Source of the DNA: Steroidobacteraceae bacterium
GTDB lineage: Bacteria > Pseudomonadota > Gammaproteobacteria > Steroidobacterales > Steroidobacteraceae
Direction of reading: 5' to 3'
NCBI GenBank assembly: GCA_025451845.1
Contig: JANWJS010000039.1
Span: forward strand, 1 to 64,000
Length of the DNA stretch: 64,000 nucleotides
Numbering within the stretch: the stretch's first letter is position 1; each line of letters opens with the position of its first letter. The position numbers and the translations under genes are program-made. Positions 1 through 64,000 of this stretch are shown one piece after another. The notes under the pieces are model-generated. The model did not search any database, was not told the origin of the DNA, and worked only from the letters and a program-made list of their open reading frames with translations.

Positions 1-41
1 AGCCGTCAGCCGTCAGCCGTCAGCCGTCAGCCGTCAGCCGT
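1..41. repeat. Tandem heptamer array (AGCCGTC), cut by window edge
   Basis: Five complete head-to-tail copies of AGCCGTC and a sixth partial copy are visible, followed by a degenerate CCCGT-rich tail up to about position 59. The array continues beyond the left edge, so its full length is unknown. It lies outside recognisable genes. Short arrays of this kind usually mark intergenic DNA; no function can be assigned. Confidence 0.9.
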
Positions 42-85
42 TTCCCGTGTCCCGTTTCGGGGAATGCTGCGTCCTTAAGTGACCT

Positions 86-268
86 ATGACCGGGATCCGC
101 GCAACCGATTGCCTCAGCGGCCTCGTCACGGCAGCTCGAGCCGGTGACGTCGCGGCATATGGCAGGCTCATTCAGGCCGCCCCGGCGATGTCGGTGGCGG
201 TCGCCGTGAGCGTGGCGCAACCGAGAATACGGTCCGACGAATTGTCCTTCTTCCCTGCGAAGCCTTGA
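86..268 (+). pseudogene. Possible 5' fragment of an ECF-type sigma factor gene
   Basis: This 60-residue reading frame begins with a stretch (LVTAARAGDVAAYGRLI, residues 13-29) that looks like the start of region 2 of an extracytoplasmic-function sigma factor. The similarity stops near residue 42 and the rest is unrelated, with a stop just before the next gene. The -10-binding helices and region 4 are absent, so it could not work as a sigma factor. It may be a decayed gene end or chance similarity; the call is weak. Confidence 0.25.
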
Positions 269-270
269 TC

Positions 271-690
271 ATGAGCGAGCGCCGTATCGATGGCTTCTTT
301 TATGGCCTGTTCATGGACGTCGGCGTTCTTCGCAACAGCGGGGTGGTACCGGTGAATCCGCGCAAGGCGTATGTGGACGGCTTTGCGCTGCGTGTCGGCA
401 ATCGCGCCACGCTGGTCTCCTCTGCCGGCGCTCGCGCGTATGGGATGCTCATCGCCCTCACGCATCAGGAGCTCGAGCGCTTGTATTCCGCGCCCGGGCT
501 CGAGCAGTACCGGGCCGAGCCCGTCCTGGCCCAGCGCATCGACGGCAGCCCCGTTCCCGCGCTCTGTTACAACTTGCTCGCTGAGCCGCGACCAGATGAG
601 CGAAACCCGGATTATGCCGTCCGGTTGCAGCGGGTGCTTCGCGAGCTCGGGTTTCCTGCCGGATACGTCAACTCGATAACCGGCGGGTAA
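271..690 (+). CDS. Gamma-glutamylcyclotransferase-like (AIG2/GGCT fold) protein
   Basis: This 139-residue protein has the N-terminal FFYGLFMDVGVL motif, a variant of the YGxLxxG loop that binds the glutamyl group in gamma-glutamylcyclotransferases. It then has the small beta-barrel pattern of the AIG2/YtfP group, with an acidic LTHQELERLY segment near the middle. Family members cleave gamma-glutamyl amines or peptides to 5-oxoproline, but many bacterial ones have no known substrate. ATG at 271 is preferred; an in-frame TTG lies two codons upstream. It stands alone, 51 bp before the MutS-like gene. The fold is fairly certain and the substrate unknown. Confidence 0.7.
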   Translation: MSERRIDGFFYGLFMDVGVLRNSGVVPVNPRKAYVDGFALRVGNRATLVSSAGARAYGMLIALTHQELERLYSAPGLEQYRAEPVLAQRIDGSPVPALCYNLLAEPRPDERNPDYAVRLQRVLRELGFPAGYVNSITGG

Positions 691-741
691 TCGACGGCAG
701 GGCGAGCAGGGCCGGCGGTGGATTGGCTGTAGAATGGAATC

Positions 742-2526
742 GTGAGCCCCGGCCGAGAATATGCGAGGCGACTTGCCGCCAGCGAGGCGGGGGTGCGTCA
801 GCTTGCAGCTGTCCAGGAACGCGTTGGCGCCACGCGGCTGCTGCTCGTGGCGATCCTCATACTGCTGGCTTGGTCGTCCTGGGGTGAGCACTGGCTGCCG
901 GCGCCGTGGATGCTCGTGCCGCTTGCAGCTTTCATCTGCGCCGTCGCGTACCACGCTGTGCTCCGCAGCCGCCACTCACACGGCGAGCGCGCCGTGGAGC
1001 TCTATCGGCGGGGGTTGGCGCGACTGGAGGACCGCTGGGCAGGAGCCGGCAATCGGGGGGACCGATTCGGCGATGGCCATCATGTTTATGCCGCCGACCT
1101 GGATCTTTTCGGGGAAGGCAGCCTCTTCGAGCTGCTCTGCACGGCGCGGACCCGAATGGGTGAGGAAACGCTGGCAGCGTGGCTGCTGGCCCCGGCGCCC
1201 GCCGCGGAGATCCGGGAGAGGCACGCCTGCGTTGTAGACCTGCGGGAACGCCTGGATCTGCGGGAACGCATCGCGACGCTGGGCAGCGGGCGCGAATCCG
1301 CCATGCACGCGGGGACGTTCCTCGCCTGGGCAGAGGCGCCAGCCGTCCTCACGGAGCGCTGGATCCAGGTAGCCGCGTACCTGCTGCCTGCGTTGCTGGT
1401 CGCATCGTTGGCTGCCGGGAATCTGACCGGCGTTTGGACGCCGGCCGCGCTCGCTCTGATCGTCGAAGCCCTGATGCTGTACCGACTGAAGCGGCGTCTG
1501 CAGGAGGTCCTCTTTCCGGCGGAGCGTGCCTTCGACTTCGACGATCTAAAGACCTTCGCAGGATTGCTGCGCGAGATCGAGCGCGAAGGGTTCGGCTCGC
1601 CGCCCATGCGCTCGCTGGCCGAGGCGATCTGCGCCGACGGGATGCATGCTTCGGTGCGGATCGGCCGGCTCGCGACCATCGTGATGTTGTCGGAGCAGCG
1701 TAAGAACCTCATGGTGAGCTGGGCCCAGGTGCCCCTCCTTTTTCTGGTGCACTTCGCTCTGGCCGCCGAGCGTTGGCGCCGCGCGCACGGCAAGTCCGTT
1801 CGCGCGTGGCTGGCGGCGGTGGGGCGCTTCGAGGCGCTCTCCTCACTCGCCCAGTACGGCTTCGAGCATCCCGACGATCCCGTCCCCAGATTGGTCGCGG
1901 GCCGTGCCTGCCTGCGAGCGGAGGGGCTCGGCCACCCGCTCATCCCGGAGTCACAATGCGTGCGCAACGACGTGGATCTTTCGGGTCGAGAGCGGGTGTG
2001 GCTGGTCAGCGGCTCCAACATGTCCGGCAAGAGCACGCTGCTGCGGGCCATCGGTCTCAACGTGGTGCTGGCCGGGGCCGGTGCGCCGGTGCGAGCGCAG
2101 GCCTTCGAGCTCACGCCGCTGCAGGTCGGTGCGAGCATCCGCATCAACGATTCCCTGCGAGAAGGCAGCTCGCGGTTCTATGCGGAGATCACCCGGCTGC
2201 GTCAGCTGAGGGATCTCTGCGGACGCGAGCCGCCGCTCCTCTTCCTCATCGATGAGATGCTGCAGGGAACCAACTCCAACGATCGCCGCATCGGCGCGGA
2301 GGGGATCCTGGGCGCCCTCGTCGAGCAGGGCGCAATCGGGCTCGCGACGACCCACGATCTGGCGCTGACCGAGCTCGGCGGGCTGGGCGACGGCATCCTG
2401 CGCAACATACATTTCGAGGACCACCTGGAGAACGGGCGGATGCGATTCGATTACAAGCTACGGGAGGGCGTCGTGACGAAGAGCAACGGGCTCGAGCTGA
2501 TGCGCGCCATCGGCCTGCGGGTATGA
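742..2526 (+). CDS. Membrane-anchored MutS-family ATPase
   Basis: The C-terminal third is a MutS-type ABC ATPase: Walker A GSNMSGKST near residue 424, Walker B LFLIDE, and the following GTNSNDR loop. Two hydrophobic segments near residues 33-73 and two near 205-245 suggest membrane anchoring. The protein is 594 residues, much shorter than MutS (about 850), and has no mismatch-binding N-terminal domain, so it is not the housekeeping repair protein. It resembles a MutS-like subgroup with membrane segments whose role is unknown. The start is GTG at 742; no upstream in-frame ATG is available. Its stop overlaps the ATG of a short GNAT remnant. Confidence 0.8.
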   Translation: MSPGREYARRLAASEAGVRQLAAVQERVGATRLLLVAILILLAWSSWGEHWLPAPWMLVPLAAFICAVAYHAVLRSRHSHGERAVELYRRGLARLEDRWAGAGNRGDRFGDGHHVYAADLDLFGEGSLFELLCTARTRMGEETLAAWLLAPAPAAEIRERHACVVDLRERLDLRERIATLGSGRESAMHAGTFLAWAEAPAVLTERWIQVAAYLLPALLVASLAAGNLTGVWTPAALALIVEALMLYRLKRRLQEVLFPAERAFDFDDLKTFAGLLREIEREGFGSPPMRSLAEAICADGMHASVRIGRLATIVMLSEQRKNLMVSWAQVPLLFLVHFALAAERWRRAHGKSVRAWLAAVGRFEALSSLAQYGFEHPDDPVPRLVAGRACLRAEGLGHPLIPESQCVRNDVDLSGRERVWLVSGSNMSGKSTLLRAIGLNVVLAGAGAPVRAQAFELTPLQVGASIRINDSLREGSSRFYAEITRLRQLRDLCGREPPLLFLIDEMLQGTNSNDRRIGAEGILGALVEQGAIGLATTHDLALTELGGLGDGILRNIHFEDHLENGRMRFDYKLREGVVTKSNGLELMRAIGLRV

Positions 2527-2696
2527 ATCCAACTTCAGGCCGGCGAGCGCCGCTTGCCCTGACCACCGCGCGGCTGCGGCTCAGGCCGTGGCAGGCTGGA
2601 AATCTGAGCTCAGGCCCACGCCCCAGGCTTCAATCCTCAGTCATTACTCGAGAGCAGTACCCATGCCCATGCCCAAATCGGCCGCCTATCAGGTGA
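2523..2696 (+). pseudogene. Truncated 5' end of a GNAT acetyltransferase gene
   Basis: An ATG at 2523 overlaps the MutS-like stop codon in an ATGA arrangement. It opens a 57-codon frame whose residues 13-25 read LTTARLRLRPWQA, the typical first strand of RimJ/RimL-type GNAT acetyltransferases. After about residue 27 the similarity ends, and the frame runs into the start of the peptidase gene before stopping. No acetyl-CoA-binding motif is present. It is most simply a translationally coupled acetyltransferase gene that lost nearly all of its body by deletion. No function is expected. Confidence 0.5.
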
Positions 2697-4786
2697 GCTG
2701 TCGTGGTTCTCTGCGCTGGCGTGTGTTCATGCCAGCGCTATTCTTCTTTTCCGCCACCGCGGCCGCAGTGGCTGCATCGCCATCCCCGCCAACTTCGCGC
2801 GATGGGGTGGCTGCGTTGATGCATGGTGTCACTGTTCGTGATCCCTATCGCTGGCTCGAAGATGGCCAGAGTCCAAAGGTCCAGGCGTGGATCGACGCAC
2901 AGAATGCGTACGCCGACAGCGTGATGGGTCGGTTCAAGGACGCTGCTGCAATCACCCAACGTGTGCGCCAGCTTGCAATCACGAGTACCCAGCAATACGC
3001 ACCGCAACTCGTCCACGGCACGCTGTTCTTCATGCGTGAGACGCCACCGCAGTCCCAGCCGGTGCTCGTGACGCAAGCGTGGCCCAGCGGAGCGCAGCGG
3101 GTCCTCGTCGATACCAATTCTTCGGGCGGCAATGTGGCCATTCAGGAAGTGTGGCCCTCGCCGTCGGGACGCTATGTTGCATACGGCACCTCGGCCAACG
3201 GCAGCGAAGCGACCACGATTCACATCGTCGACGCCGTCACAGGAAAGTCTCTGCCGGATGCGCTCGCCGATGCCGGCGGCGGGACCACCGGTCCGGTTGT
3301 CGCTTGGGACACGAATGAGCATGGATTGACGTACGGCCGTTTGCCGCACGGCTCGCCGTTCGGGATCTCGCTCTATCATCACAGCCTCGGCACGCCGCAG
3401 GCGAGCGACCGGCCCGAGTTCGGGCAAGGGCTGTCACCGATCGCGGAGTACGAGCTGCTCAGCTCGCCCGACGCCGAGGAGGTCGCAGCACTGGTGCAGT
3501 TGGGTGACGCCACGCCGTTTCGGGTTTATCTGCGCACTCACAACAGGTGGCGGCACATCCTTGGACCCGGCGAAGGGGTCACTGCCGGGGCATTCGACGG
3601 GCAGCGATTGCTGCTCGCGGCCTTCGGCAAGGCCGACCACGGCCGTATCGTCGCGGTGAGCCCGGACGGTAACGTTTCGACCCTGGTGCCGGAGCAGAAG
3701 AACTGGGTCATGCAGAATGTCTCGCCCGTCCTGGGCGGGTTCCTGGTGACGAAGCTGTGGGGTCCGGATTGGCGCGTCGATCAATATGCGAGCGATGGGC
3801 GATTCGTGCGCCGGGTTGCGCTGCCGCGGTCGGGCATCGGCATCGACACGATCGCCTCCGAAGCGGGTTCCGCCGAGGCGATCGTCGACTACTCCGGCTG
3901 GACGATCCCAAACCGCTGGGCCCTCTATGACGCCAAGTCGGGCTCCTTGCGCACGATCTTTGCGGTTCGGCCGCCGGACCAGGACTATGGAAAGATCCGC
4001 GCGTACCGGCTCACCGCTATCTCGAAGGATGGCGCGCACGTTCCGGTGACGGTCCTTGCCCTGCGCTCGACGCCGAAGCGCTCCGACAACCCGGCCATAT
4101 TGACCGCCTACGGTGGTTACGACATACCCGTGGCACCGCACTTCATCGGCACAGACCTCGCATGGCTCGAGCGGGGCGGAGTGTTCGCCATGGCGAACAT
4201 CCGGGGCGGTGATGAGTTCGGCGAGTCATGGCATCGCGAAGGACGGCTCACGTCGAAGCAGAACGTCTTCGACGACTTCACCGCTGCAGCACAGGTATTG
4301 GTCTCGGCCGGCTGGACCTCGTCGCGTCATTTCGGAATCGTTGGAGGCAGCAACGGTGGGCTGCTCATGGGAGCGGCGCTGACTCAGCATCCGGAGTCGT
4401 ATCGCGCAGTGGTGAGCTACGTCGGCATCTACGACACGCTGCGCCACGAGCTGTACCCCAACGGCAGGTACAACGTGGGGGAAACCGGATCCGTCGTCGA
4501 CGCGGCGCAGTTTCATGCCCTGTACGCGTATTCGCCCTACTACAGTGTTCGCCCGGGAACTCGTTACCCCGCGGTGCTGCTCGAGACTGGCGAGAACGAC
4601 CCGCGGGTCGCGCCCTGGCAATCCCGCAAGTTCGCCGCCGCTCTGCAGGCAGCGAGCGCGTCCCCCTTGCCGGTGCTGCTGCTCACGCGGCGCGCTGCCG
4701 GTCACGGGAACATCGGCGCGTCGTTCAGTCAGCGCGTGGGGAATGCCGCCGCCACCCTGATATTCTTCGATAACGAGCTTCGCTAG
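2663..4786 (+). CDS. Prolyl oligopeptidase family serine peptidase (S9), secreted
   Basis: This protein of about 707 residues has the two-part layout of S9 peptidases: an N-terminal beta-propeller and a C-terminal alpha/beta hydrolase. The nucleophile motif is GGSNGG, the acid lies in GENDPRVAP and the histidine in AAGHGN, so the triad appears intact. The N-terminus has arginines followed by a hydrophobic run (PALFFFSATAAAVAA), consistent with a signal peptide and periplasmic location. ATG at 2663 or 2669 keeps this signal; an in-frame GTG at 2588 would lie inside the GNAT remnant and is less likely. Enzymes of this family cleave short proline-containing peptides. Confidence 0.88.
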   Translation: MPMPKSAAYQVSCRGSLRWRVFMPALFFFSATAAAVAASPSPPTSRDGVAALMHGVTVRDPYRWLEDGQSPKVQAWIDAQNAYADSVMGRFKDAAAITQRVRQLAITSTQQYAPQLVHGTLFFMRETPPQSQPVLVTQAWPSGAQRVLVDTNSSGGNVAIQEVWPSPSGRYVAYGTSANGSEATTIHIVDAVTGKSLPDALADAGGGTTGPVVAWDTNEHGLTYGRLPHGSPFGISLYHHSLGTPQASDRPEFGQGLSPIAEYELLSSPDAEEVAALVQLGDATPFRVYLRTHNRWRHILGPGEGVTAGAFDGQRLLLAAFGKADHGRIVAVSPDGNVSTLVPEQKNWVMQNVSPVLGGFLVTKLWGPDWRVDQYASDGRFVRRVALPRSGIGIDTIASEAGSAEAIVDYSGWTIPNRWALYDAKSGSLRTIFAVRPPDQDYGKIRAYRLTAISKDGAHVPVTVLALRSTPKRSDNPAILTAYGGYDIPVAPHFIGTDLAWLERGGVFAMANIRGGDEFGESWHREGRLTSKQNVFDDFTAAAQVLVSAGWTSSRHFGIVGGSNGGLLMGAALTQHPESYRAVVSYVGIYDTLRHELYPNGRYNVGETGSVVDAAQFHALYAYSPYYSVRPGTRYPAVLLETGENDPRVAPWQSRKFAAALQAASASPLPVLLLTRRAAGHGNIGASFSQRVGNAAATLIFFDNELR

Positions 4787-4984
4787 ATGAAAACCATCAG
4801 AACTTACTCGATGCAGCTCGAAGCGGACCTCGCAAGGATCGCGTTGGAGGGCGCCGATATACCGGCGGTGGTCGTGGGTGTGGGCCTGGGCATGAATGGC
4901 GGAATCGGCGGAGTTCAGTTGCTCGTGCCGGAAGATCGGCTCGAAGCGGCGCTGCAGGTGCTCAAGGACCTCGAAGTCAACTGA
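4787..4984 (+). CDS. DUF2007-family small protein
   Basis: This 65-residue protein starts directly after the stop of the peptidase gene. It matches the DUF2007 pattern: a start like KTIRTYSMQLEADLARIALE, a glycine-rich centre (VGVGLGMNGGIGG) and a final LLVPEDRLEAALQVL stretch. The family has a small ferredoxin-like fold and is sometimes called a putative signal-transducing protein; its biochemical role is not known. It overlaps the converging RES gene by 8 bp. Co-transcription with the upstream peptidase is likely. Confidence 0.75.
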   Translation: MKTIRTYSMQLEADLARIALEGADIPAVVVGVGLGMNGGIGGVQLLVPEDRLEAALQVLKDLEVN

Positions 4985-5705
4985 CGGGGTGAAAGACGAA
5001 TTCGTACGTTGCGGCGCTGCGCGTGCCGGAGCGCACCCAGGAGGCGCGCTGCCGGTCGACTGTCAGGAACCACGATTGCCGTTGACGGACACCGCCTGTG
5101 CCGGAGAACGCCCGGCAGTCGAGCACAGCCCCACAGCCACCGTGCTCAGGGTCCCGAACTGACCGGTAACGGATGATCTGCGTCTCGGCGGTTCGGGCGG
5201 CTCGCGCCAGGCCGTGGCAACCGCCATAGTCGTCGGGGTCACTCCACACGCTCTGATCGCGCGCGAATGGCTGCTTGCGCAGGTCCACCGCCTTGCCTCG
5301 CGCCACCGCCTGGAAAACCGTGTGCGGCACCGCGTCGAGCCTGCTGAGCCCGTGGCTATCCATCACGAAGCGCCAGCGCCAATAGCCGATTTCCGCGCAG
5401 CTCGTGCGCACCGCTTCCGCTCCGTACCAGACGCCCGGATCAGCGTAGCCGCGGAAACGTGAGCCGTGGGGCGGCGGCGGATAGCGAAATGGCGTGTAGA
5501 GAAGATAGTCGAATCCCGTGCACTGAGCCGGGACGGGGGGTTTGGCGGCTTCGAGCACCGACTCGAGCACTTCCTGCTCCGCCAGGCTATCGACCAGCGC
5601 GCGGGTCGCTACAACGTGCTGTGCTTCGACAGCGCGCCACAGCGTCAGCTCGCAAGCTTTCGCCTCAGATGCGACCGCGTGCGGTGTCCAGGTACTGGAC
5701 GACAT
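4977..5705 (-). CDS. RES-domain toxin (NAD+-degrading type)
   Basis: This 242-residue protein carries a RES domain: an early LWRA arginine motif, a central YGAEAVRTSCAEIGYWR segment with the conserved glutamate, and conserved serines toward the C-terminus. Characterised RES toxins deplete NAD+ in the cell and are neutralised by an Xre/ParS-type antitoxin. The antitoxin gene lies immediately upstream and overlaps it by 41 bp, the usual order for this toxin-antitoxin type. The protein is somewhat longer than many RES toxins (about 150-230 residues). Activity has to be assumed from family and context. Confidence 0.8.
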   Translation of the reverse strand: MSSSTWTPHAVASEAKACELTLWRAVEAQHVVATRALVDSLAEQEVLESVLEAAKPPVPAQCTGFDYLLYTPFRYPPPPHGSRFRGYADPGVWYGAEAVRTSCAEIGYWRWRFVMDSHGLSRLDAVPHTVFQAVARGKAVDLRKQPFARDQSVWSDPDDYGGCHGLARAARTAETQIIRYRSVRDPEHGGCGAVLDCRAFSGTGGVRQRQSWFLTVDRQRASWVRSGTRSAATYEFVFHPVS

Positions 5706-6039
5706 GGAAGAGTCCTTCAGCCGTCAGAATGCGCTTCGCCGGCTCCCCACCGAGCGCGCTGTTGGCGGAGTGCAGCCAATCGCGCATGGCCTGCGCCTTC
5801 CCGCCGGTGATGGCGGCAAGGGAGCGGTAGAGGCGTACGAACGTCGCCGCCAGCTCCCAGGCTTTGCTGCCCTGCGGCAGCAGCCAGGTCCCGGCCGCCA
5901 ATCGCGAGGTGGTCGCGGCGCTCAGGCCCAGCACCTTGGCGAGCTGGGCCTGGCGGACATCCAGTTGCTCGGCCGCGCGCACGGTCGCCTTCGACAGGAC
6001 CGCGGCGGCATTTTGCGTACGGGCGGCGGGCAGGCTCAC
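5665..6039 (-). CDS. Xre/MbcA/ParS-type antitoxin
   Basis: This 124-residue protein has an N-terminal helix-turn-helix (QAQLAKVLGLSAATTSRLAAG, about residues 30-50) and a C-terminal ParS/MbcA-like toxin-binding domain ending in a helix around EGLFHVVQYLD. It pairs with the overlapping downstream RES toxin. The start is GTG at 6039, supported by an AAAAGG ribosome-binding site at 6047-6052 with 7 nt spacing. Such antitoxins bind their toxin and repress their own operon through the DNA-binding domain. A palindrome covers the predicted transcription start. Confidence 0.8.
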   Translation of the reverse strand: MSLPAARTQNAAAVLSKATVRAAEQLDVRQAQLAKVLGLSAATTSRLAAGTWLLPQGSKAWELAATFVRLYRSLAAITGGKAQAMRDWLHSANSALGGEPAKRILTAEGLFHVVQYLDTARGRI

Positions 6040-6049
6040 GGGGGTACCT

Positions 6050-6089
6050 TTTCTATAGAAATAATATACCTTACTTCATTCATAAGCAA
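6050..6089 (-). promoter_or_regulatory. Promoter and likely operator of the RES/Xre module
   Basis: On the minus strand a -35 element TTGCTT (6084-6089) and a -10 element TATTAT (6061-6066) are separated by exactly 17 bp. The transcription start is predicted near 6054. A perfect 12-bp palindrome TTTCTATAGAAA (6050-6061) covers that start, where a repressor would block transcription, as expected for autoregulation by the antitoxin. The AT-rich composition stands out from the GC-rich surroundings. Confidence 0.65.
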
Positions 6090-6177
6090 GTCGGTACATT
6101 CACGCGCGCCCTAGCCGATCCCCCGGCTGGATGCCATGATCGTCCACCCCGATCGTGAAGACGTGAAGGAGGTTCAA

Positions 6178-6618
6178 GTGAAGTGTCCAAGGTGCGGTGT
6201 GGACCTGCAGCCGACGGAACGGCATAAGCTCAAGGTCAGTTATTGTCAGTCCTGCAAAGGAATGTGGCTCGAGCACGATGAGCTCGAGCAGCTCGAGGAC
6301 GAAGTCTTCGATTTCGGCGATCGCTGGAAGGGGACTCTGGTGCCTCGCGCGACGCCCACGAACGCCAAGTGCCCGGAATGCGCCGCGTCCCTACAGCGGT
6401 TCCGCTACAGGTTCTACGATCTCGAGATGGAATTCTGTCCCAACCAACATGGTTACTGGCTCGATGACCACGAGGACACCAGAGTCCTCGAGCTCATGAA
6501 GCAGGAGGAGGCGGATCTGGAGCGCAAGCTGCTGGTGGAGGACAAGTGGTCGGCCATGTTGCGGCACATGCACTCCCGCTCTTTCTTCAGCAGACTGAAG
6601 GATCTGTTCGGGCCCTAG
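6178..6618 (+). CDS. Zinc-ribbon (TFIIB-type) protein with two metal sites
   Basis: The protein has 146 residues and contains two zinc-ribbon units: CPRCG with CQSCKGMWL, then CPECAAS with a second half FCPNQHGYWLDDHE. This is the zf-TFIIB pattern of small bacterial proteins of unknown role. GTG at 6178 is chosen as start because a full AAGGAGG ribosome-binding site ends five bases before it and the protein then begins directly with the first CPRC motif. An in-frame ATG at 6136 has no such site. The 3' end overlaps the converging folA gene by 4 bp. Confidence 0.75.
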   Translation: MKCPRCGVDLQPTERHKLKVSYCQSCKGMWLEHDELEQLEDEVFDFGDRWKGTLVPRATPTNAKCPECAASLQRFRYRFYDLEMEFCPNQHGYWLDDHEDTRVLELMKQEEADLERKLLVEDKWSAMLRHMHSRSFFSRLKDLFGP

Positions 6619-7142
6619 TAATTCCGCGGCGGCTGCGGCTCGCTCTTGCGCTCCAGCGTCATGAATGTGAAGCCATACGCGTTGCGTTCGTCCGCCGCGT
6701 AGCTGTGGCACTCGACGTCGGCCCACTGCGTGGGATCGAAGTCCGGGAAGAACGTGTCGCCAGCAATGTCAGCGTGCACGAGGGTCAGGTAAATGCGGCG
6801 GGCAAACGGCATGAGCAGCCGATAGATCTCTGCGCCGCCGATCGCGACCAGCTCCTCCGCGTCCCGCGCGCAACCGAGCGCCTGCCCGAGCGAGTGCACC
6901 ACGACCACCCCTTCGGCCCGCCATTCCGGGTCGCGCGTGAGCACGAGACTGGTGCGCCCCGGCAGCGGCCCGCCGATCGACTCGTAGGTCTTGCGCCCCA
7001 TCAGCAACAGCTTGCCCATCGTCAGGGCCTTGAAGCGCTTCAGGTCATCCGGCAGCCGCCAGGGCAGGGAGTTGTCGCGCCCGATCGTGCCGTTCTCCGC
7101 CATTGCAGCGATGAGAGAGATGAGCGGTTGCTGCAGGATCAT
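6615..7142 (-). CDS. folA: Dihydrofolate reductase
   Basis: This 175-residue enzyme reduces dihydrofolate to tetrahydrofolate with NADPH. Family marks are the start SLIAAMAENGTIGRDNSLPW, the GRKTYESIG motif and the VAIGGAEIYRLLMP segment, at normal length (about 160-180). It is the last gene of a minus-strand run that also contains thyA. Thymidylate synthase makes dihydrofolate and this enzyme recycles it, so the pairing is functional even though a SET methyltransferase and kup lie between them. It begins 25 bp after the kup stop, suggesting one transcript. Confidence 0.95.
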   Translation of the reverse strand: MILQQPLISLIAAMAENGTIGRDNSLPWRLPDDLKRFKALTMGKLLLMGRKTYESIGGPLPGRTSLVLTRDPEWRAEGVVVVHSLGQALGCARDAEELVAIGGAEIYRLLMPFARRIYLTLVHADIAGDTFFPDFDPTQWADVECHSYAADERNAYGFTFMTLERKSEPQPPRNY

Positions 7143-7167
7143 GCGGGCGCGGCCGTGGAGTGCGGTG

Positions 7168-9021
7168 TCAGATCTCGACCACGGTGTTGAGGACGACCAC
7201 GCCGCGGAACGGCATGCGGAAGAACTCCGCGGCCTGGGTGCTGTGCCGCTGCATCCAGGCGAAGAGTCGCCGCTGCAGACCCTTCCAGCCCGGCAGCGGC
7301 CGCGCGCGCACCACGTGCTGGCCGACGAAGAACGAGCTGTCCTCGGTAAACACTCTCAGCCCCCGGACCCGGCAGGACTTCAGTGCCTCGCCGACGTCCG
7401 GCGTCTCCATGAACCCGAATCGGGCGTGGACCAGATAGACACCGGGCAGGGTTTCTTCGATCTCGACCCGACGCACCGGGTCCTGGCGGGGAGTGCGCAC
7501 GACCTCGACGTTGAGGACGATCAATCGCTCGTGCGCAACGCCGTTGTGCTCGATGTTGCGGATCAACGCGGAGGGTATGAGGTTGGGATCGCTGGCGAGA
7601 AATACGCCGGTCCCATGTACGCGGTAGGTTCCCGCGATGAGCTTCGGCAGCTCGGTGCGTGGCACGGCCATCTTGGCGAGCGCGGCGCGCAGCTCCAGCC
7701 GCCCGCCGCGCCACGTCATGAAGACCGTGAACAGGATCGCAGCCAGTGTGAGCGGAATCCAGCCCCCGTCCGGCACTTTGGTCATGTTGCCGAGGACGAA
7801 GATGGTGTCGACGATCATCAGCAGGCCGAAGAGGCTCCCAACCGACCACTTCGACCAGCTCCACTGGGTCAGCGCGACGAAGGAGCCCAGAATGGTCGTG
7901 ACCAACATGGTGCCGACGACGGCGGCGCCGTAGGCGCCCGTCAGGGCGTCCGATGAGCCGAAGCCGACCACGAAAGCGATCACCGCGATGAACACCAGCC
8001 AGTTGACCACGGGCACGTAGATCTGGCCCAGCTCGGTGGCGGACGTCTGCAGCACCCGAATGCGCGGTAGAAGATCGAGCTGCACCGCCTGGCGTGTCAT
8101 CGAGAACGCCCCGGAGATGACCGCCTGCGAGGCGATGACCGACGCCGCGGTCGCCAGGACCACCATCCAGGGGCGCGCTTGCTCGGGGACCAGGAGGTAG
8201 AGGGCTTGCGGCAGGTATTTCCCCCGGGCGAGAAGCAGCGCGCCCTGCCCGAAGTAGTTGAGTATGAGTGCCGGCCATACGAGGGCAAACCAGCCGAGCC
8301 GTACGGGCTCCTTGCCGTATTGTCCCATGTCCGCGTAGAGCGCCTCGCCGCCGGTCATGGCCAGGAACACCGCGCCGATGATCGCCAGCGCGACGCCCGG
8401 GCGGTGCACGAGCAGCTCGATGCCGTAGAGGGGATTGATCGCGGCGAGCACGATCGGATCGCGCCGGATGGCGACGGCGCCGGTGAGCCCGATCACCACG
8501 AACCACACCACCATGATGGGACCGAAGAGACTGCCGATGCGCGCCGTGCCGCGACGCTGGTACGCAAAGAGTCCGATGATCACTCCGACGGTGACCGGAA
8601 CCACCGCGTTCTTGAGCTGGGGATTCAGGACCTCGAGGCCCTCGACCGCACTCAACACAGTGACGGCGGGCGTGATCAGCGAATCGCAGAAGAAGAAGGC
8701 CGTTCCGGCGAGCGCCAGCCAGACCATGATGCGCCCCCACAGGCCGCCGGCGATTTGGCGCTGAGCGAGGGCGAACATCGCGAGGATGCCGCCTTCTCCC
8801 TCATTGTCCGCCCGCATGATCACACTGACATATTTGACGGTGACGGTGATGGTCAGCGCCCAGAGGATGAGGGATAGGGCGCCGAGCACCAACTCGCTGT
8901 TAAAACGGCCGGCAACAGTCAACGTCGCGTCGAACGCATACAGCGGGCTGGTGCCGATGTCTCCGTAGACGACGCCGAGCGCCCCAACGACTGCCGGCAA
9001 GGTCAAGCGACGAGACTGCAT
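7168..9021 (-). CDS. kup: Low-affinity potassium transporter Kup
   Basis: This 617-residue inner-membrane protein has the Kup hallmark GVVYGDIGTSPLY near residue 15, about twelve hydrophobic segments, and a cytoplasmic C-terminal domain of about 150 residues. Kup proteins import potassium with protons. ATG at 9021 is chosen because the family signature begins shortly after it, as in known Kup proteins; the frame stays open upstream, but that extension is a basic low-complexity stretch coming from the SET gene in another frame. The gene lies 23 bp after the SET methyltransferase and 25 bp before folA. Confidence 0.93.
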   Translation of the reverse strand: MQSRRLTLPAVVGALGVVYGDIGTSPLYAFDATLTVAGRFNSELVLGALSLILWALTITVTVKYVSVIMRADNEGEGGILAMFALAQRQIAGGLWGRIMVWLALAGTAFFFCDSLITPAVTVLSAVEGLEVLNPQLKNAVVPVTVGVIIGLFAYQRRGTARIGSLFGPIMVVWFVVIGLTGAVAIRRDPIVLAAINPLYGIELLVHRPGVALAIIGAVFLAMTGGEALYADMGQYGKEPVRLGWFALVWPALILNYFGQGALLLARGKYLPQALYLLVPEQARPWMVVLATAASVIASQAVISGAFSMTRQAVQLDLLPRIRVLQTSATELGQIYVPVVNWLVFIAVIAFVVGFGSSDALTGAYGAAVVGTMLVTTILGSFVALTQWSWSKWSVGSLFGLLMIVDTIFVLGNMTKVPDGGWIPLTLAAILFTVFMTWRGGRLELRAALAKMAVPRTELPKLIAGTYRVHGTGVFLASDPNLIPSALIRNIEHNGVAHERLIVLNVEVVRTPRQDPVRRVEIEETLPGVYLVHARFGFMETPDVGEALKSCRVRGLRVFTEDSSFFVGQHVVRARPLPGWKGLQRRLFAWMQRHSTQAAEFFRMPFRGVVVLNTVVEI

Positions 9022-9044
9022 GATGAGGTGAGCGCCGCGCGCCT

Positions 9045-9635
9045 TCAGCGGCGCCGCGACGACTTCCTGGCGGTTCCGTGCCCTCGCCTGGCGCTCCGGC
9101 CTCGCCTTGCGCTCTCGCGCGCCTGCCGCTTTCGCTTCGTTGCCCCCGGTTTGCGCCTCGGTCGGCGCTTTGACCGCTGCGGGGGGGCGGGCGGCCAGAG
9201 CATGGTGCCGCGGCACTGCGGGAAGCCGCAGCGGCAGGCGAATACCTCCTCTATGCCGGCCGGATCATCGTCCTCGCGCTGGATCTGATAATCGTAGGTC
9301 AACTCCTCGCCAGGCTCGATGGTGCGGATCGCCTCGATGTATACGCGCCGCCTCTCGATCACGGACTCGCAGTTGGGATTGCAGGAGTGATTGAGGAAGC
9401 GTGCCTCGTTGCCCTTGACGCCGGCATCGATGACGGTCTTCGAGTCGACGATGAACAGGAACGTGTGCGCGTCGTTCGCGTCTTTGCTCTCGTAGCGCCG
9501 GTCGGCCTCTCGGTGCGATACCCGCTCGCCGAGATATTCGACGATGCGGGTGCCTTTGCGGATGCGGCGCAGGGCGAAAGCGCCGAGCCCATGGACCGCG
9601 GAGTGGCGCACTTCAAACAGCGATTGCTGTGTCAT
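9045..9635 (-). CDS. SET-domain protein-lysine methyltransferase with basic tail
   Basis: This 196-residue protein has a complete SET domain: substrate-channel motif RFLNHSCNPNC (residues 79-89), ELTYDY (111-116) and a post-SET cysteine cluster CRCGFPQCRG (134-143). SET enzymes transfer methyl groups from S-adenosylmethionine to protein lysines. After residue 153 comes a 43-residue tail in which 22 residues are Arg or Lys, resembling histone or AlgP-type tails and likely to bind nucleic acid. ATG at 9635 follows the thyA stop after one base, so the genes are probably co-translated. The substrate is unknown. Confidence 0.88.
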   Translation of the reverse strand: MTQQSLFEVRHSAVHGLGAFALRRIRKGTRIVEYLGERVSHREADRRYESKDANDAHTFLFIVDSKTVIDAGVKGNEARFLNHSCNPNCESVIERRRVYIEAIRTIEPGEELTYDYQIQREDDDPAGIEEVFACRCGFPQCRGTMLWPPAPPQRSKRRPRRKPGATKRKRQARESARRGRSARRGHGTARKSSRRR

Positions 9636-9636
9636 G

Positions 9637-10431
9637 TCAGACCGCCACCGGCGCGGCAATGGCGGGATGATGCTGGTAACCCACGAACTCGAAATCCTCG
9701 AAGTTGTAGTCGAACAGGGTTGGGGGCCGGCGCCGGATGTTGAGTCGCGGCGGCGGGAACGGAGCGCGCGCGAGCTGCAGCCTCGCCTGCTCGAGATGAT
9801 TGCGATAGAGGTGGCAGTCCCCGCCGGTCCAGATGAACTCGCCGAGCTCGAGGTCGCACTGCTGCGCGAACATATGGGTGAGCAGGGAGTAGTTCGCGAT
9901 GTTGAACGGCACACCGAGGAATACATCCGCGCTGCGCTGATAGAGCTGGCATGACAGCCGGCCATTGGCCACGTAGAACTGGAAGAGGGCATGGCACGGC
10001 ATGAGGCGCATCTGCTCGAGCTCGCCCACGTTCCAGGCGCTGACCAGGATGCGGCGGGAGTCCGGATTGTCGCGCAGCTGCTCGAGCGCCACGCGGACCT
10101 GATCGATGGTGCGCCCGTCGGGCGCCAGCCACGAGCGCCACTGCTTGCCGTAAACCGGCCCCAGCTCGCCGCGCTCATCGGCCCACTCGTCCCAGATGCT
10201 GACCCCCTGATCGTGCAGCCACGCGACATTGGTGTCGCCCCGCAGGAACCAGAGCAGCTCGCAGATGAGCGAGCGCAGATGGATGCGTTTGGTCGTGACC
10301 AGCGGGAAACCCTGCGACAGATCGAAGCGCAGCTGCTGGCCGAAGAGCGACAGTGTCCCCGTGCCCGTGCGGTCACCCTTGTGCGCGCCGCTTTCCAGGA
10401 TGCGGCGCATCAGATCGAGGTAAGGTTTCAT
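9637..10431 (-). CDS. thyA: Thymidylate synthase
   Basis: This 264-residue protein, the same length as the E. coli enzyme, methylates dUMP to dTMP using methylenetetrahydrofolate. Visible marks are the [13 protein letters not shown] loop, the catalytic-cysteine segment [12 protein letters not shown], and the dUMP-binding [15 protein letters not shown] stretch. It starts 10 bp after lgt, the order seen in many gammaproteobacteria (lgt-thyA). Its stop is one base from the SET methyltransferase start. The product feeds DNA synthesis, and the oxidised folate by-product is recycled by folA at the end of the same run. Confidence 0.96.
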
Positions 10432-10441
10432 CGCGCGAGGA

Positions 10442-11317
10442 TCACTGCGCGGTGGCGAAGTTACCCGAGGGCGCGCGGGTGCTGTAGGCGTAAGTCAGCA
10501 AGACGCCGCCGATGAGAATCATGGGCAGCGACAGGACCTGGCCCATCGTCAGCCAACCCCAGGCGAGATAGCCAATCTGTTGATCCGGCATGCGCACGAA
10601 CTCGACGAGGAAGCGAAAGGTGCCGTAGAGCAATAGGAAGAGTCCCGAAGGAGCCAGCCGCGGGCGCGACTTCGCCGTGAACCACCACATGACCGTGAAG
10701 AGCACAATTCCTTCGAGGAACCCCTCATAGAGCTGCGACGCCTGCACGTGCAAAATGCACGGCGTAATCCCGAGGCGTTCGCACTCCGAGAGCGCATTGC
10801 TCGCCTGCGAGGGATGCAGGTGACTCGGGTCGACGAGGAAACCCCAGGGATGCGTGGTCGGCTTGCCCCAGAGCTCGCCGTTGATGAAATTGCCGATGCG
10901 GCCGAAGAACAGACCGAGCTCCGGCAGCGGAGCGCTGAAGTCGAAAACATCCGCGACGCTGCGGCGGCGGCGCCATGCGAACAGCGTGAGCGCGAGCAGC
11001 GCGCCGATGAAACCGCCATGAATGGACATGCCCCCGTCCCAGATCTCGAACGGGTACCACGGGTTCTGCGACGTCCAGAACGTAAGGCCGTAGACGAGCA
11101 CATAACCTATCCGGCCGCCGAGAATGCCGCCCACCATCGCGAAGAAGGCGAGATCGTCGACATCCACGGGCTTCCAGGTAGAGCCCGGCCGCGCGGCGCG
11201 CCGGCGCGCGAGCAGCCATCCGGCGGCGAACCCGAGCAGGTACATGATGCCGTACCAGTGCACCTTGATCGGACCCAGCCGAAGGGCGATCGGGTTGATG
11301 TCCGGATAGACAATCAT
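10442..11317 (-). CDS. lgt: Prolipoprotein diacylglyceryl transferase
   Basis: This 291-residue inner-membrane enzyme adds diacylglycerol to the lipobox cysteine of prolipoproteins, the first step in lipoprotein maturation. It shows seven hydrophobic segments, the HWYGIMY motif near the N-terminus and the Lgt signature [13 protein letters not shown]. Likely substrates in this window include the sulfate-binding lipoprotein and RlpA. ATG at 11317 gives the normal N-terminus; it lies 11 bp after the rlmI stop and thyA follows after 10 bp. Confidence 0.95.
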
Positions 11318-11328
11318 GGCGGCGAAGT

Positions 11329-12561
11329 TTAGCTGACCCCGCGCGTCACGCGGCAGAAGAAAGCCTTCAGGTAGCGCGTTTCCGGGATGGCGGGATGCAC
11401 CGGGTGATCGGGCGACTGACCTCCGGACTCCAGGATCTGCACGAAGCGGCCGCTGTGGCGGGCGGCCGACTGTATGGCGGTCACCAGCTCCTCGGGCGCG
11501 AGGTGGTACGAGCAGGAGCAGGATACGAGCAAACCTTCGCCTTCGATGAGGGCGAGAGCGAGCTGATTGAGCTTTCGATAGGCGGCCTGCCCCTGCGGAA
11601 CGTCCTTTTTGCGCTTGATGAATGCCGGCGGATCGAGCACGACGACATCGAAGCGTTCGCCGCGCTCGTGAAGTGCCTTCATCGCATCGAAGGCATCTGC
11701 ATGAATGGTCTCCAGCGCAACCCCATTCGACTGCGCGTTGCGGGCAGCGAAATCGAGAGCCGTCTGCGAGGAATCGATGCAGCTGGCCGCGGCGGCGCCT
11801 GCCTTGAGGGCGGTGATTGCCCAAGCACCCGCATAGCTGCACACGTCCAGGACCCGCGCCCGCGGCCACAGATAGCGCACGAGGCGCGCCCGGTTGTGAG
11901 TCTGGTCGTAGAACCAGCCGGTCTTCTGCCCCTGCATCAGCGGCGCCGCAAAGCGAAGGCCGGCCTCCATCGCGGTAATCTCCGCCGGGGCTTCGCCGAA
12001 AGCGGTCTGCGCGACTTGCGGCAGTTGCTCGAGCTGCCGCGCCGCGGAGTCGTTCTTCCAGTAGAGGCAGGTCGGCGCAAGCAATTCACGCACGGCCGCG
12101 GCCACGGTCTCCTGCAATGCTTCCATGCCCGCGGTCGCGATCTGTCCCACCAGCACGTCTCCATAGCGGTCGAGAACCAGCCCCGGCAGGCCATCGGACT
12201 CGCCGAATACCAGGCGATAGTAAGGCTCGCGGTGGAGTCGCTCCCGCAGCGCGAGCGCCGCACGCAGGCGGGTATCCACCAGTGCGCGATCGACGGGGTG
12301 AGCGGGCTCCCTGCTCAGGATCCGCGCGCAGATGAGCGCGTGCGGATTGACGTAGGCATATCCCAGGAACTGGCTCCGCTGCGAGGTGATCTGCGCGAGA
12401 TCACCCGGCGCGAACGCCGAGAGCGGAGTCGCGTCGGAGTCGATCTCATTGCTGAAGACCCAAAGATGTCCGGAGGACAAGCGGCGCTCTTCGCCGCGCT
12501 TGAGACGCAGCTCACGGGCGGGGCCGTCATGGGCGGGGGAAGTGGATGGAGCAGTGGGCAA
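11329..12561 (-). CDS. rlmI: RlmI-type 23S rRNA cytosine methyltransferase
   Basis: This protein of about 410 residues has an N-terminal PUA domain ([18 protein letters not shown]), a linker with the [18 protein letters not shown] motif, and a C-terminal Rossmann methyltransferase with [12 protein letters not shown] and VLDPPAF motifs. This is the RlmI/YccW layout, which makes 5-methylcytosine at position 1962 of 23S rRNA. No ATG or GTG start fits. TTG at 12561 is preferred because a candidate promoter (TATACT at 12595-12600) overlaps any longer start and the length then matches E. coli RlmI. A TTG at 12621 remains possible. Confidence 0.85.
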
Positions 12562-12635
12562 GGCGAGCTCGATGGGCGGTTCGGCGCGGGCGGCAGTATA
12601 GACGTGCTCTCGCGAGCCCAAAAGCGATCCATTGA

Positions 12636-12719
12636 GCGGGCCAGGGTCCGCTCACGGCCCGCGGGTCGAAAGAGCCATAGACCGCGCTCGCGCAAAGCGG
12701 CAGGATGCCGACTTTGCGC
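12636..12719. repeat. Dispersed double-hairpin repeat, copy B
   Basis: Two stem-loops lie between rlmI and the YyaL-like gene. The first pairs GCGGGCC (12636-12642) with GGCCCGC (12656-12662). The second (12690-12719) pairs GCGCAAAGCGGCA with TGCCG-A-CTTTGCGC, with one bulged A. The linker contains GTCGAA and AGCCATAG. The same layout and linker occur at 51698-51779, where the arms differ in sequence but still pair. The element ends 20 bp before the YyaL-like start. Confidence 0.7.
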
Positions 12720-12738
12720 CCATCAGCACACAGGGCAC

Positions 12739-14832
12739 ATGGACACTCGACACCTCAATCCGGACGGCAGCCCGAAATACACCAACCGGCTGCTGGCCGA
12801 GACCAGTCCCTACCTGCGCCAGCACGCGCACAATCCGGTCGACTGGTATCCGTGGGGCAAGGAGGCCTTCGCGCGGGCGCTCGCGGAAGCGAAGCCCATT
12901 CACCTCAGCGTGGGTTATGCCGCCTGCCACTGGTGTCACGTGCTGGCTGCCGAGAGCTTCGAGGATGAGGCGACGGCGCAGGTGCTGAACGAGCGATATG
13001 TCAATATCAAGGTGGACCGGGAAGAGCGCCCCGACGTAGACCGCATCTACCAGGTCGCGCAGCAGATGTTGACGCAGCGCTCCGGTGGCTGGCCCCTCAC
13101 GATGTTTCTGACACCGGACGACCGGCGGCCGTTCTTCGGCGGGACTTATTTCCCCAAGGAGGCACGCTTCGGGCTGCCCGCCTTCAGGGATCTGCTGCTG
13201 CGCGTGGCCAGCTACTACCGCGAGCATGAGGCGCAGCTGCGGCAGCAGAACGAAGCGCTGATGGCGGCCTTCGCGCAGCTCGAGCCGCCGCCCCCGGAAG
13301 CCGCCGAGCTGAGCGATGCGCCGCTGCGCCTCGGCCGCCAGGCACTCGAGCGCGCGTTCGACGCCCACTACGGCGGGTTCGGCGGCGCGCCGAAATTTCC
13401 GCACCCCAAATCGCTGGAGTTGCTGTTACGAGAATGGCGTGCGGGCGCCGGCAGTGATACACCGGACCTGCATGCGCTCTACATGGCAGGCCTGACACTG
13501 CGGCGCATGGCCGATGGCGGCATCAACGATCAGCTGGCGGGCGGCTTCTGCCGCTACTCGGTCGACGACTACTGGATGATTCCGCACTTTGAGAAGATGC
13601 TCTACGACAACGGCAGCCTTCTTGCGGTGTATGCGGATACGTACGTGGCGACCGGCGACACCTTCTACGGCAAGGCGGCCGCGCAGACCGCCGACTGGGT
13701 GCGCCGTGAGATGCAATCGCCCGAAGGAGGATTCTACTCGAGCCTCGATGCCGATTCGGAGGGACACGAGGGCAAGTTCTATGTCTGGGACCGCGACGAG
13801 GTGCGCTCAGCCCTGACCGCGGAGGAATACGCAGCGTTTGCTCCCCGCTTCGGCCTCGATCGCGAGCCCAACTTCGAGGACCGGTGGCACCTGCACGTCT
13901 TCCGCTCGGTGGAAGACGTTGCTTCGACCCTCGAGCTCCCCCGCGAGAGCGTGGAATCGGCGCTGAGCTCGTCGCGCGAGAAATTGCTGCGGATCCGGGA
14001 GCGCAGGGTGCGTCCCGGACGGGATGACAAGATTCTCGCCTCCTGGAATGGGCTGATGATCCGCGGCATGGCCGTCGCGGCGCGGGCGCTCGGTCGCGAC
14101 GAGCTGGCGGAGTCCGCTGGGCGGGCGCTCGACTTCGTACGCCAGACGCTCTGGCGCGACGGCAGACTGCTCGCCACTTACAACGATGGGCGTGCCCATT
14201 TGAACGCGTATCTCGATGATTACGCGTTCCTTGCGGATGCCGTCCTGGAGCTGCAGCAGGTCCGCTTCCGCGCCGCTGAGCTGCGATTCGCCGGCGAGTT
14301 GCTGGAAGTGCTGCTACGGCACTATGCCGACGAGCGCGCCGGCGGGTTCTTCTTTACCTCCGATGATCACGAGCAGTTGATCCACCGGCCGAAGTCCTTC
14401 GGCGACGACGCCACTCCCGCTGGCAACGGCGTCGCGGCCTTCGCGCTGCAGCGGATGGGATACCTGCTGGGCGAGCCACGTTACCTCGCAGCTGCGGAGG
14501 GAGTGCTTCGCGCGGGATGGGCCATGATGGAGAAGTATCCGCAGGGCCATACGAGCCTTCTCATCGCACTCGAGGAGTTGCTGCATCCGCCTGAAATCGT
14601 CGTTTTGCGTGGCGAGCGAACGGCCATCGAGACTTGGCGGCGCGATCTTGGCCGGCTCTACTCGCCAAGGCGCATGGTGCTTGCCGTCCCGGCCGATGCG
14701 ACAGGCCTGCCCGCGGCGGTTGCAGAGAAGGTGCCCAGGGGCGAGGCCGTGGCTTACGTGTGCCGCGGTAATGTCTGCGGCGAGCCGATCGGCTCCTTCC
14801 CGGAATTGACTGAGGCGCTGCGCGGCGAGTAA
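12739..14832 (+). CDS. YyaL/SPATA20-type thioredoxin-domain protein (DUF255)
   Basis: The 697-residue protein starts with a DUF255 thioredoxin-like domain containing ACHWCHV with a CxxC pair, near residue 57, preceded by NPVDWYPW. The rest forms an all-helical (alpha/alpha)6 barrel like that of N-acylglucosamine 2-epimerases. Family members occur in bacteria and animals; their reaction is not settled. ATG at 12739 is used because the family begins [14 protein letters not shown] right after it; the frame stays open far upstream only because it runs antisense to rlmI. Its stop is 18 bp from the converging putA stop. Confidence 0.87.
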
Positions 14833-14835
14833 CAG

Positions 14836-14850
14836 ATTGGCGCAAATCGC
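14836..14850. repeat. Single arm of the dispersed hairpin repeat
   Basis: ATTGGCGCAAATCGC fills almost the whole gap between the converging yyaL-like and putA stops. The same 15 bases occur on the minus strand at 51769-51783 as one arm of the hairpin behind dacC. In both places it begins three bases after a stop codon on its own strand. No second arm is present here. Confidence 0.5.
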
Positions 14851-17800
14851 CTAGAGTATCTCGACTGCACCGCCGATCGCCGCGGTGTTGATGGTGAGGG
14901 TCCGCTCCGTGGCGAAGCGCTGCAGGTAATTCGGGCCACCCGCCTTGGGTCCCGTCCCCGATAGCCCCTGACCGCCGAACGGCTGTACGCCGACGACCGC
15001 GCCGATCATGTTGCGATTGACGTACGTGTTGCCTACCGGGAGAGTACGGAAAGCATGCTCCGCCATGCTCTCGAGCCGGCTGTGCACGCCCAACGTCAGG
15101 CCGAATCCAGTCGAGCGGATGGCGGCCAGCACCTGCGCAAGCTCATCGGCGCGATAGCGATACACGTGGAGGATCGGCCCGAACTCCTCCGTCTGCAGCT
15201 GGTCAGGCGAGCTCAGCTCGAACAGCCGCGGGCCGAAGAAGTGCCCGCTTTCTTCGCAGTGCTCCACCGGACAGGAGTAGAGGAGCTTCGCCTCGATGCC
15301 CATTCGCCGCGCGTGCCGCAGCAATCGCTGCTGCGCATCCCCGGAGATGACCGGACCCACGTCCGTCGCCGGATCGGCCGGGTCGCCAAGGGTCAGGCAC
15401 CGCATCGCGCCGATCAGCATCTCGAGGACGCGGTCCGCGATCTCCTCCTGCACGTACATCACCCGAAGAGCCGAGCACCGCTGTCCCGCGCTCGTGAAGG
15501 CTGAGCCAATCACATCATCCACGACCTGCTCCGGCAGCGCTGTCGCATCGACGATCATGGCATTCACTCCGCCGGTCTCGGCGATGAGCGGCACGATCGG
15601 CCCGTCGCGCCCCGCGAGAGTGCGGTTGATGGTCGCGGCCGTGGCCGTAGAGCCCGTGAACGCGACGCCGGCGAGCGCCGGATGAGTCAGCGCGGTGGCG
15701 CCGAAGAGGGGTCCGTCGGCAGGGGCGAGTTGCACCGCATCGCGCGGGATCCCGGCGTCGTGCAACAGCCGCGTCATCGCATGGGCGACCAGCGTGGTGG
15801 CCGGAGCCGGCTTGGCAACGACCGCGTTGCCCGCCATGAGAGCCGCGGTGATCTGTCCCGTGAAGATGGCCAGGGGGAAATTCCATGGGCTGATGCAGGC
15901 GAACACGCCGCGGCCGTGGAAAGAGAGGAGATTCCGCTCTCCCACCGGGCCGTCGAGCTCCTGCGCGGCGGCGAACAGCTCGCGGCCGCGCCGGGCATAG
16001 TAACGGCAGAAGTCCGCCGCCTCGCGAATCTCGGCGATCGAATCCGGCAGTGTCTTGCCGGCCTCGCGGACCAGCAGATTGAGAAAGAGGCCGCGGCGTT
16101 GCTCCAACAGGTCCGCTGCCTTCTCCAGGCAGGCGGCGCGCCCCTCCGCGGGCGTCGCATCCCACGCGCGCTGGGCACGGGCGCAGCTCGTCATGGCACC
16201 GGCGATCTCAGCTTCCGTCGCATCCCGCGTGAGACCCACGAACTGCGCGGTGCTCGCCGGGGAGCGCACCGGCACGTTGGGCTCGATCGCCTCGCCCTGG
16301 CTCAAAATGGGTCCTCCCAGGTAGGAAGCGTCGGCACCTGCCCGAAGCTCGCCCTGGAGGGCTGCGAGCTCGGCCGGGTTGCCGAAATCCGCCCCGCGGG
16401 AATTGCGGCGCGAGCGATAGAGTTCGCTCGGCTCACGGATCCGCGCGGGACTGTCGGCGCGCGCTGCCGCGGCGGCCCCGGCGGAGTTCGGAATGACCTT
16501 GCCCATAATTTGGCCCACGACCTGCTCCACGGGAACGTCTTTGTTGAGGAAGTGATGTACAAACGATGTGTTGGCGCCGTTCTCGAGCAGCCGGCGCACC
16601 AGGTAAGGCAGCAGCTCCTCGTAGGTGCCAACCGGCGCGTACACGCGCACCGGGGGCAGGTCGGGCACCTCGGCCCGAACGGCCTCGTAGAGCGCCTGCC
16701 CCATCCCGTGCAGACGCTGGAACTCGTAAACGGCGCCCTGCGGCGCGATCGCCGTCACCGCCGCAACGGTCAGCGCGTTGTGCGTGGCGAACTGCGGGTA
16801 GATGACATCGCGCGCCTCGAACAGCCGCCGGGTGCATACGATGTAGCTCGCATCAGTTGCGGCTTTCGAGGTGTAGACGGGGAAGCTGTCGAGCCCGCGC
16901 TCCTGCGCGCGCTTGATCTCCGCGTCCCAGTACGCGCCCTTGACCAACCTCGCAGACATCCGCCGGCCCGTCTGCCTGGCGAGCTCCGCGACCCAATCCA
17001 ACACCAGCGGTGCCCGCCTGCCATAAGCCTGCACCGCGAGGCCGAGTCCGCTCCATCCGCGCGTGCCGGCATCGCGCGCCAGAGCCGCAATGATATCGAG
17101 CGACGGGTCGAGTCGATCCGCCTCCTCGGCATCAATGGTCAACCCGATTCCGGCGGCGCACGCCCGGCGAGCGAGCGTGAGCATACGGGGAACGAGACCC
17201 TCCATGACCCGAGCATGCTGCGTCAACGAATAACGCGGCTCGAGAGCAGAGAGCTTCACGGAGATGCCGGATCGGCGGTGAACGGAATCCGTGGGCTGCG
17301 AGCGCAACGCATCAATCGCTCGCTCGTAGGCGTCGAAATACCGCTGCGCGTCGGCCTCGGACCTGGCGCCTTCGCCGAGCACGTCGAACGAGCACAGTGA
17401 GAGCTCGCTGTCGCGATGGCTCCGCGCGAGCGCCGACTCGATGGACTCCCCGACGATGAACGCGTGGCCCATCATCCGCATGGCCCGGCGGAGGGCGGCT
17501 CGGATGACCGGTGTCACGACTGGCGTGAGCAGCGGCCGGCGCGCATTTGCCGACAGCCCTGCGCTTGCATCGGGCAACAGGCGGCTGGCGGTGTTGAGCA
17601 GAGCCAGCGCCATCCTTACGGTGAGGTCGGAGCTCTTTGCCCGGCCGCCCTCACGCAGGGCCGCCAGCCGCTCGGCGATCAGCCGGTCGGCGCATACGCG
17701 GTCGGGAGTGCGCAGCAGCGCCTCGGCCAGGCTCATCAGCGCCTTGCCCTGCCGGCTGTCGAGCGGAAACTGATCGAGGAGCGACTCGGCGAGCGGCCTG

Positions 17801-18012
17801 GAGCGTACATGCTCGCGCGCTGCCTCGACCCAGCGTATGGCGCGGCCGCGGGCGGCTTCCAGGGTGTCCGCCAAGGGGAGCAGCGCCTCCCGCATCTCCG
17901 CGACGGCTCGTGGCTCCGAGCGCAGCGTGGCGGCGCGGATGCGCTCTCGCAGACCGCCGAGATCGGTGGCCTCGAGTGGGAGGGCCGAACGGGTCCGGGG
18001 GATTGCAGCCAT
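14851..18012 (-). CDS. putA: Bifunctional proline dehydrogenase/P5C dehydrogenase PutA
   Basis: This 1053-residue enzyme oxidises proline to glutamate in two steps. The N-terminal half is the FAD-dependent proline dehydrogenase barrel, with the RLVKGAYWDAEIKRAQ motif. The C-terminal half is an aldehyde dehydrogenase with AFTGSTATAA, LIAETGGVNAMIVDATAL and the catalytic cysteine in SAGQRCSALRV. It lacks the N-terminal ribbon-helix-helix domain of trifunctional PutA (about 1320 residues), so it should not regulate its own gene. That role probably falls to the divergent Lrp-type gene at 18116, as in other bacteria with short PutA. Confidence 0.95.
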   Translation of the reverse strand: MAAIPRTRSALPLEATDLGGLRERIRAATLRSEPRAVAEMREALLPLADTLEAARGRAIRWVEAAREHVRSRPLAESLLDQFPLDSRQGKALMSLAEALLRTPDRVCADRLIAERLAALREGGRAKSSDLTVRMALALLNTASRLLPDASAGLSANARRPLLTPVVTPVIRAALRRAMRMMGHAFIVGESIESALARSHRDSELSLCSFDVLGEGARSEADAQRYFDAYERAIDALRSQPTDSVHRRSGISVKLSALEPRYSLTQHARVMEGLVPRMLTLARRACAAGIGLTIDAEEADRLDPSLDIIAALARDAGTRGWSGLGLAVQAYGRRAPLVLDWVAELARQTGRRMSARLVKGAYWDAEIKRAQERGLDSFPVYTSKAATDASYIVCTRRLFEARDVIYPQFATHNALTVAAVTAIAPQGAVYEFQRLHGMGQALYEAVRAEVPDLPPVRVYAPVGTYEELLPYLVRRLLENGANTSFVHHFLNKDVPVEQVVGQIMGKVIPNSAGAAAAARADSPARIREPSELYRSRRNSRGADFGNPAELAALQGELRAGADASYLGGPILSQGEAIEPNVPVRSPASTAQFVGLTRDATEAEIAGAMTSCARAQRAWDATPAEGRAACLEKAADLLEQRRGLFLNLLVREAGKTLPDSIAEIREAADFCRYYARRGRELFAAAQELDGPVGERNLLSFHGRGVFACISPWNFPLAIFTGQITAALMAGNAVVAKPAPATTLVAHAMTRLLHDAGIPRDAVQLAPADGPLFGATALTHPALAGVAFTGSTATAATINRTLAGRDGPIVPLIAETGGVNAMIVDATALPEQVVDDVIGSAFTSAGQRCSALRVMYVQEEIADRVLEMLIGAMRCLTLGDPADPATDVGPVISGDAQQRLLRHARRMGIEAKLLYSCPVEHCEESGHFFGPRLFELSSPDQLQTEEFGPILHVYRYRADELAQVLAAIRSTGFGLTLGVHSRLESMAEHAFRTLPVGNTYVNRNMIGAVVGVQPFGGQGLSGTGPKAGGPNYLQRFATERTLTINTAAIGGAVEIL

Positions 18013-18048
18013 GATGATGAGTTACCGGCGTGATCTAGCTGATTGTGC

Positions 18049-18077
18049 TTATGATAGCCGGCACAGTAGAGGATAAT
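18049..18077 (+). promoter_or_regulatory. Candidate promoter of the Lrp-type regulator
   Basis: TTATGA (18049-18054) and GATAAT (18072-18077) are separated by 17 bp, placing a start near 18084 and leaving a leader of about 32 nt. The AT-rich putA/lrp intergenic region (18013-18115) is also where an Lrp-type regulator would be expected to act on putA. No confident putA promoter was found on the minus strand. Confidence 0.4.
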
Positions 18078-18115
18078 TTTCCATTCAGGCGCTAATAGCA
18101 GCAAAATTTACTGTC

Positions 18116-18631
18116 ATGTCCCCCAAAAACACTTCGCCACAGCAGAACCCGCCAAACCTCGACCGTCGCCTCGACCGGATCGATCGCAAGCTCCTCGCGC
18201 GGCTGCAGCAGGACGGCCGGATTCCGGTGTCGCAGCTTGCCCGGGAGGTCAATCTCACGGTGACGCCGACCCTGGAGCGAGTGCGGCGGCTCGAGTCCGG
18301 CGGCTTCATCGAGGGCTACTTCGCCCGCCTGGATCCGGGCAAGCTCGGACTCGGCCTGTTGGCCTACGTCGAGGTCTCACTGGATCGGACGACGCCGGAG
18401 GCCTTCGAGCACTTCAAGGAAGTCGTGCGCGCACACGATGAGATCATGGAATGCCACATGGTCGCCGGTGGCTTCGACTACCTGCTCAAGGTCCGGGTGA
18501 AAGACATGGAGACATACCGCACCCTGCTCGGCGACACCATCGCGTCGGTGCGCGGCGTGCAGCAGACGCATACCTATTTCGTCATGGAGGAAGTCAAATC
18601 AACTCATGCGATCATGATGCCTGAGACATAG
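18116..18631 (+). CDS. Lrp/AsnC-family regulator, probable PutR
   Basis: This 171-residue protein has an N-terminal winged helix-turn-helix (LDRIDRKLLARLQQDGRIPVS followed by VTPTLERVRRLE) and a C-terminal RAM ligand-binding domain (residues about 85-160) with MVAGGFDYLLKV and GVQQTHTYFVMEEV. The sequence is close to Lrp itself. It is transcribed away from putA. In Pseudomonas and Agrobacterium, divergent Lrp-type proteins (PutR) activate putA in response to proline; the same role is inferred here. A global Lrp role is the alternative. Confidence 0.88.
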   Translation: MSPKNTSPQQNPPNLDRRLDRIDRKLLARLQQDGRIPVSQLAREVNLTVTPTLERVRRLESGGFIEGYFARLDPGKLGLGLLAYVEVSLDRTTPEAFEHFKEVVRAHDEIMECHMVAGGFDYLLKVRVKDMETYRTLLGDTIASVRGVQQTHTYFVMEEVKSTHAIMMPET

Positions 18632-18644
18632 CGGGACTCACGGG

Positions 18645-19079
18645 TCACGAGTCAGACGTTTTCTGGATCAGACGCGCTCGGGTCAGCGCGAGGATATCGC
18701 CGGGGCCAAGGACCGCGGCGAAGAGGAGACCGGCTATGAAGTTTATATGATCGACGAAGAATCCGAACTGGTCCTGGTTGCCGTTCCAGTGCGCAGGCCC
18801 GTGGAACACAAAGGCAAGGAAGAGGACATAAGCCGCGGCAGCGAGAGCCGCCTCCCGGAAAAACGCACCGGTCAAGAAGCACACGGCGAGCGCGAGCTCA
18901 AAAAAGGCCGCGACCCAGGCGAGCGGATAAGCGGCGGGGATTCCAGCTGCCGCAATGTATTTCGCGGTCGCGTCCATGCCTGCGAACTTGAACGCCATCG
19001 CCATCACGAATACGGCGGCGAAGATGAGGCGGCCGACGAGGATTGCAGTGCGTGCCCAGAGGGGGAATGGCGATTTCAT
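18645..19079 (-). CDS. DoxX-family membrane protein
   Basis: This 144-residue protein has four hydrophobic segments and the DoxX pattern: an N-terminal GRLIFAAVFVMAMAFKFAG helix, a central FELALAVCFLTGAFFREAA stretch, and an HINFIAGLLFAAVLG C-terminal helix. DoxX proteins are small inner-membrane proteins linked to redox or sulfur metabolism in some bacteria, without a general assigned function. ATG at 19079 is preceded by a GGAGAG ribosome-binding site. It lies 116 bp downstream of kmo on the same strand and converges with the lrp gene. Confidence 0.8.
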   Translation of the reverse strand: MKSPFPLWARTAILVGRLIFAAVFVMAMAFKFAGMDATAKYIAAAGIPAAYPLAWVAAFFELALAVCFLTGAFFREAALAAAAYVLFLAFVFHGPAHWNGNQDQFGFFVDHINFIAGLLFAAVLGPGDILALTRARLIQKTSDS

Positions 19080-19195
19080 GCTTGACTCTCCGGCGGGTGA
19101 TGGTGCGGTGGCCGCGCAACTATTGCAGCAGGCGTCTGCTCACTAGCCGAACAGGGGTCGGCTGAATCGACACGGTGAAGTGGCACCGGTTCCTC

Positions 19196-20548
19196 TCAGC
19201 GCAACCGGTCAGCGATCAGCCTGCCGGCGAAATCAAAATCCACATTCCCCGGCCCACTCCGCTCATCCAGCTCTTGCAGGATCGACTCCTGCACCCCCCC
19301 GCGCCGCAGCGCCTCCGAATAGGAGATCTCGGGGTGGAACATCACCATGGAGTAGCGCGGGATGAAGCGCTCCGGGAAGCGGCGCTCGAGCTCCATGGCG
19401 AGCGCTTTGCGCCGCAGGTAGGCCGGGTCGCGCACCGTATCGCGCATCTCGACGTAGTTCTCGAGCGCCATCTGTGCGATGGCGGCGGTGTTGGGCAGGC
19501 GAGCGCTTTCGAAATCGGGGAAAAGCGTGTGCCAGCTGTCGTGCCCACCGAGAAGGCCGTCGAGGACGAGACAGTCTTCGAAAGCAGCGTTCATTCCCTG
19601 GCCGTGGAAGGGGACGATGGCATGAGCGGCGTCGCCCAGCAGCAGCACCTGGCCGCCGACATGCCAGGACTTCGCATACACCGTGCCGAGCGGGCCCTGG
19701 GGATGGGCCGCGAATTCCTCCAGGAGATGCGGCATGAGTTGCGCCACATCCGGAAACTGACTCTGAAATAAAGTCCGGACCCGGTCTGTACTCGTGAGGG
19801 AGTCGAACCCGTCGGCGCCGCTGCGCGCCAGGAAGAGGGTGGCGGTGAAGCTGCCGTCGGCATTCGGCAGAGCAATGAGCATGAAGCCGCCGCGCGGCCA
19901 GATGTGCAGAGCGTGCGGCTCCATCGGGTGGCGCCCAGCCAGTGCCGCGGGAAGCGTCAGTTCCTTGTAATCGTGATCCAGCCGGTCCTCCCGCACGCTG
20001 ATGCGTCCCGCGCGGGCGAGACTCGTGCGTACGGCGGATCCGGCGCCGTCTGCGGCGAAAGTTGGTGCAATGGGCACATTGCACTCGCCGCCCGAGTCCT
20101 CATCGCGCAAGCGCAATGTGCCCGACTGCGGCAGAGCCTGCAGACAGGTGTGCCGGAATCGCAGACGCACCCGCGGATGTCGGGCCGCTTCTTCGATCAG
20201 CACCCGGTTGAGATCGCCGCGGCTGACGGAATAGATGACCTCCTGCTGCCGCTGGCCGTAGGGTTGCAGCTGCGTCTCTCCCGAGAGCGAATGAATCATC
20301 CGTCCCCGCATGGGGATCAAGAGTGGACGGATGCGCTCCATCACGCCGGCTCGCTCGAGTGCTGCGATGCCGCGTGCCGCGAGAGCCAGGTTGATGGAGC
20401 GGCCACGCTCGCTCGCTGCGCCTCGCGGGTCCGGGCGGCGATCATAAACATCGACCGTGAACCCATGGCGGGCCAGCAAGACGGCGAGCAGCGCGCCCGC
20501 GAGGCCCGCGCCGACGATGTTGACTGGCTGATCTGAGACGGGTGTCAC
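19196..20548 (-). CDS. kmo: Kynurenine 3-monooxygenase
   Basis: This 450-residue FAD enzyme hydroxylates kynurenine to 3-hydroxykynurenine with NADPH and oxygen. It starts with the Rossmann motif VGAGLAGALLAVLLARHG, then GRSINLALAARG, and has the second FAD motif LLGDAAHAIVPFHGQGMNAAFEDC (residues about 298-321). These are characteristic of KMO among aromatic hydroxylases. It starts at GTG and overlaps the kynU stop in a GTGA junction. Together with its neighbours it forms the route from formylkynurenine toward quinolinate. Confidence 0.93.
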   Translation of the reverse strand: MTPVSDQPVNIVGAGLAGALLAVLLARHGFTVDVYDRRPDPRGAASERGRSINLALAARGIAALERAGVMERIRPLLIPMRGRMIHSLSGETQLQPYGQRQQEVIYSVSRGDLNRVLIEEAARHPRVRLRFRHTCLQALPQSGTLRLRDEDSGGECNVPIAPTFAADGAGSAVRTSLARAGRISVREDRLDHDYKELTLPAALAGRHPMEPHALHIWPRGGFMLIALPNADGSFTATLFLARSGADGFDSLTSTDRVRTLFQSQFPDVAQLMPHLLEEFAAHPQGPLGTVYAKSWHVGGQVLLLGDAAHAIVPFHGQGMNAAFEDCLVLDGLLGGHDSWHTLFPDFESARLPNTAAIAQMALENYVEMRDTVRDPAYLRRKALAMELERRFPERFIPRYSMVMFHPEISYSEALRRGGVQESILQELDERSGPGNVDFDFAGRLIADRLR

Positions 20549-21813
20549 GGCGCGTGGCGCAGCGCCTGTGCGAGCGCTTCGGCGCCGCGGAAGACGTCCG
20601 CGAAGGTGTTGTAGAGAGGAATGGGCGCGAGGCGGATGGTATCCGGCTCGCGCCAGTCGCCGATCACGCCTTGCGCGGTCAGAGCATCGAACACGCGCCG
20701 TCCACGCCCCGCCGGCCCGGCAATGCGAATGGACAGCTGACAGCCGCGTGAGTCGACCGCGCGCGGCGTGATGAGCTCGACGTCAGGCGCCAGCCGATCG
20801 AGGAGATATTCCAGATAGCCGGTGAGCGCCACGGACTTCTGCCGCAGCTTCGGCATCCCCGCCTGCTCGAAGAGGGCAAGCGAAGCGATGAGTGGAGCGG
20901 CCGAGAGAATGGGCGGGTTGCTGATTTGCCAGCCGGCGGCGCCGGGCGCCGCGTGGAACTCAGGTCCCATGCGAAAGCGCGTGGCGGCCTCGTGCCCCCA
21001 CCAGCCTGCAAGGTGGGGGAGGCCGTGCCGCTCGTGGACGAAACAACCGCCGATCGCTCCCGGACCGGCGTTGAGATATTTGTAGCTGCACCAGACCGCG
21101 AAGTCCGCGTCGCTATCGTGTAGCGCGGTGGGCACATTGCCGATGGAGTGGGCGAGGTCGAACCCGGCCACGCAGCCGGAACGATGCGCGGCGCGCGCAA
21201 TCCTGCCGAGATCGAATGCCTGGCCGGTCCTGTACTGCACGCCCGGCCAGAGGACGAGCGCCACCTTGGCGCCGTGCTCCGCGAGATGGGCCTCGATCGA
21301 TTCCTCGGGGATCGTGTCCCTGCCCGCCCGAGGGGTCAGCTCGATCAGCGCCTCCTCAGGGTCGAGTCCGCGCCACGCAATCTGGGAAGCCACGGCGTGC
21401 CGGTCGGAGGAGAATGCGCCGGCCTCGATGAGAATGCGCCGCCTCTCACCGCTCGGGCGATAGAACGCCGCCAGCAGCAGATGCAGGTTGACCGTCAGCG
21501 AGCTCATCGCCACGACTTCCGCGCCGTGCGCGCCCGAGAGAGCGGCCAGACCGTCGCGCAGGTTCTCGTGATAGGGGATCCACGGCCGGCGGCCGTGCTC
21601 GTGCCCCAGGACCGCGAGCTGCGCCCAGTCGTCCAACTCCTCCATGACGAGCCCGCGGGCGGCGAGGGGCATCAGCCCCAGGGAGTGACCGCAAAGATAG
21701 ACGAGCGCCTCGCCGCGCGCGCCGCGAGGCAGCGCGAATTGCTCGCGGAAGGCGCGCAGGGGATCTGCCGCATCCAGGCTGCGGGCAAACTCCAGCGTCG
21801 GCTCGTAAGTCAT
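20545..21813 (-). CDS. kynU: Kynureninase
   Basis: This 422-residue PLP enzyme cleaves 3-hydroxykynurenine (or kynurenine) to 3-hydroxyanthranilate and alanine. It shows YLCGHSLGLMP near residue 40, the DLAHSIGNVPTALHD segment, and the PLP-lysine motif CSYKYLNAGPGAIGG. Length is normal for the family. The start at 21813 lies 34 bp after kynB, and the stop overlaps kmo. Its cofactor links it to pdxA, a PLP-synthesis gene in the same long run. Confidence 0.94.
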   Translation of the reverse strand: MTYEPTLEFARSLDAADPLRAFREQFALPRGARGEALVYLCGHSLGLMPLAARGLVMEELDDWAQLAVLGHEHGRRPWIPYHENLRDGLAALSGAHGAEVVAMSSLTVNLHLLLAAFYRPSGERRRILIEAGAFSSDRHAVASQIAWRGLDPEEALIELTPRAGRDTIPEESIEAHLAEHGAKVALVLWPGVQYRTGQAFDLGRIARAAHRSGCVAGFDLAHSIGNVPTALHDSDADFAVWCSYKYLNAGPGAIGGCFVHERHGLPHLAGWWGHEAATRFRMGPEFHAAPGAAGWQISNPPILSAAPLIASLALFEQAGMPKLRQKSVALTGYLEYLLDRLAPDVELITPRAVDSRGCQLSIRIAGPAGRGRRVFDALTAQGVIGDWREPDTIRLAPIPLYNTFADVFRGAEALAQALRHAP

Positions 21814-21847
21814 ATCGGGCGCAATGCTTCTGCAGGCGAGGCGGGCC

Positions 21848-22663
21848 TCAGTAGGCCACGCCATAAAGGAGCGGTCGGCTGGAAACGGCATCGCCGTTGA
21901 TCGCGGGGACCTGCAGCTCGAGCAGATAGTGTCTGTCGACTGCCACGTCGGGAATGTACGCCAATTCGGTGACCGTGCACTGGGATCGCATCGCGTGGGC
22001 AAGCGTCGAATCCCCGGGCGGCAGCCCGAAAAAAAGCCGGTGCGCGGTGAGCCGGCCCTCATCGTGCGAGCGATCGATGGAGGGCAGATCGATGATGAGA
22101 TGCTCGATGCCACGCTCAACGATGTATAGAGCCGCCTCGCGCGTGAGATACGGAGGTGTAATGCCGGTGTAATCGCGAGTGCGCTTCGCCTCCTCATTCG
22201 GAAGCGTGCGGATGACCAAAGCCCGCGCGGGGAATGGCGGTTGCGCCGGCCAGGAGGCCTGCAGGGCAGCACGAGTCACCAGCTGATCGCCCGCAACGGG
22301 GGCCGGATCCGAGCTTTCCGGCGTTTGGTCGGGCGGCATCGGTTGAACGGAGAGCAGCAGCGCCGGCAACAGGCCGCGCGGAACGATGCGCTGTGCGTGC
22401 AGCGGCTCCCGTGTCAGATGACCTACGCACTCCGTATGGGTGCCGTTGCAATGGGGGATCAGAGTGATGGAGTGACAGTTGCAGCTCGCGCCCCGCACCA
22501 CCGATCCGGGGAACCCCGGGATCGAGTAGGGTTGTGAGCTTGCGCGCGGCGCGCCGAAGTGCCGCGCCTGAGGACCCTGAAAGTCGAGCTCCACGCTGAG
22601 GTCATGCGGGCGCGAGAGGTCGACGCTGACCTCACAACCGCCTATTTCCAGCCGTGCATTCAC
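21848..22663 (-). CDS. kynB: Cyclase-family hydrolase, probable kynurenine formamidase
   Basis: This 271-residue protein has the metal-binding motif of the cyclase/formamidase family, HCNGTHTECVGH, a variant of HxGTHxDxxxH, and DYTGITPPYLTREAALYIVE, typical of the larger family members. Its place between 3-hydroxyanthranilate dioxygenase and kynureninase supports the role of hydrolysing N-formylkynurenine. GTG at 22663 is chosen because it overlaps the upstream stop in the GTGA arrangement used by the neighbouring pairs. The Asp-to-Glu change in the motif and greater length (KynB is usually about 210 residues) leave some doubt. Confidence 0.75.
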   Translation of the reverse strand: MNARLEIGGCEVSVDLSRPHDLSVELDFQGPQARHFGAPRASSQPYSIPGFPGSVVRGASCNCHSITLIPHCNGTHTECVGHLTREPLHAQRIVPRGLLPALLLSVQPMPPDQTPESSDPAPVAGDQLVTRAALQASWPAQPPFPARALVIRTLPNEEAKRTRDYTGITPPYLTREAALYIVERGIEHLIIDLPSIDRSHDEGRLTAHRLFFGLPPGDSTLAHAMRSQCTVTELAYIPDVAVDRHYLLELQVPAINGDAVSSRPLLYGVAY

Positions 22664-23175
22664 CCCGGAGGCTCCAGCACCCCACCGCAATGCGGGCAGG
22701 TGCGCCGTTCCTTGCTGGCATGGAAGCGCTCGAACACCGGCGGCAGCTGCTTCTCGATGTCGGTGAGCTCGATGAATTCCTCATACTGCAGTTTGCCGCA
22801 GCGCGCGCAGTACCATTGGAAGCCGTCGCGCTCGCCGGGGTTGCGCCGCCTTTCGACGACGAGCCCCACCGTGTTGGCGGGCCGCTGCGGGGAATGCGGC
22901 AGATTCGGCGGGATTAGCAGCACTTCCCCCTGTCGGATCGGCACATCCACCGGGCGGCCGCCCTGCATCGTGCGCAGCACGATGTCGCCTTCCAGCTGAT
23001 AGAAGAACTCCTGTCCGGGATCGACATGGTAATCCTGGCGTGAGTTGGGGCCGCCGATGACCATGATGATGAAATCGCCGTCCTCGAACACTCGCTTGTT
23101 GCCGACCGGCGGCTGGAGGACATGCCGGTGCTGGTCGATCCAGCGATGCAGGTTGAATGCTTGCAGGGGCTTCAT
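22660..23175 (-). CDS. nbaC: 3-Hydroxyanthranilate 3,4-dioxygenase
   Basis: This 171-residue cupin enzyme opens the ring of 3-hydroxyanthranilate, giving the semialdehyde that cyclises to quinolinate. The iron site lies in DYHVDPGQEFFYQLEGD and LPHSPQRP. The C-terminal part has two CxxC pairs (CARCGKLQ and CPHCGG), the rubredoxin-like zinc/iron site of bacterial enzymes of this family. ATG at 23175 follows a strong GAGGAGG ribosome-binding site. It starts 13 bp after apaH, making it the first kynurenine gene behind the lptD-apaH series. Confidence 0.95.
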   Translation of the reverse strand: MKPLQAFNLHRWIDQHRHVLQPPVGNKRVFEDGDFIIMVIGGPNSRQDYHVDPGQEFFYQLEGDIVLRTMQGGRPVDVPIRQGEVLLIPPNLPHSPQRPANTVGLVVERRRNPGERDGFQWYCARCGKLQYEEFIELTDIEKQLPPVFERFHASKERRTCPHCGGVLEPPG

Positions 23176-23188
23176 GCCGGCCTCCTCA

Positions 23189-24022
23189 CTATTCGTCGGG
23201 CGATTGATAGCCGGCGCACGACACGGACATCGGCGCGGAGCCGCCCGCCTGCCGGCCGTCCAGGTCGATCGCCGTGAGCGCGCCGCCCCAGACGCAACCG
23301 GAATCGAGCCCGATGACATCGTCGCGCACGACGAGCCCCAGGGCCGACCAGTGACCGAAAACAACGCGAGTGCCACGCGTGCGGCGGCTCTCGGCATCGA
23401 ACCAGGGGATCCATTGCGATCCCGGTGCGGGAGGCTTGCCTTTGATGCGCAAGTTGATTTGTCCGTCGTTCGTGCAGACACGCATCCGTGTCAGCACGTT
23501 GATGGCGAAGCGCAGGCGATCCGTACCCTCCAGATCGGCGCGCCAGTGGTGCGGCTCGTCACCGTACATGTGATCGAAGAGAAGGCGCGGATTGTCACGC
23601 AACACGGATTCGACCTCGCGCGCGAGTGCCAGTGTCATCTCCACCGTCCATTGCGGCACGACGCCAGCATGCACCATCAGGTCTCCCGCTTCGAAATGTG
23701 CGAGGGGGCGGGTAGCGAGCCACTCCAGCAGGGGATCGCGGTCCGGTGCCCGCAGGATCTCATCCAGTGTGTCGGAGCGGCGGGCCGGGCGGCAGCCACA
23801 CGCGACCGCAAGGAGATGCAGGTCATGGTTGCCGAGGACCACGACCGCGTTGTCTCCCAGCGCACGAACGAAGCGCAACGCTTCGAGTGACTGTGGGCCG
23901 CGATTCACCAGATCGCCGACGAACCACAGCCGGTCCCGATCGGCGGAGAATCCTATCCGCGCGAGGAGTGCCCGCAGCTCGTCACAGCAGCCCTGGATGT
24001 CGCCTATGGCATGCCGGCTCAC
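23189..24022 (-). CDS. apaH: Symmetrical Ap4A hydrolase
   Basis: This 277-residue metallophosphatase splits diadenosine tetraphosphate into two ADP and can remove Np4 caps from RNA. The motifs [16 protein letters not shown] and GNHDLH are all present at the expected spacing from the N-terminus. GTG at 24022 overlaps the apaG stop. The apaG-apaH pair at the end of lptD-surA-pdxA-rsmA is the classical gammaproteobacterial order; here kynurenine genes follow immediately. Confidence 0.96.
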
Positions 24023-24399
24023 TGCAGGATACCGGGGATCGCCAGCCGGAAGGGCGCGATGGGCGCATCGAAGCGCTGCCCCTCGGTGTCCACCATCTGG
24101 TAGCTGCCCTCCATGGTGCCGACGGGCGTCTCGAGGACGGCGCCGCTCGAGTACCGAAAGCCCTGCCCCGGCTCCAGGTGCGGCTGCTCGCCGACGACGC
24201 CTTCGCCCCGGACTTCCTTCACCCTGCCGTTGGCGTCGGTGATGATCCAGTGCCGGGTCAGGAGCTTGGCGGCGCGCTGGCCTTCGTTGCGGATGGTGAT
24301 CGTGTACGAGAAGACGTATCGCTGCTCGCCGGGGCTCGACTGCTCATCGAGGTAGCTGGTGGCGACCTCGACGCGGATCTTGTGCGGCTCCTGGCTCAT
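24019..24399 (-). CDS. apaG: ApaG domain protein
   Basis: This 126-residue protein is a single ApaG domain with an immunoglobulin-like fold, recognised by [38 protein letters not shown] and the ending [21 protein letters not shown]. It is linked to divalent-metal homeostasis and Ap4A metabolism, with no firm enzymatic role. It overlaps apaH by four bases and lies 11 bp after the universal stress protein gene. Confidence 0.95.
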
Positions 24400-24410
24400 G
24401 CGGCGGGATT

Positions 24411-24863
24411 CTACCCGGCGGCGGCTTTGCCGACCCGCACCGCGAGAACGTCGCAGGGCGCTGCATGGAGGACGGTGTCCTCCGTGAAGTTCACCAGAAT
24501 CGAAAGGCCGTGACGCTCGCGGCTCCCGAGTATGATGAGGTCGCTCTGGCGCTCGCGCGCCACACGTACGACCTCCGCCTTGACATTGCCGGACTCGACG
24601 CGGTGCGGGGCATCGCGCAGGCCGAGCTCCTCCGCCAACGCGGTGAGACGCTGACGTGCGCGACCCAGCAATTCGTCCTCGATGCGGACCGCCGGCATGA
24701 GTGTCTCGCCCATCGGCTCTACCGGCATGAATTCCACGACGTGCAGCAGCTCGACCTCGGCGCCCAGCGTCGCCGCGAGATCGCGTGCGCGCCTGCCGAT
24801 CTGCAGGCTGTCCTCGGTCAGGTCGACGACGAGCAGGATGCGACGGTACGGATACGTGGACAT
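24411..24863 (-). CDS. Universal stress protein (UspA family)
   Basis: This 150-residue protein is a single Usp domain. It starts [13 protein letters not shown], where the usual DGS is changed, and ends with [33 protein letters not shown], which keeps the family's GSxxRxG-like loop. It stands between rsmA and apaG, which are normally adjacent, so it looks like an insertion into a conserved operon. It lies 44 bp after rsmA and 11 bp before apaG on the same strand. Function is generally tied to stress survival. Confidence 0.9.
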
Positions 24864-24907
24864 AAGGCAGCCCTCGGCGAAGCAATAGAGCGCTTCAGCA
24901 TCCTAAC

Positions 24908-25720
24908 TCAGGGCGCGCCGGACGGCAGCTTTACCGTGCCGGCAATGGCATTGAAGAGCGCAGGGGAGACGGTTTCCGGCCGGGTGGAGGGATCCACCCC
25001 GCAGCTTGCGATCTGCTCCGCGGTCGCCAGCCCACGGAGTGCGTTGCGGAGCGTCTTGCGGCGGTGGGCGAAAGCCGCGCGCACGACGGCAGGGAACGCG
25101 ACACTCACGGTAAATGCCGGCTGGGGGCGAACTCTGAGGCGCGCGACGGCCGACCATACTCGCGGAGGTGGCTGGAACGCCCCGGGGCCGACATCGAACA
25201 GCCGGTCAACCTCTACCCACGGAGCGAGCATCACGGTCAGACGTCCATAAGCCGCATCGCCCGGATGTGCAGCCATGCGCGCGATCACCTCGCGCTGCAA
25301 CATTACGTGCAGGTCAAGAATGTCACGGACGCTCTCGAGGAGGTGAAAGAGGAGCGGCGTGGAAATGTTGTAGGGAAGATTGCCGACGACGCGCAGCGCG
25401 CGACCGCGTTCCCTGGCGAGAGCGCTGAAATCGACGCGGAGCGCATCGTAGTTGTGCAGCCGGAAACGTAAGTCGACGCCCAGCTCCCCACCCAGCATGG
25501 CGGCGAGATCGCGGTCGATCTCGATCGCATCGAGCGAGGCGCAGTCGGATGCCAGCAGTCGGCGTGTGAGCGCCCCGCGGCCGGGGCCGATCTCGACCAC
25601 GGCTTCGCCGGATGCGGGCGCGATCGCGCTCGCGATCCGCTCGATCACCGCCGGATCGTGCAGGAAGTGCTGCCCGAATCGCTTTCTGGGCCTGCTCTCA
25701 GGCCCCGCCTGGCGCTTCAC
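24908..25720 (-). CDS. rsmA: 16S rRNA dimethyladenosine transferase
   Basis: This 270-residue enzyme (KsgA) dimethylates two adjacent adenines near the 3' end of 16S rRNA. Visible are PRKRFGQHFLHDP, the methyl-donor motif VVEIGPGRGALTRRL, and the catalytic NLPYNIS loop. GTG at 25720 overlaps the pdxA stop in a GTGA junction. Position after pdxA and before apaG (with an intervening usp gene) is conserved in gammaproteobacteria. Confidence 0.96.
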   Translation of the reverse strand: MKRQAGPESRPRKRFGQHFLHDPAVIERIASAIAPASGEAVVEIGPGRGALTRRLLASDCASLDAIEIDRDLAAMLGGELGVDLRFRLHNYDALRVDFSALARERGRALRVVGNLPYNISTPLLFHLLESVRDILDLHVMLQREVIARMAAHPGDAAYGRLTVMLAPWVEVDRLFDVGPGAFQPPPRVWSAVARLRVRPQPAFTVSVAFPAVVRAAFAHRRKTLRNALRGLATAEQIASCGVDPSTRPETVSPALFNAIAGTVKLPSGAP

Positions 25721-26694
25721 GCGGCGCGCGCCGCGAGTTGCACCGCGAGATCGAGCGCCACCGCCATGCTTCCCGCGTCCGCCTGGCCAGTGCCCGCGAG
25801 ATCCAGCGCCGTGCCATGGTCGACCGAAGTTCGCAGGATCGGCAGACCCAGCGTAACGTTCACGGCGCTCTCGAATCCGGTGTGCTTGATTACCGGCAGT
25901 CCCTGATCATGGTACATGGCGAGCACCACGTCGAAGTCGGCGTGCACGCGCGGAACGAAGATCGTATCGGCGGGCAGGGGGCCGGTGATTCGCAGACCGC
26001 GCTCACGCATGCGTGCAATCGCGGGCGTGATCACACGAATCTCCTCGTCGCCAAGATGACCGCCTTCGCCGGCGTGGGGATTGAGGCCGCAAACGCCGAT
26101 CCGCGGGCGGCCGGCGCCCCACCAGCGGGCCAGGTCGCGATCGAGGATCTCCAGCACCTCGCAAAGCGAGTCGGTCGTGATCGCGGCGCTCACGCGTGCC
26201 AACGGCAAGTGCGTCGTGGCCAGCGCAACCCGTAAAGAAGCCGTCGCCAACATCATTACCGGACGCGGAGCGTGAGTGCGGTTGGCGAAGAACTCCGTGT
26301 GGCCCGTGAAGGGAATGCCGGCGTCGTTGATCGCGCCTTTGTGAACAGGCGCGGTGACGATCGCGGCGAATTCGCCGCCGAGGGCGCCGTCGCAAGCGCG
26401 CTCCAGCAGGTGCACCACGTACCGGCTATTGCGAGCGTCGAGTCGGCCAGCAACAGCCGGCGCCTGCAGCGCATGATGCTCCACTGTCAGACTTCCCGGC
26501 GCGTGGCGATGGGATGTCCCGTCGTACGGCCGCAATTCGATCTTCATCCCGAGCACGCGCGCGCGCTCGGCGAGCATTTCCCGGTCACCCAGGCAGACCA
26601 GATCGCAGTCGAGGTGCCGCGCCGCGATGGCGAGACACACATCGGGGCCGATGCCTGCCGGCTCCCCCGAGGTGAGCACAATGCGCGGTAGCAC
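25717..26694 (-). CDS. pdxA: 4-Hydroxythreonine-4-phosphate dehydrogenase
   Basis: This 325-residue NAD-dependent enzyme oxidises 4-phosphohydroxythreonine in vitamin B6 synthesis. It opens with LTSGEPAGIGPDV and has PVHKGAINDAGIPFTGHTEFFA and CGLNPHAGEGG, with the metal-binding histidines in place. The start is a GTG at 26694, 23 bp after surA. It supplies the pyridoxal phosphate pathway; kynureninase downstream is a PLP enzyme. Confidence 0.95.
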   Translation of the reverse strand: MLPRIVLTSGEPAGIGPDVCLAIAARHLDCDLVCLGDREMLAERARVLGMKIELRPYDGTSHRHAPGSLTVEHHALQAPAVAGRLDARNSRYVVHLLERACDGALGGEFAAIVTAPVHKGAINDAGIPFTGHTEFFANRTHAPRPVMMLATASLRVALATTHLPLARVSAAITTDSLCEVLEILDRDLARWWGAGRPRIGVCGLNPHAGEGGHLGDEEIRVITPAIARMRERGLRITGPLPADTIFVPRVHADFDVVLAMYHDQGLPVIKHTGFESAVNVTLGLPILRTSVDHGTALDLAGTGQADAGSMAVALDLAVQLAARAA

Positions 26695-26717
26695 GGCGGG
26701 GTCGGCGGCCGGGCCGG

Positions 26718-28052
26718 TCAGCCGGTCATGACCTTCACGTAGGCATCATCGCGCAGGTGCTGCAGCCAGAGCTCCGTCTCCTCGTCGGCCTTGCTCGCGC
26801 GGATCGCCTCCATGGCATTCAGCCGCTTGAACTCCTGCGTCTCATCGTGGTTGCGGCGTCCCATGAGCTGCGCGATGTGCCAGCCATATCGCGTCTTGAA
26901 CGGCTCGCTGATCTCGCCCACCTTCAGCTTCGCGACCGTTGCGGAGAAAGTGGGATCGAAGACGCCGGGGCTCTGCCAGCCAAGGTCGCCGCCGCTCTGC
27001 GCGGAGCCGACATCCTGCGAGGCGGCGGAGGCGGCGACCGCGAAGCTCTCACCCTTCACGATCTGCTGCCGGATCTGCTCCAGCCGCTGCCGCACGGTGG
27101 CATCGTCCTGCAGCGCGCTGGTCTTGAGGAGGATGTGACGCACATCGATCTGCTCGACGATCTCCTTCTTCTCCTGGCTGCGCACCTGGTTGAGCTTTAC
27201 GATGTGAATTCCGGTCGGGGTGCGCAGCGGTGCGCCGACCTGACCGGGCTTGAGACCCAGGATGAGCTGGGTGAGAAACGTCGGCAGCTCCGAGCCCTGC
27301 CGCCAGCCGAGAGAGCCGCCTTCCAGGGCATCCTCGCTGTTGGAGTACGCCACGGCGAGCTTGCCGAAATCCTCACCCTTGCTGGCGCGCTGGTAGACGT
27401 CCTGGGCTTTCTGCTGCGCGTCAGCGATCTGTGCCGGTGTCGCATTGGGCGGCACGGCGATCAGGATGTGCGAGACGTTGTATTCCTCGTTGGCCGCGGG
27501 ATGCTTGGTCTGCTTCGCAAGGAACTGGTCGACCTCGCGGGGTGTGACCACGATGCGCTGCAGCACGTCGCGCTGGCGCAGGAGTCCGAGCGTAAGCTGC
27601 TGCCGCATCTGCTCGCGGTAACTGGCATAGTCGATCCCCTGCTGCGAGAGCACGGTCGGCAGGTCGGAGAAGGGGATGTTGTTGCGCTTGGCCACGTCCT
27701 CCAGAGCCGCGTTCAGCTGGTCCTCGGAGATCGAGATGCCGTCGTGACCCGCCTGCTGCAGCTGGATGCGCTCCAGGATCAGTCGGTCGAGCACCTGCTT
27801 GCGCAGGACGCTGTCCGGCGGCATTGCCGTGTTCTGCGCCTGCAGGCGAGCCGTGACCTCCTTCATCTGCGCATCGACCTCGCTCTCCATCACCACTCCG
27901 GTGTCGACGACGGCGGCGATACGGTCGAGGAGGGTGCCCTGGGTGGAGAGGTCCCGGGTCTGTGCCAAGGCCAGGCCCTGGAAGGCCAAGGGGAAAACAA
28001 GGGTGCCCAGAATCAATACCAATAGCCGCCGCATGCGCGTTCTCGTCCTCAT
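26718..28052 (-). CDS. surA: Periplasmic chaperone and peptidyl-prolyl isomerase SurA
   Basis: This 444-residue protein escorts outer-membrane proteins through the periplasm, including LptD. It has a signal peptide (RRLLVLILGTLVFPLAF, cut near ALAQ), the SurA N-domain, two parvulin isomerase domains (around NVSHILIAVPP and DVRHILLKTSA) and a C-terminal helix. ATG at 28052 is preferred over the ATG six codons later because it overlaps the lptD stop in an ATGA junction. Confidence 0.95.
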   Translation of the reverse strand: MRTRTRMRRLLVLILGTLVFPLAFQGLALAQTRDLSTQGTLLDRIAAVVDTGVVMESEVDAQMKEVTARLQAQNTAMPPDSVLRKQVLDRLILERIQLQQAGHDGISISEDQLNAALEDVAKRNNIPFSDLPTVLSQQGIDYASYREQMRQQLTLGLLRQRDVLQRIVVTPREVDQFLAKQTKHPAANEEYNVSHILIAVPPNATPAQIADAQQKAQDVYQRASKGEDFGKLAVAYSNSEDALEGGSLGWRQGSELPTFLTQLILGLKPGQVGAPLRTPTGIHIVKLNQVRSQEKKEIVEQIDVRHILLKTSALQDDATVRQRLEQIRQQIVKGESFAVAASAASQDVGSAQSGGDLGWQSPGVFDPTFSATVAKLKVGEISEPFKTRYGWHIAQLMGRRNHDETQEFKRLNAMEAIRASKADEETELWLQHLRDDAYVKVMTG

Positions 28053-30448
28053 TGGGCCGGCCCCTCGGTGGACCGGAAAAATGCTTGGGGATTCGCTTCC
28101 GCCGGAGTGTAGCCGGGAATGGCGTCGATGAGAGAGGCGTCCGACGCCGATCCGACACTTGCGAGCCCAGTGAGTTCCAGCTGCAGCCAGACACCCGTGT
28201 CCTGGGGCCCCGTGCGGGCCGTGCTGGTCGTGGGACGTGCGCCGACGTAGCGGCGCGCGCCCAGGCGCAGGCTCCAGCAGCACGAGCGGTACTCGAACCC
28301 GGCGAATCGCTCCAATGCCTCATGGTCCGCCAGCGAGTACACGCCGCGCGCGAAAACGCTCCAGGAGCGGCCGATCGGCCAGGCCGCGGACAATTCCAGT
28401 TGCTCGACGTTGCAGCTCGGCGTCACCGGGCTACCGCAGATGATGGGCGTCTGGCCCGGCTGCGTGCTCGCCAGCGCCGCTTCCTCGTAGATGCCGCGCT
28501 CGAAGCGGTAGCCCAGATTGACGACCCGATCGGAGGCTGGACGGTACTGCACTTCGACCAGCGCGCGTTGCGTTTGCGCAGACTGCGGGTCCCACTGCAC
28601 GCCGGCGTCCGCGCTCCAGTGCTGGAAGGCGGTGAGGGCGAGCTGTGCCACCAGGTCCGAGCGCCTGTCGGTGCGGGGAAGCTCCCCGGGAAGCGTGACC
28701 CGGGGATTCGTGAAGTAGAACTCCTGCCCGAAGGTGGCCGTCAGGTACTGCTGTCCGTCCAAGGCGTTCAAGAGCCTCGTCGTGACACCCGTGCTTACCT
28801 GATTGGCATCGCCCACGCGGTCGGCGCCGACATAGCGGTTGGTGCGGAACAGTTCCACCGCATCGAGGTCGGGCACCGCGGTGTCGAAGACCGGCAGTCG
28901 GCTCTGGTCGCGATAAGGCACGTAGAGATACATTACCCGCGGCTCGACGGTAATGGTGCGCTGGCCGTGTGAGCCGGCGGCCCGCTCGAGCTGCAGCCCG
29001 GTGTCCACGCTGGCGATGGGCAGCGTCCTCGAGGGCGAGCCCGGCTGCCCCGGGGTGGTGTCTGACAGCTGATATTGCGTCGCGCGGTAAGCGACCGAGG
29101 GGCGGAAGAAGTATCCCGGCCCCACAATGTTGAGAGAGGTCGTCGGATAGAGGTCGAGCCGCCACCCGGTGACCCCCGTGGAGCGGCGGAAGTCGACCAC
29201 CTCCGAGTCGAAACCGTAGCGCACCACATCACCGGGTCCCCAGCCGTAGTCGGCGCTGACCGTGAGGTCGGGGACTCGCGCATATGGCCGGTTCTCGAGC
29301 AGCAGCGTGTTGTCGATCGTCTGGTACTGCTCCGCCATGCCCTCGATATCCCAGTGCAGATCGCGATATGACAGCACCGCGCGCCGGTCGAGGAAGGGGG
29401 TGCTCGTGCCCTCCGGTCCGGTCTCGAAGTCCTCGAAATACTGCGTGTCACTGACATTCTCCCCCGCCAGCGTCAGCCGGAAGTCGTCAGGCAGCTCCGT
29501 GATGTTGACGAGCTTCACCCGGCTGCGGCTGGAGTGAAACGCGACATCATCCGGCAGATAGTCCCAAGTGAGCTCGCCGCTCTGTTTGCTCGTGAGGTAG
29601 CGGAAATCGCCGCCAACGTCGGGGCCACGGTTGGTGTACTCCGTCGGCTCGAGAGTCAGATCGATGTTGGGCTCGATGTTGAAGTAATAGGGTAGGGCGA
29701 TCTCCGCTCCGCCGCGCGAGGTGTTGCCCAACGTCGGGAAGAGAAAGCCGCTCTTACGCTGATCGCCGAGCGGAAACGATACCCAGGGAAGATAGAGGAT
29801 GGGCACCCCTTTGAAATCGATGCGCGCACCGCGGCCCGTGCCGACCCGCTCGTGAGTATCGAGACTGATGCGGGTCGCACGCAGCACCCAGGATTGGTCA
29901 TTCACCGGACAGGTGGTGAACGTGACGTGCTCGAGGCGGATGAGTCCCCGCGGGCTGAGCTGCATCTCCTTCGCGGCGCCGCGTGCCGAGCGCTGCACCA
30001 GGCTGAAGGTCGCCGACTGGAACTGCGCGCCTTCGGTCGGCGAGTAGCTGCCGCCCGAGCCCGTGACGTGCACCAGCGGGTCGGTGTAGTCGATGCCACC
30101 CTGGGTTCTGAGGGAGTTGTTTTTCTGATTGTACTGGACCTGCTTCGCCCTGATCGTGCGGGCTCCCTGGCGCACGACCACGTGTCCCTTCAGAGTCAGC
30201 ACGCCGTTCACGCCGACCATGCTGTCGCTATTGAGACTGACCGGGCCTCCGGTCGCAACGGATTTCTCCCGCCCGGCGGGCTGGCGGCCGTTCTTTCGTG
30301 GGGCGATCGACCCCGTCGGAGCCGCCATCGGCGTCGGGCTCGCCGCGGGAGTCGGCGGCGGCGGGTCCGCACGCACGAGCGGGACGAAGCCGCCGAACGA
30401 CAGCAGGGCGGTCCAGAATGGGTTCCAACGAGGCATGAGGGACGGCAT
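28049..30448 (-). CDS. lptD: LPS-assembly outer-membrane protein LptD
   Basis: The protein inserts lipopolysaccharide into the outer membrane. It has a signal peptide (WTALLSFGGFVPLVRA), a proline-rich linker, an OstA/LptA-like jellyroll near residues 70-200, then a long beta-barrel with alternating aromatic strands, about 799 residues in all. Cysteine pairs near the C-terminus (around PIICGSPVTPSCN) fit the disulfides of the family. Starts at 30448 and 30436 are both possible; neither has a ribosome-binding site. If the palindromic -10 element is used, 30436 would be the start with a leader of about four bases. Confidence 0.94.
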   Translation of the reverse strand: MPSLMPRWNPFWTALLSFGGFVPLVRADPPPPTPAASPTPMAAPTGSIAPRKNGRQPAGREKSVATGGPVSLNSDSMVGVNGVLTLKGHVVVRQGARTIRAKQVQYNQKNNSLRTQGGIDYTDPLVHVTGSGGSYSPTEGAQFQSATFSLVQRSARGAAKEMQLSPRGLIRLEHVTFTTCPVNDQSWVLRATRISLDTHERVGTGRGARIDFKGVPILYLPWVSFPLGDQRKSGFLFPTLGNTSRGGAEIALPYYFNIEPNIDLTLEPTEYTNRGPDVGGDFRYLTSKQSGELTWDYLPDDVAFHSSRSRVKLVNITELPDDFRLTLAGENVSDTQYFEDFETGPEGTSTPFLDRRAVLSYRDLHWDIEGMAEQYQTIDNTLLLENRPYARVPDLTVSADYGWGPGDVVRYGFDSEVVDFRRSTGVTGWRLDLYPTTSLNIVGPGYFFRPSVAYRATQYQLSDTTPGQPGSPSRTLPIASVDTGLQLERAAGSHGQRTITVEPRVMYLYVPYRDQSRLPVFDTAVPDLDAVELFRTNRYVGADRVGDANQVSTGVTTRLLNALDGQQYLTATFGQEFYFTNPRVTLPGELPRTDRRSDLVAQLALTAFQHWSADAGVQWDPQSAQTQRALVEVQYRPASDRVVNLGYRFERGIYEEAALASTQPGQTPIICGSPVTPSCNVEQLELSAAWPIGRSWSVFARGVYSLADHEALERFAGFEYRSCCWSLRLGARRYVGARPTTSTARTGPQDTGVWLQLELTGLASVGSASDASLIDAIPGYTPAEANPQAFFRSTEGPAQ

Positions 30449-30455
30449 TATAATG
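30446..30455. promoter_or_regulatory. Palindromic -10 element shared by lptD and amgK
   Basis: CATTATAATG is a perfect 10-bp palindrome, so TATAAT reads on both strands (30449-30454 plus; 30447-30452 minus). On the plus strand transcription should begin at about 30461, the A of the amgK start codon. On the minus strand it should begin near 30440, four bases before the lptD ATG at 30436. No good -35 element is seen on either side. Confidence 0.6.
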
Positions 30456-30460
30456 GGCGA

Positions 30461-32205
<1,745 letters not shown>

Positions 32206-32258
32206 GGAGCGAGGCGAGGCTTTCGAGGAGGCCTTGCGCAGTGGCGTAAAATGGAGCC

Positions 32259-33329
32259 ATGGTCAGCCTCAAAGACATTCCCGTCGTCACCGACGGCGCT
32301 CCGGCGCGGCCGGAGACCCCGCGCAGTGGAGAAAAATACCTTACGTCTCAGGGTTTTACCGCAATCCGGGACGGTATCAAGGCTTCCGCAGGAGGAGCGG
32401 CCCTGCCGCTCGGTTCCGCCGGAGGCGCTGGCAAACCCTCGTGGCTTCGGGCCAAGGCGCCCTCGGGCGTGGGGTTTCAGGCGGTCAAGGGGATCGTCAA
32501 GGAGCACCGCCTCGCCACCGTGTGCGAGGAAGCCAAGTGCCCCAATATCGGGGAGTGCTGGAATGCCGGCACTGCCACGATCATGCTGATGGGCGCGGTG
32601 TGCACGCGTGCCTGCCGCTTCTGCTCCGTCGATACCGGCAACCCGCATGGCTGGCTGGACGAGGATGAGCCCGAGAACGCCGCCCGCAGCGTCGAGCTGA
32701 TGAAGCTCAAGTATGTCGTGCTCACTTCTGTCGACCGGGATGATCTGCCTGACGGCGGTGCCGGCCACTACGCCGCCTGTATCCGGGCGATCAAGCGCCG
32801 CAATCCCAACACCGCCGTGGAGGCGCTGACGCCGGATTTCCAGGGAGCGCACGGGGATGTCGCGACGGTCGTCGATTCCGGCCTGGAGGTTTTTGCCCAG
32901 AACATAGAGACGGTGCGCCGTCTGACACATCCCGTCAGAGATCCGCGCGCCGGCTACGAGCAAACGCTGCGTGTGCTCGCTCATGCGAAGCAACACAATC
33001 CGGCCGTGTTGACCAAGAGCAGCCTGATGCTCGGTCTGGGTGAGACAGAGGCGGAGATCGAGGAGACACTGACGGATCTGCGCGCGGCCGGTGTCGACAT
33101 CGTGACTCTCGGCCAATACCTGCGCCCGACCGTCAATCACCTGCCCGTAGAGCGCTTCGTTACGCCGGCGCAGTTCGACCGGTACCGCGACAGCGCGCTG
33201 TCCAAGGGCTTTCTGGAGTGTGTCTCCGGGCCGCTGGTGCGCTCGAGCTATCGTGCGGAGCAGGCGCTGAACCGCAACAACGCCGGCCTGGACAACGCCC
33301 GCCTCGCGGCCGAGAAGAAGGCCATTTGA
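32259..33329 (+). CDS. lipA: Lipoyl synthase
   Basis: This 356-residue radical-SAM enzyme inserts two sulfur atoms into protein-bound octanoate. The auxiliary iron-sulfur motif [12 protein letters not shown], the radical-SAM motif CTRACRFC and the C-terminal RSSYRA are all present. It is about 35 residues longer at the N-terminus than the E. coli enzyme. It is followed by lipB in a TTGA overlap, an order (lipA-lipB) reversed from the common lipB-lipA. The gene needs iron-sulfur supply and sulfur, perhaps relevant to the adjoining sulfate-binding protein. Confidence 0.96.
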
Positions 33330-34054
33330 GCGTCGATTACAACCCCAGCGCGGCCATCTCGGCCAAGGCAGCCAACGCGGCCATTGCGACGGGCTCGCCC
33401 GTGGCGGATCAGGCGCGGCTGGCGCCGTCGCGTCCGATTCCTCCGCACTTGGTGCGCCATCTCGGATTCGTGGAGTACGAGCCGACGTGGCGCGCCATGC
33501 AGCGCTTTACCGACGAGCGTGGCCCCGATACACCGGATGAGATTTGGTTTCTCGAGCATCCGCCGGTATTCACGCTTGGCATGAACGCAAGCCGCGATCA
33601 CGTGCTCGCCCCGGGCGACATTCCTATCGTGCAGATCGACCGCGGGGGGCAGGTTACCTACCATGGGCCCGGCCAGCTCGTGGTCTACCCGCTCGTGGAT
33701 CTGCGGCGTGCGGGCTTGGGCGTGCGCGATATCGTCACAGCGCTCGAGCGCAGTGTCATCGATTACGCTGCGCAGCTCGGCATCGCTGCTGAATGCCGCA
33801 AGAGCGCGCCCGGCGTCTACGTGGCTGGCAGAAAGCTGGCGAGCGTAGGCATCCGGGTCCGCCGCGGTGCCAGCTACCACGGGCTGGCCCTGAACGTCAG
33901 CGTCGACCTCGAGCCATTCCACCGCATCAACCCCTGCGGCTACGCCGGCCTCGAGATGACCCGGCTGGCCGACCTGAGCCCGCTCGATTCCGTGAGCGCC
34001 GCCGCCGACGGCGTGAAGCCGCACCTGCTGCGGCACCTGTACGGACGGGTATAA
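33326..34054 (+). CDS. lipB: Octanoyl-[acyl-carrier-protein] transferase
   Basis: The enzyme moves octanoate from ACP to lipoyl domains, the step before LipA. It has [28 protein letters not shown], the conserved lysine in [10 protein letters not shown] and the catalytic cysteine in [14 protein letters not shown] at 33326 is taken as start: it overlaps the lipA stop and an AAGAAGG ribosome-binding site lies upstream. That leaves a poorly conserved 40-residue N-terminal extension; a shorter start cannot be excluded. Confidence 0.93.
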
Positions 34055-34133
34055 CCGATCTGTCACCGTCTGCCGACTGACTGCATAACTGCGCCTGTTC
34101 CAGCATTGCCCGCTATCCCTGATAGGAGTGGCA

Positions 34134-35168
34134 ATGCAACTCGTCAACAGAAACCTGCCCCGCGCAGCCGTGCTGGCCATCGTAGCGCTCGCCATTGCCG
34201 CCGTCTCCGGCTGTTCCCGCCCGGCCGCTTCCGGCGTGAAACTCCTCAACGCCTCGTACTCAGCGACACGCGAACTCTACGGCGAGTACAACGCCGCCTT
34301 CGAGAAGTACTGGAAGGCCAAGACCGGCCAGACCGTGCATGTGAGCATGTCCTATGGCGGCTCGGAGCTGCAGGCGCGCTCCGTCTCAGAAGGCCTCGGA
34401 GCCGACGTGGTCACGTTGGCTTTGGCGGCGGACATCGACGTCATCGCACAGGAGGGCAAGCTGCTGCCGCTCAACTGGCAGACACGCCTGGCGGACGACA
34501 GCTCCCCTTATACCTCGACGATCGTTTTCCTCGTGCGCAAGGGAAATCCCAAGGGCATCCGGGACTGGAGCGATCTGATCAAGCCCGGCGTCGCCGTCGT
34601 GACGCCGAACCCGAGGACCTCCGGCGGGGCACGGTGGAACTTCCTCGCCGCATGGGGCTGGGCGCTGAAACAGCCCGGGGGAAATGAGGCCAGCGCCGAA
34701 AACTATCTGCATGAGCTCTTCCGGCACGTCCCGGTGCTGGACACGAGCGCCCGCGCTGCGACCACGACATTCGTGCAGCACGGACTCGGAGACGTACTCA
34801 TCGGTTGGGAGAACGAGGCGTTGCTCGCCATCCGCGAGAAGCCGAATGAAGGCCTGACGATCGTCTACCCGTCCGTGAGCATCCTCGCGGAGCCGCCGGT
34901 TGCGGTAGTAGATCAGTATGCCCTGGCTCATGGCCAGCGCCCGCTCGCGAGCGCTTACCTCCAGTACCTATATAGCAAGGAAGGGCAGGAGATCATCGCC
35001 CGTAACTTCTACCGCCCACGCGACCCTGAGGTCGCCGCGGAATTCGCCAAGCAATACCCGAAGATCGACCTGGCAACCATCGCGGACTTCGGCGGCTGGT
35101 CGAGCGTGCAGCGGAAGTTTTTCGCGGACGGGGGTGTGTTCGATCAGATTTACGCGCGAGGACAGTGA
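34134..35168 (+). CDS. Sulfate ABC transporter substrate-binding lipoprotein
   Basis: This 344-residue protein binds periplasmic sulfate. It carries the Sbp/CysP patterns LLNASYSATRELYGEYN, VSMSYGGSELQARSV, TPNPRTSGGARWNFLAAWG and a C-terminal NFYRPRDPEVAAEF. The signal sequence ends in a lipobox (AVSGC), so it is a lipoprotein rather than a free periplasmic protein. ATG at 34134 has an AGGAG site five bases upstream. It stands alone, 5 kb from the cysTWA genes it presumably serves. Its 3' end overlaps the converging Abi-like gene by 19 bp. Confidence 0.93.
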   Translation: MQLVNRNLPRAAVLAIVALAIAAVSGCSRPAASGVKLLNASYSATRELYGEYNAAFEKYWKAKTGQTVHVSMSYGGSELQARSVSEGLGADVVTLALAADIDVIAQEGKLLPLNWQTRLADDSSPYTSTIVFLVRKGNPKGIRDWSDLIKPGVAVVTPNPRTSGGARWNFLAAWGWALKQPGGNEASAENYLHELFRHVPVLDTSARAATTTFVQHGLGDVLIGWENEALLAIREKPNEGLTIVYPSVSILAEPPVAVVDQYALAHGQRPLASAYLQYLYSKEGQEIIARNFYRPRDPEVAAEFAKQYPKIDLATIADFGGWSSVQRKFFADGGVFDQIYARGQ

Positions 35169-35752
35169 CTGTCATCTCTCGTCATGGCCGCGACGCATAT
35201 ACCGCGTCGAAGCGGCCGTGATAAGCCACCCACGCGGCGGTTGCCGCGCAAAAACCAGCCGATCGAGTCGAGGATCAGCCAGTGCAGCTCGGCCAGCCTC
35301 AGATGCAGGATCGGCTCATGGTGGGCGACGCGGTTTCGGAGCAGACGAATCTCATCGAGCGCAGCGTGAGCTTGCTTGCGCAGAAACGGCGTTGGACTGT
35401 TGACGAATACGTTCCGCAGATGAGGGCGCCAGAGGTGGGTTTCGTACTTCGGACCGAAAAGACCTACCCAGGATCCGAAGCTGAGCTCGGCAACAATGCG
35501 GTCCTGCCGAGTGGCTTGCGCGCATGACGTATCCCGAAACCCGGGCGCATCGTACCAACAGGTGCCGAATGCCGCGGATAGGCGTTGGTGGATCTTGTTC
35601 CGTAGGATGATCTCGAGTCCCTGCAGGGGGCCGTAAAGGGCCTCACTCAGCGCCGTGTTCCACATGTAGAGGCGCAGCGCCTGGGCGATGTCCCCTTTGG
35701 CGAAAGCGAGGTCCGGTTCCGTGTTGGCGTGCTCCGCGCAGATGAACTGCAT
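35150..35752 (-). CDS. Abi-like/HEPN-domain protein (Abi_2 family)
   Basis: This 200-residue protein matches the Abi_2 family: RLYMWNTALSEALYGPLQGLEIILRN near the start and LRNRVAHHEPIL around residue 137. The latter is the R-x4-H motif that forms the RNase active site of HEPN proteins. Abi_2 proteins are phage-defence or toxin-like ribonucleases, often single genes. The N-terminus is shorter than usual, and an upstream frame on the same strand overlaps it by about 100 bp. It lies in the least gene-like stretch of the window, which suggests acquisition. Activity is inferred. Confidence 0.72.
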   Translation of the reverse strand: MQFICAEHANTEPDLAFAKGDIAQALRLYMWNTALSEALYGPLQGLEIILRNKIHQRLSAAFGTCWYDAPGFRDTSCAQATRQDRIVAELSFGSWVGLFGPKYETHLWRPHLRNVFVNSPTPFLRKQAHAALDEIRLLRNRVAHHEPILHLRLAELHWLILDSIGWFLRGNRRVGGLSRPLRRGICVAAMTRDDSHCPRA

Positions 35753-35958
35753 GCATTTTCAATGGACGCGTAAAACTCATGCGGCTTGGGTAGCCGCCGC
35801 GCGATGGAGTAGCCGGATACGAAGCGGCCACGGTCCGTCATTGTGAAGTGCCACTCGACTTCCTCATTTGGGCCACACACGACGTCCAGTATCGTAGGCC
35901 GTAGTCGCGGATTGCTCCCGATCGGGGCAGACACGATCCAGCTGCCGTGACCTTTCAT
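35647..35958 (-). CDS. Small hypothetical protein upstream of the Abi-like gene
   Basis: A 104-codon frame begins at ATG 35958 and overlaps the 5' end of the Abi-like gene. The first 75 residues or so (for example DVVCGPNEEVEWHFTMTD and FVSGYSIARRLPKPHEFY) look protein-like. The remainder is Arg/Ser-rich and probably only the shadow of the Abi frame. No family is recognised. It could be a short gene coupled to the Abi-like one, or its original 5' part separated by a frameshift. Both readings are weak. Confidence 0.3.
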   Translation of the reverse strand: MKGHGSWIVSAPIGSNPRLRPTILDVVCGPNEEVEWHFTMTDRGRFVSGYSIARRLPKPHEFYASIENACSSSARSTPTRNRTSLSPKGTSPRRCASTCGTRR

Positions 35959-36184
35959 TCAGAATCGCTCTCGAGTCGTTACCTGACGGGCCAGGAGATA
36001 TGAGCCTGTCGAAGGATGGTAATCGCGAATGAGATTGGCAAGATCTCACGGGCGTCGCTCCGACTCAAGAGGGGTTGACCGTATGTTTGTATAAATTTGT
36101 GCTGTTATTGGCGTTGCGAACCGCGTCTGGAGTTGACGCCGGGAGTGGCGTCAGGGGACTTGCGGGAGGGGGCTTCTCCCGCCG
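35959..36184. other. Intergenic stretch without a recognisable gene
   Basis: No coding frame, repeat or RNA is supported here. A TATAAA (36090-36095) occurs in an AT-rich patch, with no properly spaced -35 element. With the poorly supported small frame upstream, about 430 bases (35753-36184) have no firmly identified gene. Confidence 0.5.
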
Positions 36185-37633
36185 TCATTGCGTAGCGGCC
36201 CCCTCGGCGAGCGGCCATGCGTCGGAGTGGGATACTTGGGACCAGCACCTGTTGACGTCCGGCCCGGCGACCAGCTCGGCAAGCCGGCGGGCGTGCTCGC
36301 GTAACTCCGGGACGGCGGTGGCCTCCCAGTGACGCGCGCGCAACCAGGGGCCAACGTAGTAGAGCCCTTTGCTGACACTGCCGTCTGCGGCCATGGTCTC
36401 GCCTGCATCCGTCACACGAATGCCGAGTTCGAGGGGATCCGGTGTGATGAGGCCGCTGGCCAGCAGCGACTGGACGAGTGTGTTGTCGGATCGAGCCGGG
36501 TGATAGTCGGGGCCGGTGCAGTTGAATATCCGTCCCACAACGACGCGCTCGCGTTGCTGAGCGCCCCTCGGCCGCCATACGACCTCGATCCCGGCGCGCG
36601 TGATCTTTGCGCTCTCGATGGAGCCGGCCCGGATGGCGAGCCTGCCGGCATGCTGCATCCGCTGCAGCTCCTGCGCGGCCGCTGGCGGCAGCCTATGGCG
36701 ATGGACGTCCCATATGGGGCGCACGTGCCGCAGGAACCGCCGGCGGTCCTGAATGCTGAGACCGGCCCAGAGCTCGGGAGCGATCCTGCGCACCGCGTTG
36801 ATGACTTCGCGCCAATCGCCGCCCGCACCGTTGGCCTGATCAGACAGGGCATGCACGATACTCACGAGCTCGCGAAGCGAGCCGCCTGCGGCTCGAATCG
36901 ATGCAACCGCCCCGGCGCGCAGTGGTGCTCGGCTGAATGCGCTCTGTGGCTGTGGCAGACGGCCGTGCCGCGACAACGCCAGGATCTCCGGAGGCTCTGG
37001 CCCGCGTAGCGCCAGGCGCAGGGCAACATCGGCTGCCGTAAGACCTGTGCCGAGCAGGAGGACGCGTTGCGGCGCCCTGTTGGGCCTGTCCTGCGGCCAT
37101 GGGGTCCAGGGATCGTGTACGTACCAACGCGTGCCGCGGATCGCCTGCAGCGCCGCCAGGCGCGCGGGGCGCGGATTGCCGGTAGCGAGCACGACCTCGT
37201 CGGCGAAGAGCAGGTGACCATCGTCGAGGTCGATCCGCCAGGCGCGGGCACGGCTGTGAAGCTGCGTGAGGCGGCTGACGCGGCCCCAGATCCGGGCGTA
37301 CGCCATTCTCGAAGACTCGATGGCTTCCTGCAGGCTGGCGCACAGGTAACGGCCATAGAGCGCCCGCGAGAGAAAGTCCTGCGCGCCGATGCGCTTGCCC
37401 TGCCGCCGGGCGAAATCGACCAGCTCGCCCGGCCGGGAGGAATCGAGCGACATGTGAGCGGCCGGAACGTTGAGCAGCCAGTCCTGATGGCTGGGGGAGT
37501 AGGCCAGGCCGGCGGCCATCTCCATCTGGTCGTCAATCAACACGATCCGCGCGGGGGTGTGCGCGTATCGCAGCAAATGAACAGCGGTCGCCGTTCCCGA
37601 GAATCCTGCACCGATGATCGCGATGGTCCGCAT
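36185..37633 (-). CDS. FAD/NAD(P)-binding protein (YdhS-like)
   Basis: This 482-residue protein has an N-terminal FAD-binding Rossmann motif (IAIIGAGFSGTATAVHLL), a central second dinucleotide motif (VLLLGTGLTAADVALRL) and the FNCTGPDY stretch typical of the FAD-NAD(P)-binding family that includes YdhS. The substrate is not known for this family. ATG at 37633 has GGAG eight bases upstream and is preferred over an ATG six codons earlier. It starts 18 bp after the peroxiredoxin-like gene, so the two probably act together in a redox task. Confidence 0.78.
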   Translation of the reverse strand: MRTIAIIGAGFSGTATAVHLLRYAHTPARIVLIDDQMEMAAGLAYSPSHQDWLLNVPAAHMSLDSSRPGELVDFARRQGKRIGAQDFLSRALYGRYLCASLQEAIESSRMAYARIWGRVSRLTQLHSRARAWRIDLDDGHLLFADEVVLATGNPRPARLAALQAIRGTRWYVHDPWTPWPQDRPNRAPQRVLLLGTGLTAADVALRLALRGPEPPEILALSRHGRLPQPQSAFSRAPLRAGAVASIRAAGGSLRELVSIVHALSDQANGAGGDWREVINAVRRIAPELWAGLSIQDRRRFLRHVRPIWDVHRHRLPPAAAQELQRMQHAGRLAIRAGSIESAKITRAGIEVVWRPRGAQQRERVVVGRIFNCTGPDYHPARSDNTLVQSLLASGLITPDPLELGIRVTDAGETMAADGSVSKGLYYVGPWLRARHWEATAVPELREHARRLAELVAGPDVNRCWSQVSHSDAWPLAEGAATQ

Positions 37634-37651
37634 ACGCTCATCTCCATCCAT

Positions 37652-38263
37652 TCAGGCCCACCGCCGCGGCGGCTGGAAGATCATCCTGCCGGAGCAGCGG
37701 TAGAAAAGTCCGTCGAAACGGGGTGACAAACGGGTGTCAGGAGGCGGTGCCTCCCTGCTCGCCGCGCTGTGATCACGCTTGCGCAGAGTCACCGCCCAGC
37801 CAATCAGGTCGAGCGGTGAGGGCAGCTCGTCCATCGGGCGATACCTCAGCGTGCGGCGGCAGCGCAGATTCGAATCGACGATCAGCGCGCAGCGCGGTCC
37901 GTGGCGGCCGATTTGAGCGCGCAGCGCGCCGGCGGAGAGATCCGCGACAGCCCCGGGCCGCGGCGGGTCGAGCGTCAGCGCCGCCGCGGACGCAGGGCCG
38001 AGCTCGGCGAGGCCGCCGATCCACCCTTGTCCGAGCTCATACCCATCACGCGACATGGCCACTGCAGTGACGCCGCGCTCCGCAAAGCTGCGACTGAGGA
38101 TGCTGAGCCAGCGATCCATTTCCAGCTGCTCCTGCGCGAAGTCATCCGGGTGCGAGAAGAGGATGGCCCATCGGCCGGCCAGCCACGCGCGCAATGAAGC
38201 CGCGTCGCAGACCTGCTTTGTGGCAAGCCGCAGCCGGCCGCCCGCAATTACCACTGAATTCAT
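37652..38263 (-). CDS. Peroxiredoxin-like protein lacking the peroxidatic cysteine
   Basis: The first 110 residues follow the Prx6/1-Cys peroxiredoxin pattern: GRWAILFSHPDDF, then FAERGVTAVAMSRDG, and CALIVDSNLRCRRTLRYRP. Where active enzymes have PxxxTxxC directly after the F, this protein has AQEQLEMD, so the peroxidatic cysteine is replaced by glutamine. Classical peroxidase activity is not expected. A perfect AAGGAGG ribosome-binding site lies four bases before ATG 38263. It is encoded with a FAD/NAD(P)-binding protein. A decayed copy of its 3' end lies just upstream. Confidence 0.7.
   Translation of the reverse strand: MNSVVIAGGRLRLATKQVCDAASLRAWLAGRWAILFSHPDDFAQEQLEMDRWLSILSRSFAERGVTAVAMSRDGYELGQGWIGGLAELGPASAAALTLDPPRPGAVADLSAGALRAQIGRHGPRCALIVDSNLRCRRTLRYRPMDELPSPLDLIGWAVTLRKRDHSAASREAPPPDTRLSPRFDGLFYRCSGRMIFQPPRRWA
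37680..37740. repeat. Direct repeat copy 1, within the 3' end of the Prx-like gene
   Basis: This 61-bp stretch is 41/61 identical, without gaps, to 38310-38370, exactly 630 bp away. It contains AAAGTCCGTC and the inverted repeat TGACA-N6-TGTCA (37724-37739). In this copy it encodes the last part of the peroxiredoxin-like protein (DTRLSPRFDGLF and following residues). Confidence 0.65.
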
Positions 38264-38309
38264 AACGCCTCCTTACAGTCTGCTTTCGCCCGCCTGTGCG
38301 GGAGTGGGA

Positions 38310-38370
38310 ATCATCTTGCAGGAGTATGGGTGTCAAAGTCCGTCTTGCTTCAGTGACAGATGGGTGTCGA
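38310..38370 (-). pseudogene. Remnant of a paralogous Prx-like gene 3' end
   Basis: Read on the minus strand in the frame matching the intact gene, this stretch gives DTHLSLKQDGL, a stop, then HPYSCKMIPTP; the intact gene ends DTRLSPRFDGLFYRCSGRMI. The shared pattern is DTxLSxxxDGL....SxxMI. The 630-bp distance equals one gene length plus the gap, as expected after tandem duplication and loss of one copy. A regulatory repeat is the alternative. The 38371-38581 stretch beyond it holds nothing recognisable. Confidence 0.45.
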
Positions 38371-38581
38371 TCGCACCGCTCATGTGCAAATCCGGATTTC
38401 ACGCTCCGCCGTGGATCGCGAGTCAGTGGCCAGAGCCGCCGAGGTGAGGCGGCAGCGCCGGGCAAAGAGCCTGATCGAGCTCGCATTGCCGGCCTGCGGC
38501 CGCGCATGGCACGGCCGTTGCACCATTCGAGCGCTGATCCGCCTCCCGCCGGGCCGCGAAGTTATGCTCGAGTTTTACGGC

Positions 38582-38631
38582 GGTGATACTTTGGTATCGA
38601 GCGTTTTGTCGTACATGCAGTTACGTATGAT
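38582..38631 (+). promoter_or_regulatory. Candidate porin promoter with phased repeats
   Basis: GGTGAT (38582-38587) and GGTATC (38593-38598) are 11 bp apart, matching the GGTKAC pattern upstream of cysA. A -10-like TATGAT (38626-38631) would start transcription near 38638, placing the repeats at about -56 to -40. The -35 position (GTTTTG) is poor, as is common at activator-dependent promoters. Confidence 0.4.
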
Positions 38632-38678
38632 GGCCGGCGAATGAGCCACTCAATACCATCCAGGAGATATCACTGCGC

Positions 38679-39974
38679 ATGAGTACCTTAGTCAAGACCG
38701 GAGTCATGGCCGCGCTCGCCGGCGTGGGCCTGGCGGCCGTGTTGCATGCCGACGATGCGAGGGCGGACGGCGCTTTCCAACTCAAATCAGCGGACGGCAA
38801 TTTTTCCGGCAGCCTCACCGGCCGTTTGGAGTTCGACGGCTACTATGACAACAACGACAATCGCAGCAAGATCGGCAGCGGCGTGGCCGGCTCGGACTCG
38901 AGTGACAGCTTCAGATTCCGGCGGGCGTGGCTCACCCTCGCTGGTAATGTGTACAGCTTCGACTACCACGTCGATTACGACTTCGTCGCCAATACGCTGC
39001 AGCGCGCGTGGATCTCGCACGAAGTGCTGCCTCACGGCACGCTCTATATTGGGCAGGACAAGCCCTGGGCCAGCCTGGACGAGATCGCGAGCGATACCGA
39101 GACGCCCTTCCTGGAGCGCAACATTGCATCCTCCAGCGGGATCAATTCGGTCGCGACCTATACCAACGGACTCTACTACGCCTGGAACAACCGGCTCTTC
39201 ACGGAAGAAGACAACGTGTGGATCGGGCTCTCGGGATCGTCCTTGCACAAGCAGTCAGGCGGCGCTGATAGCAGCACGCAGGGCACGGCGTTCAATGCGC
39301 GCGTCGCGTACGCGCCGATCGTCGAGAAGAATCGCTGGCTCCATTTTGGAGTGTCGTTCATCAACGCGAATGCCGCTGCCGGCAGCACGACGGCAGGTAC
39401 GAACGCGCTCCTGGTCAGCTATGTGTACGGCAACCACTTCGACAGCGACGAGAAGCTGACACTCGCGAACTATCCCGTCTCGAGCACGGGCACGAGGCCG
39501 CATTCGAACACGCTCGGAGGGGAGCTCGCCGCAGCCTACGGACCGGGGTACCTGCAGGCTGAATACGACGACGCCAAGTTCCACGAGGCCGGAGAGCCGG
39601 ACAATACGGTGAAAGCCTACTCCGTGACCGGCGCAGTCATGCTGACGGGCGAGACGCGTCCCTACAAGCCAGGGGATGCCAGTTATGGCGGGATCACGCC
39701 GGGGCACGCTTATGGAGCCTGGGAGCTCGCCGTGCGCTACGAGAAGGCCCGCAATGACGGGAACGATGGTGTGTTCAAGGGGCTCGCGCTGCCGGGCGTG
39801 AAGGCGTCACTTGCGACACTGGATCAGGTGACGCTGATCAGCGCGGGAGTAAATTATTACCCCAACGCGCACGTGCGGTTCATGCTCGACTACGAGCATG
39901 GCAAGGCCGATCTCGGCAAAGCGGGGACCGACAGCCCCAACACCGTAGAGGCTCGCGCACAGCTCACCTTCTGA
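38679..39974 (+). CDS. OprO/OprP-type (phosphate-selective family) porin
   Basis: This 431-residue protein has a signal peptide ending near HADDARA, then alternating beta-strand sequence, and a C-terminal aromatic residue (AQLTF) typical of outer-membrane barrels. Patterns such as SFRFRRAWLTLAGNVYSFDYHVDYDF and YIGQDKPWASLDE are those of the Porin_O_P family. Family members favour anions such as phosphate or polyphosphate, but selectivity cannot be read here. It faces the cysTWA/two-component operon and has a similar phased repeat upstream, so sulfate or another oxyanion is a plausible cargo. Confidence 0.87.
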   Translation: MSTLVKTGVMAALAGVGLAAVLHADDARADGAFQLKSADGNFSGSLTGRLEFDGYYDNNDNRSKIGSGVAGSDSSDSFRFRRAWLTLAGNVYSFDYHVDYDFVANTLQRAWISHEVLPHGTLYIGQDKPWASLDEIASDTETPFLERNIASSSGINSVATYTNGLYYAWNNRLFTEEDNVWIGLSGSSLHKQSGGADSSTQGTAFNARVAYAPIVEKNRWLHFGVSFINANAAAGSTTAGTNALLVSYVYGNHFDSDEKLTLANYPVSSTGTRPHSNTLGGELAAAYGPGYLQAEYDDAKFHEAGEPDNTVKAYSVTGAVMLTGETRPYKPGDASYGGITPGHAYGAWELAVRYEKARNDGNDGVFKGLALPGVKASLATLDQVTLISAGVNYYPNAHVRFMLDYEHGKADLGKAGTDSPNTVEARAQLTF

Positions 39975-39994
39975 GCATCTGCGCCGCGATATTC

Positions 39995-40020
39995 CGGTGC
40001 GGCCGCAAGGCCGCGCCGGA
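39995..40020. terminator. Strong hairpin between converging porin and regulator genes
   Basis: CCGGTGCGGCC and GGCCGCGCCGG pair over 11 bp (one G-U) around a GCAA tetraloop. It lies 21 bp after the porin stop and 60 bp from the response regulator stop, so it could serve both transcripts. There is no T-run on either side, so it would not be a standard intrinsic terminator. Confidence 0.45.
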
Positions 40021-40080
40021 TCGCCTGATACCCGCCGGAGGAACCCTGCTTCCGGGGGCTGGTCGGGCCGCGAGGTCCCG

Positions 40081-40755
40081 TCAATCCGCTACGAGCTTGT
40101 ATCCGGCTCCCGAGGCGGTCTGCAGCCGCTGCGGGGCGGCGGGATCGGCTTCGATCTTCTGCCGCAGCCGGTGGACCAGCTGCTTCAGGAGCTGCCGGTC
40201 GCCGGAGCCGCGGTGACCCCAGACGTGCACCAGCAGCCTGTCGGAGCTCACTGTTCGTCCGGCGCTGGCGAGAAGCATCTGCAGGAGCCGCAACTCGAGC
40301 TTGGTGAGGCGGATAGCGTCCGCCTCACCGATCCGCACCGTGTGCTCTTCGGTATCGATGGTCAGCTTCCCCACCGACAGGAGTGACGGGCTCTCCGTGC
40401 CTGCCCGGCGCAGCAATGCCTTGGCGCGGGCGAGGAGGGTGCGCGGACTGAAGGGCTTGGTCAGGTAGTCATCGGCTCCGAGCTCCAGTGCGCGCACCAG
40501 GTCCTCTTCCTCTCCGCGAACGGTGAGCATCATGATGGGCACGCGCGATTGGCGGCGGATCGCTTCGCAGACCTGGAAACCGCTCGCGCCCGGCATGTTG
40601 ATGTCGAGAATGACGAGGTCCGGCACCTCGTCGGCCACGGCCCGCAGGGCGGCCGGGCCGTCCGGGGCCTTGATGATGAGATAGCCTGCCTGCGTCAGCG
40701 TGAAGCCGACCAGCTCGCGCAGATCGCGGTCATCGTCCGCCACCAGAACCTTCAA
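40081..40755 (-). CDS. OmpR-family response regulator
   Basis: The 224-residue protein has a receiver domain with acidic pocket ADDDRD and phospho-acceptor Asp51 in VILDINMPG, and the conserved lysine in DYLTKPFSP. The C-terminal winged helix (RLTKLELRLLQMLLASAGRTV through SGAGYKLVAD) is of the OmpR/PhoB type. It overlaps the kinase gene by four bases and ends the cysA-cysT-cysW operon. OmpR-type regulators bind direct repeats with an 11-bp period; such repeats occur at 46403-46430, upstream of the operon. Confidence 0.93.
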   Translation of the reverse strand: MKVLVADDDRDLRELVGFTLTQAGYLIIKAPDGPAALRAVADEVPDLVILDINMPGASGFQVCEAIRRQSRVPIMMLTVRGEEEDLVRALELGADDYLTKPFSPRTLLARAKALLRRAGTESPSLLSVGKLTIDTEEHTVRIGEADAIRLTKLELRLLQMLLASAGRTVSSDRLLVHVWGHRGSGDRQLLKQLVHRLRQKIEADPAAPQRLQTASGAGYKLVAD

Positions 40756-42854
40756 GCAGTCACCCCCAGGGGTAGGATCATCGTGAACCGGGTCCGATTC
40801 TCGTCGGTGCGCTGCACGCCCACCGTGCCGCCGTGCCGTTCGACGATCGAGCGTACGATCCAGAGCCCCAGTCCGAGTCCACCCGGCTCCGGCTCATGCT
40901 CGGCGCCGCGGTGGAACGGCGCGAACAGTCCTTCCCCGGCGGGCGAGGCCGGCCCCGGACCCTCGTCCTCCACCCAGATCGCCAGACGGCCTTCATCCGC
41001 TTCGCAACCGATGCGCACGGTGCTGCCTTCCGGCGCGAACTTGTTGGCGTTGGCGAGCAGGTTCACGAACACCTGCGCCAGCCGGTGCTTGTCGCCTTCG
41101 ATGAGCGGCAGCTCCTCGGGAAGCACGACCTCGAGCTGTTGTCGCCGCTGCGCCAGAAGCGATCCGATCAGCGTCCGCGCATCCTCGATGACCTCGGCCA
41201 GATCGACGCTCTGGCGGCGGATGGCGAGCTGGCCGGCCTCGATCCGGACGCTCTCGAGGAGATTATCGATGAGCCGTGTCAGGCGCAGCGTGCCACGCTG
41301 CAGAGACTCGGTGAGCTCCCGGCGCTGCGCGGCCTGCATGGTCTCCAGATTATCGAGCAGCAGCTCGATGGAGGCGAGCTGCGCGGCCAGTGGAGTGCGA
41401 AACTCGTGCGAGATGTTGGCCAGCACGGAGTCGCGCGCGCGGCGCACGGCCTCGAGCTCCGTCTCGTCACGGATGACCTGCACCTGGAGTCCTTCCACGA
41501 GGTCGGAGCTCGTCACGACGGCGGTGCGCGTCTCGTTGCCGCGTTGCAGCCGCTCCACGCACTGCGCGTTGCCGGCGGAACGGGCCTGCAGGATCGGACA
41601 GCGGTAGTCGCAGGGACGACGGCCGTCCTCCGCCAGGGGCTTGAGGACATCGCCGCAGAACCGGCCGACGGCGTCCTGCGGTTGCAGCCGCAGGAGCCGA
41701 GCGGCCTGCGCGTTGAGATACCGGATGTTGCGCTGCTCGTCCACCGCATAGACGCCCTCGACGATACCGGCGAGCACCGCCTGCGCCTCGGCCTCGCGCA
41801 GCCGCAATGTTCCGGTCAGCTCCAGAAGGCTGCGGCGCATGTCCTCCATGGTGCGGGCGAGCGCGCCGACCTCCGCGGCGCCGCCGGGTGGAATCGAGAC
41901 GGAAAAATCGCCTCGTCCGATGCGCACCGCCGAATTGGTGAGCGCCTTGACCGGCCCGACGACCCGCCGACTCAGGATTGTGCCGGCGAACACCGCGAAC
42001 GCAGCGAGAATTAGCGTCGTCACGACCAGACGGCGGATGAGCCGGGTCGTCGAGCTCTCCACGAGGCTGATGGACGTGCCCGCATCGATGAAGCCGATGG
42101 CCTCACCGCTCGCTGCAAAGAGCGGCACGCTCGATTCATAGACTCCCAGGGAATCGATCCGGCGCACCGCCGCGTGCCCATCCGCGAGGGCTGCCGCATA
42201 AAGCGCCGTGTATGCGTTCACCGGGTCAGCGGTGTAGGAGCGATAATCGACGAAACTCACCTGAGTCCCCACACGCTGTGTCAGCTCCTGCGCCAGGCGC
42301 TGATCCAGGAGCCGGAGGACGTAGATGTGGACGCCCGCGACGCCCGGCATCGATAAGAAGGCGCCGAAGGCGGCCGACCGGATGTTGGTTGGCAGGGCGA
42401 GGAAAGTAGGACCCTGCTCCGCGCTCTGCGACCTGATCCCCTGCCAGTCGAGCGCCGGTCCGGTCGCGGCGAGCAGTGTCGCGTCGGAGAAGACAGCGCA
42501 CGCATCGAGCTGGGAGGTATCGCAGAACCGCCGCAGGAAGGGAGCAATGGCCTGATCCTGGCGCTCGGCAATCAGCCGCTGCAGCGTGGGACGCTGCGCC
42601 AGGACGCGCGCTGACGTCAATGCGTCCTCCGTCATCCGACGCACGTCTTCATGGGCGGTAGCGCCCGCGAGAAGGACCCGTGCCTTGCCCTGCTCGTCGG
42701 CGAGCACGCGCAGCATGCCGATCGCGGTGGCCGACAACCCGATGCCGACGAGCAGTACCAGCACCACATGGACGGCGACCATCCACCAGCCGAGGCTAGT
42801 GTTGGCCGGATCCGGCCAGAGCAGGCTCAATCGGTGCCGGAGGAAGGCGATCAT
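40752..42854 (-). CDS. Membrane histidine kinase with PAS domain, in the sulfate transporter operon
   Basis: The 700-residue kinase has a membrane helix (residues 21-45), a periplasmic sensor of about 230 residues, a second helix (274-296), HAMP (297-350), PAS (355-460), the phospho-acceptor H-box with His483 (SHEFRTP) and an ATP-binding domain with the N-box NLLANANKFAP and GLGLGLWIVRSI. The PAS domain contains four cysteines (400, 415, 419, 432), which could bind metal or sense redox. The gene starts four bases after cysW, so sulfate uptake and signalling are co-transcribed. The ligand is unknown. Confidence 0.92.
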   Translation of the reverse strand: MIAFLRHRLSLLWPDPANTSLGWWMVAVHVVLVLLVGIGLSATAIGMLRVLADEQGKARVLLAGATAHEDVRRMTEDALTSARVLAQRPTLQRLIAERQDQAIAPFLRRFCDTSQLDACAVFSDATLLAATGPALDWQGIRSQSAEQGPTFLALPTNIRSAAFGAFLSMPGVAGVHIYVLRLLDQRLAQELTQRVGTQVSFVDYRSYTADPVNAYTALYAAALADGHAAVRRIDSLGVYESSVPLFAASGEAIGFIDAGTSISLVESSTTRLIRRLVVTTLILAAFAVFAGTILSRRVVGPVKALTNSAVRIGRGDFSVSIPPGGAAEVGALARTMEDMRRSLLELTGTLRLREAEAQAVLAGIVEGVYAVDEQRNIRYLNAQAARLLRLQPQDAVGRFCGDVLKPLAEDGRRPCDYRCPILQARSAGNAQCVERLQRGNETRTAVVTSSDLVEGLQVQVIRDETELEAVRRARDSVLANISHEFRTPLAAQLASIELLLDNLETMQAAQRRELTESLQRGTLRLTRLIDNLLESVRIEAGQLAIRRQSVDLAEVIEDARTLIGSLLAQRRQQLEVVLPEELPLIEGDKHRLAQVFVNLLANANKFAPEGSTVRIGCEADEGRLAIWVEDEGPGPASPAGEGLFAPFHRGAEHEPEPGGLGLGLWIVRSIVERHGGTVGVQRTDENRTRFTMILPLGVTA

Positions 42855-42858
42855 GGGA

Positions 42859-43731
42859 TCACGGCTGGCGATCCCCGGTCCGCTCCACCAGAGCCTTGAG
42901 GGCCAGGGTGGCGAGCGCGAGCAGGGTGAGGAGCGAGGCGACCGCGAAGGCACCGGTGAAGTCGTAGTCGTTGTAGAGTGCCTCGATGGCGAGCGGCATG
43001 GTATTGGTCAATCCCCGGATATGGCCCGAGACCACCGACACGGCACCGAATTCTCCCATGGCGCGCGCATTGCAGAGAATGACTCCATAGAGGAGCCCCC
43101 AGCGGATCTTCGGCAGCGTGACCCGGAAGAAGGTCATCCACGCTCCGGCGCCCAAAGTGATGGCCGCCTCTTCCTCGTCATCGCCGAGCTGTTGCATGAG
43201 CGGGATGAGCTCGCGCGCCACGTAGGGGGAGGTCACGAAGAGCGTCGCGATCATGATACCCGGTGTGGCGAAGATGATGCTCACGCCGTTCGCGGCCAGC
43301 CAGGCGCCGAACCAGCCCCGCATGCCGAAGAGCAGCACGAACAGCATCCCCGAAATGACCGGGGAGATGGCGACCGGCAGATCGATGAGCGTGACGAGCA
43401 GGGTCTTGCCGCGGAACTCGAATTTGGCGATCGCCCAGGCCGCCGCGAGGCCGAAGACGGTATTCACCGGCACCACCACGAGTGCCGTGAGGAGCGTCAG
43501 GCGGATGGCCGCCTGGGTGTCGGGGTCCGCGAAAGTCTGCAAGTACTTCTGTACACCACTGTGGAACGCACTGGCGAATACGACCGCAAGCGGTGCAAGG
43601 AGCAGCGCCGCCAGGAACGCGACAGAGAGTCCGATCAGGCACCGGCGCCCCAGCGCGCTCAACACCGTCGCGCGTCCCGGGCGGCCCGCGAGCTCCTGGA
43701 GCGATCCCGGCGCGGCACCCGCGGCAGTCAT
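42859..43731 (-). CDS. cysW: Sulfate ABC transporter permease CysW
   Basis: This 290-residue inner-membrane permease has six hydrophobic segments and the ABC-contact EAA loop DEEEAAITLGAGAWMTFFRVTLP. Other family marks are LIDLPVAISPVISGMLFVLLFG and NARAMGEFGAVSVVSGHI, typical of CysW. It pairs with CysT and the ATPase CysA. ATG at 43731 overlaps the cysT stop. The histidine kinase gene follows after four bases. Confidence 0.94.
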   Translation of the reverse strand: MTAAGAAPGSLQELAGRPGRATVLSALGRRCLIGLSVAFLAALLLAPLAVVFASAFHSGVQKYLQTFADPDTQAAIRLTLLTALVVVPVNTVFGLAAAWAIAKFEFRGKTLLVTLIDLPVAISPVISGMLFVLLFGMRGWFGAWLAANGVSIIFATPGIMIATLFVTSPYVARELIPLMQQLGDDEEEAAITLGAGAWMTFFRVTLPKIRWGLLYGVILCNARAMGEFGAVSVVSGHIRGLTNTMPLAIEALYNDYDFTGAFAVASLLTLLALATLALKALVERTGDRQP

Positions 43732-44564
43732 TGCTCTCCGCGGGCCATGCGAGCGTGTCCCCACGTCTGCAGGAGATTGATGGCGAGGAGGATGACGAAC
43801 GATGCCGCCAGCATGACGAACCCGAGCGCCGCCGCCCCACGGTAGTCGAACTCCTCCAGGTGCATCACGATGAGCAGCGGAGTGATTTCGGTCCGCAGAG
43901 GCAGGTTGCCGGAAATGAAGATCACGGAGCCGTATTCGCCGAGCGCGCGCGCGAACGCGAGCGTGAATCCCGTGAGCAGAGCGGGCAGCACGGAGGGGAC
44001 GATCACCGTGCGGAATACGTACCAACGGCCGGCCCCCAGTGTCTCCGCGGCATCCTCGAGATCACGCTGTACTTCGAGGAGCGCGGGCTGCACGGTGCGC
44101 ACCGCAAACGGCATTCCGATCAGCGTCATCGCGAGGATGACGCCAAGACGGGTATAGGCGACATGAATGCCCGCCAGATCCAGGTAGTGGCCGAGCCAGC
44201 CGTTGGTCGAGAAGACGGCGGTGAGCGCGATGCCAGACACGGCGGTAGGCAGCGCGAACGGCATGTCGATGGCCGCATCCATCAGCCTCCTTCCCGGAAA
44301 CTCGTAGCGCGCGATCGTCCAGGCGATGATGAAACCGAAGACGAGATTGATGCATGCGGCGATCAGCGCGCCGCCGAATGATAGCTCATACGATGCGAGT
44401 GCCCGCGGGCTTGCGATCGCGGCGAGAAGCTGCTGCAGCGGCGTCGAGCCGGCGAGCAGCATCAGCGCGGCGAGCGGCAGCAGCACCACCGCACTCAGGA
44501 AGAAGGTCGTGAATCCCAGCGTCAGCCCGAATCCGGGCAGGACGGTGGGTTGTCCGTCTCTCAT
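43728..44564 (-). CDS. cysT: Sulfate ABC transporter permease CysT
   Basis: This 278-residue permease has about six membrane segments, the AIDMPFALPTAVSGIALTAVF stretch, the EAA loop DLEDAAETLGAGRWYVFRTVIVP and ARALGEYGSVIFISGN, all characteristic of CysT/CysU. It forms the membrane channel with CysW. It starts seven bases after the CysA stop and overlaps cysW by four bases. Molybdate permeases are related but normally single; the T/W pair supports sulfate or thiosulfate. Confidence 0.94.
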   Translation of the reverse strand: MRDGQPTVLPGFGLTLGFTTFFLSAVVLLPLAALMLLAGSTPLQQLLAAIASPRALASYELSFGGALIAACINLVFGFIIAWTIARYEFPGRRLMDAAIDMPFALPTAVSGIALTAVFSTNGWLGHYLDLAGIHVAYTRLGVILAMTLIGMPFAVRTVQPALLEVQRDLEDAAETLGAGRWYVFRTVIVPSVLPALLTGFTLAFARALGEYGSVIFISGNLPLRTEITPLLIVMHLEEFDYRGAAALGFVMLAASFVILLAINLLQTWGHARMARGEQ

Positions 44565-44571
44565 GATCCGC

Positions 44572-46356
44572 TCACGCCGCGGAGCGGCTGTGCGCCGGCG
44601 CCCCCCGCTCGCGATGGACCAGCAGCACCGGCCAGCGCGCCATGGCGAGCAGCGCCGCGAGCTCGCTGGTGAGTTGGCTCGTGCTCGCCACGCCGACGAT
44701 CAGCATGTGCCCCGGCGACTCGCTCAGGCGCTGCTCCAGGGCTTGTGCGGCCACGCCGAATCGCAGCTCCGTCCTGATCTCGAGTCCATGCGCGGCACGC
44801 GCTTCCGAGCGCGCATCGAGCAGGGCACGGATGCCGAACGATCGTTCGGCTGTCGAGGTCTGCTCCGGGAGCACGTCGATGTAGATCGCTTCCGCCGCAA
44901 GATGTCGCAAAACGCTAGCGGACGCCGCCAGCGTTGCGCTGCGCGCGGATTCGTCCGTCCAGTGGATGAGTACCCGCTGCGGCGCGGGCGCATGCTCCGG
45001 CAGGATAAGGATTTCCTCTACCCCATGCTCCAACAGCCACTTGGCATCCGAGGCCACACCGGCGCGCGCCCCGATCACGGCCGTTCCCGGCAAGGCCGCA
45101 GTGCTGTCACGGCTCGGTGTCGAGGCTCCCAGCATCGGCTCCAGGTGCTTGCGGATGCGTGTCTTCATGCGCGAGGAGAGATCGAGCAGCAGGGAATTGC
45201 CGGCGAGCCTCTCGGCGGCAGAGCTGTTGGGCGCGCAGATCGTAAAGCTGGAAAGAGGTGTCGGCAGGACATGTGCCCGCCGGACGCCGATCGTGACGCT
45301 CTGGCCCCGACTGATCGCGAATGCGCGTTGCTCGAACTGCGGGCGCGTCGTTTCGATGAGCACCGCGCCGTCCCCGTTGGCATGCGCAAGAATCGGAGCG
45401 TCGGGCTGCTCGTCGAGGCGGATGCGTGCCCGCTCCAGCGCGCCGGTGAAGAGCACCTCTTCGACGACGCCGCGTCCCAGGAAATTGGAGCACGCCAGCG
45501 TCTCGCTCGAGCGCGCGATCTCGATCTCCTCGGGCCGTACGACTGCGACGACCTCCCGCTCCCGCGCGCCGCAGGCACCAGGACCGTGCACAGCCGGCCG
45601 TGCTCCCCAGCGTGGCCCGTCGCTGCCCTGCCGGGCGAGAATGAGGTTGGCCGCGCCGAGGAACGTCGCCACGAACCGTGTCGTCGGGCGGGTATAGAGA
45701 TCCTGCGGTGTACCGCTCTCGAGCAGCCGCCCGCAGTTCATCACTCCAATCCGATCGCCCATGGCGAACGCTTCCTCCTGATCGTGCGTCACCAGAATCG
45801 TCGTGATGCCGAGCTCGCGCTGCACCTCGCGGATGGTGCGCCGCAGTCCCTCGCGAATCTTGGCATCGAGCGCGCCGAACGGCTCGTCGAGCAACAGCAC
45901 CTGCGGCTCGTGCGCGAGCGCCCGCGCCACGGCCACGCGCTGCTGTTGTCCGCCGGAGAGCTGCGCCGGCAGCCGCTCGTCCATCCCTTCCAGCGCCACC
46001 AGGCGCAGCAGCTCCTGCCGCCGCCGCCGCCGCTGCGCCGCACGCACCCGCCGTACCCGCAGCGCGAATTCGATGTTCTCGCCGACCGTCATGTGACGGA
46101 ACAACGCGTAGTTCTGAAACACCAGTCCCACGCCGCGCCGCCGCGCCGACACATGCGTCACGTCACGTCCGTGCAGCGCTATACGCCCATGATCCAACCC
46201 GGAGAGCCCCGCGATCGCCCGCAGCAGCGTGCTCTTCCCGCTGCCGCTGGGGCCGAGGAGCACGAAGAACTCCCCATCCCCGATCTCGAGCGAGACATCG
46301 TTGACGACCGGGACGCCCTGGTAGCGCTTGGTCAATTGATCGAGAGTGATCGACAC
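44572..46356 (-). CDS. cysA: Sulfate ABC transporter ATPase CysA fused to a Usp-like domain
   Basis: Residues 1-235 form the ATPase: Walker A GPSGSGKS (35-42), signature LSGGQ (133-137), Walker B LLLDEP (154-159) and His191. Residues about 270-360 are a TOBE-like regulatory domain. At 594 residues it is about 230 longer than a normal CysA. The extra part (366-582) looks like a partial Usp-like segment followed by a fuller one (RVLIHWTDES at 461-470, then HMLIVGVAS and WPVLLVHRE). The Usp ATP loop (GxxGx9GS) is not seen. The start is GTG at 46356, only two bases after the predicted transcription start. Confidence 0.9.
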   Translation of the reverse strand: MSITLDQLTKRYQGVPVVNDVSLEIGDGEFFVLLGPSGSGKSTLLRAIAGLSGLDHGRIALHGRDVTHVSARRRGVGLVFQNYALFRHMTVGENIEFALRVRRVRAAQRRRRRQELLRLVALEGMDERLPAQLSGGQQQRVAVARALAHEPQVLLLDEPFGALDAKIREGLRRTIREVQRELGITTILVTHDQEEAFAMGDRIGVMNCGRLLESGTPQDLYTRPTTRFVATFLGAANLILARQGSDGPRWGARPAVHGPGACGAREREVVAVVRPEEIEIARSSETLACSNFLGRGVVEEVLFTGALERARIRLDEQPDAPILAHANGDGAVLIETTRPQFEQRAFAISRGQSVTIGVRRAHVLPTPLSSFTICAPNSSAAERLAGNSLLLDLSSRMKTRIRKHLEPMLGASTPSRDSTAALPGTAVIGARAGVASDAKWLLEHGVEEILILPEHAPAPQRVLIHWTDESARSATLAASASVLRHLAAEAIYIDVLPEQTSTAERSFGIRALLDARSEARAAHGLEIRTELRFGVAAQALEQRLSESPGHMLIVGVASTSQLTSELAALLAMARWPVLLVHRERGAPAHSRSAA

Positions 46357-46364
46357 GCCGCAGC

Positions 46365-46430
46365 ATCGTACCGGCGCCCCTCCGGGGCGTCAGTCGCGTA
46401 CCGGTTACCGCCCGGTGACAAAATGGTGAC
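46365..46430 (-). promoter_or_regulatory. cysA operon promoter with three 11-bp-phased repeats
   Basis: On the minus strand -35 CTGACG (46388-46393) and -10 TACGAT (46365-46370) are 17 bp apart, with a start predicted near 46358. Directly upstream, plus-strand repeats GGTTAC (46403), GGTGAC (46414) and GGTGAC (46425) recur every 11 bp, the layout bound by OmpR/PhoB-family regulators. The operon itself encodes such a regulator. A hairpin with GCGCCCC/GGGGCGT arms (46374-46390) overlaps the spacer. Confidence 0.55.
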
Positions 46431-46440
46431 GCCCGGAGGC

Positions 46441-47973
46441 TCAGGAATCGCCCCGGCCCCGCGAGGGCACGTGCCGAGGGTCTCGCCCCTGCGGCTGCGC
46501 AATCCGGGCGAGTCGCCGCACGGCCTCATCGATCTGATCGGTGGCCACGCCGCCGTAACCGAGGATGAGGCCGCCCTGCCGCGGGCGCTCCAGGCAGCAG
46601 GCCGACAGTGCCGAACAGGCGATCCCTGCCGCCCGCAGGCGCGCGGCCGTCGATTCGTCATCCATCCCGCGCGGCAGCAGCGCGACCAGATGCATGCCGC
46701 CCGTGGCGCTGACGATCGCGACCGAGCGGCCGAAGTGGCGCTCCAGGGCGCTGATCAAACACTCGCGGCGATCGGCATACACGGCGGCCATCCGGCGAAT
46801 GTGGCGGGCGAAGTGACCCTCCCGTATGAAGTCAGCGAGGGCCTGCTGATACAGGGTCGGAGGGAAGATATCGATTGCTTCGCGCACGGCGCGAAAGGCG
46901 GCGACGACACTGTGTGGCAGCAGGAGATAGCCGATGCGCAGCGCCGGAAAGCACACCTTGCTGAAGGTGCCGATATAGATGACGCGACCGTCGCTGTCGA
47001 GCCCCTGCAGCGACGAGATGGGTTTACTGCCGAAGCGGTATTCGCTGTCGTAATCGTCCTCGATGAGCCAAGCGTCGGCGCGCTGCGCCCAATTCAACAG
47101 TTGAAAGCGGCGGCTCGCGCTCAGAGTCATTCCCAGGGGATACTGGTGCGACGGGGTGACGTACGAGGCTCGCGCCGAGCCACACCTCTGCACGCCCCGC
47201 TCGACGATCAATCCCTCGGCATCGGTCGGGACGGGCACCGGTTCGCAACCCGCCATCAACAGGGCGCGATGGGCGCCCGGATATCCCGGCTCCTCCACCC
47301 ACACCCGGTCGCCAGGATTCAGCAGCGCACGCAGGGTGATTTGCACGGCCTGCTGCGAGCCGGCGGTAATCATGACCTGCGATTCGTCACAGCGTCCGCC
47401 GCGAACGGTTCCAAGATACTCGGCAATCGCCGCACGCAAGACCGGCTCACCCATGGTGTCGCCGTAGCCCATGTCCCGGGGCGAAGACCTGCGCGCGCGG
47501 CGCGAGACCAGGCGCGACCACGCGCGGCGTGGAAAGAGGTCGAGCGCCGGCGTATTGCGGAAGGCGCCGGTGATGGGCAGCGTCTGCTCCTCGCCCAGCC
47601 GCAGCAATTTCGCCGTCTGTCGGGAGACCTGAACCTTGCGCCCCGGGGGCCTCGCAGCGCCGGTCGTGCGCATCCGATCCGAGCCGACGGGCGAGGGTAT
47701 GGACCTGGCGATCACTGCGCCGCTGCCGCGAGCGGTCTGCAGGTACCCCTCAGCCGTGAGCTGCTCGTAGGCCCAGAGTACGGTGATGCGAGAGACCTTC
47801 AGCTCCCGAGCCATACGCCGCGTCGAGGGCACTCGTTGACCCGGTCTGAGACGCCCCTCCGCGATCGCCCGCAGGAACCAGTTGTAGAGCTGGCGCCGCA
47901 GGGGGATGGCAGCGGTGGATTCCAGAATCGCGAGCGGGATGAACCCCTCCCGCAAGCGGCGGGAACTGGTCAT
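46441..47973 (-). CDS. MocR-family regulator (GntR helix-turn-helix plus aminotransferase fold)
   Basis: This 510-residue protein has an N-terminal GntR winged helix (LRRQLYNWFLRAIAEGRLRPG, then ELKVSRITVLWAYEQL) and a large PLP-dependent aminotransferase-like domain with AGSQQAVQITLRALLNPGDRV, the DDYDSEYRF segment and the PLP-lysine motif GTFSKVCFPALRIGY. MocR proteins sense amino compounds or PLP and control nearby genes. It diverges from the S10 peptidase gene, a likely target given the 107-bp shared intergenic region. It ends 84 bp before the cysA operon on the same strand. Confidence 0.88.
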   Translation of the reverse strand: MTSSRRLREGFIPLAILESTAAIPLRRQLYNWFLRAIAEGRLRPGQRVPSTRRMARELKVSRITVLWAYEQLTAEGYLQTARGSGAVIARSIPSPVGSDRMRTTGAARPPGRKVQVSRQTAKLLRLGEEQTLPITGAFRNTPALDLFPRRAWSRLVSRRARRSSPRDMGYGDTMGEPVLRAAIAEYLGTVRGGRCDESQVMITAGSQQAVQITLRALLNPGDRVWVEEPGYPGAHRALLMAGCEPVPVPTDAEGLIVERGVQRCGSARASYVTPSHQYPLGMTLSASRRFQLLNWAQRADAWLIEDDYDSEYRFGSKPISSLQGLDSDGRVIYIGTFSKVCFPALRIGYLLLPHSVVAAFRAVREAIDIFPPTLYQQALADFIREGHFARHIRRMAAVYADRRECLISALERHFGRSVAIVSATGGMHLVALLPRGMDDESTAARLRAAGIACSALSACCLERPRQGGLILGYGGVATDQIDEAVRRLARIAQPQGRDPRHVPSRGRGDS

Positions 47974-48080
47974 ATGATTTCGATCGATTGTGGCCCTTGC
48001 CGAGAGCCACCCCATCCTGCACGCTCCACTGCCGCCCTGCAACAGCCATGCACCGCCGGATTTACATCGGAACAGTTCGC

Positions 48081-49682
48081 ATGCCTTCATTCGCTACTAC
48101 GCTGGTATGGACTGTCGCGGCGATGCTCCTTCCGCTGCGCGCGCTGGGTGAGCCCCCGTCTGCTCGTACGCCGGCGTCTGGGCCAACGCATCCCGGGCCC
48201 TATTGGGCGGCGCCGCATACGGTCACAACACAAGGGATGGTAACGGCCGGCGGTGAGCACGTCCGTTACAGTGCGCATGCAGGCACGTTGGTGCTCCACG
48301 ATGAGAACAATAAGCCAACCGGCGAGATGTTCTACGTGGCGTACTTCAAGGATGGGGTCGAGGCTACGCAGCGGCCGATCGCATTTCTCTACAACGGCGG
48401 TCCGGGCTCCTCATCTTCGCTGCTGCTCATGGGTTCATTTGGCCCGCTGTTGGTCATCACGAACAGCGACGGCAAGGCCGCGCCGTATCAGCTCGTCAAC
48501 AACGAAAACTGCCTGCTTGATGCAGCCGATCTCGTATTCGTGGACGCAGTAGGCACCGGTTTCAGCCGAATTCTCGGCAAGGATGCCGGCGGCGTCGGAA
48601 CGCCCAAGATGTTTTATGGCGTCGATCCCGACGTGAAATCCTTCGCCCAGTTCATCGAGCGGTTTCTTTCGAAGTACGGCCGCTGGAACTCCCCTAAGTT
48701 CCTGATCGGCCAGAGCTACGGCGCGGCGCGCTCGGCGGCGCTGGCATACGCCCTCGAGGAGGAGGAGATGATTCCCCTCAACGGCATCGTACTGATGGGG
48801 ACGAGTCTCAGTTTCGACACGAACGACAGCCAGCCGAACCTCAATCCCGGAGTCAATCTGCCCTACGCGCTGGGTTTACCCACGTACGCAGCGACCGCGT
48901 GGTACCACAAGGCCCTGCCGCAGACGCCCGAAAATCTGCATGCATGGCTGGATGAAGTGCAGTCCTGGGCCATGGGGCCGTACCTCGCGGCGCTCGATGC
49001 GGGGGCCATGCTTTCCCAAGCCGACCGGGAACGAATTGCGGCGACAATGAGCCGGTATACGGGCCTCTCTGCAAGCTATATCTCGAATGCGAACCTGCGA
49101 GTCACCGCACCTGAGTTCGAGCACGAGTTGTTGCTGGCGAAGAGGAAGACCACGAGCAGCCTCGATACGCGGTTCGCCGGGCCAACCCTGGATGCGCTGT
49201 CCGAGTACGCCGAGTACGATTCCCAGCTCGGGTACCTGACCTGGGCTTACACCGCGTCGGTAAACGACTATGTGCGCAAGACCCTGCGCTTCGGCGGCCA
49301 GGATGAGTACGTGTTCTGGGCGCCCGACATAAACAACCAATGGGACCAGTTGCACACCCCTCCAGGTGCTTCGGGGCCGTCTTACACTGCTACCAACGTC
49401 ATGACGGACCTCGCCGATGAAATGAGCGTGAATCCGAAGCTCAAGGTGATGGTGAATGCGGGATATTTCGATCTCGATACACCCTACTACGCGACGGTGT
49501 ACCAGATGCGCCAGCTGCCAATGGCGCAATCGCTGCAGAAGAATATCGAGTATCGCTTCTACCAGACCGGGCACATGATCTACATGACACCTGGGGCGCT
49601 TCCACAGCTCCACCAGAACATCGCGCAGTTCATTCGCGACACCTCCGCGTGCGTCAAGCCTGCGACAGGGGGCGGGTGCTAG
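48081..49682 (+). CDS. Secreted serine carboxypeptidase-like protein (S10 family)
   Basis: This protein of about 533 residues has a signal peptide (LVWTVAAMLLPLRALG), the oxyanion-hole motif NGGPGSSSS, the nucleophile motif GQSYGAARS, an acidic residue in NAGYFDLDTP and the catalytic histidine in QTGHMIY. This is the S10 carboxypeptidase order; the usual GESYG is changed to GQSYG. ATG at 48081 is preferred, although 48048 is in frame. Such enzymes remove C-terminal residues from peptides, probably in the periplasm. It is divergent from the MocR regulator. Confidence 0.85.
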   Translation: MPSFATTLVWTVAAMLLPLRALGEPPSARTPASGPTHPGPYWAAPHTVTTQGMVTAGGEHVRYSAHAGTLVLHDENNKPTGEMFYVAYFKDGVEATQRPIAFLYNGGPGSSSSLLLMGSFGPLLVITNSDGKAAPYQLVNNENCLLDAADLVFVDAVGTGFSRILGKDAGGVGTPKMFYGVDPDVKSFAQFIERFLSKYGRWNSPKFLIGQSYGAARSAALAYALEEEEMIPLNGIVLMGTSLSFDTNDSQPNLNPGVNLPYALGLPTYAATAWYHKALPQTPENLHAWLDEVQSWAMGPYLAALDAGAMLSQADRERIAATMSRYTGLSASYISNANLRVTAPEFEHELLLAKRKTTSSLDTRFAGPTLDALSEYAEYDSQLGYLTWAYTASVNDYVRKTLRFGGQDEYVFWAPDINNQWDQLHTPPGASGPSYTATNVMTDLADEMSVNPKLKVMVNAGYFDLDTPYYATVYQMRQLPMAQSLQKNIEYRFYQTGHMIYMTPGALPQLHQNIAQFIRDTSACVKPATGGGC

Positions 49683-49833
49683 ATCGGCATTTGCCCGACC
49701 CGACCGGCGGGGAATGTGGTCATACAATTTCGCGCAACCATCGCGCTTGTCGAGGACCAGCCAATGCAGCACGCTACCCTTCGGCCATACACCAGAGCGC
49801 GCCGCGGGCCGCGACACTGAGAAGTCCAACATC

Positions 49834-50523
49834 ATGCAAGCACACATAACCGGTGTCATGAGACGGGCGGCCATGATTGCAGGTTCGGTCATCCTGGCAT
49901 GGAATCTGCTGCCGCAACCGGCACACGCCGCACCGCATCAACGCGACGGCTCCCACGACTTCGACTGGGAAGTGGGTGTCTGGAAGACACACCTCAGAGT
50001 CCTCAGACAGAACCCGGGCGGGACTACGGCCTGGGTGACGTATGAAGGCACTTCCAACGTGATTCCAATCTGGAATTGCCGCGCGGAGATGGTGGAGCTC
50101 GAGGCGACTGCCCCAGGCGGCCGCCATGTTCAGGCAATCAATCTGCGGCTGTACGATCCCGGATCACAGCAGTGGAGCCTCAATTTCGCCAACGTCGCGA
50201 GCGGCGTGCTGGGGGTGCCCACCATCGGAGAATTCCGCAATGGTATTGGCACCTTCTACGACCAGGAGGCAATCGGCGGACGCGAGGTCCTCGTCCGCAA
50301 CGTCTGGTCGCGCGTCACGGCGAATTCGGCGCATTTCGAGCAGGCTATCTCGGATGACGGCGGCAAGACTTGGACGACGAATTGGACCGCCGACGACACG
50401 CGGGTGAAGGGCACGACCGACGAGTGCGAGAAGAACGGAGCTGGCCGCGGCAGGTCTGCTAGGGGCCGCAGGCTTCTGGAGCCGACGCCTTCGGTCCCGG
50501 AGCGAGAAGAGGCCGGCTTCTAA
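49834..50523 (+). CDS. Secreted hypothetical protein (DUF1579-like)
   Basis: This 229-residue protein has a signal peptide (ending LPQPAHA) and a beta-rich body with HDFDWEVGVWKTHLRVL near residue 40, SGVLGVPTIGEFRNGIGTFYDQE and FEQAISDDGGKTW. This pattern belongs to lipocalin-like secreted proteins annotated as DUF1579-like, of unknown function. The last 35 residues are charged and Arg/Gly-rich, unlike the body, possibly from loss of an earlier stop. It follows the S10 peptidase after 151 bp with no other gene between. It overlaps the converging ybeD stop by four bases. Confidence 0.6.
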   Translation: MQAHITGVMRRAAMIAGSVILAWNLLPQPAHAAPHQRDGSHDFDWEVGVWKTHLRVLRQNPGGTTAWVTYEGTSNVIPIWNCRAEMVELEATAPGGRHVQAINLRLYDPGSQQWSLNFANVASGVLGVPTIGEFRNGIGTFYDQEAIGGREVLVRNVWSRVTANSAHFEQAISDDGGKTWTTNWTADDTRVKGTTDECEKNGAGRGRSARGRRLLEPTPSVPEREEAGF

Positions 50524-50786
50524 ATGAGCATCAGCACCCCATCGCAACCCTTGAGATCCGAGGTGAGCGCGACGATCTGATCGCGGCTTTCCGCCCTGAT
50601 GCGATAGGAGATCGATAGGAAGTTGCCGTTTTCGCTCAGCCGCTCGGTCACTCTTTCGGGCTCGATGAGCGGCGAGTGACGCAGCACGATGGCATGCACG
50701 CGGGCCCGGAACTCATCCGAAGGCCGACCGATGATCTTGATCGGATAGTCAGTGGGAAACTCGAGCAGCGGCGGCGGTTCGTTCAT
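50520..50786 (-). CDS. ybeD: YbeD-family protein (DUF493)
   Basis: This 88-residue protein fits the YbeD/UPF0250 family: LLEFPTDYPIKIIGRPSDEF, then ENGNFLSISYRIRAES and a final CDGVLMLI. The fold resembles small regulatory ACT-like domains; the function is unknown. It usually lies between dacA/dat and lipB. ATG at 50786 overlaps the dat stop; an ATG two codons earlier is less likely. Here lipB is not next to it but about 17 kb away. Confidence 0.88.
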   Translation of the reverse strand: MNEPPPLLEFPTDYPIKIIGRPSDEFRARVHAIVLRHSPLIEPERVTERLSENGNFLSISYRIRAESRDQIVALTSDLKGCDGVLMLI

Positions 50787-51658
50787 CGCCATGGCTGATG
50801 CTGCAGCTCCTGCTTCCAGCGCTGAAACTCATCATACACCCGACGCCAGAGAGCGCCAGGCCGGCCGGCACCCACGGGTCGGCCATCGAGCCTCGTCACG
50901 GGCTGCACCTCGCGCGTTGCCGCTGAGATCCAGATTTCCTCAGCGCTGCGCAGCTCGGTTTCGCCGATCACCGCGGCGCAGTACCGCACGCCGGTGCGTG
51001 CCGCAAGCTCCTCTACCACCCCGCGCGTCGTCCCCGGGAGAATCTTGCACGAGTTGGGCGGTGTGCGCAGCTCTCCGCCGATGACCGCGTGCACGGTGGA
51101 GGCGGAAGCTTCCGTCAGCTCGCCATTGCGCAGCAGGATCGTCTCTGCGGCATCGGCGTCCACCGCGAGTTGCCGCAGCAGTACGTTGGCAAGAAGCGTC
51201 AGGGACTTGATGTCGCAGCGCGCCCAGCGAGTATCCTCCGTGGTGACGCACGCAACGCCATGCTCCAACACTGCGGGCGCGGCGACCGGCAGCGGCGCGC
51301 AGAACGCGAACACCGTACGCGGAATGTTGGGGAGCGGAGCATGGTTGCGCCCCCGCTCCGCGCCTCGCGTCACCTGCCAGTAGATGTATTGATCTCCCCC
51401 GCCGTTTCGGGCGATGAGCGCCGCGAAGATGTCGCACCATTCCGTCCGGTCATGAGGGTCCGCCATGCGGATCTCGCCCAGACTGCGCGTGAAGCGCGCG
51501 CAGTGCGCCTCCAGTCGGAACGGCCGGCCGCCATAGACGGGCATCACCTCATACGCGCCGTCACCGTATAGGAACCCGCGGTCAAGCGGTGAGATGCGGG
51601 CCTGCGCGAGCGGCAGGTACTCACCATTGAGATAACACGTCGGAAAAGGATCAGCCAT
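50783..51658 (-). CDS. dat: D-amino acid (class IV) aminotransferase
   Basis: This 291-residue PLP enzyme has the class IV pattern: DRGFLYGDGAYEVMPVYGG at the N-terminus, the PLP-lysine segment CDIKSLTLLANVL, and ASASTVHAVIGGELRTPP. In this operon position (dacC-dat-ybeD) it is taken as D-alanine transaminase, giving D-glutamate or recycling D-alanine released by DacC. A branched-chain role is less likely. It lies 128 bp after dacC, with a hairpin repeat in between. Confidence 0.85.
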   Translation of the reverse strand: MADPFPTCYLNGEYLPLAQARISPLDRGFLYGDGAYEVMPVYGGRPFRLEAHCARFTRSLGEIRMADPHDRTEWCDIFAALIARNGGGDQYIYWQVTRGAERGRNHAPLPNIPRTVFAFCAPLPVAAPAVLEHGVACVTTEDTRWARCDIKSLTLLANVLLRQLAVDADAAETILLRNGELTEASASTVHAVIGGELRTPPNSCKILPGTTRGVVEELAARTGVRYCAAVIGETELRSAEEIWISAATREVQPVTRLDGRPVGAGRPGALWRRVYDEFQRWKQELQHQPWR

Positions 51659-51697
51659 GGGGCCGGCTCCAGGATACCGTCAACAGCAAGTCAGTGA

Positions 51698-51779
51698 GCG
51701 GCCCAGGGCCGTTCCCTGGGCCGCGAGGTCGAACATAGCCATAGGGCTGGCCGCGCAAATCGCCGGGAGCGATTTGCGC
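51698..51779. repeat. Dispersed double-hairpin repeat, copy A
   Basis: The first hairpin pairs GCGGCCCAGGG with CCCTGGGCCGC (51698-51724, loop CCGTT). The second pairs GCGCAAATCGC with GCGATTTGCGC (51753-51779, loop CGGGA). Both stems are perfect over 11 bp. The linker holds GTCGAA and AGCCATAG, as in the copy at 12636-12719. The element lies between dacC and dat, its end seven bases from the dacC stop. It may end or stabilise dacC mRNA; there is no T-run. Confidence 0.75.
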
Positions 51780-51786
51780 CAATAAA

Positions 51787-52932
51787 TCAATGGAACCAGA
51801 GACGCACGCCATCCATCGTACGGGTCAAGAGGCCACCCGTCGGGACGGCTTCCAGCGTTACCAGCGGCTCGCGCCCGACCACCTGTCCGTTGCCGTCGGT
51901 AACGGTCAGCTCGCCAACGACACTGCCGGCCGCCAGCGGTGCCACCAGCCGGGCGCTGTTGAGCGCCGCGTTGGTCGTGACAGTGGCTGCGCGGCCCCGC
52001 GGCAGCGTCACGTAGAGATCGGCCGGCGCGCCGACGGCCGCATAGCCGGAAGCCGACTCATAAACGCGCGGCTTGAGCATGGCCGTGCGCGCGGTCGCGA
52101 TCTTCTGCGTCTGGAAGAAATTGAAGCCGTAGTTGAGGAGGGCCTCGCTGTCGGCCTCGCGCGAGTGCCACTTGGGCGCCTTGAGGACCACCGACACCAG
52201 CCGCGTGCCGTTGCGCCTGGCGGACGCGATGAGGCAGTACCCCGCCTCATCGGTGTGGCCGGTCTTCAGCCCATCGACCGAGGGATCCGACCAGAGGAGC
52301 CCGTTGCGGTTGGGCTGCTTGATATGGTTCCAGGTGAAGTCCTTCATGCCGAAGATGTAGTAGTACTCGGGGAAATCGCGGACCAGCGCATTGGCCACCG
52401 TCGCAAGGTCGCGCGCAGTCGTATAGTGTTGCGGGTCCGGCAGGCCATCGACATCGGTGAAGTGGGACGATTTCATGCCGAGGCGCTGGGCGTACTCGTT
52501 CATGAGCTGTACGAAGCCCCCGCGTGTGCCGCCGACGCGCTCAGCCAACGCCACGGTGGCATCGTTCCCTGATTGCACGATCATCCCCTTGATCAGGTCG
52601 ATGACCGGCACCTGGCTGCCTACCTTGACGAAGGTGCGCGAGCCGCCGGTGCGCCAAGCGTCCTCGCTGATCGTGACGGGGTCATTGAGCTTCAGCCGGC
52701 CGTCCTTGAGCGCTGCGAAGATAACGTACGTCGTCAGGAGCTTGGTGAGGCTGGCCGGCTCCATGCGCTCGTCGGCGTTCTTCTGGGCAATCACATTGCC
52801 GCTTTGGCTGTCGATCAGAATGTACGAGCCGGCATCGAGATTCGGGGCCGAAGGTGTGGGCACGGCGGCGCCGACCGCAGGGGCCAGCGCGAGGGTGGAG
52901 AGTGCGAGCAGGGCGGCTGAAGAGCGGGACAT
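51787..52932 (-). CDS. dacC: D-alanyl-D-alanine carboxypeptidase (PBP5/6 type)
   Basis: This 381-residue penicillin-binding protein removes the terminal D-alanine from peptidoglycan peptides. It has a signal peptide, the SxxK motif in ASLTKLLT, the SGN triad and the KTGHT box, then a C-terminal beta domain and an amphipathic end (TRTMDGVRLWFH) that anchors it to the inner membrane. The released D-alanine could be used by the adjacent dat product. It starts 103 bp after rlpA. Confidence 0.94.
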   Translation of the reverse strand: MSRSSAALLALSTLALAPAVGAAVPTPSAPNLDAGSYILIDSQSGNVIAQKNADERMEPASLTKLLTTYVIFAALKDGRLKLNDPVTISEDAWRTGGSRTFVKVGSQVPVIDLIKGMIVQSGNDATVALAERVGGTRGGFVQLMNEYAQRLGMKSSHFTDVDGLPDPQHYTTARDLATVANALVRDFPEYYYIFGMKDFTWNHIKQPNRNGLLWSDPSVDGLKTGHTDEAGYCLIASARRNGTRLVSVVLKAPKWHSREADSEALLNYGFNFFQTQKIATARTAMLKPRVYESASGYAAVGAPADLYVTLPRGRAATVTTNAALNSARLVAPLAAGSVVGELTVTDGNGQVVGREPLVTLEAVPTGGLLTRTMDGVRLWFH

Positions 52933-53035
52933 CCTCGGAAATCCTCGTGAGTTGCGTGTGGCGCGCGGTCAGATTGTACGAATTCCCCGCGTGCGTTGAA
53001 GTCCGATCGTCGCGGCGGACCATGGCAAGCCCGGT

Positions 53036-53866
53036 TCAGGGGGCGACCAGGCGCGCACCGGGGTAGCCCAGCGCCGAGAGCCGCGCGACCAGCTGGTCGA
53101 AATGGGGCACTCCGCTCACCGGCCCGATGCGGACACGGTACAACGGGCCGCGTGCCACAGGAGGCCCGAAGACGAAGGCACCGGCTAGGCCTGCCGCATG
53201 TAGGCGCATCACGACGCTCTCGGCATGGGCCTCGAGGGCGTATGCCCCCACCTGCAAGTAGAGCGTCGGAGGCGGATTCTCCGCCGTGCGTGTGAGCTCG
53301 ACAGGGTTCTCGGGCGTGAGGGTCTGCACCTCAACAAGCGCAGTGCCGGTTGCGAGCATGTCGAGCTTGGCGGCGGCGACGTAAGACAGGTCGATCAGCC
53401 GGTTGGCCACGAAAGGGCCGCGGTCGTTGACTTTCACGACGATACTGCGGCCGTTGGCGAGGTTCGTGACGCGCACATAGCAAGGGAGCGGCAGAGTCTT
53501 GTGCGCCGCCGTCATGGCGTACATGTCATAGCGATCGCCATCGGCCGTCCGCAGGCCATCGAAGGTCGGACCGTACCAGGAGGCTACGCCGGTAGCGTCG
53601 TAGCCCGCCGCCGTCGCCAATACGTAGTAGCGTTTGCCGGCTATCTCATAGAAGGGCGGGTTGCCATGCGGGGCGCGCGGCTCGAAGCGTGGCACGGCGT
53701 TGGGGACGGCAATGATTTCCCGCTGCAACGGGGGCATTTTGATACCGGGCGCAGGCCCGGGGTGCCGAGTGGTTGCACAGCCCGCAAGGAGCGCCGCCAG
53801 GGACACCGTGCAGACGAGACCTGCGCGCCGGGAGCCGGCACTGCTGCGTTCGCGCGCGGCGCTCAC
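53036..53866 (-). CDS. rlpA: Septal ring lytic transglycosylase RlpA
   Basis: This 276-residue lipoprotein has a lipobox (LLAGC), a double-psi beta-barrel domain with GVASWYGPTFDGLRTADGD and YAMTAAHKTLPLP, and a C-terminal SPOR domain (YLQVGAYALEAHAES) that targets denuded peptidoglycan at the division site. In Pseudomonas RlpA cleaves glycan strands lacking peptides. GTG at 53866 overlaps the mltB stop. It continues the rod-shape gene series. Confidence 0.93.
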   Translation of the reverse strand: MSAARERSSAGSRRAGLVCTVSLAALLAGCATTRHPGPAPGIKMPPLQREIIAVPNAVPRFEPRAPHGNPPFYEIAGKRYYVLATAAGYDATGVASWYGPTFDGLRTADGDRYDMYAMTAAHKTLPLPCYVRVTNLANGRSIVVKVNDRGPFVANRLIDLSYVAAAKLDMLATGTALVEVQTLTPENPVELTRTAENPPPTLYLQVGAYALEAHAESVVMRLHAAGLAGAFVFGPPVARGPLYRVRIGPVSGVPHFDQLVARLSALGYPGARLVAP

Positions 53867-54951
53867 CGAGCGGATCGCTTGGCGCGACCTGCGTCGCCGG
53901 CGGATTTCGCGGTGGGCGTGGCCGCAGGCGCAATCGGGGTGGGCGGCGTCAGCCGCAACGTGATGGCCCGCGCCAGCTCATCAACCGCCATCGCATACAG
54001 GGCGCTGTGGTTGTAGCGCGTCAGTGCGTGGAAGTTATTGAAGCCGACACGGTAGGTCGGACCGTCCTGCTGCTCGGCGAGGAGCAGCACCACGGGCGTA
54101 TTGCCCGGGACGTCGCTGTCGACCCGCACGCCCTCGGCATTCAAGCCATCGATGGTCTCATCCAGCCGCAGATTGCTCGGATCGATGCGGAAGGTGGCGC
54201 CGGGCTCGATCCTGACATCGGCCACGACCGGGCCGCCCCACTGCCAGCCGCATTGCTGCAAGTAACGCGCGACGCTCGCGAAGATGTCATCCCAGTCGGT
54301 GAAGAGATCCCGCTGTCCATCGTCGTTGCCGTCGATCGCATACCTCATATAGGCCGACGGCATGAACTGGAGTGGTCCCATGGCGCCGGCATACGAGCCC
54401 TTTACCGCCAGCGGATCGAGCTTCTCCCGGTGGCTCAGCACCAGGAACTGCGCGAGCTCGCGGCGGAAGTACCGCGCGCGCGGCGGGTAGTCGAACGCCA
54501 ATGTGGAGAGCGCATCGAGCACGCGGTAGGAGCCTGTGATGCGCCCGTAGTAGGTCTCCGCGCCGAGAATGGCGACGATGTACTGCGGTGGCACGCCGTC
54601 CTCGGCACTCACCCGCTCGAGCGCATCGCGATGGTCTTCCCAGAAATCGACACCCGCGGCGATGCGCTGGTCTGTAAGGAAGATCTGCCGATACTGCCAC
54701 CACTCCAGCACGCTCTCGGCGGGGCGGCTGATCTGGTCGATGATTTTCGGTTGCGCGCGCGCGTGCAGGAGCACCTTGAGTACCGCTCTGCGGTTGAGTC
54801 CATCGCGGTGCGCCACTTGCGCGGCAAAGCGCGCGAGCTGCGCGTGGGGGAACGGCTGGCCGGGCTCGGACGCCGCTGCGGGCGCGCGGCAGCTGCCGAC
54901 GGCGGCGGCGCTGAGTGCCAGGAGCAAGAGCGTCGGAACGGATCGAGACAC
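53863..54951 (-). CDS. mltB: Membrane-bound lytic murein transglycosylase B
   Basis: This 362-residue enzyme cuts the glycan backbone to form anhydro-muropeptides. The catalytic glutamate is in ILGAETYYGR, and further family motifs are SYAGAMGPLQFMPSAYMRYA and FTDWDDIFASVARYL. The N-terminus has a signal sequence with a possible lipobox (VGSC). The C-terminal 30 residues are Pro/Ala/Lys-rich. It starts one base after the rodA stop. Anhydro-muropeptides it makes feed the recycling route that includes AmgK and MurU. Confidence 0.93.
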   Translation of the reverse strand: MSRSVPTLLLLALSAAAVGSCRAPAAASEPGQPFPHAQLARFAAQVAHRDGLNRRAVLKVLLHARAQPKIIDQISRPAESVLEWWQYRQIFLTDQRIAAGVDFWEDHRDALERVSAEDGVPPQYIVAILGAETYYGRITGSYRVLDALSTLAFDYPPRARYFRRELAQFLVLSHREKLDPLAVKGSYAGAMGPLQFMPSAYMRYAIDGNDDGQRDLFTDWDDIFASVARYLQQCGWQWGGPVVADVRIEPGATFRIDPSNLRLDETIDGLNAEGVRVDSDVPGNTPVVLLLAEQQDGPTYRVGFNNFHALTRYNHSALYAMAVDELARAITLRLTPPTPIAPAATPTAKSAGDAGRAKRSAR

Positions 54952-56091
54952 TTAGGAGCCCATGAGTTTCCGGTGGGCGTGAAGCGACATCAGAATACCG
55001 AAGCCGGCGAGCACGGTCACCACCGAGCTTCCCCCATAGCTGACGAGCGGCAGCGGGACGCCGACGACCGGGAGAAGCCCCGTGACCATTCCGGCATTGA
55101 TGAAGACATACACGAAGAACGTGAGCGCCACGCTGCCCCCGAGCAGGCGAGAGAAGGTGTCGGGCGTTTGCACCGCGAGGTACAGCGAGCGGCCGATGAT
55201 GAAGGCATAGAGCAGCAAAAGCACCGCGAGCCCGAGGAGACCGAACTCTTCGCCGATGACGGCAAAGATGAAATCGGTGGTGCGCTCCGGCAGGAAGTCG
55301 AGCTGTGCCTGGCTGCCATTCATCCATCCTTTTCCGAATACGCCTCCGGAGCCTATCGCAATCTGCGACTGGATGATGTGATAGCCGGCACCCAGCGGAT
55401 CCGACTGCGGATTGAGGAAGGTGAGCAGGCGCTGGCGCTGGTAGCCGTGCATGAACCGGAGTCCGAACCACGCGGCAGCGACGCCGATGAGCAACATGCC
55501 GATGATCACCTGCACCCTGAGGCCGGCGAGGAAGACGACCAGCAGGCCGGCTGCTGCGATCAGCGCCGCGGTCCCGAGGTCCGGCTCTTTCGCCACCAGG
55601 GCCGCCGGCGCCACGATGATCAGGCCGAGGAGGAGCAGGTTGGGCCAGCGAGGCGGCAGAGGACGCTCGTGCAGGTACCAGGCGCACATCATGGGCACGG
55701 CGAGCTTCATGAGCTCCGACGGCTGGAAGCGGATGGGACCCAAGCTGAGCCAGCGTTGGGCCCCGAGACCCCTGTGACCGACGACCGCGACGGCGAGTAG
55801 GAGGACGACGCCGATGGCATATAGCCAAGGCGAGGTGCGCCGTAGGAAGTTCGGGCTGACCCGCGCCAGCGCGAGCATGGCTGCCGTACCCAGCACCAGC
55901 CGCATTACCGTGCGCAGCACCATCGGCAGGCTCTCCGCCGAGGCGCTGTAGAGTACGACCAGCCCGTAGGCCGCGGTGAGCGCGAGTCCGGTGACCAGCG
56001 GCCCGTCCATCCTGAGGGCCGAGAGCACGCGCGCCGCGCCGGTGAGGGTGCGGCGGGTGCGCGACTCGGAGCTGACTTCTTCGTAGATCAT
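54952..56091 (-). CDS. rodA: Rod-shape glycosyltransferase RodA (SEDS family)
   Basis: This 379-residue membrane protein has about ten hydrophobic segments and SEDS motifs: RFQPSELMKLAVPM, KEPDLGTAALIAAAGL and GVPLPLVSYGGSS. SEDS proteins polymerise glycan strands from lipid II, here with PBP2 (mrdA) directly upstream. ATG at 56091 lies 18 bp after the mrdA stop. It acts in the elongasome organised by MreB, MreC and MreD. Confidence 0.96.
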   Translation of the reverse strand: MIYEEVSSESRTRRTLTGAARVLSALRMDGPLVTGLALTAAYGLVVLYSASAESLPMVLRTVMRLVLGTAAMLALARVSPNFLRRTSPWLYAIGVVLLLAVAVVGHRGLGAQRWLSLGPIRFQPSELMKLAVPMMCAWYLHERPLPPRWPNLLLLGLIIVAPAALVAKEPDLGTAALIAAAGLLVVFLAGLRVQVIIGMLLIGVAAAWFGLRFMHGYQRQRLLTFLNPQSDPLGAGYHIIQSQIAIGSGGVFGKGWMNGSQAQLDFLPERTTDFIFAVIGEEFGLLGLAVLLLLYAFIIGRSLYLAVQTPDTFSRLLGGSVALTFFVYVFINAGMVTGLLPVVGVPLPLVSYGGSSVVTVLAGFGILMSLHAHRKLMGS

Positions 56092-56109
56092 GCGGGGTGG
56101 ACTATGCGG

Positions 56110-58167
56110 TTATCGGGCATGCCGAGCGCTCGCCGGCTGCGAACGCCCCCGGTCTGCCACCTGTTGGCTGGCGGGCGGCGTCGGAGGCGGCAGGGCCGGC
56201 AGGGAGGGCACCACTTTCGGTCTGATGTCGGACGGCTCCGAATAGGGGCCGCGCGGAGCGGCTGGCAGCAGGACCTTGCCGTCGGGTCCGAGGAGATAGG
56301 CGTCCATCACCTTGCGGGCGACGGGCGCTGCGCCCATGGATCCAAACCCGGCGTGCTCGACGATGACCGCCACCGCGATACGCGGCGCCTCGGCGGGAGC
56401 GAAGGCGATGAACCAGGCGTTGTCGCGGTACTGCTCCTTGATCTTGCTGAAGCCGTTATCCTCGCCGAGATTACCCGTGACGGATTCGTTCACGACCTGG
56501 TCGGTGCCCGTTTTGCCCGCTATGGTGTAGACGGAGCCGCGCATCTGCGCATATGCGGTACCGTTCGGATAGGTCGTCGCGCCGATCATTCCATGGACGA
56601 CGCGCTGCCATGAGTCGGCGCTGATGTTGGACAGGTCGCCCTCATACACGGGCGGCAGCCATTCGATCCTGCCCGTCTCGGGATTACGCAGGCCCGTCAC
56701 CATGCGCGGCCGCCAGACGTGCCCGCGCGAGGCCAGAATGCTGGCGTAGTGAGCCAACTGCAGCGGGGTGACGAGGAAGTAGCCCTGACCGATGCCGAGG
56801 TTCACCGTCTCGCCCGGGAACCACACTTTATTGGCGGGATTGGCGAAATGCGCTTCCTTCCAGGCACGTGAGGGCACGAGGCCCGGCTTCTCCCCGCCGA
56901 TGTCGATGCCTGTAGGGCGGCCGAAGCCGAGGAGTGGCAGCCACGCGGAGATCCTGTCGATACCCATCTCGTGCGCGACACCGTAAAAATAAACGTCGCA
57001 GGATCGTGCAATGGCGTGATCGAGATCCACTTCTCCGTGATGCTCGTGATTCGCGTCGTGCCAAATGTGCCGGCCGCCGGGCAGATGATAGAAACCGGGG
57101 CAGAAGACCGGCTTGTCCGGATCGATCACACCGTCTGTCAGTGCGCCGAGCGCCAGACCCGGTTTGATCGTCGAGCCCGAGGAGTACTCGCCGCGCAATG
57201 CCCGGTCATAGAGCGGCCGGTTGGGGTCGCCCTCCAGGCTTGCGTACCCCTTCACCGTGATGCCGCGCGCGAAGAGGTTGGGATCGAAGCCCGGGGAGCT
57301 CACCAGCGCGATGATGTCGCCGCTGTTGGGGTCGAGGGCTACCACCGCACCTTCCTTGCCGGCGAGCGCCGCCTCCGCGACCCTCTGTATCTTCAGATCG
57401 AGCGAGAGGATGACGTCATCGCCGGGCCGCGGCGCCTTCATTTCCAGGTCCTTGGCGAAGACGCCGGGCTTCGGCACGGGACGGCCCTGCGCATCGACCA
57501 GGGTCTGCTGGAAGCCGTTGGTGCCGTGCAGCTTCTTCTCGAAGGCGGACTCCACTCCGGTTTTGCCGATGACCGCAGTGCCGGCGTAGGCCGCGCGATC
57601 GATGTGCGCCAGGTCCTTCTCACTGATCGTGCCCACGTATCCCATCGCATCGACGGCGAGCGGCCCCTCCGGATACCAGCGCGCTTCCTGCGGCGCGATG
57701 TCGACGCCGGGGAACTCGAACCGCCGCACCGCGAACCGCGCCACTTCCTCGTCCGAGAGATGGAGGCGAATCGGCACGTTGTCGAAAGTGCGGCGCGATT
57801 TGATGGTGCGAATCAGCTCCGGGATGTCATCGCCCGGCAGGAGGCCGAGCTTCACGAGGCGGTGCAGCGACCGCTTGAGATCCGGCACCTCGTCGGGAAT
57901 CAGCTCGAGCTGGAATGTCGGCTGATTGGAGGCGATCACCTCGCCATAGCGATCCATGATGAGCCCGCGCGCAGCGGGAATGGGATCGGTGCGCACCCGG
58001 TTCGCCTGCGACAACTCAGAGTAGTAGTCGTGACGCACCACCTGCAGAAGATAGAGCCGTCCACCGAGCGCCAGTGCGAGCAATGCCATCGCCGCGCCCG
58101 CGAAGAGCGCGCGGCTTTCGAAGATCCGCAGCTCGCGCCAATGGTCTTTGATGCGGACGGGAGGCAT
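56110..58167 (-). CDS. mrdA: Penicillin-binding protein 2 (rod-shape transpeptidase)
   Basis: This 685-residue transpeptidase has one N-terminal membrane helix (FAGAAMALLALALGGRLYLL), a dimerisation domain and a transpeptidase domain with SxxK in SSGSTIKP, SCD and KTGT motifs. The C-terminal 50 residues are proline-rich. It cross-links the strands made by RodA during elongation and is the target of mecillinam in E. coli. It follows mreD by 29 bp and precedes rodA. Confidence 0.96.
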   Translation of the reverse strand: MPPVRIKDHWRELRIFESRALFAGAAMALLALALGGRLYLLQVVRHDYYSELSQANRVRTDPIPAARGLIMDRYGEVIASNQPTFQLELIPDEVPDLKRSLHRLVKLGLLPGDDIPELIRTIKSRRTFDNVPIRLHLSDEEVARFAVRRFEFPGVDIAPQEARWYPEGPLAVDAMGYVGTISEKDLAHIDRAAYAGTAVIGKTGVESAFEKKLHGTNGFQQTLVDAQGRPVPKPGVFAKDLEMKAPRPGDDVILSLDLKIQRVAEAALAGKEGAVVALDPNSGDIIALVSSPGFDPNLFARGITVKGYASLEGDPNRPLYDRALRGEYSSGSTIKPGLALGALTDGVIDPDKPVFCPGFYHLPGGRHIWHDANHEHHGEVDLDHAIARSCDVYFYGVAHEMGIDRISAWLPLLGFGRPTGIDIGGEKPGLVPSRAWKEAHFANPANKVWFPGETVNLGIGQGYFLVTPLQLAHYASILASRGHVWRPRMVTGLRNPETGRIEWLPPVYEGDLSNISADSWQRVVHGMIGATTYPNGTAYAQMRGSVYTIAGKTGTDQVVNESVTGNLGEDNGFSKIKEQYRDNAWFIAFAPAEAPRIAVAVIVEHAGFGSMGAAPVARKVMDAYLLGPDGKVLLPAAPRGPYSEPSDIRPKVVPSLPALPPPTPPASQQVADRGRSQPASARHAR

Positions 58168-58196
58168 GCATTAGCACCGTCTGGCGAGCCAGGCAC

Positions 58197-58673
58197 TCAA
58201 GTGCTGGGCCGGTAGCTGCGCGCCAGGATCGCCGCCGCCGCGGGCCAGATCAACGCGCTGGTCAGCGTGGGGATCCAACGTAGCGGGGTCGTCAGGGGAT
58301 GACCGCTCCAGCCGTCGATGGCGAAGAGGACGACCTCGTAGAAAACGAGCGCCGCAAACACGATCAGCGACTGCTGGAATATCGGCTTCGAGCGGATTCT
58401 TTGGTGCTCGCGCACCGCGATATAAGCGAGAAATGCGAGCGCGAGCGCGTGCTCACCCAGCACCGGTCCCTCGAAGGCATCGAGCAGCAGCCCGCAGACC
58501 CAACCGAGAGTGATGCCGCCCGCGCGGGGCGCGGTGATCGACCAGTAGAGGACGGTCAGCGCGAGGAATCCGGGTCGGATGACCTCCAGCCATGAAGGTA
58601 GCGGCAGGAGCGTCAGGATGAGCGCGGCAACCACCGTCTTCAGCATCGCGATACGCGGGTTGCCGGCGCTCAT
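58197..58673 (-). CDS. mreD: Rod shape-determining protein MreD
   Basis: This 158-residue protein has five or six hydrophobic segments with GFLALTVLYWSITAPRAG and GWVCGLLLDAFEGPVLGEHAL, the MreD pattern. It joins MreC in the elongasome at the inner membrane. ATG at 58673 overlaps the mreC stop. Sequence conservation is low as usual for MreD, so position in the mreBCD order is part of the evidence. Confidence 0.93.
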   Translation of the reverse strand: MSAGNPRIAMLKTVVAALILTLLPLPSWLEVIRPGFLALTVLYWSITAPRAGGITLGWVCGLLLDAFEGPVLGEHALALAFLAYIAVREHQRIRSKPIFQQSLIVFAALVFYEVVLFAIDGWSGHPLTTPLRWIPTLTSALIWPAAAAILARSYRPST

Positions 58674-59704
58674 GTTGGCGGCTGCTCCGGCTTCTTCGGG
58701 TGTGGCAGGGCGGCAGGCGATTTTTGGCCGGTGGGGATTTCCTTACGGGTCACGCCACCCGTTGCCGCTTGCGGCTTTACGGGCGCCGACAGCGGCTGGA
58801 TGTCCGGATTGCCGGCGGTCAGCTTTCCGTTGCGCTCCTTCAGAGGCGAAGCAGGGCTGTCACGACGGAACCAGATCAGCATGACTTCTCTGTCGGTCTC
58901 GAGGTGCGCGAACGGCACGGCGCGCACGTGCGCGAGCGGCTCCACGGTGTCTTTGTGCACCTCCGTGACCCGGGCCACCGGATATCCGGGCGGAAACACC
59001 CCTCCGAGACCCGAGGTCACGAGGACATCACCCGCGTGTACGTCAGCATTGGCCGGCAGGTAGGGCAGGGCGAGCGATGCCGCATCGCCCGCCCCGACAG
59101 CGATCGTCCTGAGCCCCGTGCGCGCGATGCTCACGGGCAGCGCATGCTCCGGGTCGGTGATGAGGATGACTTGCGCGCTCCAGGGCCCCACATGCATCGT
59201 CTGACCGACGACGCCGTCATCGTCGAGCACGGCCTGACCGGCCGCGATCCCGTTCAACGAGCCGCGGTCGATGAGCACGCGCTGGCGCAGGCTGTCGAGC
59301 TGGATGTTGACGATGTCGGCCGGCAGCCAGCGCTGCGCGACCGGAGGCAGCGAGTCACGCAGCCCAATGAGCGCGGCGTTCTGCCGTGCCAGCGCGTCAT
59401 AGCGCATGGAGCGCAGCTCGAGACCTCGCAAGCGGGTGCGCAGGCGCTGATTCTCCGTCTCGAGCGAGTCGCGGGTCGCAAAGCTGCTCTGCATCCAGCG
59501 CCAGGCGGCGACCGGCGAGCTGACTGCGAGCTCCATCGGGTAGCTCGCCGCCTGCAGGATGTAGTGTGCCCGCTCGAGCCAATCGAACCGCTGATCGAGG
59601 ATCATGAAGGCGATCGAGACGATCGCGTACAGCGCGAAACGGAAGCCGGGCGAGCCTCCGCGCCCCTGCAGCGGTCTACCGGCCCCTGTCGCGAAGCCCG
59701 CCAC
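58670..59704 (-). CDS. mreC: Cell shape protein MreC
   Basis: This protein of about 344 residues has a membrane helix (FALYAIVSIAFMILD), a coiled-coil region (residues about 75-110), and a periplasmic beta-barrel domain with VLIDRGSLNGIAAGQAVLDDDGVVGQ and DVLVTSGLGGVFPPGYPVA. GTG at 59704, 22 bp after mreB, is taken as the start; no ATG fits. The C-terminal 60 residues are Pro/Lys-rich. It links MreB to PBP2 and RodA. Confidence 0.93.
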   Translation of the reverse strand: MAGFATGAGRPLQGRGGSPGFRFALYAIVSIAFMILDQRFDWLERAHYILQAASYPMELAVSSPVAAWRWMQSSFATRDSLETENQRLRTRLRGLELRSMRYDALARQNAALIGLRDSLPPVAQRWLPADIVNIQLDSLRQRVLIDRGSLNGIAAGQAVLDDDGVVGQTMHVGPWSAQVILITDPEHALPVSIARTGLRTIAVGAGDAASLALPYLPANADVHAGDVLVTSGLGGVFPPGYPVARVTEVHKDTVEPLAHVRAVPFAHLETDREVMLIWFRRDSPASPLKERNGKLTAGNPDIQPLSAPVKPQAATGGVTRKEIPTGQKSPAALPHPKKPEQPPT

Positions 59705-59726
59705 TAATCTTTCAGCGCTCCCGCCG

Positions 59727-60881
<1,155 letters not shown>

Positions 60882-60899
60882 TCATTCGCCTTTTCGCCC

Positions 60900-61190
60900 A
60901 TGGCCCTCACGCGCGCGCAGATCGAAAGCATCGCCCACCTGGCTCGCCTCGAGCTCGAGCCGGCCGAGATTCCCGTCTACCAGGAGAGCCTGTCGCGAAT
61001 CATCGACTTGGTCGGCGAGCTCGACCGCGCGGACACTGCGGGCGTGGCACCGATGGCTCATCCTCTGGCGGGTCTGACGCAGCGGCTGCGCGCCGACGCC
61101 GTCACCGAGCAGGATCACCACGAGCTCTATCAGGCGAGCGCGCCGCAGGTGGCGGCGGGCCTCTACCTCGTTCCCAAGGTGATCGAATGA
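60900..61190 (+). CDS. gatC: Asp-tRNA(Asn)/Glu-tRNA(Gln) amidotransferase subunit C
   Basis: This 96-residue subunit stabilises the GatAB complex. It has the typical [20 protein letters not shown] start, the central [25 protein letters not shown] segment and the [10 protein letters not shown] end. ATG at 60900 is preferred over an ATG 14 codons upstream, which would lie at the promoter. Presence of GatCAB implies indirect formation of Asn-tRNA or Gln-tRNA. Confidence 0.94.
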
Positions 61191-61210
61191 ATCGCCGGGA
61201 GCGATTGCGC
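61190..61210. repeat. Partial copy of the dispersed hairpin repeat behind gatC
   Basis: AATCGC-CGGGA-GCGATT forms a 6-bp stem with the same CGGGA loop as the second hairpin of the 51698-51779 copy, followed by GCGC; only one T is missing compared with that copy. It begins within the gatC stop codon. The remainder of the 76-bp gatC-gatA gap is GC-rich. Confidence 0.5.
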
Positions 61211-61266
61211 ATCGGCGAACGTCGGCCCGCGCGAAAGCGGGGGCGAAGCCCAGGAAGGCCGGAGTA

Positions 61267-62729
61267 ATGAGTGAACTGCTTCACAAGAATGGGCTCACCC
61301 AGCTCGCCGCGGGCCTGCGCACGAAGCAGTTCTCGAGCGTGGAGCTCGTGCGCGCCTATCTGCAGCGCATCGAGGCGAGCCAGTCCGTGCTCAATGCCTT
61401 TATCTCCGTCACCGCGGAGCAGGCGCTCGGGGCCGCCGCCGCAGCGGATCGCGACATCGCCGCCGGCCGCGGCGGGGCGCTCGCCGGCGTACCGATCGCC
61501 CACAAGGACCTTTTCTGCACCGCCGGGGTGCGCACCACCTGCGGCTCACGAATGCTCGCCAATTTCGTGTCGCCGTATGACGCCACCGTGGTCGCCAAGC
61601 TCAAGTCGGCCGGCGCCATTACCCTGGGCAAGCTCAACATGGACGAGTTCGCCATGGGCTCCTCGAACGAGACCAGCTACTACGGCCCGGTGAGGAACCC
61701 CTGGAACATCGATTTCGTGCCGGGAGGCTCTTCCGGCGGGTCTGCCGCCGCCGTGGCCGCGCGCCTGATACCCGGCGCGACCGCGACGGACACCGGCGGG
61801 TCGATCCGCCAGCCGGCAGCGCTCTGCGGCATCACCGGGATCAAGCCCACGTACGGGCGTGTATCCCGGTACGGCATGGTCGCCTTCGCCTCGAGCCTCG
61901 ATCAGGGGGGAGTCCTCGCCACGAGTGCCGAGGACGCAGCGCTCATGCTGCGTGAGATGGCCGGTTTCGACCCGAACGACTCGACCAGCGTCGATACGCC
62001 CGTGCCTGACTACGTGGCGTCGCTCGATGCACCGCTAGCGGGCGTGAAGATCGGTCTCATCAAGGAGTTCGTCGACGAGGGGCTCGACCGCGAGAACGAA
62101 CGGCGGATCCGCGAGGCGCTCGCAGTCCTGGAGCGGGCGGGAGCAAGTCTGCGCGAGGTGAGTCTGCCGCACCTGCCATCGTCCGTTCCGGTCTACTACG
62201 TGGTGGCGCCGGCCGAGTGCTCGTCGAACCTCGCGCGCTATGACGGAGTGCGCTTCGGCCATCGGTGCCAGGAGCCGCGCGATCTGCAGGATCTCTACCG
62301 CCGCTCGCGGGGAGAGGGTTTCGGCGCCGAGGTGAAACGCCGCATCATGACGGGCACCTACGTACTGTCGGCGGGCTACTATGACGCCTACTACCTGAAG
62401 GCGCAGCGTGTGCGCCAGCTCATCTCCGCCGACTTCAAGCGGGCTTTCGGCGAAGTCGACGTCCTCGTAGGCCCCACGAGCCCGACGGCCGCCTTCCGCA
62501 TCGGAGCCAAGACGGCGGATCCGATCACCATGTATCTCAACGACATCTACACCATCGGCGCCAATCTCGCGGGACTGCCCGCCCTGTCGATTCCGTGCGG
62601 CTTCGTCGGCGGATTGCCGGTCGGCCTGCAGATCGTGGGTGCGCATTTCGCGGAGGCGCGCATCCTCAACGTCGCGCACCGCTATCAGCTCGAGACCGAC
62701 TGGCACCGCAAGTTGCCGGAGCGCTTCGC

Positions 62730-62733
<4 letters not shown>
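61267..62733 (+). CDS. gatA: Glutamyl-tRNA(Gln) amidotransferase subunit A
   Basis: This 488-residue amidase releases ammonia from glutamine for the tRNA transamidation. The Ser-cisSer-Lys triad lies in [19 protein letters not shown] and [12 protein letters not shown]. The C-terminal [14 protein letters not shown] is also typical. It follows gatC by 76 bp and overlaps gatB by four bases. Ammonia passes through a channel to the GatB active site. Confidence 0.97.

Positions 62734-64000
<1,267 letters not shown>

Follow-up and report, generated by a model that had tools for sequence, protein, structure and literature searches.

The locus analysed here raises the question of what an extra C-terminal segment does on the ATPase of a bacterial sulfate importer whose operon also encodes a two-component system. 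The window, by which we mean the whole 64,000-nucleotide stretch that was analysed, is the start of contig JANWJS010000039.1 of a Steroidobacteraceae bacterium (GCA_025451845.1). Its cysA-Usp frame starts with GTG at 46356 and stops at 44572 on the minus strand, where it is directly followed by cysT and cysW and then by genes for a histidine kinase and an OmpR/PhoB-type response regulator (Table 1). The reading that we favour, with a probability of roughly one half, is that this is the ATPase of a CysTW importer whose tandem Usp-like domain serves as a signalling arm to the co-encoded kinase. The whole account was computed from sequence, the structure models are predictions, and many of the relatives are MAGs.

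Table 1. Features of the cysA-Usp locus in the window
Feature	Position	Strand	Evidence
cysA-Usp, sulfate-importer ATPase with C-terminal tandem Usp-like module, 594 aa	44572..46356	-	
ATPase domain and TOBE-type regulatory domain, residues 1-368	45253..46356	-	Pfam ABC_tran E 1.1e-35, TOBE_2 E 3e-4; chain alignment
Linker RRxHVLPTPxSS, residues 359-370	45247..45282	-	Alignment
Usp-like unit 1, partial, residues 369-452	45001..45252	-	Structure model and tandem alignment
Usp-like unit 2, fuller, residues 459-581	44614..44982	-	Structure model, single-Usp alignments (module residues 105-230), profile match
Helix alpha-2 of unit 2, residues 502-523, contains RALLDARSEARAAH; absent in kinase-lacking relatives	44788..44853	-	
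cysT, sulfate permease subunit	43728..44564	-	TIGR02139 367.3 bits, cut-off 246.1
cysW, sulfate permease subunit, 290 aa	42859..43731	-	TIGR02140 386.3 bits, cut-off 329.1
Histidine kinase, 700 aa: putative periplasmic sensor, HAMP, PAS (three conserved Cys), HisKA, HATPase	40752..42854	-	
OmpR/PhoB-type response regulator	40081..40755	-	Pfam Response_reg and Trans_reg_C
sbp, sulfate-binding protein	34128..35168	+	NF008022 437.8 bits, cut-off 288
FAD-NAD(P)-binding protein (flavoprotein), predicted same-regulon member	36185..37651	-	Pfam NAD_binding_9 E 2.8e-30; box before homologs in six named loci
Period-11 direct-repeat box CGTCACCATTTTGTCACC, 75 bp before cysA start; weaker third repeat adjoins at 46403	46414..46431	-	
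Box TATAACCGATCTGTCACC, 78 bp before sbp	34050..34067	+	
Box TGACACCCGTTTGTCACC, 88 bp before flavoprotein gene	37722..37739	-	

The initial annotation described a normal CysA followed by an extra C-terminal segment, and the Pfam ABC_tran and TOBE_2 matches together with a whole-chain alignment confirm this. Residues 9-368 align along their whole length to 4tqu, PotA, and the 1z47 CysA, and residues 1-368 are a complete CysA/MalK-type ATPase with its NBD and C-terminal OB/TOBE-type domain. The protein scores below the NCBIfam cut-offs for CysA (TIGR00968, 312.1 vs 342.75 bits; NF008105, 295.1 vs 502), so the name rests on the operon: the protein is encoded with CysT, CysW, and a sulfate-binding protein, each above its own cut-off. 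For comparison, 20 loci were fetched from the 22 family genomes found to have neither module nor kinase, and 16 have an intact ordinary CysA, ~351-371 aa long and encoded in the order sbp-cysT-cysW-cysA. L180 and L188 have none and L185 a partial one, all three at contig ends, and in L177 the best match is an unrelated ATPase. Residues 1-368 of CysA-Usp are a protein of this ordinary kind, with a C-terminal TOBE/regulatory domain, but the ordinary CysA ends at ~351-371 aa, in genomes in which no kinase was found, whereas CysA-Usp continues to residue 594 and lies beside one.

Residues 353-594 of the window protein had no match in Pfam or NCBIfam, and the module profile had none among PDB sequences at E <= 10, so the assignment of a Usp-like fold rests on prediction. 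Structure prediction and structural alignment gave the Usp alpha/beta fold. Pfam Usp (PF00582) matched 9 of 31 relatives at E <= 1 (best 4e-4) and the window protein not at that threshold, and a profile-profile comparison of the module with nine Usps (hhalign) gave E 9.8e-6 and a probability of 82.5. The structure and profile search that had been proposed for residues 360-594 returned a Usp-like fold rather than the absence of one, and these results support the view that the extension is a tandem Usp-like module. The earlier description of a partial unit followed by a fuller one was borne out by the model, by tandem and single-Usp alignments, and by a profile match to unit 2. The row sets comprised 31 of 46 module sequences, with near-duplicates and rows running past stops excluded (A1), 48 of 70 named loci plus the window, including the truncated L100 and L106 and excluding L102 (A2), and 43 named loci plus the window (A3). 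Linker residues R359, H362, L364, P365, T366, and P367 are invariant in 49 rows, and the charged residues R510, D514, R516, H523, and R528, in and just after helix alpha-2, are conserved in 46-47 of 49. A single free-standing Usp gene was also observed in the window at 24435-24848 on the minus strand.

The typical Usp ATP loop had been noted as missing, and the motif G-2x-G-9x-G(S/T) indeed occurs in 0 of 49 module rows, by a strict pattern that only one of nine ordinary Usps passes. This absence argues weakly against the main rival explanation, in which the module would bind a nucleotide or sulfur metabolite (e.g., adenylylated sulfate, ATP, or ADP) and inhibit the ATPase, while the kinase would regulate expression only. 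Importer ATPases usually carry C-terminal regulatory domains, which counts in favour of such a brake, and the inhibitory C-terminal domains of MetNI and ModBC provide a precedent. In the available parts of the sources, an ATP/ADP pocket is mapped in the KCC C-terminal domain, which matches the module fold (PMC8280820), and a TTHA0350 unit with a degenerate motif still binds ATP (PMC3673472). We regard an allosteric brake as possible, though rather unlikely, in view of the distribution and losses of the module described below.

Relatives of the extension were found in 65 of 200 sampled genomes of the family and in 32 of 246 of the order, across three of its families. They are mostly open frames of ~550-700 aa, and the named bearers are Steroidobacter, Peristeroidobacter, and Povalibacter, along with many MAGs. 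Run against 369 genomes sampled from across the class, the module profile identified two family genomes plus eight weak matches elsewhere (E 1e-5 to 1e-3); five of the six of these that were examined sit in proteins reading by eye as Usps and were rejected as CysA fusions. Two weak matches in other Gammaproteobacteria (L163 and L164, the latter within a tandem Usp protein) have neighbouring genes that look by eye like SulP-type permeases, and this Usp-SulP pairing may be another transporter-Usp link.

How often the fusion adjoins a two-component system, a point raised by the initial annotation, was counted in the 48 of 69 named loci with at least 6.5 kb of downstream sequence, with L120, whose module had no match, excluded. 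cysT was found in all 48 (12-2531 bp downstream of cysA), sbp in 46, the kinase in 44, and the regulator in 44; importer, histidine kinase, and OmpR/PhoB-type regulator are encoded together and, by these and the genome counts below, inherited together. In L120, from a Nevskiaceae-labelled MAG, the cysA frame continues at ~10001-10250 into a stretch of some 35 residues that by eye resembles the end of the response regulator. This looks like a deletion, or a misassembly, that took out cysT, cysW, the kinase, and most of the regulator. Other genes were seen around these operons: a Porin_O_P gene in the window (38679-39974, plus strand), the flavoprotein gene near the response regulator in relatives, and, between cysA and sbp of L113, a 485-aa gene (+3 to +1460 relative to the end of cysA) that by eye may encode an outer-membrane protein.

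CysT was detected at E <= 1e-80 in 87 of the 200 family genomes, of which 57 have module and kinase, eight the module only, none the kinase only, and 22 neither. That no CysT-bearing genome has the kinase without the module is left unexplained by an allosteric brake. Five of the eight module-only genomes are uninformative, their contigs ending before the kinase position, and the other three have broken modules: G178 (the genome of L106) and G198 (that of L100) by deletion, and G008 by an in-frame TAG. G008 (L035) has no kinase match, but frameshifts are apparent in its cysW and sbp as well, and it was not counted as a matched loss; its state may reflect general decay or sequencing error. Two kinase-only cases, G154 and G194, are incomplete genomes with contigs that start just before the kinase or inside cysW. 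Across the 246 order genomes, the module was found in 32 and the kinase in 32, with 30 in common; the module lacked a kinase match in G008 and in G036, where it lies at a contig end. A divergent but homologous kinase-regulator pair is kept without a module in G263 and G329 (L171 and L172), where the 15-16 kb of sequence retrieved contain no cysA, cysT, or cysW. This counts against the module being a signalling arm.

Among the named loci, L100, L102, L106, and L121 have no neighbouring kinase. The L121 genome keeps the kinase elsewhere (E 3e-98, genome search), and its module is intact. In the genomes of the other three, the best kinase matches cover a generic kinase core but not the sensor (34-36% identity, E ~1e-31 to 1e-33), and the modules of L100, L102, and L106 lack residues 499-534, 492-522, and 507-535. 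These three deletions remove most or all of helix alpha-2, including the highly conserved R510, L512, L513, D514, and R516, while the reading frame, the rest of unit 2, and all 14 other invariant residues checked are retained, and the adjacent cysT and cysW matched nearly in full. Loss of the helix was seen in none of the other proteins of the 66 aligned, an alignment that omits two of the 48 loci, L080 and L082 (open at the 5' end), for which tblastn matches to query residues 1-225 and 1-220 show the module. In an additional locus set, the kinase-lost L141 and L142 coincide with L106 and L100, and only L035 is new. The proposal that the module is linked to the kinase is thus supported indirectly, by near-perfect co-occurrence and by helix loss in three kinase-lacking genomes. 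A direct contact is possible, as is the metabolite sensing that the initial annotation also suggested.

The number of independent losses bears on how much weight the pattern carries. FastTree placed L106 beside the kinase-bearing L087 (support 0.97); a careful tree left the L106 branch open and did not reject monophyly of the three shortened loci (AU p = 0.103), so two independent losses are not claimed, and the three may perhaps be one event. In that tree, the branch of the window row is unusually long. Matched losses in only three genomes, perhaps from one event, count against a signalling arm, and a single origin would suit a mainly structural role, in which the module would stabilise the ATPase dimer or aid assembly and would accompany the kinase only because the operon is inherited as a unit. 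The available part of PMC3673472 also describes tandem Usps that form dimers. We nevertheless consider this role improbable: ordinary CysA functions in the same family without the module, a joint loss with kinase and box is not predicted, and the conserved charged residues lie in or just after the lost helix. The same genomes bear on the allosteric brake in both directions. The brake gives no reason for the helix to be missing in just those genomes that lack the kinase, but it gains from the conservation of the linker and unit 1 in the three kinase-less genomes. Given that conservation, part of the module probably acts on the transporter itself, independently of the kinase.

PhoB boxes are period-11 direct repeats, a spacing typical of PhoB-type regulators, and the box before cysA is for this reason taken as a putative regulator site. 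By this analogy, the response regulator would bind it. A period-11 direct repeat occurs upstream of cysA in 47 of 64 regions vs ~15 in shuffles; periods 9, 10, 13, and 22 are near the shuffled level or slightly above it, and period 12 is raised (33/64 vs 17). The pattern.RTHAC.....TRTHAC. (read off the same regions) is present in 55 of 64 vs a shuffle mean of 0.05. In leave-one-out scoring with the matrix built from this pattern, the five lowest regions were L110, L100, L106, L102, and L121; L110 has a short upstream region and a kinase established neither as present nor as absent. The three best matrix matches in the window are the boxes of Table 1, of which only the cysA box was in the training set. 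With one mismatch allowed, TRTMACCNNTTTRTMACC has exactly these three sites in the 4.4-Mb genome, and the reversed pattern has none. Among eleven other genomes scanned, G074 has two sites and G028 and G003 one each, while none was found in the seven without a kinase ortholog found (G178, G198, G383, G020, G094, G029, and G083; G029 has two matches to the reversed control pattern). G010, with module and kinase, also has no match to the strict consensus, which counts against the signalling reading.

Across 1.03 Mb of named loci, the matrix matched 82 times: 69 before cysA, six before sbp, six before the flavoprotein gene, and once elsewhere. The flavoprotein-gene box was also observed in L052, L066, L071, L074, L082, and L089. 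For loci outside the matrix set, the box was present in 7/7 from kinase-bearing order genomes (once 2.8 kb from cysA) and absent from all 20 loci whose cys genes are of the ordinary kind. It was missing as well from L035, which lacks the kinase, and from both L171 and L172. Two features of the box weigh against a signalling arm. The kinase-less genomes with shortened modules also lack it, so the module there may have degenerated along with the entire regulatory circuit and not through the loss of a kinase contact, and L121, with an intact module and a kinase, has no box before cysA, with a weaker site (17.3) in the relocated-kinase locus. The latter genome also fits, as a single case, a coupling through proteins and not through the promoter. 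The boxes argue against a reversed flow, in which the kinase would use its own sensor to control the transporter through the module, comparable to the Usps TeaD and Rv2623: since boxes precede the transporter genes, the DNA-binding regulator is already a likely output for the kinase. The tandem Usp Rv2623 binds the FHA domain of an ABC transporter and is proposed to restrain it (PMC5549992, available part), and TeaD is reported as a regulator of TeaABC (cited in the available part of PMC3673472), but we consider this direction very unlikely here.

The kinase itself offers another possible input, and its large N-terminal sensor region might detect sulfate or SBP independently of the transporter, which is a further point against a signalling arm. 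That region has a weak Pfam match to sCache_3_2 (E 0.024). Cysteines 433, 448, and 452 of the PAS domain (733-aa frame numbering; FCGD, RPCxxxCPI) are conserved in 50-51 of 52 sequences, and sensor-region cysteines 144 and 152 (same numbering) in 44/52 and 47/52; their conservation possibly points to redox or metal input, through a PAS metal/redox site and a sensor-region disulfide.

Computation shows a predicted Usp-like fold, a conserved operon, the co-occurrence of module and kinase with their matched loss, and a narrowly distributed box. Module, kinase, regulator, box, and matched losses are most simply explained by a dedicated sulfate-uptake circuit in which the module would inform the kinase. 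If the module is a signalling arm, ATPase cycling, or stalling without sulfate, would change its position or accessibility, and helix alpha-2 and the next strand of unit 2 would contact the cytosolic part of the kinase, directly or via a partner. The kinase would then set phosphorylation of the response regulator, which would bind the TRTMACCNNTTTRTMACC boxes before cysA, sbp, and the flavoprotein gene and so fit importer synthesis to sulfate supply. The physical contact, the direction of signalling, the binding of the box by the regulator, and sulfate as the signal are the parts of this scheme that we infer. More tentatively, the system may be a sulfate-specific transceptor, in which a pseudo-Usp arm on the ATPase reports flux to a dedicated kinase with a one-locus regulon, and the interface is formed by helix alpha-2 and strand beta-3 of unit 2.

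Even for phosphate, the way in which an ABC importer passes its transport state to a histidine kinase has yet to be settled. The system described here seems to place the signalling arm on the ATPase, and its natural variants lose helix and kinase together; with these variants and a very narrow box readout (three sites in one genome), the question becomes directly testable. In searches of an open-access library that covers part of the literature, neither a transporter-linked two-component system for sulfate nor a Usp-like domain on an ABC importer ATPase turned up.

Among known systems, PstSCAB-PhoU-PhoR/PhoB likewise ties a nutrient-oxyanion ABC importer to a histidine kinase and a PhoB-type regulator, and a putative regulator-type box stands before the importer genes here as in Pst-type systems. 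In the available part of PMC5775613, transporter conformation is the proposed signal, with Pst and PhoU proposed to inform PhoR. The two differ in that Pst has a separate PhoU where a tandem Usp-like module is here covalently attached to the ATPase, in that the genes serve phosphate rather than sulfate, and in that the present kinase has a large putative periplasmic region whereas PhoR is described there as having none (PMC5775613). Compared with the tandem Usps TTHA0350, UspE, and Rv2623, the module has a partial unit 1, lacks the canonical ATP motif, is fused to an ABC ATPase, and shares 7-20% identity. The C-terminal domains of KCC and NKCC include a match to the module fold (KCC), but they belong to animal secondary transporters with no histidine kinase. 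The Usp domain of KdpD, as described in the available part of PMC8214093, is without the triphosphate-binding motif and tied to the two-component system of an ion importer; it lies inside the kinase and binds c-di-AMP, whereas the Usp-like module here is on the transporter ATPase. Usp sensors of c-di-AMP of the KdpD type are marked by the motif (A/G/C)XSXSX2N(Y/F) within the kinase. If the signalling reading holds, the module would play the part of PhoU, and the system would be a sulfate counterpart of Pst-PhoU-PhoR with the adaptor built into the ATPase.
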